A stretch of DNA of 42,838 bases from Candidatus Caenarcanum bioreactoricola (GTDB taxonomy: Bacteria; Cyanobacteriota; Vampirovibrionia; Caenarcaniphilales; Caenarcanaceae). Every line of letters begins with the position of its first letter. Within the stretch, counting starts at the first letter, position 1. Under the pieces are notes generated by a model, which did no database searches, had not been told where the DNA came from, and was given only the letters and a program-made list of their open reading frames with translations. Below are positions 1-42,838 of the stretch, in pieces. The DNA lies in the NCBI GenBank assembly GCA_001899385.1, contig MOYB01000003.1:115485-158322 (forward strand), given 5' to 3'. The translations under genes and the position numbers were made by a program.

Positions 1-4
1 CTTG

Positions 5-30
5 AGCCCCCCAACCCCCTAAAGGGGGAG
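5..30 (+). repeat. GC-rich palindromic interspersed repeat, copy 1
   Basis: A run of C, then CCCCCTAAAGGGGG, whose arms at 15-20 and 23-28 pair as a short hairpin. The same element is present in reverse complement at 595-620, and a diverged copy lies at 42612-42640. It stands out sharply from the AT-rich surroundings. It looks like a non-coding interspersed palindromic element; no transposase is nearby. Confidence 0.7.
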
Positions 31-72
31 CAGTAGCGCATACATTCTAGCTAAAGAACAATGCGTTTTAGC

Positions 73-94
73 GCCCTCTCCTTCAGGAGAGGGC
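73..94. repeat. Perfect GC-rich inverted repeat (hairpin)
   Basis: GCCCTCTCCT at 73-82 is the exact reverse complement of AGGAGAGGGC at 85-94, with two bases between, and it is followed by a G-run and GTGAGGG. It is a strong hairpin in an otherwise AT-rich genome. It belongs to the same kind of GC-rich palindromic island as the CCCCC/GGGGG elements next to it, but it is a different sequence. There is no T-run, so a terminator role is not evident. Confidence 0.7.
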
Positions 95-161
95 GGGGGG
101 GTGAGGGCTTATTAGATGGGGGCGATCTTCAGCATAATCAATGGTTCAGACAAAAACTTTC

Positions 162-491
162 TTAGTTTAAAGAAAAGGTTTGTTTAAATTCTTTTAAAAC
201 TTCAGAAGGGCTATGTTCTTGTAAAATATCTGTTAAAGCTTTAAGTTGAGCAGGAGTAGCTTCAGTCATTGAAATAGAAACAGGAATTGGTTCAATTTTG
301 TCTTTTTTATTTCGGAGAATAATAAAACAATGAACTATGTCAGGATTTTGACTTGTTACTCTTAAACTAAACTGCCTATATCTATTAAAAAAATCCCTTA
401 CCTTTAAATAATCACATGGTGATACAGCTTCTTTTTTTAATTTTCGTTGACTATGTAAATGTATTTGAGATTTTATTTTTAATGTATTCAA
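162..491 (-). CDS. Hypothetical protein, 109 aa
   Basis: I do not recognise this protein. It starts with TTG at 491 and I see no Shine-Dalgarno sequence; no upstream ATG is available in frame. The first third is basic (many Lys, His, Arg), the middle contains an alternating hydrophobic stretch that looks like beta structure (residues about 50-60), and the C-terminal third is predicted helical. There is no signal peptide or membrane segment. It lies downstream of nrdD on the same strand, separated by a repeat, and is bracketed by inverted copies of the GC-rich repeat (5-30 and 595-620). Codon use resembles the neighbours, so it is probably real, but it could be a small accessory gene carried between repeats. 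Confidence 0.55.
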   Translation of the reverse strand: MNTLKIKSQIHLHSQRKLKKEAVSPCDYLKVRDFFNRYRQFSLRVTSQNPDIVHCFIILRNKKDKIEPIPVSISMTEATPAQLKALTDILQEHSPSEVLKEFKQTFSLN

Positions 492-594
492 AATAATTAT
501 TTAGTAAATAAGGAAATATTATAATAGAAATTTGAAAATATTTAAAAATTTATTTTTAAGAATATAGATTTAATATTAAAAGTAATTCTTAAAT

Positions 595-620
595 TCCCCC
601 TTTAGGGGGTTAGGGGGCTC
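595..620 (-). repeat. GC-rich palindromic interspersed repeat, copy 2 (inverted)
   Basis: CCCCC at 596-600 and GGGGG at 605-609 pair around TTTA, followed by TTAGGGGGCTC. This is close to the reverse complement of the element at 5-30. The nrdD stop codon (TAA, read from 612 to 610) and its last three codons, Gly-Ala-Pro, lie inside this element, so the repeat has supplied the 3' end of that gene. Confidence 0.7.
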
Positions 621-2688
621 CTTTTCTTGTTTTTCTATAACCTTGCATTACCATTTCTTTTAAAAGATCATCTTTTTCTTTTTCAAGTCTTTTTATTTCA
701 GCACTTATACTACCTTTTTGTTCTTGTTCACATTTAGGACAAGTAAAATGCTCTCCTTTAAGATAACCATGTATTGGACATATTGAAAATGTAGGTGAAA
801 TCGTAAAATAAGGTATTTTATAATTATTTGCAATTGTTTTTACTAAATTTCTACAAGCTTTCCAGTCTTCAATTGCTTCCCCAAGGAATGTATGAAAAAC
901 TGTTCCACCTGTATACTTACATTGTAATTGTTCTTGTAAATCTAATGCTTCAAATATGTCTTCTGTATAGTTTACTGGCAATTGTGTTGAATTAGTATAA
1001 TAAGGATCTTTATCTCCTCCAGTAATTATATTAGGATATCTTTGTTTGTCATGTAATGCTAATCTGTAGCTAGTACTTTCAGCAGGCGTTGCTTCTAAAT
1101 TAAAAAGATTAGATGTTTTTTCTTGGAATTCAGACATCTTCTCTCTCATATGATCAAGTACTTTAATTGCAAAAGCACATCCTTCTTTAGATGCAATATC
1201 TTTGTTCATAAAATTTAAAAGCGCTTCATTCATACCATTAATACCTATAGTTGAAAAATGATTATCAAAATGATGAAGATATCTCTTTGTATAAGGGAAA
1301 AGACCGTCATTTAAAAGTTTACTTATAAGTTTTCTTTTTGTTGAAAGAGATTCTGCTGCTAAATCCATAAGTCTATCAAGTCTATAAAAGAATTCTTCTT
1401 CTGTTTTTGAAAGATAACCTATACGTGCAAGATTTATAGTTACAACACCTATTGAACCAGTAAACTCATCAGCACCAAAAAGTCCACCACCTTTTTTTCT
1501 TAGTTCACGTTTGTCTAATTGTAAACGACAACACATAGATCTAACATCTGAAGGGTTTAAATCACTATTAATAAAATTCTGAAAATAAGGAGTACCATAT
1601 TTTGCTGTTATTTCAAAAAGCAACTGAGCATTTTCAGAATCCCAATTAAAATCTTTAGTTATATTATAAGTAGGTATAGGATATTGGAATCCACGAGCAT
1701 TTGCATCTCCTTCAAGCATTATTTCAAGAAATGCTTTATTGATCATATCCATTTCAACTTGATAATCACCATAATTGGTGTCTAGTTCAATACCACCTAC
1801 TACTACTGGTTGATCTCTAAGATCGTCAGGCACAATCCAGTCTAAAGTTATATTTGTAAAAGGAGCTTGAGATCCCCATCTTGAAGGTGTGTTTACTCCA
1901 AATATAAAACTTTGTATTGCTTGTTTTACTTCTTTATAAGTAAGATTATCTTTTCTAACAAAAGGTGCTAAATAAGTATCAAAACTTGAAAAGGCTTGTG
2001 CACCCGCCCATTCATTTTGCATAATGCCCAAGAAATTGACTATTTGAAAAATAAGAGTATAAAGATGTTTAGCAGGACTTGAACTTATTTTACCTTGAAC
2101 ACCGCCCAAACCTTCTTTTATAAGTTGTCTTAATGACCAACCGGCACAATAACCGCTAAACATGCCCAAATCATGAATATGAAAATCAGCATTTTTATGT
2201 GCTTCTGCAATTTCAGGAGAATAAATATTTTTAAGCCAATAATTTGCAACAATAGCACCTGAGTTATGCAATATAAGCCCGCCTAAAGAGAAATTAACAT
2301 TTGAATTTTCATTTACTCGCCAATCTGTTTGTCCTAGATAGCCATCCATAGTGGAATTTATATCAAGAGTTAATTTTTTAGCATCACGGATAAATTCATG
2401 ACGAGAACGATAAATAATATAAGCTTTTGAAATATAAAATTGATTTTCTTGTATAAGAACACTTTCAACTATATCTTGTACATCTTCAACATTTAATACG
2501 TAATCAGATTTTTTTCCAGAAAGGAATTCTTTAAGTCTTTCTTCTACTTTTTTAGTAAGATTTTCAACAAGTATAGGGTCTTCTTGTTTTACAGCTTTAG
2601 CAGCTTTATAAATTGCATTATAGATTCTATCGCGATCAAAAGATTCTTTTTGTCCACTTCTTTTTAATATATAGTTTGTACTTGGCAT
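610..2688 (-). CDS. nrdD: Anaerobic (class III) ribonucleoside-triphosphate reductase
   Basis: This enzyme makes deoxyribonucleotides without oxygen, using a glycyl radical installed by a radical-SAM activase; a likely activase gene is at 12934-13641. An ATP-cone domain opens the protein (residues about 5-95). The catalytic domain shows a YCAGW Cys motif and a MCCRL motif typical of NrdD. Near the end is a zinc-type motif, Cys637-x2-His640 and Cys650-x2-Cys653. The usual C-terminal R-V-x-G-Y glycyl-radical consensus is not seen; the only candidate is Gly683-Tyr684 in VMQGYRK, just 9 residues from the end. The stop codon lies in a GC-rich repeat. I chose ATG at 2688 (692 aa), which begins just before the ATP cone; a TTG at 2727 would add 13 residues. 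The family call is secure, but the state of its radical site is uncertain. Confidence 0.93.
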   Translation of the reverse strand: MPSTNYILKRSGQKESFDRDRIYNAIYKAAKAVKQEDPILVENLTKKVEERLKEFLSGKKSDYVLNVEDVQDIVESVLIQENQFYISKAYIIYRSRHEFIRDAKKLTLDINSTMDGYLGQTDWRVNENSNVNFSLGGLILHNSGAIVANYWLKNIYSPEIAEAHKNADFHIHDLGMFSGYCAGWSLRQLIKEGLGGVQGKISSSPAKHLYTLIFQIVNFLGIMQNEWAGAQAFSSFDTYLAPFVRKDNLTYKEVKQAIQSFIFGVNTPSRWGSQAPFTNITLDWIVPDDLRDQPVVVGGIELDTNYGDYQVEMDMINKAFLEIMLEGDANARGFQYPIPTYNITKDFNWDSENAQLLFEITAKYGTPYFQNFINSDLNPSDVRSMCCRLQLDKRELRKKGGGLFGADEFTGSIGVVTINLARIGYLSKTEEEFFYRLDRLMDLAAESLSTKRKLISKLLNDGLFPYTKRYLHHFDNHFSTIGINGMNEALLNFMNKDIASKEGCAFAIKVLDHMREKMSEFQEKTSNLFNLEATPAESTSYRLALHDKQRYPNIITGGDKDPYYTNSTQLPVNYTEDIFEALDLQEQLQCKYTGGTVFHTFLGEAIEDWKACRNLVKTIANNYKIPYFTISPTFSICPIHGYLKGEHFTCPKCEQEQKGSISAEIKRLEKEKDDLLKEMVMQGYRKTRKGAP

Positions 2689-2774
2689 CAATTTAATTTT
2701 AAAAATATTTATTAATAATTTTAACAATTTCTACTAAATAAATTCTTTAAATAAAAATCTAGTATTAAAAATAA

Positions 2775-2821
2775 AAAAACTCTGCTCTCAAATCTTAGAT
2801 AGAGAAAGAGTCAGAGTTTTT
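2775..2821 (-). terminator. Rho-independent terminator after the RTX gene
   Basis: AAAAACTCTG at 2775-2784 is the exact reverse complement of CAGAGTTTTT at 2812-2821, and the stem can be extended inward by CTCT/AGAG. On the minus strand the stem is followed by seven T. It lies just after the stop of the RTX gene and before nrdD on the same strand, so it probably separates the two units. Confidence 0.8.
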
Positions 2822-2834
2822 AGAGCTTACTTTA

Positions 2835-3596
2835 TTAATAAACTCTAGGTATATCAGCCCATTTAATAGTTTTATCAGCAAATTGTATTTCTTTTACAGA
2901 TTCATGAATTGTTATACTGTTATTATCATCTATTTTGATATATGCAGGGAAAGCATCACCATCTAACATAGGCATTGCATTTTGCCACATTTGTACATCA
3001 GTAGATTTAATCCCCTTCATAATTAATACATCTTTACTATCCCCATAGATTACATCATTACCATCACCTTTATTATAAATATATGTATCATTACCTGCTC
3101 CACCTTTTAATATATCATCACCTACGTCACCTTCTAGACTGTCATTACCTGCACCACCTTTTAAATAATCATTGCCATGCTCACCATAAAGTTTATCATC
3201 GCCGTTCCCCCCATAAAGCTTGTCATTGCCAGATTGTCCATAGATTTTATCATTGCCTGAATCACCAAAAAGGGTATCATTTCCTAAGCTACCATAAATC
3301 TTATCATTACCAGCTCCACCATATATAGTATCATTTTGTATTGGATATATAGACGGATCAGCAAGTCCAGTTTGTCCAGGTCTTAATCCACCATATAGAG
3401 TATCATTTCCACCATAACCATAAATAATGTCTTTAGTAGTATTTGATCCTTGTAAAATATCAGCTTTAGAAGTGCCATAAATACAATTAGGATCATCTAT
3501 AACAATAAGATCAGAACCTAAGTCCAAAGAAAATATTCCACTTAGAAAACTAGGTGCCACTATTTGTTCTAGTTCTTCAACTTTAAATTTTTTCAT
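2835..3596 (-). CDS. RTX-type calcium-binding protein, probably secreted
   Basis: A 253-residue protein with about ten glycine- and aspartate-rich nonapeptides of the type GGxGNDxLY between residues 59 and 172. These fold into a calcium-binding beta-roll in known RTX proteins. A 20-odd-residue insertion (about 70-90) breaks the series after the first repeat. The region after the repeats, with KEIQFADKTIKW near the end, resembles the conserved C-terminal block found beside RTX repeats. The N-terminus, MKKFKVEELEQIVAP, resembles the E-L-x-x-I-V core of double-glycine bacteriocin leaders but with Ala-Pro where Gly-Gly is expected. There is no classical signal peptide, so type I (ABC) secretion is the likely route; no transporter is in the window. 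No enzymatic domain is present, so its job (adhesin, matrix or small effector) is open. Confidence 0.85.
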   Translation of the reverse strand: MKKFKVEELEQIVAPSFLSGIFSLDLGSDLIVIDDPNCIYGTSKADILQGSNTTKDIIYGYGGNDTLYGGLRPGQTGLADPSIYPIQNDTIYGGAGNDKIYGSLGNDTLFGDSGNDKIYGQSGNDKLYGGNGDDKLYGEHGNDYLKGGAGNDSLEGDVGDDILKGGAGNDTYIYNKGDGNDVIYGDSKDVLIMKGIKSTDVQMWQNAMPMLDGDAFPAYIKIDDNNSITIHESVKEIQFADKTIKWADIPRVY

Positions 3597-3740
3597 TATA
3601 AATATTAATTAATTAACTCTACTTTTTTTTATTTTTCCATAAATTTAATAAATTTTAATTAAATATTTACATTTTTTACAAAAGGTTAAAAGTACTTTGA
3701 TATAGTCGTTTTATAAATAACTAATAAGAGATTAAAAATT

Positions 3741-6700
3741 ATGCCTGCTGCTATTCCTGTTATTGCAATTAGCTTAGCAACTTCTTTTCTTAGTGTTGGA
3801 CTTTCTGTTGTTGGAGGATTAATTTCTGGACGTTTTAATAAGAAAATACAAAAAATAGCTTCTCAAGATTCTAGACAAAGATATAATATTACTGAAACTA
3901 CTGCTTATATTCCTGTTATTTATGGTAAAGCTAGAGCTGGTGGATTTAGAGTCTTTGCAGAAAGTAAATTAGCTTATGAAGATACAACAAAAGTCAAATC
4001 AAATGGTACTACTGTTGAAGTTGAAACAAGAGGTGATTATTTATATTTGAATACAGTTTTTTGTGAAGGTGAAATAGAAAATATAGAACAAATACTTTTA
4101 GATGGAATTGATTCTAAAGATAAAAAATTTAATAGTCCTTATAGAGTTGATGTAAAACTTTCTTGGATTTTTAATAACGAAGAAAATATAAAAATTGATT
4201 CAACAACAAATAAATTTAAAGATAAAATCACTAAAAATTATCTTTTTATGATAGACAAAACTCTTTATTTATGTGGAAAATATTCTCTTTATAGAAGAAA
4301 ATCTGGAAGTAGTAAAGTTGATTTGATATATCAAGAAAGCGGAATTGAAGAAACTTCTCCCTATAAAAGTACTGTTTCTAATAATATAACAACAAAAATT
4401 AAAAGATATGATAATGGAGAAAGAATTATATTACTTGAAAATAGTGAATATGGTGATTTTGAATATATAATAAAATATAACTTCCCAACAGGCAAAGAAG
4501 TTTTAGTTGGCAAAGCAGAAGTTTCTATAACTAAAGAAAATGATGATTTTAAAATTATTTCAAATCAAAATCTTTCTGTTAAACAAGATAGTAAACAAGA
4601 TGGTGAATATATAAAGGCTGAATATAGATTAGGAGGACGAGATAACGAAAAAGTTATATCATGGATGGTTAAAGAAACAAGCGGATATGACGAAAATAGA
4701 AAAGGCAATGCTTTAGCATATATATGTCATAGACTCTTAAAACATAATAAAGGTCCAAAAGTAGAAAAAACAGCTATTCAAAAAATTCCTGAAATAACTG
4801 CAATTATAAAAGGTAAAAAAGTTTTAAATTTTAAAGGAGAAAATGTTTGGAGTGATAATCCAGCAATTTGTATAAGAGATTATCTCTTAAATTCTATATA
4901 TGGAATGGGATTATCTCTTGAAGAAATTGACCAAGAAAGTTTTGAAAAATGTGCTGCATATTGCAATGAATTAGTAAAGAAAAAAGATGGCACTTATAGA
5001 AAAAGATATACTTGTAATGGGATACTTGATACTGCAAACGAAATTACACAAAATATCCAAGAATTAACTTCATGTTGCAATGGTGTTATTCAATGGATAC
5101 AAGGCAAATGGCGTTTGCATATAGATAAACCAGAGCTCCCCAGTATTTATTTTAATACTAATAATATAATAGGAAATGTGAGTATAGAAGAAGCTGGTAT
5201 AAGATCAAAGCTTAATCAAATTAAAGTTAGATATATTAATCCTAATAATAATTATCAAACAGATATAATCGATATAAAAAGTCAGGGATTTTTAAAACAA
5301 GATAAAAATAAAAATTTAAGTACTGAAATTGAATTAAATTTTACTAATAATAAAGATGAAGCTTTTATTCTTGCTCTAATGAAATTAAAACAATCAAGAT
5401 TAGGTTTAAGAGTTAGTTTTAATAGTTCATTAGATACTTATACTGCTTGTAGTGGTGATGTCTGCGCAATAACTTATGAGGCTTGTGGTTGGATAAACAA
5501 AGAATTCAGAATAGAAAGTATGACTATACTTCAAAATGCTCAAATTCAATTTGTTTGTAGTGAATATAATGCAGATGTTTATGATGAAAGTAATTTTAAT
5601 TCAATAGAAATAGAAGATTTCCCAGATTCAAATCTTGATAATCCATTTTTAGTTGTAGCACCAACAAATATAAGATATACTCAAAGTTTCGAAATAGATT
5701 ATTATAGTAATTATAAAAATATATTAACTCTTTATTGGAATAATTCTTCTAGCCAAGATGTCATTGCTTATCAAGCAGAATATAAAACTTTAGGTTTTGG
5801 AGAATGGCAATTAGTAGGGAGAACAAATTCTTCTTCTATTGAAGCTCTTGATTTGCCTATGGGTAAGTATATATTTCGAGTAAAAGCAATTAATTCATTA
5901 GGTATAGAAAGTGAATATGAAGAAAAAGAAGTTGAAATTTCTAGTATAAATGACGTCCCACCTAAAGTAGAAGGTTTTCAAATAAAAAATTTAGGAGATT
6001 TTGTTATTTTAACTTGGTCTAGTATAGAACAAATAAAGAAAACTGGTTATTTTAAAATAAGACATTCTTCTAAAATAGAAGGAGCTTATTGGGAAAATAT
6101 TTCAAATTTTGAACAAATTGTAGATGGTTCTGTAGAAATCATAACTTTACCGCAATTAAAAGGTACTTATATGATAAAAGCAATAAATAGTGCTGGTATA
6201 GAATCATCAGAAGCAGCTTCTATAATTTTGGATTTAGATAATAACAGAAATTATAAATTAGTAGCAGAAAATTATACTGATTCTAATTTTATAGGTGAAA
6301 AGAAATATATGTCTGTTTTAGATTCAAAACTTGTAATTGATTATGATGAAGAAGCTGGATATTCAAATATAGCAACTTATGAGAAATTAGGTTTTACAGA
6401 TTTAGGAAGAGTTTATATTGCAAAAATCATGAAAGATATACAAGCAAATATAATTATTTTAGGTTCAAATTTTGATTCTTTTCCTAATTTATTTGATGAA
6501 AAAGAAGGCTTTTTTGATGGAGAAACTCCTGTAAATTTATCATTAAATATATTTTATTCTACAACAAAAGATGACCCAAACAATAATGCTTTATGGTCAG
6601 ACTGGAAGCTTTTAACAGTAAATGAAGATAGTTTTAGAGCAATTAAATTTAAACTTGAAATAATTAAAGAATTAACAAATATATCAGTAGAAATAGAAAG

Positions 6701-6959
6701 ATTAGGATTACAAATATATTTAATTAAAAGAGTAGAAAGTGGAAATACCTTTATAAATTTTGTAGATAAAAGAATTAATTATACTTCTGCTTTTTATGAA
6801 ACACCTAATTTAACTGTAATTTTAAAAAATGGAAATTCTGGAGATTCATTTAATATAAGTAATCTTGATAATTTAGGATTTAATATCACAATAAAAAATG
6901 CACAAGGATTACCAATAGATCGTGAAATCTTTTATATGGCACAAGGAATTGGAGAATAA
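3741..6959 (+). CDS. Phage tail-tip / host-specificity protein J-like protein
   Basis: A 1072-residue protein. A hydrophobic glycine-rich N-terminus (about 2-31) is followed by IPVIYGKARAGG (about 57-68), which matches the I-P-V-x-Y-G signature at the start of lambda J-like and gene-transfer-agent tail proteins. The central part (about 300-630) resembles the tail-hub region. Two fibronectin type III-like domains follow (about 640-735 and 740-830), and the C-terminal 230 residues are beta-rich and unassigned. In phages this protein forms the tip that contacts the host. Here no other tail, capsid, lysis or integrase gene is near; the neighbours are an RTX gene and truA. It could be a domesticated tail protein, a remnant, or an envelope protein of the same fold. 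Base composition matches the surroundings. Confidence 0.72.
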   Translation: MPAAIPVIAISLATSFLSVGLSVVGGLISGRFNKKIQKIASQDSRQRYNITETTAYIPVIYGKARAGGFRVFAESKLAYEDTTKVKSNGTTVEVETRGDYLYLNTVFCEGEIENIEQILLDGIDSKDKKFNSPYRVDVKLSWIFNNEENIKIDSTTNKFKDKITKNYLFMIDKTLYLCGKYSLYRRKSGSSKVDLIYQESGIEETSPYKSTVSNNITTKIKRYDNGERIILLENSEYGDFEYIIKYNFPTGKEVLVGKAEVSITKENDDFKIISNQNLSVKQDSKQDGEYIKAEYRLGGRDNEKVISWMVKETSGYDENRKGNALAYICHRLLKHNKGPKVEKTAIQKIPEITAIIKGKKVLNFKGENVWSDNPAICIRDYLLNSIYGMGLSLEEIDQESFEKCAAYCNELVKKKDGTYRKRYTCNGILDTANEITQNIQELTSCCNGVIQWIQGKWRLHIDKPELPSIYFNTNNIIGNVSIEEAGIRSKLNQIKVRYINPNNNYQTDIIDIKSQGFLKQDKNKNLSTEIELNFTNNKDEAFILALMKLKQSRLGLRVSFNSSLDTYTACSGDVCAITYEACGWINKEFRIESMTILQNAQIQFVCSEYNADVYDESNFNSIEIEDFPDSNLDNPFLVVAPTNIRYTQSFEIDYYSNYKNILTLYWNNSSSQDVIAYQAEYKTLGFGEWQLVGRTNSSSIEALDLPMGKYIFRVKAINSLGIESEYEEKEVEISSINDVPPKVEGFQIKNLGDFVILTWSSIEQIKKTGYFKIRHSSKIEGAYWENISNFEQIVDGSVEIITLPQLKGTYMIKAINSAGIESSEAASIILDLDNNRNYKLVAENYTDSNFIGEKKYMSVLDSKLVIDYDEEAGYSNIATYEKLGFTDLGRVYIAKIMKDIQANIIILGSNFDSFPNLFDEKEGFFDGETPVNLSLNIFYSTTKDDPNNNALWSDWKLLTVNEDSFRAIKFKLEIIKELTNISVEIERLGLQIYLIKRVESGNTFINFVDKRINYTSAFYETPNLTVILKNGNSGDSFNISNLDNLGFNITIKNAQGLPIDREIFYMAQGIGE

Positions 6960-7736
6960 TTAAAAATCTTTTTCATAATTAACTGCTTCTAAACATAAAC
7001 CTTTAGCAACAGCAGTCTGCCCTAAATAATTATTGTTTTTTTCAATTAAAGCTTTATAAAGAGAATCTTTAGGAATTTTTCCTGAATACATATCGATTTG
7101 AGTACCAACTATATTTCTTACCATCTTATATAAAAAATGATTTGCCGTTATATGAAAAATAAAAAGTCCTTGTTGTTTTTCCCAAAAACATTTATTTATC
7201 ATACATACGGTATAAGTTTTATATTCGAAATTTCTTGCTAAACCCGAACAATCATGATTCCCTATTAAAATTTTAGATTGTTCATTTAAAAAATCTAAAT
7301 CTAAATTATCTAGTTTTAAAGTAGAAACATAATGATCTTCTAAAGGCATTCTTAAATCATTTATTCTAAGCCTATAATTATAAGTTCTTGAAATAGCATC
7401 TTTTCTTGAATGAAAATTTATATCTATTTCTTTGAATTTTATAATAGCTATATCTCTAGATAAAATACCGTTTAAATGTCTACATATTTGATTTTCACTT
7501 AATTTCTTTAGTTTTTGGTTTTCACTTAAATCAAAATGACCTATTAATGCTTTAGCATGAACACCAGCATCAAGACGACTTGAAAATATTATAGAAATTT
7601 TTTCTTTAAAAAATATTGAAAAAACTTCCTCAAGCTCTGATTGAACAGTATTAGCATTTTTCTGTTTTTGTGTACCAGAAAATCTTGTTCCTATAAATTG
7701 ACAAGAAAATACAAATCGACTTTTATTTAATTTCAT
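6960..7736 (-). CDS. truA: tRNA pseudouridine synthase A
   Basis: It converts uridines 38-40 in the tRNA anticodon stem to pseudouridine. The 258-residue length is normal. The catalytic motif is present as SRLDAGVHA (Asp56), where most family members have GRTDxGVHA, so the Gly-Arg-Thr part has drifted while the catalytic Asp and GVHA are kept. Other conserved blocks include FLYKMVRNIVG near the C-terminus. The start is ATG at 7736, 11 bases after the ispF stop, so the two probably form an operon. Its stop codon directly abuts the stop codon of the convergent tail-protein gene at 6959. Confidence 0.95.
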   Translation of the reverse strand: MKLNKSRFVFSCQFIGTRFSGTQKQKNANTVQSELEEVFSIFFKEKISIIFSSRLDAGVHAKALIGHFDLSENQKLKKLSENQICRHLNGILSRDIAIIKFKEIDINFHSRKDAISRTYNYRLRINDLRMPLEDHYVSTLKLDNLDLDFLNEQSKILIGNHDCSGLARNFEYKTYTVCMINKCFWEKQQGLFIFHITANHFLYKMVRNIVGTQIDMYSGKIPKDSLYKALIEKNNNYLGQTAVAKGLCLEAVNYEKDF

Positions 7737-7747
7737 TTATTTATTTG

Positions 7748-8233
7748 TTAAAAATCAGTGTTATTTAAAAGACAAGTTGTAAAAACAGCTAAACCTTCTT
7801 TTCTTCCTAATGCACCCATTTTTTCTGCAGTTTTTGTTTTTATATTGATTTGTTCTTCTTTTATTTTTAAAATTTTACTTAAATTTTTTATCATTAACGG
7901 CTTATATTCTTTTAATTTAGGTTCTTCACATATAATAATGCAGTCTATATTAATAATTTCATAGTTTTTTTTATTTATTAAATCTAAAACTTGAGATAAA
8001 AGTGTTTCTGAATTTATATTTTTCAAAGAAATATCATTTGGAGGAAATAATTCTCCTATGTCTGCTGAATTACTTGCACCTAAAAGGCAGTCTATAATAG
8101 CATGTATAAGTGCGTCCCCATCTGAATGAGCATCTAATCCTTTGTTGTAAATTATCTCTACACCACCTAATATAAATTTTTTATCTTTAATAAATCTGTG
8201 TGAATCAAAACCATTACCTATACGAAATCTCAT
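7748..8233 (-). CDS. ispF: 2-C-methyl-D-erythritol 2,4-cyclodiphosphate synthase
   Basis: This enzyme closes the ring of methylerythritol cyclodiphosphate in the MEP pathway to isoprenoids, which here would feed the polyprenyl synthase at 27753-28427. The 161-residue length is standard. The N-terminal metal-binding motif GxGFDSHRF (Asp and His) and the DAHSDGDALIHAIIDCLLGA block with the third metal His are intact. The C-terminal half has the KTAEKMGALGRKEG block expected in IspF. ATG at 8233 is the only reasonable start. It is the first gene of an ispF-truA pair and is divergent from the peroxiredoxin gene. Confidence 0.96.
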   Translation of the reverse strand: MRFRIGNGFDSHRFIKDKKFILGGVEIIYNKGLDAHSDGDALIHAIIDCLLGASNSADIGELFPPNDISLKNINSETLLSQVLDLINKKNYEIINIDCIIICEEPKLKEYKPLMIKNLSKILKIKEEQINIKTKTAEKMGALGRKEGLAVFTTCLLNNTDF

Positions 8234-8329
8234 AAATTCTAAATATAAAAATTAATTTTATTATTATAAAGTATCAAAAAATTATTGTTTGCTAGAATTT
8301 ATTACTAAATAGTTAAATTAAAAAATATT

Positions 8330-8878
8330 ATGTTTGAAACAATTGAATATACAACATTAGTAGGAGAAGCTGCTCCTGAATTCGAAGAAATTTCAGCACT
8401 TGTTAATAATAATCCAGAAGCAACTATCTCTCTTTCTGATTATAAAGGCAAATGGGTAGTATTATTTTCTTATCCATTAGATTTTACTTTTGTTTGTCCT
8501 ACTGAAATAAAAGAATTAATTGCTAAAAAAGCTGAATTTGATAAATTAGAAGTACAGCCAATACTTCTTAGTACAGATAGTGCATTTTCTCATTTAGCAT
8601 GGCAGAAAGAAATAGGACAATGCCCTTATCCTTGGATAGCAGATACAAATCATGAAGTTAGCAGTGAATTCGCTATACTTAATGAAGAAAAAGGCATTAC
8701 TTATAGAGCAACAATTATTATTGATCCAGAAGGCATTGTTCAATCAGTACTTGTAAACAATCTTTCAGTAGGAAGAAACATAGATGAATTATTAAGAACA
8801 GTTGCTGCATTTAAAGAAGCTGCTAAAGGTAAACTCTTACCATGTAATTGGAAACCTGGTGATAAAGCATTAAATTAG
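8330..8878 (+). CDS. Typical 2-Cys peroxiredoxin (AhpC/Prx1 type)
   Basis: It reduces hydrogen peroxide and organic peroxides in the cytoplasm, usually with electrons from thioredoxin or AhpF. The peroxidatic Cys56 sits in DFTFVCPTE, and the resolving Cys172 in PCNWKPGD near the C-terminus, which places it in the typical 2-Cys class. Length (182 aa) is normal. The gene lies first in a tight plus-strand set with an ABC-2 permease (3-base gap) and map (no gap). An extended -10-like TGCTAGAAT lies at 8290-8298, about 30 bases before the ATG, but I see no good -35. It fits protection of oxygen-sensitive enzymes such as NrdD. Confidence 0.95.
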   Translation: MFETIEYTTLVGEAAPEFEEISALVNNNPEATISLSDYKGKWVVLFSYPLDFTFVCPTEIKELIAKKAEFDKLEVQPILLSTDSAFSHLAWQKEIGQCPYPWIADTNHEVSSEFAILNEEKGITYRATIIIDPEGIVQSVLVNNLSVGRNIDELLRTVAAFKEAAKGKLLPCNWKPGDKALN

Positions 8879-8881
8879 TTT

Positions 8882-9664
8882 ATGAAGAATAGAGATTCTT
8901 GGATTATTCAAAAAAGTGTTGTTTTTGCTCTTTTATTTAGGGAGATAAAAACACGCTTTGGAGAATATAAATTAGGTTATTTATGGGCAATTATAAATCC
9001 AGTTTTACATATATCGACATTTATTCTTTTATGGTCATTAACAGGAAGAACTGCTTTTAGAGATATTAGTTTGCCTTTGTTTTTAACAGTTAGTATAGTT
9101 CCTTGGTTTTGTTTTAGTGATATTGTCTCAAGAGGTATGAAAGCTGTTGAATCAAACAAATCTTTATTTAATTATCATAATGTAAAACCTGTGGATACTG
9201 TAATATCAAGAATAATTTTAGAAGTTTTAACTCATTTATCTGTATTTTGTTTAATAATTTTAACTTTAACGATTATAGGCTATAATACAGCTATTCAAAA
9301 TTTACTTTTATTTATTATTGCTTGGATTTTATTATTATTATTTTCTTCTGGTGTTAGTTTAATTGTAGGTTATTTTGCAAATACCTTTAAAAGCTTTGAG
9401 AAAATCGTACAATTTGTTCTGAGATTATTATATTTTTCTTCAGCTATATTTTACCCAATAGATGTAATGCCTCAAAAAGCTAGAAATATACTTTTGTTTA
9501 ATCCAGTTCTTCAAATAATTGAATTATTTAGAGCCTCTTATTTTGAATCTTTTAATCTTAAATATGTAGATTTTATTTATCTTATAATTTGGTCATTGTC
9601 TTTAATATTTATAGGTTTAATGTTATTTTATAATAATCGATATGAATTAATAAGAATTAAATAA
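8882..9664 (+). CDS. ABC-2 type permease (polysaccharide/O-antigen export family)
   Basis: A 260-residue inner-membrane protein with about six hydrophobic segments and a short basic N-terminus. FREIKTRFGEYKLGYLWAI near the start is the conserved N-terminal block of Wzm/KpsM/TagG permeases, which export O-antigen, capsule or teichoic-acid polymers with a partner ATPase. No ATP-binding subunit (Wzt/KpsT) is adjacent; the next gene is map with no intervening base, and the previous one is a peroxiredoxin. The partner must be elsewhere in the genome, or the permease is an orphan. ATG at 8882 follows the peroxiredoxin stop by three bases, suggesting translational coupling. Confidence 0.88.
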   Translation: MKNRDSWIIQKSVVFALLFREIKTRFGEYKLGYLWAIINPVLHISTFILLWSLTGRTAFRDISLPLFLTVSIVPWFCFSDIVSRGMKAVESNKSLFNYHNVKPVDTVISRIILEVLTHLSVFCLIILTLTIIGYNTAIQNLLLFIIAWILLLLFSSGVSLIVGYFANTFKSFEKIVQFVLRLLYFSSAIFYPIDVMPQKARNILLFNPVLQIIELFRASYFESFNLKYVDFIYLIIWSLSLIFIGLMLFYNNRYELIRIK

Positions 9665-10468
9665 ATGAATAATGATAGAGAAATTTATATTTATACAGAA
9701 GTAGAAGAGCTTGAATATTTTAGGAAAGCCGGCGAATTAGCTGCAAAAACTCTTAATGCAACTTCAGAACTTATTAAACCAGGTATTTCAACTTGGGATT
9801 TAGATGTATTTGCAGAGACCTTTATAAGAGATGCAGGTGCAATTCCTACTTTCAAAGGATATCTTGGTTTTCCATGTACTCTTTGTACTTCTGTAAATCA
9901 TGAAGTTGTTCACGGTATACCAAATAAATTAAAAATACTTAAAGAAGGAGATATTTTAAGTATTGATGTAGGTGTTACTTTAAGTATAGGTAAAAATGGA
10001 GAAGTAAAAAACTTTGTAGGAGATAATGCAAAAACTATAGGTGTTGGAAAAATAAATGAAAAATTAATTTCTTTAATGGAAGATAATAAACTTGCTTTAA
10101 GAGAAGGTGTAAAACAATGTAAAGCAGGAAATTACATATCAGATATAGCTAGAGCAATAGAAAACATAGCAATAGAAAAGAAAAGAGGATCAATAAAAGA
10201 TTTTGGAGGGCACGGTATTGGTCCACAATATCATGCAGGACCTTTTATTCCTAACTTTGTAAGTTATTTTAATTTTGTACCAGATACAAAAATAGAAAAG
10301 GGTATGATTTTAGCAATAGAACCAATGTTTTCTTTAGGTTTAGATGAAATTCGAAGAATGAAAGATAATTGGACTATTATTACTAAAGATAATAAACCTT
10401 GTTGTCATTTTGAATATTCTGTTTTAATTACAGATGATGAGCCTGAAATATTAACTAAATGGGATTAA
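9665..10468 (+). CDS. map: Methionine aminopeptidase, type I
   Basis: It removes the initiator Met from new proteins in the cytoplasm. All five metal ligands can be placed: Asp101 (SIDVG), Asp120 (VGDNAKT), His183 (GGHGIG), Glu219 (AIEPMF) and Glu250 (HFEYSVLIT), and His83 (VVHGIP) matches the substrate-binding His. An insertion of several residues separates the two Asp ligands (SIGKNGEVKNF), making this part longer than in E. coli Map. Length 267 aa. The ATG follows the permease stop directly, and the stop overlaps the stop of the opposite-strand gene by four bases. Confidence 0.95.
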   Translation: MNNDREIYIYTEVEELEYFRKAGELAAKTLNATSELIKPGISTWDLDVFAETFIRDAGAIPTFKGYLGFPCTLCTSVNHEVVHGIPNKLKILKEGDILSIDVGVTLSIGKNGEVKNFVGDNAKTIGVGKINEKLISLMEDNKLALREGVKQCKAGNYISDIARAIENIAIEKKRGSIKDFGGHGIGPQYHAGPFIPNFVSYFNFVPDTKIEKGMILAIEPMFSLGLDEIRRMKDNWTIITKDNKPCCHFEYSVLITDDEPEILTKWD

Positions 10469-11172
10469 TCTTCTGCTTGTGCTAAAGTCAAACCTATTGG
10501 CATACCTCTAGGGAAAGAATCTTTTATTATTTTATCAAGATATTTAAGGCTTGCTTTTGTTTCTTCTACTTTAGTAGTAATAATATTTTCCTTAATTTTA
10601 GGATGTTTTTCTATAAAAGGAACAATATATTTATCCCATAGATGTATACAATATTCAAGGAAAATAACAGTTAATAAACCAGCAAAGAGTTTTCCTCCTT
10701 TGCTTAATATATATTTGCTATATTTTTGTAAAAAAGGAAGTTTTGTAAATATATTAATAAGTCCATTACCTTTAAGTCCAAGTACCCATGGTATAAGAAA
10801 AGTTGGAACTACAAAGCTAAAAAGTAATAATCCAAGTCCTTTCATTTGTATATGATATTGACTTTTTGAACTTTCTTGCCCTGATATTTTTGTAATACTT
10901 AGAAGTGCTATTAAATCTATAATAGATCGTCTAAGAAGCCCTAATTTACTTTCTCCATGATAAAAATGAGGTTTTATGCCTGATGAATCTATGATGTTTG
11001 CAATTTCATTTACAAAAGGTAAGAGAAATAATATTTTGTCAAAAAATGAAGAATCTTTTTTCTTTTCATTATTATTGCTATTTTTATTATCATTAATTTC
11101 AGAATCTTTCTTCTTATTAGATCTAAAAGAAGAATTTATTTTCCTATGCAATGATAATGCGTGAATTTGCAT
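10465..11172 (-). CDS. Hypothetical membrane protein with shared N-terminal motif
   Basis: Unknown family, 235 aa. It opens with MQIHALSL, which matches the M-x-[IVA]-x-x-[IL]-[NSH]-[LS] motif also seen in the genes at 15100, 17160, 18801 and 28534. A Lys/Asn/Ser-rich, probably disordered linker (about 15-42) follows. Clear membrane segments lie at about 113-135 and 160-178, with weaker hydrophobic stretches at 45-60 and 83-95; the C-terminal 50 residues are charged and helical. There is no cleavable signal peptide. The gene stands alone on the minus strand, convergent with map (four-base overlap at TTAA) and downstream of tRNA-Ile. A duplicated 24-base element lies just upstream (11185-11240). 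Confidence 0.75.
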   Translation of the reverse strand: MQIHALSLHRKINSSFRSNKKKDSEINDNKNSNNNEKKKDSSFFDKILFLLPFVNEIANIIDSSGIKPHFYHGESKLGLLRRSIIDLIALLSITKISGQESSKSQYHIQMKGLGLLLFSFVVPTFLIPWVLGLKGNGLINIFTKLPFLQKYSKYILSKGGKLFAGLLTVIFLEYCIHLWDKYIVPFIEKHPKIKENIITTKVEETKASLKYLDKIIKDSFPRGMPIGLTLAQAED

Positions 11173-11184
11173 AATTTATAATGA

Positions 11185-11240
11185 AATTTTATAGAAGGAT
11201 TTTTATATAGGATAGGAATTTTATAAAAAGATTTTTATAT
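11185..11240. repeat. Two-copy 24-bp direct repeat upstream of the 10465-11172 gene
   Basis: Copies at 11185-11208 and 11217-11240 differ at only 2 of 24 positions and start 32 bases apart, about three helical turns. They lie within 70 bases upstream of the ATG at 11172 on the minus strand, a suitable place for a tandem operator or a duplicated promoter. Low sequence complexity means chance similarity cannot be excluded. Confidence 0.5.
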
Positions 11241-11328
11241 CTCTACTTATATATTAACAGAAAATTCAGAAAAGTTAAAGCTTTCTTAATGAAACTATTA
11301 AGAATATATTATTATGGTTGAAAAAAAT

Positions 11329-11402
11329 TGGGCGATACTGGACTCGAACCAGTGACCTCAGCTTTATCAGAGCTGCGCTCTAGCCACCTGAGCTAATCGC
11401 CC
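11329..11402 (-). tRNA. tRNA-Ile (anticodon GAT)
   Basis: On the minus strand the sequence folds as a full cloverleaf. The 7-bp acceptor is GGGCGAT/ATCGCCC. The D arm is GCTC/GAGC, the anticodon stem is CAGCT/AGCTG with loop CTGATAA, and the T arm is ACTGG-TTCGAGT-CCAGT. The anticodon GAT reads isoleucine AUC/AUU. The discriminator base is A. CCA is not encoded; a run of seven T follows almost at once and may end transcription. It is not beside rRNA genes in this window. Confidence 0.95.
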
Positions 11403-11487
11403 ATAAAATAACTATAAAATAATAACATTTTTTATTTTAAATTAGACATTATCTTTAAATATTTTTAATTGATATAAAATATAAAGA

Positions 11488-12933
11488 ATGGAAATAAATT
11501 CAAATAAAATTGACAATACTCTTTTAGGAGTTTCTTATTTATTTTCAATTTTTGGATTTAATTTTCTTTTTGCTTTAATTTGTTCTTGGATATTTAGAAA
11601 AAAATATTCTTTATGTTTAGGACTTTTACAATCAGCTTTAATACAATTTCCTTTTTTTATTTTATCTTCAGTTATATTTTTATTTTATGCTTGGGATTTA
11701 TTTTTATATGGAAATCCTCTTACTTCTGAAATTATAAAAACTAAATGGCTTCCTGTTTCTATAACTCTTAGTGTTTTTATTTTTATAATTTTATCTTGTT
11801 TATCTTTTTATGCCTTTAATGGCAAAGAAATAAAAATCCCTATTATTTATAATTTAAGTAAAAAAATAATAAGATTTTTAACAGTAAAAAAAATATCTAG
11901 AGCTTTATGTCTAAATCTTATATTACCGGGTTTTGGTTTTTTATATTTAGGTAAAGTTGTTCTTGGAATATCTCTAATATTTACTTTTTTATTTAGTTTA
12001 TTTATTTTAGGATTTTTAGTTTTAGGTTTTTTCTATTTTCCTTTAGCAAAAGATTTATTAAGTTTATTTGGATTTTACCTTAGAATCAAGGATTCCGAAA
12101 TTTTTAATGGTCAAACAGAATTATTATATATAGCAATAATGCTAATTATTTTAGTTTTAATATATTATATAACTATTAAATTTACTCTTCAGAAGCAAGG
12201 TTTTAAACAAAGACTTGTAGTTTCTAGTTTTTCATTTGCTTATGTAATTCAATTATTTTGTTTGATATCTATATTTTTAATTCCATTTATATTTTCAACA
12301 GGAGAAGTAAAAGAAGCTATAGATAAAAGAGCTAAAGAAATTTATGAAAGATTAAAAAAAGAAAAAGAAAAAAATAAAGATAAAAAGCAAATTAAAAAAG
12401 CTGAAAAAGAAATTAATATAAGTTTTGATCTTATAATTCCTGAAAAAATAGATGGACTTAATGATTTTTCAACTAAGCCTTTTTCAAATAAATCAGATAA
12501 AGAAATTAAAAAAACAGAAATAGGTTTTAATGATAAAGGTAATTTTTCTGAAAGAGAATTAATGAAAAAAGCCTCTAGATATAGCAAAAGTTATTCAGAA
12601 TATATAAGTTCAAAAGTAAGAGAAAATAATAGAGATCAAATTATTTGGGAAAAAAGCAATAATAAGCCTTATGCAATGATTATAGAATATTTTGTAGAGC
12701 CTAATGGTAGTATCTCTCAAATAAATGTTGTTGAATCGTCTAATGACCTAGAAACAGATGCTGTTGTAATTTCTGTTATAGAATCTATGAATCCAATGAT
12801 GCCTACTTCTGCAGGTGAAAAACTTAGAATTACAGAACTTTTTTGGAATTCATCAGATCCTTCTAATCTAAATACAAAATTTAAAAGATTTCTTGCAAAT
12901 TATCCAGATGGGCGAATAATAGAAAAAATTTAA
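11488..12933 (+). CDS. Polytopic membrane protein with TonB/TolA-like C-terminal domain
   Basis: 481 aa. The N-terminal 280 residues hold about seven hydrophobic segments. Around residues 145-165 is LPGFGFLYLGKVVLG, which resembles the P-G-x-G-x-x-Y-x-G-x-x-x-x-G core of TM2-type membrane domains. A highly charged Lys/Glu linker follows (about 285-390). The last 90 residues (YAMIIEYFVEPNGSISQINV onward, then ETDAVVISVIESM) fit the beta-alpha pattern of TonB/TolA C-terminal domains, which bridge the inner membrane to outer-membrane partners. It shares this layout with the protein at 13681-15018. No ExbB/ExbD motor genes are near. The stop codon abuts that of nrdG on the other strand. Confidence 0.7.
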   Translation: MEINSNKIDNTLLGVSYLFSIFGFNFLFALICSWIFRKKYSLCLGLLQSALIQFPFFILSSVIFLFYAWDLFLYGNPLTSEIIKTKWLPVSITLSVFIFIILSCLSFYAFNGKEIKIPIIYNLSKKIIRFLTVKKISRALCLNLILPGFGFLYLGKVVLGISLIFTFLFSLFILGFLVLGFFYFPLAKDLLSLFGFYLRIKDSEIFNGQTELLYIAIMLIILVLIYYITIKFTLQKQGFKQRLVVSSFSFAYVIQLFCLISIFLIPFIFSTGEVKEAIDKRAKEIYERLKKEKEKNKDKKQIKKAEKEINISFDLIIPEKIDGLNDFSTKPFSNKSDKEIKKTEIGFNDKGNFSERELMKKASRYSKSYSEYISSKVRENNRDQIIWEKSNNKPYAMIIEYFVEPNGSISQINVVESSNDLETDAVVISVIESMNPMMPTSAGEKLRITELFWNSSDPSNLNTKFKRFLANYPDGRIIEKI

Positions 12934-13641
12934 TTAATAATTTGCTCTTAGTTTACAGTTTATATTTTTTGACAACATAAAATCTCGCATTTTCTCAAGT
13001 ATTTCTAATGAATAATTATTTTTATTATTTCTCCAATATTCTTTAGGAGCAAATTCTGATGCTTTGAATTTAGCTAAATAATAATTTTTACAACCTTTAA
13101 TTAATTGACTTATTTTTTCTAAATCTTCAAATTCAACTATAATAGGTGCAACAGTTGTTCTAAATTCATGATCTATTCCTGAATTTATTATAAAATCTAT
13201 TGATTGTTTTATTTCTTTTGTAAAATCTTCATTATTTTTTGTTAAAAGTTTATATTTTTCAAGAGAAGTCTTAATATCCATAGCAATATAATCTATAACA
13301 ACTTCTTGACAAAGTTTAATTAATTTTTCTGACAAAGTTCCGTTTGTATCAAGCTTTACAAGAAAACCTAATTCTTTTATTTTTTTTATAAAACCAGATA
13401 AGTCATTATATAGCAGAGGTTCTCCTCCTGTTATACAAACACCTTCAAGCTTAGATTTTCTTTTTTCTAAAAAATTTAATATATCTTCTTCTTTATAAGT
13501 TTCAATAAAGTTATTTTTTTCAATAAGTTGTGAATTATGACAATATGGGCAAAGCATATTACATCCTGCTAAAAATAAAGTACAAGCAATTTTTTCAGGA
13601 TAATCAAGTAAAGTTATTTTGTTAAATCCGTAAAATATCAT
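12934..13641 (-). CDS. nrdG: Anaerobic ribonucleotide reductase activating protein (radical SAM)
   Basis: A radical-SAM enzyme that uses S-adenosylmethionine and a [4Fe-4S] cluster to put the glycyl radical on NrdD. The cluster motif is CNMLCPYC (C-x3-C-x2-C) near residue 27, and the SAM-binding ITGGEPLL follows at about 93. At 235 aa it is longer than E. coli NrdG and matches the larger NrdG2/PflA-like subgroup whose N-terminus reads G-x-x-K-x-T-L-x-D-Y-P. The only obvious substrate in the window is NrdD at 610-2688. It sits between two TonB-like genes on the other strand. It could also activate another glycyl-radical enzyme not seen here. Confidence 0.88.
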   Translation of the reverse strand: MIFYGFNKITLLDYPEKIACTLFLAGCNMLCPYCHNSQLIEKNNFIETYKEEDILNFLEKRKSKLEGVCITGGEPLLYNDLSGFIKKIKELGFLVKLDTNGTLSEKLIKLCQEVVIDYIAMDIKTSLEKYKLLTKNNEDFTKEIKQSIDFIINSGIDHEFRTTVAPIIVEFEDLEKISQLIKGCKNYYLAKFKASEFAPKEYWRNNKNNYSLEILEKMRDFMLSKNINCKLRANY

Positions 13642-13680
13642 AGACTTTTAAAAAACATAATTTAATTTTATACTGTTTTC

Positions 13681-15018
13681 ATGAACAATTTATCTCTTAA
13701 TTTTCATAATCATTTTAAAGCACCTGAACAAAAAACAGCTAATGATTTTTTTGATTTTTCTTTTTGGGTGCCAGGTCTACCCCATATACTTAATGATCAG
13801 CAAATAGAAAAAGGCTTTGTTCTTCTTATTTCAGCATTTTCAATTATTATATCTTTATTATTTTTAATATTTTCAAATATAGTCTGTCCTAAAGCTTGTC
13901 AAATAAGTCTTGCAAATATTCTTAATATATCCCCTTTAGCTCTAAAATCACTTTTTGAAGCATCTATAGGTTTTAAAATTGCTTGTGCTTCTCTTTTAAT
14001 AATATTATTTTCTTATTTGCTTAATTATAGTAATCAAGATTTTGAAAAACGCTTTAAACTCTTTGAACTTGATAAAAAACCTAATGTTTTAGCTCCTTCA
14101 ATTAGTACTGCTTATATAATTTTCTTAAGTATATTTTCTTGTTTTTTTACTTATGGAATATTTCATTTTGTACCATTAAAAAAAGAAATACCTATTGATT
14201 TAATATATTACGATAATCCCATAGTTAAAAAAGAAGAAAAACAACCACCTAAAACAAAAAATCTTGGACCACAAAATGTAAAAGATTCAGGACAAAAAAT
14301 TAAAAATGAAAAACTTCAACCTGGTAAATATCGTAAAAACCGTCCAGTAAATAATATAAAAGAAGAAAAAGTTAAAACTCCACAAAAACAAAGTAAAAGT
14401 ATTAAAATAGAACCCCCTAAACCTAAATCACAAACAAAGCCTTCTGAAACAAGAGATAATACTCTTAAGAAATTTAAACCAAAGCTTTCTGAAGAAGGAG
14501 AAAACTCAGCAGATAAATCTTCTAATTCAAATCCTACTCCTAAACAAATAAGTCAACAAAGTTCTAATTCAAATAGTTCTAATAATATTAGAACTCCTGT
14601 ATTAAGTAATAAAAGTTCTTCTGCTTCTTCTTCAGATCAAAGTGCTGGTAGCGGGAATGTCCCGTCAAATAATCCAAATGGTGATGGCACTATTGCTACA
14701 CGAAAAAGTCCTGTTGATTATGGACCATACAAAAGAGATATTCAGGCGCGTATACAAAGAGCATGGAAGCCTTCAAGTGATTCTAAAGATGATTTTGTAA
14801 AAGTTGAATTTCAATTATATAAAAATGGACAAATAGTAGCTAATTCTTTAAAAATCATTCAAGCAACTAATAAAGAAGCATCTAATGTAGCCTTAAAAGC
14901 AATAATGGATGCCGCACCTAGTTTTAGACCTTTGCCAGAAGGCTCAGCAGATAAAATAATAGTTAGATTTGAATTTACAAAAACAGGTATAAGTTCTAGC
15001 TCTGGTAAAAGTTATTAA
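13681..15018 (+). CDS. TonB/TolA family envelope protein with TM2-like N-terminus
   Basis: 445 aa. Residues 28-45 (FWVPGLPHILNDQQIEKG) fit the TM2-type P-G-L-x-x-x-x-x-x-Q-x-x-K-G pattern, and about four membrane segments lie between 45 and 165. A long Pro/Lys/Ser/Asn-rich periplasmic linker (about 178-343) ends in a TonB/TolA C-terminal domain (about 345-433). That domain includes YGPYKRDIQARIQRAWKP and a repeated-beta pattern with FRPLPEGS. TonB/TolA domains transmit energy to, or stabilise, the outer membrane. Normal TonB has one N-terminal helix, so the polytopic anchor is unusual. It is a likely paralogue of the protein at 11488-12933, with nrdG lying between them on the other strand. 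Confidence 0.78.
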   Translation: MNNLSLNFHNHFKAPEQKTANDFFDFSFWVPGLPHILNDQQIEKGFVLLISAFSIIISLLFLIFSNIVCPKACQISLANILNISPLALKSLFEASIGFKIACASLLIILFSYLLNYSNQDFEKRFKLFELDKKPNVLAPSISTAYIIFLSIFSCFFTYGIFHFVPLKKEIPIDLIYYDNPIVKKEEKQPPKTKNLGPQNVKDSGQKIKNEKLQPGKYRKNRPVNNIKEEKVKTPQKQSKSIKIEPPKPKSQTKPSETRDNTLKKFKPKLSEEGENSADKSSNSNPTPKQISQQSSNSNSSNNIRTPVLSNKSSSASSSDQSAGSGNVPSNNPNGDGTIATRKSPVDYGPYKRDIQARIQRAWKPSSDSKDDFVKVEFQLYKNGQIVANSLKIIQATNKEASNVALKAIMDAAPSFRPLPEGSADKIIVRFEFTKTGISSSSGKSY

Positions 15019-15024
15019 TATTTA

Positions 15025-15054
15025 TTGACAATATAGCCTTAATCTTTCTATAAT
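15025..15054 (+). promoter_or_regulatory. Sigma-70-type promoter for the 15100 gene
   Basis: TTGACA at 15025-15030 and TATAAT at 15049-15054 are perfect consensus hexamers 18 bases apart. Transcription would begin near 15062, giving a leader of about 40 bases before the ATG at 15100. This is the best promoter in the window. Confidence 0.8.
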
Positions 15055-15099
15055 TAAAATATAAAGATATTAAATATAATTAAAATAAATTTAAAATTC

Positions 15100-15549
15100 A
15101 TGATAGTAGCAGCAATAAACTCAAAAACTTTTAAATCTTCTTATAAAGTAGCTAGTAGTAAAGCTTTTAAATCACGGCGTTCTAATGATCAAGATGAAGA
15201 AAAATTTAAAAATCCAGAAAATATAACTTTTTCAAAAGGACTTAGGCATGTTATTAGCAATGTTGTTTCTTCTGCTGTAAAACTTGGCTTCTTTTTAACT
15301 GCTATAGGTGCACTTTTTGGTTTATTTGGAGCTGGTAGTATAATGGCTATTTCACGTTTTGCTAAAAATGCAAATATTGCTAAAACAGAGTTAGCAGCTC
15401 TCTCTGGACTTAGCATTGGTACTGGGGCTACAGTAGGAGCTCTTGTTGGAATTAGATGGGGTGGTATTATAGGTTTCTTCAAAGGTTTATGGGATATTTT
15501 TGTTGTGCCTAATAAAAAAAGAATTTTTGGAAAAAGAGATGAAAATTAA
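15100..15549 (+). CDS. Small hypothetical membrane protein with shared N-terminal motif
   Basis: 149 aa, not recognised. MIVAAINS at the start matches the motif shared with the genes at 10465, 17160, 18801 and 28534. Residues 9-48 are basic and polar with a KAFKSRR patch. Two glycine-rich hydrophobic stretches follow (about 58-84 and 101-130), the second with small-residue spacing typical of packed helices. The C-terminus is Lys/Arg-rich, placing it in the cytoplasm if both helices span. A consensus promoter at 15025-15054 suggests strong constitutive expression. It stands between a TonB-like gene and nadE and is transcribed alone or with nadE (100-base gap). Confidence 0.75.
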   Translation: MIVAAINSKTFKSSYKVASSKAFKSRRSNDQDEEKFKNPENITFSKGLRHVISNVVSSAVKLGFFLTAIGALFGLFGAGSIMAISRFAKNANIAKTELAALSGLSIGTGATVGALVGIRWGGIIGFFKGLWDIFVVPNKKRIFGKRDEN

Positions 15550-15649
15550 TATCTATAACGAATCATTATAAAAACTATAAGCAAAAATTATTTTCTTTAT
15601 TTGTAAATTAAAATATAACTTAAAATAAATTATATTAAAGATTTTATTT

Positions 15650-17197
15650 ATGAAATTTACTTTTGCGCAAATAAATACTAAACAAGATGATTTAAGGCAT
15701 AATTCTGAAAAGATTTTGAAAATTATTGAATCTAATAAAAGTGATTTATTAATTTTTCCAGAATTAAGTTTTATTGGATCTTCTTCTACTGATATGCTTT
15801 TAAATAAAAATTTCTTAAATCAAGCAGAAAAGATTTTTCATGATGAAATAATTCCCAAAATAACTAGTCCTTGTATTATAGGCAGTATTCTTAAAGATCA
15901 AGAAGGGAATTTTTATAATTCTATTTTTACAATTAAAGATTCAAAAATTCAAAAAATTATAAATAAAAAAAATCTTTTAGATAATAGTGTATTTAATGAT
16001 TCTCGATATTTTAAAGAAGCAACTGAATCTCCTCTTGAAAAGTCTATTTTACATATTAATAATAAAAATATATTAATTTACTTTTATAATGATTTACTTA
16101 ATGAATATAAAAATTTCAATACAGAATTAAAAATTGATTTAATAATTTGTCCAACAAATTTACATTATGAAAAACATTCTATTTATGACTGCCTTCAAAA
16201 TGCAAAAAAAATAACTTCTAAATTAAATTGTGATTTTATTTTATTAAATCAAGCAACTGTTAATAATGGTTTGATATTTTATGGTTCTTCTTTTTATATG
16301 AAAAAAGATGCTTCATTTAAAATACTTAAAAAATTTGAAGAAGAAGTTTTTGTTATTGATGATAAAGATGATGATTTCTCTGTAAATATAGATGAATTTA
16401 CTGAAGATATATTAGAAATGAAAGAAGCACTTATTTTTGGGATTAAAGATTTTTTTGAAAAAAATAATTTTAAAAAAGCTTATATAGGACTTTCTGGAGG
16501 AGTAGACTCTGCTTTAGTTACATGTTTAGCAGTTAAAGCTTTAGGTAAAGAAAATGTAAGTGTATTACTTATGCCATCAGAATATTCTTCTTTAGGAAGT
16601 ATAAAAGATGCTGAAAAACTTGTTCAAAATTTAGGAATTAAAAAAGAAATTATTCCGATAAGTCCAATATTAGAAGAAATTCTTAAAGCTGGGAATTTTC
16701 CAAAACTATCTTTAGCAGAAGAAAATACTCAAGCAAGAATAAGAGGAATGCTTTTAATGGCAAAGGCAAATAACGATTCTGCTTTAGTTTTAGCAACAGG
16801 GAATAAAAGTGAATTAGCAGCTGGTTATGCAACACTTTATGGTGATACTTGTGGTGCATTAGAACCTATTGGAGATCTGTGGAAACTTGAAGTATGGGAA
16901 ATGGCAAAAACCTTTAAAGAAATTCCACTTGAAATAATACAAAAACCCCCTTCTGCAGAATTAAAACCTAATCAAAAAGATAGTGATTCATTACCTGAAT
17001 ATCATATATTAGATGAAATTTTACGAAAATATATAGAAGAAAATTATTTGATAGAAGATTTAATTAAAGAAGGATTTAAAGAAAATATAGTTTTAAAAGT
17101 TATAGATTTATTATATAAAAGTGAATATAAAAGAAAACAAGGAGCAGGCGTTTTAAAGCTTAAGAAAAAAAGTTTTGCTTTGGATTGGAAATATTAA
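15650..17197 (+). CDS. nadE: NAD+ synthetase with degenerate glutaminase domain
   Basis: It makes NAD+ from deamido-NAD+, ATP and an amino donor. The C-terminal synthetase domain (about 255-515) has an intact PP-loop SGGVDSAL (282-289) and the conserved NKSELAAGYATLYGD block. The N-terminal nitrilase-like domain (1-245), which normally releases ammonia from glutamine, keeps Glu38 (FPEL) and Lys106/Lys107. At the place of the catalytic Cys (family I-C-E-D) it reads Ile143-Tyr-Phe-Tyr-Asn-Asp148, with no Cys. I infer that glutamine use is lost and that the enzyme depends on free ammonia or another donor. The gene end overlaps the opposite-strand gene by 38 bases. Confidence 0.92.
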   Translation: MKFTFAQINTKQDDLRHNSEKILKIIESNKSDLLIFPELSFIGSSSTDMLLNKNFLNQAEKIFHDEIIPKITSPCIIGSILKDQEGNFYNSIFTIKDSKIQKIINKKNLLDNSVFNDSRYFKEATESPLEKSILHINNKNILIYFYNDLLNEYKNFNTELKIDLIICPTNLHYEKHSIYDCLQNAKKITSKLNCDFILLNQATVNNGLIFYGSSFYMKKDASFKILKKFEEEVFVIDDKDDDFSVNIDEFTEDILEMKEALIFGIKDFFEKNNFKKAYIGLSGGVDSALVTCLAVKALGKENVSVLLMPSEYSSLGSIKDAEKLVQNLGIKKEIIPISPILEEILKAGNFPKLSLAEENTQARIRGMLLMAKANNDSALVLATGNKSELAAGYATLYGDTCGALEPIGDLWKLEVWEMAKTFKEIPLEIIQKPPSAELKPNQKDSDSLPEYHILDEILRKYIEENYLIEDLIKEGFKENIVLKVIDLLYKSEYKRKQGAGVLKLKKKSFALDWKY

Positions 17198-18704
17198 TTT
17201 TATCTTCTTCTTTTTCTTGTTTTTTATTAAAATTAAAATATTTGCCAAAATACTTTTTAAAATATTTAACACAAAGTGAAATTATAACCATACCTGTTGT
17301 ATAAGAAAAAATCTCAGCCATAAATTTAAAAGGCATAACTTTAATAGCACCAATAGCAACATTTTCTTTCCAATTAAGTTCTTCTCCTTTTTTAAGTGAA
17401 TAAGAATATCGTGGCATAAAAAATAAATTCTTTGAATCTCGTTTTCTTTCAATATCTTTTCTTCTACCTAAAAGCCAATATTTCATAGATGTATTATCTT
17501 CAAGAAAATCTCTACTTCGCTTTTTAAAATCTGAAAGTATATAAATATTAATTAATTCAGCTAAATTAAAACCGTCAAGTCGTTTTAAAGTACTTCCTAA
17601 ATTTTTAATAAATTTTGTAAGAATTTTTATTTTTTCTTGTTTTTCTCGATTATAGTTTGTACCAAGATTTTCAAAAGCAAATATTTTTTGAGTTACAAGT
17701 GGAGCTGCAATTGAATATATATTACTAACAGGACTAGCTCCACTATAAAAAGCATCAATTGAACTAAAAGCTGTTTCTATAGTAGGATGAATATCTGTAT
17801 AAATATTATTTACAAAAAAGGAAGTAAATTTAATTTTATTTTTTTCAGTGTTAGATAAATTTTTCATATCTTTTATTTTATTTAAATTATTAGAAAATTT
17901 CTTTAAAATATCCATAAAAGAAGTTCTAACCATATAAGATTTAGAAGTATAAGGCAATCCATCTTCTGAAGGCAATTCAATTCTCTTCTGTAAAAAAGGA
18001 TGTTTTATAAATTTTTTATGTTCTCTGCCTTTTAAGAAATAATAAGCACTTCTTTCTTGTTTATTAGTCCAATTTTTCTTAAGAAATTTAACCCAGTCTA
18101 TCCAAGAAAATTCATTTTTTTCAAACCAAGCTTCTAATTCTTTAATAGATTTTTGAGAAATTTCTTTTCTTATTTGTTGTTGTAATTTTTTTGCTTTTTT
18201 ATATTCAGATTCAATTTGTTGTTGCCTGACTTTTGTAATATTAAAATCTTCATATTCTTCTATTACACGAAGATTTTCATTGAGCATATATTCTTCCATA
18301 AGAATAGGTGCCATATCTTTTACTATATCATGAAAATATATATCAAAAATCTTTTCTCTAATATCTATTTTACTTTTCTTTAAATTATATAAAGGATTTA
18401 AATCTGGTATTAAAGAAGTTGTATAAGTTTGTCTTAAAATATATTTTGTTATCCAAATAAGTGAAGTTACAAAAACTCCCCAAAGCCCTTGTTGACTATA
18501 AGAATAAAACATCATAGAGAGACTTTTTTTAAAAACTTGATCTAAATTTAAATCATCAGAAGTTGAATTATTTTCTTTCTTTTTATCTGTTTTATCTGTA
18601 TTTGTAGAAACTTCTTTTATTAGCGCATTAAAAGATTCTTCAAAAGAGGAATTTATTCCACCTGAAGTTTGAACTTTTAGTAGATTTATATTATTAATAC
18701 GCAT
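17160..18704 (-). CDS. Hypothetical protein, 514 aa, with shared N-terminal motif
   Basis: Not recognised. MRINNINL at the start matches the N-terminal motif of four other unknown proteins in the window. A polar Ser/Asn/Lys-rich stretch (about 15-55) precedes a hydrophobic segment (about 72-92). A charged, helical and partly coiled-coil region follows (about 145-195, rich in Gln, Lys, Glu), then a mixed domain to about 440. A second hydrophobic segment lies at about 455-478, before a Lys-rich tail. It may be a two-helix membrane protein with a large soluble middle. It lies downstream of the 18801-19619 gene on the same strand (96-base gap). Its 3' end overlaps the nadE 3' end. Confidence 0.72.
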   Translation of the reverse strand: MRINNINLLKVQTSGGINSSFEESFNALIKEVSTNTDKTDKKKENNSTSDDLNLDQVFKKSLSMMFYSYSQQGLWGVFVTSLIWITKYILRQTYTTSLIPDLNPLYNLKKSKIDIREKIFDIYFHDIVKDMAPILMEEYMLNENLRVIEEYEDFNITKVRQQQIESEYKKAKKLQQQIRKEISQKSIKELEAWFEKNEFSWIDWVKFLKKNWTNKQERSAYYFLKGREHKKFIKHPFLQKRIELPSEDGLPYTSKSYMVRTSFMDILKKFSNNLNKIKDMKNLSNTEKNKIKFTSFFVNNIYTDIHPTIETAFSSIDAFYSGASPVSNIYSIAAPLVTQKIFAFENLGTNYNREKQEKIKILTKFIKNLGSTLKRLDGFNLAELINIYILSDFKKRSRDFLEDNTSMKYWLLGRRKDIERKRDSKNLFFMPRYSYSLKKGEELNWKENVAIGAIKVMPFKFMAEIFSYTTGMVIISLCVKYFKKYFGKYFNFNKKQEKEEDKINISNPKQNFFS

Positions 18705-18800
18705 TCTGACTAGTATTTAAGCATAAGTTCTTTAACTTTTACTTAATTTCATAATAAAATTATAACTTTATTCTAATAAAATTACTTAATATTTTTTTAA

Positions 18801-19619
18801 TTATTTATTTGTGCTACCATCGTTATCTGAACTTCCTCCATAAGCAGTAGCTCCATGATTAATTATATAAATAGGTGGTACATTAGGCATATTAGGCATT
18901 TGAGCTGATGTCCCTAAAGGATAGCCTGCTGCTCCTCCATTAGGGGTATAGCCTGTTATTCCTTGAGGAGTTTCGTTATTCCCTTTATTCTTATCGTCTT
19001 GTTCGCTAGAAGGTGTTTCATTTGTAGCTTTTCCATTTTCTGGATAATTATCATGAAGTGGTGCTTGAGAAGCTTGGGGTTGTTGTGAATCTTGTGCTAC
19101 TGGTGTTGATGTTGGTTCGGAATTAGTATTTCTACTATTCATTTCAACAGACCATTTTTGTTCAGGACCTAAGAATTTATCAGTTAAGAAATATGCTAAA
19201 CTTCCTAAAATTAAGCCAAAAAATCCATTTCCTTTACCTTTAAGAGTATTTATTGAACCGAGAATAGTTGAGATAAAAGCTAAACACCAAAAGAAAGATC
19301 TTTTAAGTTCATGATATACTGCTTGATTCCAGACGGCTTGACTCACATAGTCTTTCTTTTCTTTTGCATCTGCTGAAAGTAATTTAGCATTATATCCAGA
19401 CATTACCGCTTTTATTGTTTTCCAAAGAAGCATGCCAAGTACCCCAAACAACCCCATTTTAGGAGCTATTTTTACACCATAATTAGCTGCTGAAGAAAAT
19501 AAAGTCCATAAAGAATTTGTTGTGTTTTTAGGATTAGGTTTTACTTTACTTATTAATCGTTTGGCACCATCTATGCTTATTGGCCGCCTAAACCAAGAAT
19601 TTATAGTATCTGCTTTCAT
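18801..19619 (-). CDS. Hypothetical membrane protein with disordered tail
   Basis: 272 aa, unknown family. MKADTINS at the start fits the shared N-terminal motif. Hydrophobic segments lie at about 52-72, 108-122 and 131-147. From residue 160 to the end the chain is Ser/Thr/Gln/Pro/Gly/Asn-rich and almost surely disordered, ending in a Gly/Tyr/Asn-rich stretch. It follows the secretin operon on the same strand, but a terminator at 19761-19786 separates them. The mix of a membrane anchor and a long low-complexity tail suggests an envelope-exposed protein; nothing shows a specific function. Confidence 0.72.
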   Translation of the reverse strand: MKADTINSWFRRPISIDGAKRLISKVKPNPKNTTNSLWTLFSSAANYGVKIAPKMGLFGVLGMLLWKTIKAVMSGYNAKLLSADAKEKKDYVSQAVWNQAVYHELKRSFFWCLAFISTILGSINTLKGKGNGFFGLILGSLAYFLTDKFLGPEQKWSVEMNSRNTNSEPTSTPVAQDSQQPQASQAPLHDNYPENGKATNETPSSEQDDKNKGNNETPQGITGYTPNGGAAGYPLGTSAQMPNMPNVPPIYIINHGATAYGGSSDNDGSTNK

Positions 19620-19760
19620 AATCTTATGTTAAAAATAGGGATTTATAGAACTTATATTAAAAATGTATTATATTTATCTTAATAAAAGTATATATCTTTT
19701 TTAAGAAAAAGTAAAGGGTTTATTGTTATTATATTAAGTTTTTTTAATATATATACAAAA

Positions 19761-19786
19761 AAACCTTCTTTTTTAGGAGAAGGTTT
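19761..19786 (-). terminator. Rho-independent terminator after the cpaC operon
   Basis: AAACCTTCT at 19761-19769 pairs perfectly with AGAAGGTTT at 19778-19786, with an 8-base loop. On the minus strand the stem runs into seven T. It lies 29 bases past the secretin stop codon and closes the cpaB-cpaC operon. Confidence 0.88.
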
Positions 19787-19814
19787 AAAAGAATAAGGAG
19801 AAAAATATATTTAT

Positions 19815-21677
19815 TTATCTATAAACATTATCTAAATCATTCATTGTTGAAGGTTTTCTTAAATCAACAGGTCCATTTGTAGGAGATGTTAAAGTAGGAG
19901 GTATAATTTGTACACTTGTACGTTTACCAAATTCAGCACCATTAGGTATAAATCTATAATCATTATCATTGATTTGAGATTCAAGTGCTAAAGGACCATT
20001 CATTTGTGCGACATTACCGCCTCTTACTACTTCAGGAGATATAATTATAACAAGTTCTCTTTCGCTCTTTTCGAACTCTTTACCTCTAAATGCTGCTCCT
20101 ATAAGAGGTAAATCCCCTAAAAGTGGAGTTTTATTTACATTTTGTAAACTACTTGAATCAATTAAACCACCTATTACAAGGGCTTGATTTGGATCCATTT
20201 CTACTTGAGTTGTTACTTTTCTTGTTTTAAAAGCACTAATTTTTAATGGTGTACTAGTGCCTGTAGGACTATAAGTAATACCTGAATTACTATCTAATTC
20301 TCTTGTTAAAGCTCTTAAATTCATAAGAACTGAATCATTTTCTGTTATAGAAGGTAATAAATTAAGGCTTACTCCATAAGGAATATATTTAATAGAAGTT
20401 GTTGTTTGTTGATTAGAACCAGTACTTATTTCAAGAACAGGAATTTCTCCTCCTACTCTAAACTGACCTGGCTCACCACTAGCAATAACCATAGTAGGTT
20501 CCGCAAGGACTTTAGCTGCCCCAGATGCTTCAAGTGCTTCTAAGCTTGCAAAAAGATTAAGTTTTGGGAAAAGTGCTGATACTGCACCTGCTCCATTTGA
20601 AACCCCTGCCACTGTATCAAGCCATCTAGTAAGATTTATACCGTTAGCAATACTTTGATTATCTTGATATTTAAGTGTTGAACTAAATTGTTTTGCTCTT
20701 GTTTTATCTATTTCATAGAAACGCACTTTAACTGCTATTTGTACTTTATTTTCAACTTCAAGCATACTAATTACTCTTCCACTTCCGCTTGATATTATGG
20801 TTCCTTGATTTATATTTCCATTAAGATTAGTTGCAAAACTTAATTCATCATAAATTTCTTTAGAACCATCTTCTTGTCCTCCACCACTATCTTTTTCTTT
20901 TACAAGTAAATCTTTAACTCCTTCTGCTTTATTTATAAGCCCTCCGGATCTTACTAAAATATTCATATCGAAAGTATCGCCCATATAAGTTGCAGCTGCT
21001 GCCATTGCCTTTGCTATAACCTCAGCACTTTTAACTTTACCAGTTAAGATGATTCTTTCTTTATGTATATCAAATGGTTTTTCAGATTCAGTTACGTGTT
21101 TCATTTCTGCTGCTGAATCAGCAGGTTGAACCCCTTGATATTTTTCCCCTTGATTAACTACAAGAGAAGGTGCAGGTTCTCCTACTTGTTGAGGCTGTAC
21201 TGAATAAGAAGTAGAATATGCTCCATTTTGAGGATCTATTTTTGTAGAAATTAAATTGGGATTTTGGATTATAACATAGTCTACATTTATATTAGGATCT
21301 ATTGTTTTAATATTTGCTATAAGATCAGAAATATCTCTTTTAACTGTTAAATCAAATCTTTGAGGTCTAGCATTAGTGTCTTTGCCTTCCCAAATAATAA
21401 TAGAAGTTTTACCTATTTGTTTACCTCTTATTATTGCAGAAGTATCACTTAAAACTCTAACATCAGCTATACCAGGATCTGCAATTGAAATTCTTCTTAT
21501 AGGTTCATTTGATACAAGAATTTCATTTCCGCCTACAGTTATATCTTTTTGTGCTATACCGTTTTTATAGGCAGTGTTTTTTAAGATACTCACTTCTCCA
21601 AAAGAAGGTGTTCCTAAACAACCAAACATTGTTGCACAGATAAGAGAATATATTTTATTTTTTGTTATTCTTTTCAC
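19815..21677 (-). CDS. cpaC: Secretin of a Tad/Flp-type pilus (CpaC/RcpA family)
   Basis: It forms the outer-membrane channel through which the pilus or substrate leaves. A signal peptide spans about residues 1-27. Next comes a pilus-secretin N-terminal domain (about 38-115, ending GKTSIIIWEG) and a BON-like region with ILTGKVKSAEVIAKA after a low-complexity insertion. The secretin core holds GQFRVGGEIPVLE and the signature LGDLPLIGAAFRGKEFEKSERELVIIISPEVV in two adjoining blocks. The start is GTG at 21677, with AAGGAG seven bases upstream; a longer frame from TTG at 21719 overlaps the previous gene and lacks a ribosome site. It is the last gene of the operon with 22173-23054 and 21695-22171. 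CpaF, TadB and TadC genes are not in the window. Confidence 0.92.
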   Translation of the reverse strand: MKRITKNKIYSLICATMFGCLGTPSFGEVSILKNTAYKNGIAQKDITVGGNEILVSNEPIRRISIADPGIADVRVLSDTSAIIRGKQIGKTSIIIWEGKDTNARPQRFDLTVKRDISDLIANIKTIDPNINVDYVIIQNPNLISTKIDPQNGAYSTSYSVQPQQVGEPAPSLVVNQGEKYQGVQPADSAAEMKHVTESEKPFDIHKERIILTGKVKSAEVIAKAMAAAATYMGDTFDMNILVRSGGLINKAEGVKDLLVKEKDSGGGQEDGSKEIYDELSFATNLNGNINQGTIISSGSGRVISMLEVENKVQIAVKVRFYEIDKTRAKQFSSTLKYQDNQSIANGINLTRWLDTVAGVSNGAGAVSALFPKLNLFASLEALEASGAAKVLAEPTMVIASGEPGQFRVGGEIPVLEISTGSNQQTTTSIKYIPYGVSLNLLPSITENDSVLMNLRALTRELDSNSGITYSPTGTSTPLKISAFKTRKVTTQVEMDPNQALVIGGLIDSSSLQNVNKTPLLGDLPLIGAAFRGKEFEKSERELVIIISPEVVRGGNVAQMNGPLALESQINDNDYRFIPNGAEFGKRTSVQIIPPTLTSPTNGPVDLRKPSTMNDLDNVYR

Positions 21678-21694
21678 GATTTTTCTCCTTAATG

Positions 21695-22171
21695 TTAAAT
21701 ACAACCAGGCACTAAGCAAGGTTCAGGCATATCTGTTGTTAATCCAGATGTACGACCCGGTGAGATATTTATTAAATTTTCTGAAGGATTTCCTAAATAC
21801 AAGAGATCAGAAGCATTACCATTTACTACTTCCATAGAAGGCGTATTTAATAAATAAGGTGGTGTTGATAAGCCTACAGAAATTTGGCTTCCAACTACAT
21901 GATCTTTAGTATACCAAATAAAGAGGTTTGTTTTTCCAACATTTCTACCTATTATTTCCCATTCAGTAGGACTTATTTGTAATAAATAGACTATACCTGG
22001 ATTACTAAGAGCAACTCTAACTGGCGCTTTATTGAATCTCATTACAGAAGCCTTACCAACATTTAATTCAACATTTTGATTTATTGGAACTGTACTATGT
22101 TGGCTATAGGCTGTATTGTAACAAAATAAACAAAACAAACAAGTTAAAAATATTTTCTTTAAGATTTCCAT
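21695..22171 (-). CDS. Small exported protein with pilus-secretin N-terminal domain
   Basis: 158 aa. A Cys-rich signal peptide (about 1-23, ending AYS) is followed by a domain (about 33-100) that matches the N-terminal domain of the neighbouring secretin. It has VELNVGKASVMRFNKAPVRV, a NPGIV segment and GKTNLFIWY, paralleling the secretin's NPxx and GKTSIIIW blocks. It therefore looks like a free-standing T2SS/T3SS pilus-N domain, with a C-terminal tail of 55 residues ending in two Cys (PCLVPGC). A strong ribosome site (GGAGG and AAGG within the end of the upstream gene) precedes the ATG. It probably works beside the secretin, for instance in periplasmic assembly. Confidence 0.82.
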   Translation of the reverse strand: MEILKKIFLTCLFCLFCYNTAYSQHSTVPINQNVELNVGKASVMRFNKAPVRVALSNPGIVYLLQISPTEWEIIGRNVGKTNLFIWYTKDHVVGSQISVGLSTPPYLLNTPSMEVVNGNASDLLYLGNPSENLINISPGRTSGLTTDMPEPCLVPGCI

Positions 22172-22172
22172 T

Positions 22173-23054
22173 TTAACCTTTTCCTCCTTCTTGTTTTTCT
22201 TCAGATTCAGTATTTATTATTGTAGAACCAATAGAAGCAGGAACTTCTTTTTCCTGAGAATCAACTCCGGTCCAAACTTGAATTATAGATGCATTACTTG
22301 GTGGTGGATTTTGTCCAACTTGCAAAAATCTAATAGATTTAGAATCAAAAATTTCCTGATTAAATATTTCTGCTTCTTTTGAATTTAAAGCGAGAATAAT
22401 TTCGCCAGTAACCTTTTGGACTTCTTGCCCTACTAAATTTTTATCTACTTCTGGAGCAGTAATAGAGAGGATTCTAGCATTTTTAGAAATCAATTTTGTT
22501 ATTCTATTTCCAGCAGGAGTTTTTAATAAACTATAAACTGTTACTTTATTTCCAGAACTCATAAATGGTTGTTGTGCATCGCTAGGATCTAATTCTGCTT
22601 TAACTTCAATTTCACCACTATTTGCAGCAAGTCTTTCATTAGAAACAACGCCTTCTTTACCTAAATAACTACTATAAATAGGTTGATCTGTAAGTACATC
22701 TATATTAAGTGTTGCTCCTATTAAACTAGGATCATTAACATCTTTATAAAGACTTGGACTATCTGTACTTTTAGGGATTTGCACCATTTTTATATTTTCA
22801 GCAGTTAATTTAGTACCTTTAGGTAAATCTTGAATTGCACCAACTACTTCCACTTTAGCATTTGCCTCTGCAAGAGCTTTTCTTCTATCAGAATCCATCT
22901 TGAGAAACCAAACTCCAAAGAGAATAGCCATAAAAATTATAATTGCAAAAGCCGCCTTAAATGCAGCACCGCCTCCTCCAAGCTTAGAGCCTCCGCCTCT
23001 TTGAGTACGTCTAATTGGAGTTCTTGTAGTTCTTCTAGTTACACCTGATGACAT
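22173..23054 (-). CDS. cpaB: Flp pilus assembly protein CpaB/RcpC
   Basis: 293 aa. A basic and Gly-rich cytoplasmic N-terminus (1-33, many Arg/Thr) leads to one membrane helix (about 34-51). A SAF-type domain (about 68-130) holds the DLPKGTKLTAENIKMVQIP motif typical of CpaB, followed by the RcpC region to about 255. CpaB is an inner-membrane periplasmic protein of Tad pilus systems that contacts the secretin. A Glu/Lys/Gly-rich tail ends the protein. The next gene starts one base after its stop, and the secretin follows, so it is the first gene of a three-gene operon. Confidence 0.9.
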   Translation of the reverse strand: MSSGVTRRTTRTPIRRTQRGGGSKLGGGGAAFKAAFAIIIFMAILFGVWFLKMDSDRRKALAEANAKVEVVGAIQDLPKGTKLTAENIKMVQIPKSTDSPSLYKDVNDPSLIGATLNIDVLTDQPIYSSYLGKEGVVSNERLAANSGEIEVKAELDPSDAQQPFMSSGNKVTVYSLLKTPAGNRITKLISKNARILSITAPEVDKNLVGQEVQKVTGEIILALNSKEAEIFNQEIFDSKSIRFLQVGQNPPPSNASIIQVWTGVDSQEKEVPASIGSTIINTESEEKQEGGKG

Positions 23055-23158
23055 ATGTATTTATAAAACCTATTTGATTACTATGTATTAAATTCACTTA
23101 AATTTACTTTAACTAACAAATAAGGGTATTTCCTAAAAGTTTTTTAAATTAAAATTTT

Positions 23159-24112
23159 TTAAGCAATGATTTCTTCTAATTCTTTTGCGAGAATTCTTCT
23201 TTTCACTTCGCCCAATTCACCAGCCAAATGAAAAAAATAACTATTCTGAAAATTTTCTTTTAAGATTTGTTTTTGTATTGTAAGATTTGATTTTTTTTCA
23301 TCTAAATGATTTAGTAAATGAATAAGTAATACATTAAATTTAGGATTAAGTTCATAAATAAGATTCTTTTTTTGCAATTCAAGATTAAGAAAAGGCTGTT
23401 CAAATCGCCTAATTACAGGAATTTGTTCATATTTGTTATAAGTTTCTAAAAATAAATCTCCATGAATATTTGGATTACAGACCATAACACCTGTATTATA
23501 TATTTTATTTAATTCTTCTTTTATGCCAGATCGATCAAAATATTTTTGATTAGGATGTTTAAATTGAGTATAAGTTTTATTTAAAGGTTTTTTCTGCCAA
23601 TAACCCCAAAACAAATCATTTTCTTTATCTCCATATTCTTTTATAATACCTATTTTATGTTGGGGTACGCCTTCACTTATATCAGGAGCATTTTTATAAT
23701 TTATCATAATATCTGAATCAACCCAAACAACTTGTTTATAATCTTTGATAATTTCGTGTTTAAGAGTTAAAAGCTTTTGCCAAGCAGGGGATTTATTTAA
23801 AGCCTTTTCTGAAGAATCAAGATATTCACCAAAAACTATTAAATCATAGCCATAAAGATCACAATATTTTTCCCAACTTTCTTTAAAACTTAAATACCAA
23901 CTATTTTTATACAAATCACCGATTGCTAAAGAGACTATAGCTTTATTATTATTATTTTTTTTTCTTATATAATTTGTTTGTTTAATTTCAGGATATAAAT
24001 GTTTAATTAATAAACTTTCAAGATAATTTATATAAGCTCTATCATCTTGTCTCTGAAGGATTTCTTCTTTTAGACAAAAATCTTTTATTGATTTTAGAAT
24101 ATTTATTTTCAT
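23159..24112 (-). CDS. Glycosyltransferase-like protein (nucleotide-sugar, DxD type)
   Basis: 317 aa. The core begins near residue 58 (AIVSLAIGD), with WQKLLTLKHEI at 111-121 and the metal/nucleotide-sugar motif VVWVDSDIM (Asp132-x-Asp134). A second conserved block, NTGVMVCNP, follows. This order resembles GT34/GMA12-MNN10-like and related GT-A enzymes. The first 55 residues look like a helical extension. A cytoplasmic sugar transferase for cell-surface glycans is the likely role; donor and acceptor cannot be told. There is no signal peptide or membrane helix. It is the last gene of a minus-strand set behind mqnA (22-base gap). Confidence 0.75.
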   Translation of the reverse strand: MKINILKSIKDFCLKEEILQRQDDRAYINYLESLLIKHLYPEIKQTNYIRKKNNNNKAIVSLAIGDLYKNSWYLSFKESWEKYCDLYGYDLIVFGEYLDSSEKALNKSPAWQKLLTLKHEIIKDYKQVVWVDSDIMINYKNAPDISEGVPQHKIGIIKEYGDKENDLFWGYWQKKPLNKTYTQFKHPNQKYFDRSGIKEELNKIYNTGVMVCNPNIHGDLFLETYNKYEQIPVIRRFEQPFLNLELQKKNLIYELNPKFNVLLIHLLNHLDEKKSNLTIQKQILKENFQNSYFFHLAGELGEVKRRILAKELEEIIA

Positions 24113-24134
24113 AGCTTAAAGTATAAAATAAATA

Positions 24135-24881
24135 TTAAATAAATTTATTGAAAACTTCTATTGAATTAAGTTCTTTAAGAGTTAATTGATAATTTAAATA
24201 TGAATAATATTTTCTTATAAATTCATTAATAAATATTTCATGTTTAAAGTCAATTTCTTCAAGTCTTAAAAGATTATTCTGGAGATTATTTTTTAAAATT
24301 AAAATATTATTATTAATAATTTCTTTTTCTTTAATAGTTAAATCTTTTCTTATAACAAAAACTGCAAAAACAAAAGGTAATTTTTGCCATTCATTCCATA
24401 ATAAAGCTAAATCATAGTTATATTTATAATTATTAAGTAATTTTTCTTTAAGACAATTATCTCCTATTAATAACTTTGCATCAGCATTAAAATTTTCTGA
24501 TTCTTTTATATTTATTTTTAAATAATTTTTAAATAATACTTTTAATAATTCATTTGAAGTAGTTGATTCACTATTTAATTCTATATTTTTATTCTGAAGC
24601 TCTTCTAACTTAAAAGAAGTAAAAAGACAAACAGAAAAAACCTCTTTTATAGAACTAATACAAAGATCATTTAATAAAACAAATTTGTCTTTATGTTTTA
24701 AATATTCATATAAGCTTAGTTGCCCAGCAGAGAGTTCTTTATTTTTAAGTTTTTGAGCTATTTCTTTAGGAGTAGCTGTTAGAATTTTTATTTCAGATGA
24801 AGTTTTAAGATCTTTATATATAAGTAAACTATTAAGATAATTAAATAAGCCTATTTTTAAAGATTTTTCCAATTTGCACAA
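24135..24881 (-). CDS. mqnA: Menaquinone biosynthesis protein MqnA (chorismate dehydratase)
   Basis: MqnA removes water from chorismate to give 3-[(1-carboxyvinyl)oxy]benzoate, the first step of the futalosine route to menaquinone. Family landmarks are visible: KIGLFNYLNSL at the start, a SVCLF block after LLNDLCISS, ESTTSNELLKVL, LLIGDNCL and the WxxxxKLPFVFAVFVIRKD block. Length (248 aa) is slightly short of usual. The start is a TTG, at 24881 or 24872, overlapping the upstream gene in either case. No other mqn genes are nearby. Periplasmic-binding-fold relatives exist, but the order of motifs favours MqnA. Confidence 0.82.
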   Translation of the reverse strand: MCKLEKSLKIGLFNYLNSLLIYKDLKTSSEIKILTATPKEIAQKLKNKELSAGQLSLYEYLKHKDKFVLLNDLCISSIKEVFSVCLFTSFKLEELQNKNIELNSESTTSNELLKVLFKNYLKINIKESENFNADAKLLIGDNCLKEKLLNNYKYNYDLALLWNEWQKLPFVFAVFVIRKDLTIKEKEIINNNILILKNNLQNNLLRLEEIDFKHEIFINEFIRKYYSYLNYQLTLKELNSIEVFNKFI

Positions 24882-25177
24882 ATTTCTTTAAGATGATATT
24901 TTATTTCTGATAATTTTAAATGATTTTCTTCTTTATTAAGCATAAATTCACTTAAAAGATAATTATAATAATTATTAAGTATTATTAATTGTGAAAGCAT
25001 AGCTTCTCTTTCTTCATTTAAAAAAGCATTTTCTTTAACTTCTTTCATTATTTCAAAAGCTTTATAAAAATTATTTTTAATTTCTCCTATTGTTTCATAA
25101 TCATTATGTAAATTTATATTTTTAATTATCAATTCATATATACAAATAATTTCTTTAATTTTTTCTTTAATAAACAT
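24857..25177 (-). CDS. Small helical hypothetical protein, 106 aa
   Basis: Not recognised. The whole chain is rich in Glu, Lys, Ile, Leu and Asn with heptad-like spacing, so it should be all alpha-helical, perhaps a short helical bundle. There is no signal peptide or membrane segment. ATG at 25177; its end overlaps the start of mqnA by 16-25 bases, suggesting translational coupling. It is divergent from the 25306 gene, which is also helical. The size and style resemble small flagellar or secretion chaperones, but I see no specific motif. Confidence 0.6.
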   Translation of the reverse strand: MFIKEKIKEIICIYELIIKNINLHNDYETIGEIKNNFYKAFEIMKEVKENAFLNEEREAMLSQLIILNNYYNYLLSEFMLNKEENHLKLSEIKYHLKEICANWKNL

Positions 25178-25305
25178 AATTTTTATAAAAGACTATAAAA
25201 ATAATAATCGGAACTATTTAAAAAAAACATTAGGGTAATTTTTAAATTTAAATAAAGGGTTTCGGGCATATTTTTAAATAAACTAGTCTATTTTTTTTAA
25301 AACTT

Positions 25306-25851
25306 ATGAATAATAATGTTGAAGAATTAAACAAAATTACTGAATATTTTGTTAATTCAATAAAGGATTTGAATGAATCGAACATAAGACAAGAAAATGT
25401 AAGACATTTACTGATGATGATGAATCGTCTTAGAGATTTTTTAAGAGAATCTTATCAACATAATTTTTGTAAAGAAATAGAGAATACAATAGAAGCTTTA
25501 AAAAAGAAAACTCTTAACCCAGAACAAAATGATTTATTACAAAATCTTATAATCGGAGATGCTAAATTTTATCTTGATTCAGAAAAGAATTGTAATGAAT
25601 GGATTAATATTTTAAAAGAAGAAGTTCAAAATATTCAAAATCTTAAAGATTCTGAAAACCCTAATTCATTTATTGAAATTTATGGAAGAAGTTTAAAATT
25701 ACAAAGAATACTTGAAGATTTGAATTTTTATACAGAACAAAAAAATAGAATAAATAATTTTACTCTAAATACAAATGATGGCATTAGTAAAGAAGAAGCA
25801 GAATGTCTTATTGATGTTTTAAAAAGAAAACTCGAAAGTCCTGAATGTTAG
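25306..25851 (+). CDS. Helical hypothetical protein, 181 aa
   Basis: Unknown. The sequence is soluble and predicted helical throughout, rich in Asn, Glu, Lys and Leu, with no membrane segment or signal peptide. Three long amphipathic helices can be drawn (about 1-70, 75-130 and 130-180). It is transcribed away from the small helical gene at 24857-25177 and precedes ilvB by 75 bases, where a separate promoter lies (25893-25901). No known motif is seen. Confidence 0.65.
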   Translation: MNNNVEELNKITEYFVNSIKDLNESNIRQENVRHLLMMMNRLRDFLRESYQHNFCKEIENTIEALKKKTLNPEQNDLLQNLIIGDAKFYLDSEKNCNEWINILKEEVQNIQNLKDSENPNSFIEIYGRSLKLQRILEDLNFYTEQKNRINNFTLNTNDGISKEEAECLIDVLKRKLESPEC

Positions 25852-25892
25852 TTCTATATAAAAGTTTTATATTTTTTGATGTTTTACTTTTT

Positions 25893-25901
25893 TGTTATAA
25901 T
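25893..25901 (+). promoter_or_regulatory. Extended -10 promoter upstream of ilvB
   Basis: TGTTATAAT has a perfect TATAAT (25896-25901) with the upstream TG of an extended -10 element; no good -35 lies at the right distance. Transcription would start about 20 bases before the ilvB ATG. The same 14-base string TTTTTTGTTATAAT lies upstream of otsAB. Confidence 0.5.
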
Positions 25902-25929
25902 TAATTAAATATATTTATAAAAATATTTG

Positions 25930-27747
25930 ATGATTCATAAAAAAAAATATAAAGGAGCACAAGCTCTTCTTAAAAGTTTATCTGCAAATGGTGTAAAAAC
26001 AATTTTTGGTTATCCGGGCGGAGTTCTTTTAGGCTTATATGATGAAATCTATAATCAAGATGAAATAAGACATATATTAGTTAGACATGAACAAGGTGCA
26101 GTCCATGCTGCTGATGCTTATGCAAGAGTTTCTGGGAAAGCAGGGGTTTGTCTTGCAACTTCTGGACCAGGTGCTACAAATCTTCTTACTGGTATTTGCA
26201 ATGCACAAATGGATTCAGCCCCACTTATTGCTTTAACAGGACAAGTTTCTAGTGAACTAATAGGCAAAGATGCTTTTCAAGAAGCTGATTTATTTAATTT
26301 ATCTTTGGCAATAACAAAACATAATTATCTTTTAAAATCTCCAGAAAATATTGCTTCTACTATTAGTCAAGCGTTTAAAATAGCACAAAGTGGTCGTCCC
26401 GGTCCTGTGCTTGTTGATATGCCTAAAGATGTATTAAATTCTTCTTTTGAATGGGATGGTATTACTCCTGATACTAATGTAAAAGGCTTAAATAAAATTC
26501 CTGCATTAAGAAATGAAGATATTGATAAAGCTTGTGAAATGATTTTAAATGCAGAAAGACCTGTTTTATATATAGGTGGAGGAATAATAATTTCAGGTGC
26601 TTCTGAAGAAATAAAGGTTTTAAGTGAAAAATATAATATCCCTTTAGTTTGGTCTCTTATGGCTAAAGGTGCAATGCCAGATACTCATGAATTAAACTTA
26701 GGTATGTTAGGTATGCATGGCACTGTTGCTGCTAATTTTGCAATTCATGATAGTGATTTATTAATAGCTATAGGTACTCGTTTTGATGATAGAGCAACTG
26801 GTAAACTTGAAAGTTTTGCACCAAATGCTAAAGTTATACATGTAGACATAGATCCTGCTGAAATAGGCAAAAATAGAAAAATAATAGAAGGTAAAGATCT
26901 TTCAATAAGTGCAGATGCAAAAAAATTCTTAATTGCATTACTTGAAAAACTTACAAATCATATTAATTTAAAAAAAGATAGTTTAGCTTGGGTAAAAAAA
27001 GTTCAAACATGGAAAAAAGAATATCCACTTGACTGTGGTAAAAATCAAAAAGATGGTATTTTATCTCCACAAAAAATATTTTGTGCTTTAAATAAGGTTT
27101 TAAGTGATGCGATTTATACTACCTCAGTAGGACAACATCAAATGTGGTCTGCTCAATATATAAATCTTGATAAACCAAGAAGATGGGTTACAAGCGGTGG
27201 ACTAGGCACTATGGGTTTTGGTTTGCCTGCTGCAATAGGTGCAAAAATAGCAGTTCAAGATATGGGAAAAGAAAATCCAGTTGTTTGTATAAGTGGAGAT
27301 GGAAGTTTTCAAATGTGCCCTCAAGAATTAGGGACTTTAGCTAGTCATAATATACCTGTAATTTGTGTTATTTTTAATAATGGCAATTTAGGCATGGTAA
27401 GACAATGGCAAGAATTCTTCTTTGGAAGACGTTATAGTTTTATAGATCTTTCAGAAGGTGCACCAGATTATGTAAAGCTTGCTGAAGCTTATGGAATAAA
27501 AGGTATAAGAAGTAATAGTCCAGATGAACTTGAAGATATTTTTAAAACAGCAGTTTCTCTTAACAAGCCTGTATTAATAGATTTAAAAATTCCACCAGAA
27601 GCAAGTGTATTACCTATAGTTCCTCCAGATAAATCAATAAGTAAACCTGAGGGTATAAATAAATGCATAATACCTACTGATCGAGATTTAAAAGATTATT
27701 TAGAAGATGTAAAAAAATCTTTAACTTATAAATTCAAGGATTTTTAA
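25930..27747 (+). CDS. ilvB: Acetolactate synthase, large (catalytic) subunit
   Basis: A thiamine-diphosphate enzyme that joins two pyruvates, or pyruvate and 2-ketobutyrate, in branched-chain amino-acid synthesis. The catalytic Glu54 lies in VRHEQGAVHAADAYAR. The FAD-region FQEADLFNLSLAITKHN follows, and the ThDP-Mg motif begins at GDGSFQMCPQELGTL and ends at NNGNLGMVRQWQ. Length 605 aa is slightly over the usual 560-590. ATG at 25930 is preferred to the TTG just before it. uppS follows after five bases, but the regulatory subunit ilvN is not next to it. No leader peptide or attenuator is evident in the 78-base upstream gap. Confidence 0.95.
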   Translation: MIHKKKYKGAQALLKSLSANGVKTIFGYPGGVLLGLYDEIYNQDEIRHILVRHEQGAVHAADAYARVSGKAGVCLATSGPGATNLLTGICNAQMDSAPLIALTGQVSSELIGKDAFQEADLFNLSLAITKHNYLLKSPENIASTISQAFKIAQSGRPGPVLVDMPKDVLNSSFEWDGITPDTNVKGLNKIPALRNEDIDKACEMILNAERPVLYIGGGIIISGASEEIKVLSEKYNIPLVWSLMAKGAMPDTHELNLGMLGMHGTVAANFAIHDSDLLIAIGTRFDDRATGKLESFAPNAKVIHVDIDPAEIGKNRKIIEGKDLSISADAKKFLIALLEKLTNHINLKKDSLAWVKKVQTWKKEYPLDCGKNQKDGILSPQKIFCALNKVLSDAIYTTSVGQHQMWSAQYINLDKPRRWVTSGGLGTMGFGLPAAIGAKIAVQDMGKENPVVCISGDGSFQMCPQELGTLASHNIPVICVIFNNGNLGMVRQWQEFFFGRRYSFIDLSEGAPDYVKLAEAYGIKGIRSNSPDELEDIFKTAVSLNKPVLIDLKIPPEASVLPIVPPDKSISKPEGINKCIIPTDRDLKDYLEDVKKSLTYKFKDF

Positions 27748-27752
27748 TTTTC

Positions 27753-28427
27753 TTGAAACATTTAGCAATAATAATGGATGGTAATCGTCGATGGGCATTA
27801 AAAAATAATCTGCCTATATTTGAAGGTCATAGAAGGGGAGTACAAGCACTTAAAAATACAATAAAATTTTGTATTAAAGAATCTATAAAATATCTTACAG
27901 TTTATGCTTTTTCAACAGAAAATAATCAAAGAGAAAAAACAGAAGTTAATTTTCTTTTTACGCTTCTTAAGAGTGCATTAAAAGAAGAAATTGCAGAACT
28001 TAATAAACAAGAAATTAAAATTAAATTTATAGGAGATATAGAATCTTTAGAAGAAGGGCTTAAAAAGCCAATAATTGAAGCGGAAGAATTAACAAAAAAT
28101 AACAATAAATTAAATTTACAAATTGCTTTTAATTATGGAGCAAGAAATGAAATAATTAATGCTTGTAAAAAAATTTTTAAAGATAATTTAAACTTAGCAA
28201 ATTTAACAGAAGAGACTTTTGAAAAATATTTATATACAGCTTCTATAGATGAGCCAGATTTACTTATAAGAAGTGGTGGAGAAATGCGTCTTAGTAATTT
28301 TTTATTATGGCAATGCGCTTATACAGAATTGTTCTTTAGTTCATATTTATGGCCAGATTTTAATGAAGAAATTTTAAAAGAAATATTAAATGATTTTAAA
28401 CAAAGACAAAGACGTTTTGGAAAATAA
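27753..28427 (+). CDS. uppS: Isoprenyl (undecaprenyl) diphosphate synthase
   Basis: It adds isoprene units in cis to farnesyl diphosphate to make the lipid carrier for cell-wall and O-antigen sugars. MDGNRRWA at residues 8-15 contains the catalytic Asp9, GHRRGV follows, and RSGGEMRLSNFLLWQCAYTE near the end is the conserved substrate-binding block. Length (224 aa) is somewhat shorter than E. coli UppS. The start is TTG at 27753; an AAGGA sequence lies in the end of ilvB. It forms an operon with ilvB (five-base gap), an unusual partner. Confidence 0.94.
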   Translation: MKHLAIIMDGNRRWALKNNLPIFEGHRRGVQALKNTIKFCIKESIKYLTVYAFSTENNQREKTEVNFLFTLLKSALKEEIAELNKQEIKIKFIGDIESLEEGLKKPIIEAEELTKNNNKLNLQIAFNYGARNEIINACKKIFKDNLNLANLTEETFEKYLYTASIDEPDLLIRSGGEMRLSNFLLWQCAYTELFFSSYLWPDFNEEILKEILNDFKQRQRRFGK

Positions 28428-28533
28428 AATTCAAAGATATTCTTTACATTTTGTTTAAAATATATTAAACTTAAATTAAGGAATTAGAGTTTTATTAATA
28501 TATTTATTTAAAAATAAATTAAGGGATAATATC

Positions 28534-29343
28534 ATGACTGTAAAAGCAATACATTTAAGATCTTCATATATTTTAAAAAATAAAACTAAATTTAAAGATG
28601 CTGTTAATGAAGATATTCCTGTTGACAACAATCCAGAGCAACAACAGCAACAAACTCCAGATTCAGAAAAAGATTTATCAAATAATTTCTTTGTAAAAAA
28701 TGCAAAGGCTTTGTTAGTCGCTTTAGGGGCAGTTATTTTAGGCGGAATTACTTTAGTTGGTTTATCTGTAGCAAAAGGGAAAAAAGATATAATAAAAAAA
28801 GAACAAACAGTAGTAGAAAAACCTGAAGAAAAGAGATTAGAAACAAAAGAAGAGCCTTTATCTAATTCTATTAAAGATACAGAAGAAATAGAAGATCAAA
28901 CAATAGAAGATCAAATAGAAAGAATAGAGAAGAAAAAGAAAAAAGATAAAGATTATGACGATGATTATAATAACAATTATGATTTAGATAAAATTGAAAA
29001 GAAATTTAGAAAGATAATTGATAAAGATGAAGAATTTAGATCTGAATTTAACACTAGATTATCTTGGTTTGCTAAATGGAAATATAATTTCTGGAATGAA
29101 GGATCCTCAAGTTTTTATTTAAAATATCAAAGTCTTTCAGATTTTATAGAAGCCTCTATAGAAGAGCTTAATAATCCTAATTTTAATAAAAATGCAATTT
29201 TAGAGAATGCAAACGCTTTATTAGGGAAATATCAAAAAGAATATAATTATTTACAAAAGAAAAGACCTAATGAAAAGGTTTTATTAAGAAAACTTAGCAA
29301 AATAATAGATCAAATTAAAGATATTCGTTCTTTAGTTCGTTAG
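28534..29343 (+). CDS. Hypothetical single-pass membrane protein with shared N-terminal motif
   Basis: 269 aa, unknown. MTVKAIHL opens it and matches the motif shared with the 10465, 15100, 17160 and 18801 genes. A polar stretch with five consecutive Gln (about 36-40) leads to a single hydrophobic segment (about 58-80). Then comes a highly charged Glu/Lys/Asp linker (about 82-155) and a helical C-terminal domain (about 155-269) with three Trp. A ribosome site AAGGGA precedes the ATG by 10 bases, one of the few good ones in the window. The charged linker and helical end suggest a scaffold or anchor. Confidence 0.75.
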   Translation: MTVKAIHLRSSYILKNKTKFKDAVNEDIPVDNNPEQQQQQTPDSEKDLSNNFFVKNAKALLVALGAVILGGITLVGLSVAKGKKDIIKKEQTVVEKPEEKRLETKEEPLSNSIKDTEEIEDQTIEDQIERIEKKKKKDKDYDDDYNNNYDLDKIEKKFRKIIDKDEEFRSEFNTRLSWFAKWKYNFWNEGSSSFYLKYQSLSDFIEASIEELNNPNFNKNAILENANALLGKYQKEYNYLQKKRPNEKVLLRKLSKIIDQIKDIRSLVR

Positions 29344-29427
29344 ATTATGAAAGAAAACCCAAAGCAAAAAAGCTTGTCTTTTTATTTAATAGTATATATA
29401 CTTTATAAAAATTAATATTAATAATTT

Positions 29428-29892
29428 ATGTTAGTTATAGAAAAAAGCACGATTTTTAGAAAATTATTAACGACAAGCTTATTAAGACCAATTTCAAGAA
29501 GAAAAGCATTACATATAGAAGCATTCCGTATATTAAATGTAATAAAAGCTAATAATGGGAAAATTGGAAGATTTATAACTGATCGCTCTTTGGATCCTCC
29601 TCTTGGCTCATCTCGATTTGTTCAAACATTAATTGATATAATTAAAAATCCTTCTTTTCAAATTGTTAAAGAAAATTCTAAATCGCCTCATTATACAGTT
29701 AAAGTAAATCCTACTTCTAATCCTAAAAATATAGAACTTAATCTTGATCCAACACAGTTTTATACACAATATAGATTCTCTGAATATGAATTAATAATAA
29801 AAATTTATAAAATTTTAAAAGCTCAAAAGGGTTTAAGACTTGAATTACAAAAATATTTAGAAGATATTCTTAAGCCATATACTGGTACTTAA
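29428..29892 (+). CDS. Hypothetical protein, 154 aa
   Basis: Unknown soluble protein. The N-terminal 35 residues are basic and amphipathic (many Arg, Lys, Leu). A mixed alpha/beta middle (about 40-105) contains a short beta-hairpin-like HYTVKVNP segment, and the C-terminal 50 residues are helical. There is no membrane helix. It lies between the membrane protein at 28534 and a 56-residue coiled-coil protein, on the same strand. No ribosome site is seen; the ATG at 29428 follows AT-rich sequence. The basic N-terminus could contact nucleic acid or membrane, but this is speculation. Confidence 0.65.
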   Translation: MLVIEKSTIFRKLLTTSLLRPISRRKALHIEAFRILNVIKANNGKIGRFITDRSLDPPLGSSRFVQTLIDIIKNPSFQIVKENSKSPHYTVKVNPTSNPKNIELNLDPTQFYTQYRFSEYELIIKIYKILKAQKGLRLELQKYLEDILKPYTGT

Positions 29893-29981
29893 ATTCTATA
29901 TTCTAGAAAAATGGATTCCCCTATTAAGAAAAAATTTTTTTATACGAAATATTAAAGGTAAGTTTCAAAAATAATAAAATC

Positions 29982-30152
29982 ATGGAAGTATCAGAAATGT
30001 ATGACTCTATAAAAAGAGAATTTGAAACTATTAAAAATATGCAAATAAGATTTAAAGATCTTATTAAAAAAAAAGAAAAAGAATTACAAAAACTTAGTCT
30101 TCTTATAGATTACGTTTTAAACCTTGAAGAAACAAATTCTGAAAATAAATGA
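29982..30152 (+). CDS. Very small coiled-coil protein, 56 aa
   Basis: An open frame from ATG at 29982 to TGA at 30152 encodes 56 residues, beginning MEVSEMYDSIKREFETIKNM. It is almost entirely Lys/Glu-rich with Ile, Leu, Met and Phe at heptad positions, so a single long amphipathic helix or coiled coil is expected. Codon use is like the neighbours and it fills an otherwise empty gap between 29892 and 30216. No ribosome site or known family is seen. Small-protein calls of this kind can be spurious. Confidence 0.5.
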   Translation: MEVSEMYDSIKREFETIKNMQIRFKDLIKKKEKELQKLSLLIDYVLNLEETNSENK

Positions 30153-30215
30153 TTTAAAAGCCTTAGAATTTTATGCTATATTAAAAAAGAAATTTTTATT
30201 AATTTTTAATTATTT

Positions 30216-31088
30216 ATGAAAGCATTTTTTCTTGGAATTTTTATTTTTAGTTGTTTAATAGTTGCTTTAATAATAGGCATTATATTTTTCTCTGCCAACC
30301 CACCTATGGGATATGAACATAATTTAGCAGAAATAGTTTATCCTCCTAATATAAATAAGAAAGACTATAAATTAAAAAATAGATCTTTGTATTATATCGG
30401 AGGTATTTGTAGAGATTTTACTGAACAAAGAATAACTGCTAAAACAATCGCTATGATATCTGGAGAGCCAGTTATAGCCATAAATACAGGCTCTTGGGAA
30501 GAAAGGAATTCAGCTTTTAGAAGATTTTTGAAATTAATAGGTATTAATCCTCCTAAAAATAAAAATAACTGTGATGACAATATAATAGGTGGCTTAGAAA
30601 CTTTAAAATGCTTTGTTTCTTTAAATTATTTACAAATAGGTAATCATAATACTATTAGTGCTAAGACTCTTCGGAATTTTTTAATTAAAGATGCTATTTC
30701 AAAAAGAGATTCAGTAGTTATTGCACATAGTGGCGGAAATTATGTTTTAAATGCTTTTCTTGAAAATTATAAATATTTGAATCTTTCACAAAAAATAAAA
30801 TTTTATTCAATAGGTTCTCCAATTATATTAAAATCTTCTAAAAATGTTGAAGTTCATAGTATAAGAAATACAGGAGATTATATATTATGCTATCAAGGTT
30901 ATAAAGTTTTACATGGTAATAAAATAATTGATTTATCTGAACCTACTAAAGTAAATATTTTTGAAGCATTACAATGTGGAGAAACATTTAAAGCTTCTCA
31001 AAAGAGCAAAGAAGATCCTTATGGAATAGCAAAACATAATATTGAATATTATTTAAAGGAAAAACATAATGAAATTTTCAGTTTCTAG
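30216..31088 (+). CDS. Membrane-anchored alpha/beta-hydrolase-like protein
   Basis: 290 aa. A hydrophobic N-terminal segment (about 2-26) is a signal anchor or uncleaved signal. The rest looks like an alpha/beta hydrolase. VVIAHSGGNY carries a nucleophile elbow with Ser172 (A-H-S-G-G in place of G-x-S-x-G), NTGDYIL offers Asp221, and IAKHNIEYY offers His274, in the order Ser-Asp-His expected for the fold. Five Cys in the predicted exported part may form disulphides. An esterase, lipase or thioesterase role outside the inner membrane is possible; the substrate is unknown. The end overlaps the purH start by 20 bases, so the two are co-transcribed. Confidence 0.65.
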   Translation: MKAFFLGIFIFSCLIVALIIGIIFFSANPPMGYEHNLAEIVYPPNINKKDYKLKNRSLYYIGGICRDFTEQRITAKTIAMISGEPVIAINTGSWEERNSAFRRFLKLIGINPPKNKNNCDDNIIGGLETLKCFVSLNYLQIGNHNTISAKTLRNFLIKDAISKRDSVVIAHSGGNYVLNAFLENYKYLNLSQKIKFYSIGSPIILKSSKNVEVHSIRNTGDYILCYQGYKVLHGNKIIDLSEPTKVNIFEALQCGETFKASQKSKEDPYGIAKHNIEYYLKEKHNEIFSF

Positions 31089-32586
31089 AGCATTAATCAG
31101 TGTTTATGATAAAACTGGCTTATTAGATTTAGCTAAATTCTTAATTTCTAAAGAAGTAGAAATTGTATCTTCTGGAGGCACTGCAAAATATCTTGAAGAG
31201 CATGGAATAAAAGTTATAAAAGTTGAATCTTTAACTTCTTTCCCTGAAATACTTGACGGTAGAGTTAAAACGCTTAATCCTAAAATCCATGGCGCTATAC
31301 TTGCTAAAAGAGATAATAAAGAACATTTAGAAACTTTAAATAAATTTGAAATAAAACCTATAGATCTTGTAATAGTAAATTTATATCCTTTTGAAAAAGA
31401 ACAAACTCTTGAAAATATAGATATAGGCGGACCTTGTCTTATTAGAAGTGCAGCAAAAAATTATGAATCTGTTGCTATTTTAGTAAGTCCTAATCAATAT
31501 AAAGACTTTATTGAAAATTTCAAAAATAATGAATTGAATTTAGAAAATTTAAAATTATATGCAAAAGAAGCTTTTAAAAGAACTTTTAATTATGATAAAG
31601 AAATTTATAAATATTTTAATAATGAAAATGAGCCGGAAAATCAATCAATAAATCTTAATAAATTTCAAGATTTAAGATATGGCGAAAATCCTCATCAAAA
31701 AGCAATTTTATATAAGAGAGATTCTCAAGATTGTCCTGAAATTTTAAAATCTATTCAACAATTTAGTGGAAAAGAATTATCTTATAATAATTGGCTTGAT
31801 ATTGATTCTGCATGGTCTTTAATCTCTGAATTTGAAGCAGAAATCCCTGCTTGCGTAATAATTAAACATAATATACCTTGTGGAGTGGCTTTAGGCGAAA
31901 CAATAGAACAAGCATATTCTTATGCACTTGACTGTGATCCTTTAAGTGCTTTTGGAGGAATAGTTGCTTTTAATAATATAATAGATAAAAATACTGCTAA
32001 AAAATTAAAAGAAACTTTTCTTGAAGTAATAATTGCTACTGATTTTGAAGTAGAAGCTTTAGATATTCTTAAAGAAAAGAAAAATTTAAGACTTATAAAA
32101 ATGGATCTTATGCCTCAAAATCTTAGTTTTTGGCAATTTAAAAGTATTTTAGGAGAAGGGCTTTTATGTCAAAGTTTTAATTCGCAATTATTAAATCATG
32201 ATGATCTAAAAGTTATAAGTGAAATTCAACCAGATAAAGAAGATTGGCTTTCATTACTTTTTGCTTTTAAAATTGTAAAACATGTAAAATCCAATGCAAT
32301 AGTTATTGTTAATGGTAATAGAACTGTTGGTATTTGTGGGGGGCAAACAAGTAGAATAGATGCTGTAAAAATTGCCCTTGAAAAAGCCTCTGATTTGACA
32401 AATGGCGCAGTTTTAGCTTCTGACGCATTTTTCCCTTTTGGGGATAGTGTAGAACTCTGCGCACAACATAAAATAAAAGCTATTATTCAACCGGGTGGTA
32501 GTGTTAGAGATCAAGAATCAATAGATATGGCAAATAAATATAAAATAGCTATGGTGTTTACTAAAATCAGACATTTTAAACATTAA
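31069..32586 (+). CDS. purH: Bifunctional AICAR transformylase / IMP cyclohydrolase
   Basis: It catalyses the last two steps of purine synthesis to IMP. The N-terminal IMP cyclohydrolase (MGS-like) domain (about 1-135) has SVYDKTGL-like ISVYDKTGL, VSSGGTAKYL and GRVKTLNP. The C-terminal transformylase domain shows LRYGENPHQKA, the catalytic Lys-His pair in IKHNIPCGVA, DPLSAFGGI and ending blocks SDAFFPFGDS and IQPGGSVRD. Length 505 aa is standard. AAAGGA lies at a good distance before the ATG at 31069, inside the end of the upstream hydrolase gene. Its stop codon overlaps the stop of the EEP gene on the other strand (TTAA). Confidence 0.97.
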   Translation: MKFSVSRALISVYDKTGLLDLAKFLISKEVEIVSSGGTAKYLEEHGIKVIKVESLTSFPEILDGRVKTLNPKIHGAILAKRDNKEHLETLNKFEIKPIDLVIVNLYPFEKEQTLENIDIGGPCLIRSAAKNYESVAILVSPNQYKDFIENFKNNELNLENLKLYAKEAFKRTFNYDKEIYKYFNNENEPENQSINLNKFQDLRYGENPHQKAILYKRDSQDCPEILKSIQQFSGKELSYNNWLDIDSAWSLISEFEAEIPACVIIKHNIPCGVALGETIEQAYSYALDCDPLSAFGGIVAFNNIIDKNTAKKLKETFLEVIIATDFEVEALDILKEKKNLRLIKMDLMPQNLSFWQFKSILGEGLLCQSFNSQLLNHDDLKVISEIQPDKEDWLSLLFAFKIVKHVKSNAIVIVNGNRTVGICGGQTSRIDAVKIALEKASDLTNGAVLASDAFFPFGDSVELCAQHKIKAIIQPGGSVRDQESIDMANKYKIAMVFTKIRHFKH

Positions 32587-33605
32587 TACTTAAATTCAAC
32601 TAATACTGGATTATGATCTGAGTCAGTATTTTCAAAAATAATATTTGCTTTTATAGGTTCAAAGCTTTTCCCTGAGAATATATAGTCTATTCTTAAAAAA
32701 GGTATGGACTGTATTGATTGATTTAAGGCGCTTTCTAGACTATTCGGAAAAGTAAAACTAAAAATTGGTAATATAAAGTTTATTTTTCTATATGCATCAA
32801 TATAAGCTTCTTTTACAAGAGTTCTATATATATAATTACCTTCTGTTGAATTAAAGTCCCCAGCAATAATAAGATTTTCAGGATTTATATTATTATTTTT
32901 TATTGATTTAAGAATTTTGTTTATTAAGAATTTTTGTTTTTCATATGTTCTATGTACATTATCTTTATCTTCAAAATAATCGTAAGGATTAATTGAAACA
33001 GTATGAATATTTACAAGAAAAATTCTTTTATTTGGAAGATTTATACTTGCAATTTGAAATTTACCTAAATTTTCTAAAGATGTTAAGCCTGAAGATATAA
33101 TAGTAATAGGATATTTACTGTAAATTGCTATATCACTGATTGTATTTGGGTCTTTATATGTTTTATATTTAAATAATTTTTGAATAGCAATAGCTTTAGT
33201 AGGATCTAATTCTTGCATAAATAATATATCTGGATCATATTCTTTTATCATTGATGTAATCGCTAAAGTATTTTTATTTGTAATTAAAGAATTAAAAGTT
33301 AGTACCTTAATTCCCCTTTCAATAGATTGATTAGTTAAATTAATTTTTTTTAAGATAGATCTGTTTTTTATACTTTCAATAAGATTTAAAGGCGCATAGA
33401 AACTAGACCAACATAAAATAATTATTATGAAAAAAAATATATAAGACTTTTTTTTAAATGAAAAAATCTCAAAAAGAAAGAATATAAGCGGAAGAAATAA
33501 GTAATAACGAAAAGAATTTATAGTTGCTAGCCACCAATTAATATCCCCAAATATGTGTCCTAAAGCTAGAAGTATTAAAACGCATAATGAATATAAAAAA
33601 AACAT
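32583..33605 (-). CDS. Membrane-anchored endonuclease/exonuclease/phosphatase family protein
   Basis: 340 aa. Three hydrophobic segments fill the first 70 residues. The rest is an EEP (DNase I-like) domain with its metal and catalytic residues in order: FNSL (Asn), FMQELD (Glu), AGDFNS (Asp, Asn) and SDHNPV (Asp, His) near the end. Proteins of this layout, with N-terminal helices and an EEP domain facing out of the cytoplasm, act on phosphodiesters such as DNA, lipids or sugar phosphates; the substrate cannot be told here. The gene is alone on the minus strand, divergent from serA and convergent with purH. Confidence 0.85.
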   Translation of the reverse strand: MFFLYSLCVLILLALGHIFGDINWWLATINSFRYYLFLPLIFFLFEIFSFKKKSYIFFFIIIILCWSSFYAPLNLIESIKNRSILKKINLTNQSIERGIKVLTFNSLITNKNTLAITSMIKEYDPDILFMQELDPTKAIAIQKLFKYKTYKDPNTISDIAIYSKYPITIISSGLTSLENLGKFQIASINLPNKRIFLVNIHTVSINPYDYFEDKDNVHRTYEKQKFLINKILKSIKNNNINPENLIIAGDFNSTEGNYIYRTLVKEAYIDAYRKINFILPIFSFTFPNSLESALNQSIQSIPFLRIDYIFSGKSFEPIKANIIFENTDSDHNPVLVEFKY

Positions 33606-33668
33606 TAAAAATTAAAAAAAGAGTTAGTATTTAGCTTATAAAAAATATACCTTATATTATTAAATTAT

Positions 33669-35264
33669 ATGTCTAAAGTTTTGATTACTGATGCATTAAG
33701 TGAAGAAGGCTTAAAAATACTAAGAGAATGTTCTGAAGTTATATATGAACCTGGTATGAAAGCAGATAAAATTAAAGAAGTTATAAAAGATTGTTCTGCA
33801 ATGCTTGTTAGAAGTGGGACACAAGTAACTAAAGAAATTATAGATGCTTGTTCTTCGGAAATGAAAATTATAGGAAGAGCTGGTGTAGGTGTTGATAATA
33901 TAGATGTAGAAGCAGCTACTCAAAAAGGCATAATAGTTGTTAATTCTCCAGATGGTAATACTACTGCAGCAGCAGAACATACTTTTGCTTTAATGATGAG
34001 TTTAGCAAGATTTATACCTAATGCTCATGAATCAATGAAAAAAGGAGAATGGGAAAGAAAAAAATTCACTGGTATTGAACTTAGAAATAAAAATCTAGGC
34101 ATAATTGGCTTGGGCAAAATTGGCTCTAAAGTTGCTCAGATGGCTCAAGGTGCTTGTATGAAAGTCTATGCGTTTGACCCTATGCTTTCAAGAGAAAAAG
34201 CTGAAAGTTTAAACATAGAACTTGTTGATAATCTTGATGAGATTTGGACTAATTGTGATTTTATAAGTTTACATGTACCAAAGACTCCTAAAACCGCTAA
34301 TCTTATAAATAAAGATAGTATAGCTAAAATGAAAGATGGAGTTCGTATAATAAATTGTAGCAGAGGTGGTGTTGTAAACGAAGCAGATTTAGCAGACGCA
34401 GTTGAAAAAGGCAAAGTTGCTGGTGCTGCAATAGATGTTTATGATAAAGAACCTCCAGATAAAGATCATCCTTTATTAAGAGTTGCTGATAAAATAATAA
34501 TGACTCCACATTTAGGGGCGGCAACAGAAGAAGCTCAAATTAATGTTGCAATAGATGTTGCTTTACAAATAAAAGAAGTTTTAACTGGTGGATTTGTAAG
34601 TAATGCAGTAAATATTTCTGGAATAAATAGTGCAACTATCTCTGTTTTAGCTCCTTATATGAATCTTTGTAGAATATTGGGATGTTTTCTTGCACAATAT
34701 GCGGGACAAGTTAGAATTGAAAATCTTACTGTGAAAGTAAATGGTGAATTAGCAAAACAAGATATAGAACCTTTAATTTTATCTTCACTTATAGGCTTTT
34801 TATCTAGTTGTCTTGAAGGTGTAACTTTAGTAAATGTAAAATCTCTTGCTAAAGAAAGAAATATAAAAATAACTGAATCAAAATTAAGTGAAAAAACTGA
34901 TTATTCAGAAGAAATTTCTTTAGAACTTCAAACAGATAATAAGAAATTTTACATTTCAGGAATTCTTGAAAATAAAAAGATTCCTGTAATTATTAAATTA
35001 AATGGAAGAAGCTTTTTCTTAGTACCAAGCGAACATATGTTATTAACTTTACATAATGACAGACCAGGTGTAATTGCTAAAATAGGTAGTGTATTAGCTA
35101 ATAATAATATAAATATTTCTGGTATGGCATTAGGACGTAAAGGGGTAAAAGAAGAAGCTCTTATGATTTGTAGTATAGACGAAACAATTTCAGATAATGT
35201 CTTAGAAGAAATAAAGAAAGCTTCTTATGTTGAAAAAGCAGCTTATATTAAATTAAAGCTATAA
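33669..35264 (+). CDS. serA: D-3-phosphoglycerate dehydrogenase
   Basis: It oxidises 3-phosphoglycerate to 3-phosphohydroxypyruvate, the first step of serine synthesis. The substrate and NAD domains (about 1-310) contain GRAGVGVDNID, the Rossmann motif GLGKIGSKVA, the catalytic Arg region NCSRGGVVNE and the His of MTPHLGAATEEA. An intervening ASB domain (about 320-450) and a C-terminal ACT domain (about 455-531, LLTLHNDRPGVIAKIGSVL) make it the long 531-residue type, in which ACT commonly mediates serine feedback. It is a single gene; its end overlaps the stop of the activase/dehydratase gene by six bases. Confidence 0.97.
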   Translation: MSKVLITDALSEEGLKILRECSEVIYEPGMKADKIKEVIKDCSAMLVRSGTQVTKEIIDACSSEMKIIGRAGVGVDNIDVEAATQKGIIVVNSPDGNTTAAAEHTFALMMSLARFIPNAHESMKKGEWERKKFTGIELRNKNLGIIGLGKIGSKVAQMAQGACMKVYAFDPMLSREKAESLNIELVDNLDEIWTNCDFISLHVPKTPKTANLINKDSIAKMKDGVRIINCSRGGVVNEADLADAVEKGKVAGAAIDVYDKEPPDKDHPLLRVADKIIMTPHLGAATEEAQINVAIDVALQIKEVLTGGFVSNAVNISGINSATISVLAPYMNLCRILGCFLAQYAGQVRIENLTVKVNGELAKQDIEPLILSSLIGFLSSCLEGVTLVNVKSLAKERNIKITESKLSEKTDYSEEISLELQTDNKKFYISGILENKKIPVIIKLNGRSFFLVPSEHMLLTLHNDRPGVIAKIGSVLANNNINISGMALGRKGVKEEALMICSIDETISDNVLEEIKKASYVEKAAYIKLKL

Positions 35265-37388
35265 ATAATCTACTATATATTTAGTTTGTGGCATAAATGA
35301 AAAAATATCCCCATAATTTTTCTTATTTAAAGCCTCTATATAAGCATCTATTTTTGTATAAGTACTACAAGGATCTATTGTTGAGTCCATACAATCACCG
35401 TCAAGTGTTAATAAAGGAATATTTATACTTTTCAATTCAGATTTAAGCTTTTTTTGAAAACTATTATCTGACATTGAACATCTCCCAAATCCATGGTTGT
35501 AAAGTATAACCCCATTAAATTTTCCTGCAATACAACCTGCTTTAATATTTTCTATTCTTTTAAATGGATTTAAAAAACCTACTGTAAGAATTTTTTTTGC
35601 AAGAGAAACATAAGGATTCTCAGGATTAAGCTCTTCCCATCCAGTAAAATTAACTTCTTCAAAAATTATTGGTGCATTTTTTTCTTCTTCTATATATCTT
35701 AGTAATTTATTATTATAAAAAGGAGGAAGATGTAGCCATAATATACGATGTGTATCTTTTATTTCAAATTGCTTTTCTATTTTTTCTTTTGCTTTTAATA
35801 AATCTTCTTTGTAAATCTTAAATAAATCTATAAGTTCTTTTTTACCCCACATTTGAGAAAATACATTTGCAAAATAGACTGCGCTAGAAGCTCGTATAAG
35901 AGGGGGGTTGCTAATTCTCAAAAGAGTACATTCATCTGAAAGCTTTTTTGCAAGATTTGAATTATAACAACTTTGTTTTAACTTCTCTGGGTCAAGTTTA
36001 TAACCTGAGATTTTTTCTATATTATATACACATTCTTTAAGTTGTTCTGCAATATATTGAATAGAATTTTTATTTATATTTATAGGAGTTTCAATTGAAA
36101 AAAGTCTATCTTCTATTCCATAATCATGCATTAAATCTTTAAAAATTCTATCTCCTTGTTGACAAGGTTGAGAAGTACATAATCCAAAATCTGCTTTTGG
36201 AATTTTCATACCTTGTAAAACTCTTAAAAAAGAACAAGTTTCTGAAGAAAAGCCTTTTATAGTTGAATTATCAAGAAATTCTTTTATTTTGTTTTGATTT
36301 TTAGCTCTTAATGCTGCAAAAGTCTCAAGTGTAATTGTTCTAAAACCAAAAGCATTAATTAATTCTACAGGGAAGAAGAGATTGCGCCATACAAGAGGCA
36401 TTGGGCTTGACGAAAAATATTCTTTTCTGCTTAAATCACTTCTAAAGCCAATTGATTTATAATTTTCTTTTATTAAAGTTGTATTTAATAAGTCTTTTTT
36501 AATAATAGTATCTTTAATATATAAAGCATTTTCTTTATTTTCAAAATGTTTTTTAGCAATTATCGCACAGCCTAAAGCTCCTATTATGCAATGTAATTGA
36601 GGTACTATAATTCTATTGCCACTTAATTTTGTTAAATAATGTATAACTACTTCGTTAGAAGCAACACCACCTTGAAAGATTATATCGCCTTTATAATTCT
36701 TAAAAAGTTCTCCTACTCCAGACATAATAGTTCTTGCTTGGGCTTTGCAAGCAGAAGCAATAATTTGTCCTAAAGGATATTTATTTTTAAATTTATTTAT
36801 AGAAGTTGCACTTAAAACAGCACAGACTGAAGAAAATTCTAATTCTGAGCTATAATCTGCAGCTTGAGACATTTCTTCTATATTTACACCGAGTTTATTC
36901 GCTATAGTATCAAGAAAAGCTCCGGTCCCAGCAGCACAAATTCCACTCATTTTTGAAATCCAAAGAGAAATTTCTTCATCATAAATAATAGCTTTACTAT
37001 CTTGCCCTCCTACATCAAGAATAGCTTTACAATTTGAATTTGAATAAAGAGCACCTTCTATATGGGCAGAGATTTCACTTACTTTTAAATCATAGTTTAT
37101 AAAATTATTATTTTTTTCTAAAACTTGGCTCCCAGTCATAACAATACAGTTAATATTTTCTAAACTATATGAACCAGAATCTTTAAGAAAATCATTTACA
37201 TATTTTTTTATACTACCAAAATAGCATTTACCACAGTTAAAACAACTCCCACTACAATTAAAATTTGAATGTCCAGAGATTTCAGCTCTTTTATAAAAGG
37301 TATTAAGAATCTCAGAATTTTCATTAATTAAAACAGCTTTAATAGTTGTAGAACCTACATCTATACCAAGAAACAAATTATGCTTCAT
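35259..37388 (-). CDS. Fused CoA-dehydratase activase and 2-hydroxyacyl-CoA dehydratase/double-cubane-type protein
   Basis: 709 aa from ATG at 37388. Residues about 1-280 are an ASKHA ATPase of the HgdC/BadF type, with GIDVGSTTIK, DVGGQDSKA and the cluster ligands Cys151 (SGICAAGTG) and Cys189 (SSVCAVLSA). Residues about 325-709 resemble the HgdB-type dehydratase subunit, with Cys385 (TCSFLR), Cys404, Cys409 and a later HGFGRC motif that could hold an iron-sulphur or double-cubane cluster. In relatives the activase uses ATP to push electrons into the dehydratase cluster. An insertion near the start has Cys45, Cys49, Cys52 and Cys55 (C-x3-C-x2-C-x2-C), a possible extra cluster. A TTG at 37427 would add 13 residues. 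It overlaps ssb by 11 bases. The reaction is unknown. Confidence 0.85.
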   Translation of the reverse strand: MKHNLFLGIDVGSTTIKAVLINENSEILNTFYKRAEISGHSNFNCSGSCFNCGKCYFGSIKKYVNDFLKDSGSYSLENINCIVMTGSQVLEKNNNFINYDLKVSEISAHIEGALYSNSNCKAILDVGGQDSKAIIYDEEISLWISKMSGICAAGTGAFLDTIANKLGVNIEEMSQAADYSSELEFSSVCAVLSATSINKFKNKYPLGQIIASACKAQARTIMSGVGELFKNYKGDIIFQGGVASNEVVIHYLTKLSGNRIIVPQLHCIIGALGCAIIAKKHFENKENALYIKDTIIKKDLLNTTLIKENYKSIGFRSDLSRKEYFSSSPMPLVWRNLFFPVELINAFGFRTITLETFAALRAKNQNKIKEFLDNSTIKGFSSETCSFLRVLQGMKIPKADFGLCTSQPCQQGDRIFKDLMHDYGIEDRLFSIETPININKNSIQYIAEQLKECVYNIEKISGYKLDPEKLKQSCYNSNLAKKLSDECTLLRISNPPLIRASSAVYFANVFSQMWGKKELIDLFKIYKEDLLKAKEKIEKQFEIKDTHRILWLHLPPFYNNKLLRYIEEEKNAPIIFEEVNFTGWEELNPENPYVSLAKKILTVGFLNPFKRIENIKAGCIAGKFNGVILYNHGFGRCSMSDNSFQKKLKSELKSINIPLLTLDGDCMDSTIDPCSTYTKIDAYIEALNKKNYGDIFSFMPQTKYIVDYL

Positions 37389-37743
37389 TAGCTTTTCTAG
37401 AAGAGAGCAATCTAAAAGAATTTGCAACTATAGAATAGAGTTCTCTTTTTTCACCACTTTCTTTATCTGTCCATTTATTTACACTAAGCCTGCCATCAAC
37501 ACCAATAAGAGTGCCTTTTTTTATATATTCAGAAGCAATTTCAGCATCTTTATTCCAGAATTCCACTCTAAACCAGTCAGTAATTTTTTCTTTATTTTTA
37601 CCAATTCTATTTACTGCAAGACTAACATTTGCTTTTGCACTACCACTATCAAAATATTTAATTTCTGCATCAGACCCTGCATGACCCACAATCATTATAT
37701 TGTTAAAAAAACGATTATTATCTGTATTTTCTGTATTATTCAT
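37378..37743 (-). CDS. ssb: Single-stranded DNA-binding protein
   Basis: 121 aa with one OB fold: NIMIVGHAGSDAEIKYFDSG near the start, WFRVEFWNKDAE in the middle and GTLIGVDGRLSVNKW in the third strand region. It coats single-stranded DNA in replication and repair. The protein stops soon after the OB fold and lacks the flexible linker and acidic D-D-x-x-P-F tail that recruits partner proteins in most bacteria. Short tail-less Ssb proteins of this size are known in cyanobacteria. It overlaps mazG by 8 bases upstream and the activase gene downstream, so the three are one operon. Confidence 0.9.
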   Translation of the reverse strand: MNNTENTDNNRFFNNIMIVGHAGSDAEIKYFDSGSAKANVSLAVNRIGKNKEKITDWFRVEFWNKDAEIASEYIKKGTLIGVDGRLSVNKWTDKESGEKRELYSIVANSFRLLSSRKANEA

Positions 37744-38422
37744 GGTTTATTTTTTCTTCAAAAGAACTTTGTAATTTGTTAATGGTTTTTCTAAGACTTT
37801 CTTCAGGATCAAGCTTTAATTCTTTGCAGTGATTTGCAAGAACTAATAAAAAATTCCCTAAAGAATCTTCATCTATTATGACATCTTTTACTAGAAATTT
37901 TTCATGATTTTTTAAATATTTTTCTAATTTTTCTTTTAAATTTAGTTTTTCTATTTTTTTTAAGGTTTTAACAGCTCTAGATAAACTAGGTAATGTTTTA
38001 GGGATACTTTCAAAAGGAGATTCTTTTTCTTTACCTTTTTTTATTTTTTCATGTTTTTTTAGTTCTTCCCACTGATCAACAACTTGAGAAGAATTTAAGA
38101 TTTTTTCTGTTTCAAAAACATGAGGATGCCTTGAAATCATTTTTAAATTAACATCTTTACAAATATCATAAAAATCAAAATAATTTTTTTCGTGAGATAT
38201 TTGAGAATGGATGCATATTTGAAAAAGTAAATCCCCTAATTCTTCACGAAGATCTACTTCTGATTTTTTATCTATTGCATCAAGAACTTCATAACATTCT
38301 TCTATAAGATATTTTTTTAAAGATTCATGAGTTTGTTCTCTATCCCAAGGGCAACCATCTGGTTCTCTTAGTTTTTTTATAGTAAAAAGTAATGCTTCTA
38401 AGTCTTTTATTGATGAATTCAT
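37736..38422 (-). CDS. mazG: Nucleoside triphosphate pyrophosphohydrolase
   Basis: It breaks NTPs, especially unwanted ones, to NMP and pyrophosphate. LREPDGCPWDREQTHESL is the conserved N-terminal block, followed by the metal-binding E-x-x-E motif (IEECYEVLDA) and the E-x-x-D motif (REELGDLLFQ). The C-terminal half keeps QWEELKK and a second, weaker helical MazG-like half. Length 228 aa is a little short of E. coli MazG (263). It is first in an overlapping trio with ssb and the activase/dehydratase, and divergent from treS. Confidence 0.93.
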   Translation of the reverse strand: MNSSIKDLEALLFTIKKLREPDGCPWDREQTHESLKKYLIEECYEVLDAIDKKSEVDLREELGDLLFQICIHSQISHEKNYFDFYDICKDVNLKMISRHPHVFETEKILNSSQVVDQWEELKKHEKIKKGKEKESPFESIPKTLPSLSRAVKTLKKIEKLNLKEKLEKYLKNHEKFLVKDVIIDEDSLGNFLLVLANHCKELKLDPEESLRKTINKLQSSFEEKINHE

Positions 38423-38609
38423 TTTAAAATTATAAATTATTCTTACTAATATTTTCAGAAAACTTTGTTAAAGTGTTATTTAATCCAGTAAATTTTCATA
38501 ATATCATTATTTTTTTAATTTTTTAAGATTTATTTATATTATTATAATAAACATTAATAAAGAAGCTTATTTTAAAATAATGATATCTTCTAAGTTTTAA
38601 AGAAAAAAT

Positions 38610-40259
38610 ATGAAATTTGATGAAACAAGTCCAGATTGGTTTAAAGATGCTATCTTTTATGAATTACCAGTAAAAGCTTTTCTTGATAGTACAAATGATG
38701 GAATTGGCGATTTTGAAGGTTTATTACAAAAACTTGATTATTTAGAAGATTTAGGTATTGATTGCATTTGGCTTTTACCTTTTTATCAATCTCCACATAA
38801 AGATGATGGTTATGATATATCTGATTTTTATAAAATTCATACAAGTTATGGAAGTTTAAGGAATTTTAAGAGATTTTTAAAAGCAGCACATAAAAAAAAT
38901 ATTAGAGTAATTACAGATTTAGTAATGAATCATACGTCTGATCAGCATTCTTGGTTTAAAGAAGCTTGTACTTCAAAAAATTCAGAAAAACGGAATTATT
39001 ATACTTGGAGTGATACTAATGAAAAATATAAAGATGCAAGAATAATTTTTACTGATACCGAAACTTCAAATTGGGCATGGGAAAAAAATACTCAACAATA
39101 TTATTGGCATAGATTTTTTAGCCATCAACCTGATTTAAATTATAGAAATAAAAAAGTTCAAAAAGAAATGTTTAAAATAATTAGTTTTTGGCTTGAAATG
39201 GGACTTGATGGATTTCGTTGTGATGCGGTTCCTTATTTGTTTGAAGATGAATCAACAAATTGTGAAAACTTACCTGAAACCCATGAATTGTTTAAAGATA
39301 TTAGAAAAAAAATAGATAATAAATTTAAAAATAAAATTTTATTGGCAGAAGCGAATCAAGCCCCTATTAATGCTATTCCATATTTTGGACAGGGAAATGA
39401 ATTTCACATGGCTTTTAATTTTCCTTTAATGACTAGAATATTTTTAGCATTAACAAAAGAAAGTAATAAACCTATTATAGATATATTAGAAGAAACAGCA
39501 AATATTCCTACTGAATGTCAATGGGGGCTTTTTCTTAGAAATCATGATGAATTAACTCTTGAAATGGTAACAGAAGAAGATCGTGATTATATGTATAAAG
39601 AATATGCAAAACATCCTAAAATGCGTTGTAATATTGGAATACGTAGAAGATTAGCCCCTTTAGCTGATGGTGAAAGAGAAACTATTGAATTACTAAATAG
39701 TCTTTTATTTACTTTACCTGGAAGTCCAATAATTTATTATGGAGATGAAATAGGTATGGGAGATAATATTTATCTGGGTGATAGAAATGGTGTAAGAACC
39801 CCTATGCAATGGACAAATGATAGAAATGCTGGATTTTCTAGGGCTGATTATTCAGAATTATATAGTCCTGTTATTGCAGATCCTATTTATGGCTACCAAG
39901 CTATAAATGTTGAAGCACAAAGTCGACTCCCGTCTTCTCTATTAAATTGGATGAAAAAAATGATTAAAACAAGAAAAAAACATAAAGTATTTGGTAGAGG
40001 AAGTATGGAGATCTTAAAAGTTAAAAATATCAAATGTTTATGTTATATAAGGAAATATTTAGATGAAATTGCTCTTATAATAAATAATTTAGCAAAAACT
40101 ACTCAAGTTGTAGAAATAGATTTAACAGAATATATAGGATATAAGCTAATTGATATGGTGTCTGAAAATGAACTTTTTCAAATACATGAAGGAAAAAAAA
40201 TATATTATTTTACAATTCCACAACATGGATATTATTGGTTTAAACTAGTTCTTGCTTAA
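38610..40259 (+). CDS. treS: Trehalose synthase (maltose alpha-D-glucosyltransferase)
   Basis: A GH13 enzyme that interconverts maltose and trehalose. The 549 residues match TreS nearly end to end: WFKDAIFYELPVKAF, GIGDFEGL, WLLPFYQSPHKDDGYD, TDLVMNHTSDQH, the nucleophile Asp in GFRCDAVPYL, the acid Glu in LLAEANQ and the third Asp in FLRNHDELTLEMV. The Cys in GFRCDA replaces the usual Leu. No maltokinase domain is fused to the C-terminus. A TATAAT-like element lies at 38543-38548, about 60 bases upstream. otsAB follows after 29 bases, so trehalose genes are clustered. Confidence 0.96.
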   Translation: MKFDETSPDWFKDAIFYELPVKAFLDSTNDGIGDFEGLLQKLDYLEDLGIDCIWLLPFYQSPHKDDGYDISDFYKIHTSYGSLRNFKRFLKAAHKKNIRVITDLVMNHTSDQHSWFKEACTSKNSEKRNYYTWSDTNEKYKDARIIFTDTETSNWAWEKNTQQYYWHRFFSHQPDLNYRNKKVQKEMFKIISFWLEMGLDGFRCDAVPYLFEDESTNCENLPETHELFKDIRKKIDNKFKNKILLAEANQAPINAIPYFGQGNEFHMAFNFPLMTRIFLALTKESNKPIIDILEETANIPTECQWGLFLRNHDELTLEMVTEEDRDYMYKEYAKHPKMRCNIGIRRRLAPLADGERETIELLNSLLFTLPGSPIIYYGDEIGMGDNIYLGDRNGVRTPMQWTNDRNAGFSRADYSELYSPVIADPIYGYQAINVEAQSRLPSSLLNWMKKMIKTRKKHKVFGRGSMEILKVKNIKCLCYIRKYLDEIALIINNLAKTTQVVEIDLTEYIGYKLIDMVSENELFQIHEGKKIYYFTIPQHGYYWFKLVLA

Positions 40260-40280
40260 GTATTATTTTTTTGTTATAAT
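40252..40280 (+). promoter_or_regulatory. Promoter for otsAB giving a nearly leaderless transcript
   Basis: TTGCTT at 40252-40257 and a perfect TATAAT at 40275-40280 are 17 bases apart, and the -10 carries the TG of an extended element (40272-40273). The expected start is about 40287, only two bases before the otsAB ATG at 40289. The -35 overlaps the treS stop codon. Confidence 0.5.
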
Positions 40281-40288
40281 AAAATCTT

Positions 40289-42517
40289 ATGGATAATAAT
40301 CAGAAAAAACAACTAATCATAGTTGCTAATAGATTACCAGTTTTTGTTTCTTTGGTAAATGACAAAGTAATATATAAAAGTAGCCCTGGTGGCTTAGCAT
40401 CTGCATTGGCTTCTTTAGAAGAAGGAAAATACAAACAAACTTGGATTGGCTGGATAGGGGGGGATTTAGAACTTGAAGATTCTCAAAAAGAGGAAGTTTC
40501 TAATTATTTAAATAAAAATTTTAATGCTTGTCCAATTTTTCTTAGTAAAAATCAGATTAATAGATTTTATTTAGGTTTTAGTAATAAAATTCTATCTCCA
40601 TTTTTTCATTATATGCCAAGTCAATCTGAATATGAAAGAAAAGATTGGGATGTATATAAACAAGTAAATAAGATTTTTGCAGATAAAGTTATAGAAGAAT
40701 ATAAGAAAAATCCTGATTCTTTAATTTGGATTCATGATTATCAGCTTATGTTAGCACCTGCTATGATTAGAGAGGTTTTTCCTAACGCTAAAATAGGATT
40801 TTTCTTACACATCCCTTTTCCTTCTTCTGAATTGTTTCAAGCTATTCCACATAGAAATGAATTATTAAAAGGTTTATTGGGATCAAGTATAATTGGTTTT
40901 CATACTTATGGTTATTTAAGACATTTTAGAGAATCTCTTTTAAGACTTTTAGGTATTAATTCAAAAGTAAATAATGAAATTGAACTTGAAACACATCTTT
41001 TAAAATTAAGAACATATCCTATTAGTATAAATGTTTCTAAAGTTCAAGCTTCTTTAGAAACAAAAGATTGTAAAGATCATTTTAAGATTCTTCAAAGACG
41101 TTATAAAGGCAAAAAAATTATATTAGGAATAGATCGTTTAGATTATACAAAAGGTATTCCTCAAAAACTTAGAGGATTTAAACGGTTTTTAGAAAAAAAC
41201 TATGAATATGCTAATAAAGTAGTTTTAGTACAAATTGCAGTGCCTTCAAGAACAAAAATCGAAAGTTATAGAAGATTAAAAGAAGAAGTTGAAGAGCTTG
41301 TAATAGAAATAAATGAAAAATTTGAAGATTATTGTAATGGAAATAAAGTTATAGATTATATTTATCATTCTTTTCCTTTTAATAAACTTGCAGCATATTA
41401 TAAATTAGCAGATATAGCTTTAATTACATCACTTAGAGATGGAATGAATCTTATTGCAAAAGAATATGTAGCAATTAAAAAAGATAGTGGTTCTCTTATT
41501 TTAAGTGAAATGGCAGGAGCAACAGCTGAATTAGGAGAAGCTATAATTATTAATCCATGGGATCATGAACAAATAGCAGAATCCTTAGAATTAGCACTTG
41601 AAACCTCTGAAGAAAATCAAGTTGAAACTATGAAGATTCTTTATAATAAAGTCCAAAATAATGATGTTAGTTATTGGGCAGATTCTATTATAAAAGATTT
41701 AGAAGAAATGGAACACACAGATTTCTTGATTAATCCTGATTTGATGAGTAAAAAAGATCGAGAACAAATAGTAAATGATTTTAAACAAGCTAAATCAGCA
41801 TTAATAATTTTAGATTATGATGGTACTCTAGTTGAAATAACAGACAAATTAAGATTTGCTATAGCAAACTCTGAATTATTAGAAATTTTAGAAGGCATTA
41901 GAAATCATAAAAACACTGAATTAGCCATTGTAAGTGGAAGAAAACGATCAGATTTATTAAAATTTCTAGGGAAAGAAGCTCTTAATAATACAATTTTTTC
42001 TAGTGAAAGTGGTTTATGGTTAAAACATTTTCAAGAAGAAAACTGGAAAAGAGTGGTTCCTGATGAGAAACTTAATTGGTATGACACAACTAAAAAACTT
42101 TTAGATGGATATTATAAAAATACACCTGGAAGTTTAATTGAAGAAAAAGACTGTTCATTAGTTTGGCATTATAGAAAAGCAGATCCGGAATTTGGTGCTT
42201 GGCAGGCTAGAGAATTAATTTCGAGTTTAAGGCATTTTTTAGCAGACGAAGCTTCTCAAGTTATTAATCCAAAATTTTCTGTTGAAATCCGTCCTAAAGA
42301 AATTACTAAAGCAAATATTTTTTCTTATTTATCAGAATTAAATAAAACCTATGATTTTATTTTAGCAATAGGAGATGATGTAGTAGACGAAGATATATTT
42401 ATTAATATGCCAGAAAATGGATATTCTATTAAAGTTGGTCAGGGACAATCAAAAGCAAAATATAGATTAAAAGGTGTTTCTGAAGTTAGAAGATTTTTAA
42501 AATATTTATATCTTTAA
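40289..42517 (+). CDS. otsAB: Fused trehalose-6-phosphate synthase / phosphatase
   Basis: 742 aa. The N-terminal GT20 synthase (about 1-475) joins glucose from a nucleotide sugar to glucose-6-phosphate. It shows ANRLPVFV, SSPGGLASAL, WIHDYQLML, GIDRLDYTKGIP and a DGMNLIAKEYVA block. The C-terminal HAD-type phosphatase (about 495-742) removes the phosphate and has the motif I LDYDGTLVEI, motif II SGRKRSDL and the metal motif GDDVVDEDIF. Both halves look intact, so one protein can make free trehalose. Such fusions occur in several bacterial phyla and in plants and fungi. With treS directly upstream, the cell has two trehalose routes. The transcript may be leaderless. Confidence 0.96.
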   Translation: MDNNQKKQLIIVANRLPVFVSLVNDKVIYKSSPGGLASALASLEEGKYKQTWIGWIGGDLELEDSQKEEVSNYLNKNFNACPIFLSKNQINRFYLGFSNKILSPFFHYMPSQSEYERKDWDVYKQVNKIFADKVIEEYKKNPDSLIWIHDYQLMLAPAMIREVFPNAKIGFFLHIPFPSSELFQAIPHRNELLKGLLGSSIIGFHTYGYLRHFRESLLRLLGINSKVNNEIELETHLLKLRTYPISINVSKVQASLETKDCKDHFKILQRRYKGKKIILGIDRLDYTKGIPQKLRGFKRFLEKNYEYANKVVLVQIAVPSRTKIESYRRLKEEVEELVIEINEKFEDYCNGNKVIDYIYHSFPFNKLAAYYKLADIALITSLRDGMNLIAKEYVAIKKDSGSLILSEMAGATAELGEAIIINPWDHEQIAESLELALETSEENQVETMKILYNKVQNNDVSYWADSIIKDLEEMEHTDFLINPDLMSKKDREQIVNDFKQAKSALIILDYDGTLVEITDKLRFAIANSELLEILEGIRNHKNTELAIVSGRKRSDLLKFLGKEALNNTIFSSESGLWLKHFQEENWKRVVPDEKLNWYDTTKKLLDGYYKNTPGSLIEEKDCSLVWHYRKADPEFGAWQARELISSLRHFLADEASQVINPKFSVEIRPKEITKANIFSYLSELNKTYDFILAIGDDVVDEDIFINMPENGYSIKVGQGQSKAKYRLKGVSEVRRFLKYLYL

Positions 42518-42611
42518 AGAATTTCTAAAATTATTAATATGAATTGAAGGTATATCTTATACGAAAAAATAATCAAAGCATGACAAAAACTTAATTAAAT
42601 TCTCTTTTTAG

Positions 42612-42640
42612 AAACCCCCCGATCCCCTTGAAAGGGGGAG
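42612..42640 (+). repeat. GC-rich palindromic interspersed repeat, copy 3 (diverged)
   Basis: AAACCCCCCGATCCCCTTGAAAGGGGGAG follows the same plan as 5-30: a C-run, two or three other bases, then CCCCT paired with AGGGG and a final GAG. CCCCTT pairs with AAGGGG around GA. Confidence 0.65.
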
Positions 42641-42659
42641 ATTGAATTTATAGTATTAC

Positions 42660-42722
42660 GGGGTTTGGGGAGGCAACCCCACTTTAAAGACTTACATCCT
42701 TTAGATTCCCCATGTTATGGGG
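42660..42722. repeat. Pair of short GC-rich hairpins
   Basis: GGGGTT at 42660-42665 pairs with AACCCC at 42675-42680, and CCCCAT at 42708-42713 pairs with ATGGGG at 42717-42722. Further G-runs follow at 42727-42732 and 42783-42796. They belong to the same GC-rich island as the neighbouring repeat. Confidence 0.55.
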
Positions 42723-42838
42723 GCGAAGGGGGTTTCTACAGAAATATATTTGTCAGCTAACGCTCACTATTTGGTATTACAAGGGGGAGAGGGGGGTACA
42801 TTAAATAAATTATGAACTAAATCCTTGAGTTATTAAGA

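Follow-up and report, generated by a model that had tools for sequence, protein, structure and literature searches.

The fusion gene and its two domains

The window, that is, the whole stretch of DNA analysed, comprises 42,838 nucleotides of the genome of Candidatus Caenarcanum bioreactoricola, a member of the Cyanobacteriota (Vampirovibrionia) from a non-photosynthetic group that has hardly been studied. The locus of interest encodes a long chain, P0001, in which an activase is followed by a domain of the 2-hydroxyacyl-CoA dehydratase type (HGD-D). The following genes and features were assigned:

35259..37388, minus strand: fused activase/HGD-D protein P0001, 709 aa (ATG at 37388, stop at 35259)
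37378..37743, minus strand: ssb, upstream of the P0001 gene (11-nt overlap)
37736..38422, minus strand: mazG (8-nt overlap with ssb)
36564..37370, minus strand: activase domain (BadF/BadG/BcrA/BcrD ATPase, PF01869), residues 7–275, by Pfam match
36936..36938, minus strand: Cys151, invariant in activase alignments (ICAAGTGAFLD); ligand 1 of the [4Fe-4S] that activases typically hold at the dimer interface
36822..36824, minus strand: Cys189, invariant in activase alignments (FSSVCAVL); ligand 2 of the same cluster
36420..36536, minus strand: low-confidence linker, residues 285–323 (pLDDT <50; 24–32% identity between the two copies known)
35328..36380, minus strand: HGD-D domain (PF06050), residues 337–687, by Pfam match; closest solved match HadB (3o3m/3o3o chain A)

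The overlap with ssb had been claimed in the preliminary description and was found to be 11 nt long. Considering that ssb and mazG overlap as well, mazG, ssb and the P0001 gene likely form one transcription unit. At its 3′ end, the P0001 gene overlaps by 6 nt with the convergent serA, which ends at 35264.

Both Pfam models matched well above their cut-offs (99.2 vs 31.5 bits for PF01869 and 144.5 vs 28.4 bits for PF06050), which bears out the earlier proposal that an activase and an HGD-D domain, one copy of each, share a single 709-residue chain. The activase model TIGR00241 scored just over its threshold (127.1 vs 125.4 bits). Besides these family models and the two interface cysteines, the GxDxGS and D-x-GGQD phosphate motifs of HgdC/BadF activases were found as G8-x-D10-x-G12-S13-T14 and D125-V-G-G-Q-D, and C151, C189, G8/D10/G12/S13 and G127-G128-Q129-D130 proved to be invariant among the aligned activases. 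In a Foldseek search, 4ehu and 1hux were the best matches of this half. The AF2 model of P0001, obtained from a four-row alignment, had a mean pLDDT of 65 and a pTM of 0.50, and it suggests that residues 285–323, tethering the activase to the HGD-D domain, are probably a flexible linker.

The four-cysteine insertion

37224..37256, minus strand: C45-x3-C49-x2-C52-x2-C55, the four-Cys motif, carried by an insertion of 17 residues (about 36–52)

The cysteines lie where they had been placed by the preliminary description, in an insertion after the first ATPase strands, and the alignment together with the secondary structure of the AF2 model located this insertion in the loop that joins strand 3 to helix 1 of ATPase subdomain I. 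Its absence from standard activases, suspected from the outset, was confirmed: when 15 activases of several phyla were aligned, P0001 and its homologue alone showed the insertion and the four cysteines, and none of the other activases compared had the insert, whether E. coli YjiL, plasmid-borne activases of several phyla, dozens of class relatives including all those read, or the aligned PDB matches. The more distant activases without the four cysteines were devoid of the entire insertion. Comparison of the insert alone with the PDB returned chance matches only, and the exact spacing found no match in a literature search. P0001 contains 21 cysteines; the exact C-x3-C-x2-C-x2-C arrangement appeared in 0.065% of its composition-preserving shuffles, and any four cysteines within 11 residues appeared in 3.9%.

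One full-length homologue of P0001 was found, which shares 50% protein identity, comes from another genus and retains both the fusion and the four cysteines, so the invariance expected among proteins with the same fusion held in that sequence. C45, C49, C52 and C55 are kept despite a local identity of 32–40%, and N44, G53, Y56, G58 and K61 near the motif are likewise kept in both copies. Judged from the alignment, conservation of the motif is supported but thinly sampled, because only two independent sequences carry it.

The four cysteines probably hold an extra [4Fe-4S] cluster, a putative electron entry site. The insert could instead bind zinc as a structural ion, or no metal, in which case P0001 would be an activase/dehydratase fusion of the ordinary sort, receiving its electrons straight at the interface cluster; we consider this the less likely but a serious alternative. 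Four closely spaced cysteines are also able to bind zinc, the insert belongs to a low-confidence loop of the model (pLDDT <50 across residues 37–51), and standard activases function without any such insert. On the other hand, the host protein is a redox protein built on Fe-S clusters, in an organism bearing pyruvate:ferredoxin oxidoreductase (PFOR). Moreover, CX3CX2C is the spacing of radical-SAM cluster sites, and the first three cysteines of the insert follow it. Zinc is compatible with all of these features. The topology of the model suggests that the insert loop may be the pseudo-symmetric counterpart of the Cys151 strand/helix loop in subdomain II.

Two side observations concern other activases. 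The class relatives G348 and G350 contain an apparent benzoyl-CoA reductase (BCR)/dehydratase operon (L058:137-3987), and the BCR-like activase of G350 has an insertion of ~170 residues in the same loop; since this insertion is much longer, the loop evidently tolerates insertions. Standalone activases of the class (L015:1495-2505; L034:1255-2289) have a cluster of cysteines at the C-terminus, such as HECNDCANSCEV ... GGACGKW, which is another place where activases have gained extra cysteines.

The catalytic half and its genomic context

36387..36389, minus strand: Trp334, in the alignment column of HadB Trp34
36324..36326, minus strand: Glu355, counterpart by alignment of the catalytic Glu65 of BzdO (PMC11971306) and of HadB Glu55
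36234..36236, minus strand: Cys385, core HGD-D ligand 1 by alignment (BzdO Cys95; PMC11971306)
36162..36164, minus strand: Cys409, core HGD-D ligand 2 by alignment (BzdO Cys128; PMC11971306)
35478..35480, minus strand: Cys637, core HGD-D ligand 3 by alignment (BzdO Cys380; PMC11971306)
35367..35393, minus strand: Cys666 and Cys674 (GDCMDSTIDPCST), kept in both copies and absent from the other aligned HGD-D proteins

PF06050 and the three core cluster cysteines place the C-terminal half in the HGD-D fold family. HadB was its nearest relative both by sequence (3o3m_A) and by fold, the Foldseek ranking being HadB (3o3o_A), then BzdO, then the double-cubane cluster proteins (DCCPs), and the spacing from Trp to Glu is 21 residues in P0001 and HadB alike. 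Trp334 is also the probable counterpart of BzdO Trp46, which together with the substrate ring takes up the room that the second cubane, now lost, would have filled (PMC11971306).

This kinship, the conserved Trp and Glu, and the fact that the HadB equivalog NF052455 was the best of the dehydratase models would fit a canonical 2-hydroxyacyl-CoA dehydratase acting on CoA esters in amino-acid fermentation. We nevertheless think this role improbable. NF052455 reached only 70.6 of the 750 bits required by its threshold. The characterised enzymes are alpha/beta heterodimers (PMC11574389) and require two genes, but the genome of the window contains one copy each of the activase and HGD-D domains, with no second HGD-D or other activase; thus, a beta subunit was not found. 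None of the five genomes of the order yielded a CoA-transferase of family I (PF01144) or III (PF02515), the two families searched for, which extends the earlier remark that no CoA-transferase lies near P0001, and no acyl-CoA genes adjoin the P0001 gene. As the genome is about 91% complete, single gene absences are no proof, and a gene may be missing. The substrate of P0001 need not be a CoA ester, though it could be one, formed by a CoA ligase.

Each of the five genomes of the order encodes PFOR. In that of the window it is a single-chain enzyme with an open frame of 1184 aa (L056, G000:C23:26289-26969), and in the other four POR-type frames of ~600 aa were seen. COX1 was absent, and this, together with the presence of PFOR, fits a metabolism that runs at low potential and relies on ferredoxin.

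A double-cubane [8Fe-9S] reductase of the DCCP/YjiM type, acting on acetylene, azide or similar small molecules, would be the closest analogue in gene content, as DCCPs are single-gene HGD-D proteins that form homodimers and work with an activase partner (PMC11971306), and weak matches to NF040772 and to 6eno/7yyl were obtained. However, NF040772 gave 47.7 bits where its threshold is 350, and such proteins need six cluster cysteines per HGD-D. The three extra cysteines of YjiM, a Sulfurovum protein and an Azoarcus fusion, which were called double-cubane ligands from their conservation and the stated six-thiolate count rather than from a structure, correspond in P0001 to Asn336, Asn580 and a missing loop. 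With these ligands missing, the double-cubane option of the preliminary description was rejected as highly improbable, and a single [4Fe-4S] cluster of the HadB/BzdO type is therefore expected from the sequence. Nor did P0001 match the subunits of class I benzoyl-CoA reductase, the equivalogs TIGR02259, TIGR02260, TIGR02261, TIGR03191 and TIGR03192 all scoring far below cut-off. The pair Cys666/Cys674 possibly forms another site for a metal or a disulfide; both copies keep C474 and C487 as well.

Distribution, proposed mechanism and known systems

The homologue belongs to a 'Candidatus Caenarcaniphilales' MAG (G002) of the same family as the genome of the window, and the gene was found in two of the five genomes of the order Caenarcaniphilales, each representing a different genus. 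The neighbours differ, mazG-ssb flanking the P0001 gene and ruvA its homologue. Between the same two genomes, serA is 61% identical, vs 50% for P0001. These identities would fit vertical descent with the gene lost from sister genera, and the gene is dispensable in the family, because sister genera live without it. At E<=1e-60, a sample of 292 genomes of the phylum contained no further gene of this type, and the other matches in 382 class genomes covered the activase domain alone, among the matches listed. A single-sequence pattern search of the genome contigs yielded no relatives of P0001, and a two-sequence alignment, with a reach limited to the divergence these patterns allow, recovered the Caenarcaniphilales homologue only. 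In viral contigs, the two-sequence alignment gave no match and a broader alignment gave three distant activases, while tblastn of plasmids and phages with P0001 returned distant matches only. The class activase alignment matched in 289 of the 382 genomes; the standalone activases of the class were rejected as P0001 orthologues, having about 31% identity, no insert and a different C-terminal Cys patch.

In the HgdC/HGD-D family, an activase dimer with an interface [4Fe-4S] cluster uses ATP hydrolysis to drive an electron to its HGD-D partner (PMC11574389). We favour, by a modest margin over even chances, the interpretation that P0001 is a self-contained, homodimeric, ferredoxin-fed and ATP-driven low-potential reductase/dehydratase with an added [4Fe-4S] cluster as electron entry, in other words, the HgdC/HGD-D ('archerase') electron pump encoded by one gene. 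Dimerisation would take place through the activase domains, with C151 and C189 of both monomers sharing one [4Fe-4S] cluster, so that the homodimer would consist of paired activases and paired HGD-D domains. Reduced ferredoxin, e.g., from PFOR, would give the electrons, which most likely would reach the extra C45/C49/C52/C55 cluster first; ATP hydrolysis would then bend the activase dimer and deliver one very-low-potential electron to the tethered HGD-D domains. In each of the latter, C385, C409 and C637 would bind one [4Fe-4S] cluster and leave an iron site free towards Glu355 and Trp334, where the substrate would be reduced or dehydrated as in HadB and BzdO. The frame of this scheme (both domains, the ligand residues, no gene for a partner subunit and no double-cubane ligands) is read from the sequence; onto it we infer the pairing of the homodimer, by analogy, as well as the insert cluster with its role and the ferredoxin donor. 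What counts against a one-chain pump is that no beta-type partner was seen, that the motif is known in two independent sequences only, that the AF2 model is of moderate quality and that the gene is missing in sister genera. A bolder version, that P0001 stands for a new lineage of ATP-driven reductases of ultra-low potential, each encoded by one gene, in which an extra [4Fe-4S] cluster at the pseudo-symmetric counterpart of the usual cluster loop feeds the activase and an alpha-type, single-cubane HGD-D homodimer acts on a substrate other than a CoA ester, is offered tentatively and appears rather doubtful.

Among the known systems, HadBC with its activator (3o3m/3o3o; 4eht/4ehu) shares with P0001 the activase fold with two cluster cysteines and, in the HadB alpha subunit, the HGD-D fold, the three core cysteines and the Trp/Glu pair at matching spacing, but it consists of three separate proteins with an alpha/beta dehydratase, has no four-Cys insert and belongs to a CoA-transferase pathway. 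DCCPs and their reductases (6eno, 7yyl; E. coli YjiM/YjiL) also combine one HGD-D with one activase in ATP-driven electron transfer, as proposed for P0001, whereas their genes are separate, each HGD-D has six cluster cysteines instead of three, and the insert is lacking. The class I benzoyl-CoA reductases (BzdNOPQ, MbdONPQ) resemble P0001 in the BzdO-type three-Cys site with Trp and Glu, and differ in their four different subunits, the double cubane in a partner subunit and the aromatic substrate; BCR-type subunit genes were not found in the genome of the window. The fusion as such is no novelty, since a 685-residue chain with the same domain order is already present on the Azoarcus sp. KH32C plasmid pAZKH (WP_156822349.1). 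Unlike P0001, this protein has no Cys insert and keeps the double-cubane cysteines, and the HGD-D halves are only 20% identical. What is new here is the combination of the fusion, the four-Cys insert, a single-cubane alpha-type HGD-D and the lack of partner genes, which was not found elsewhere within the data searched.

P0001 thus may represent a compact, tethered electron pump, in which activase and catalyst are fixed at 1:1 and an entry cluster is probably built in; owing to these features, ATP-gated electron transfer becomes testable in one recombinant polypeptide. An alpha-type HGD-D without a beta subunit also provides a test of the need for the electron-storing cluster of the latter.

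Other gene arrangements were encountered during the searches. The pAZKH fusion is part of a three-gene operon (L013:2006-6197) that encodes an activase, the fused activase/HGD-D with double-cubane cysteines and a second HGD-D, and that belongs to the same superfamily. A 693-aa chain on an IMG/VR contig (L052:1903-3984), in which an activase-related N-terminal part precedes a C-terminal activase, looks like a fusion in reverse order. On a Sulfurovum mangrovi plasmid (L044:1-4408), HGD-D and activase genes lie directly 3′ of two 4Fe-4S protein genes, a set that is possibly an electron-donor operon.
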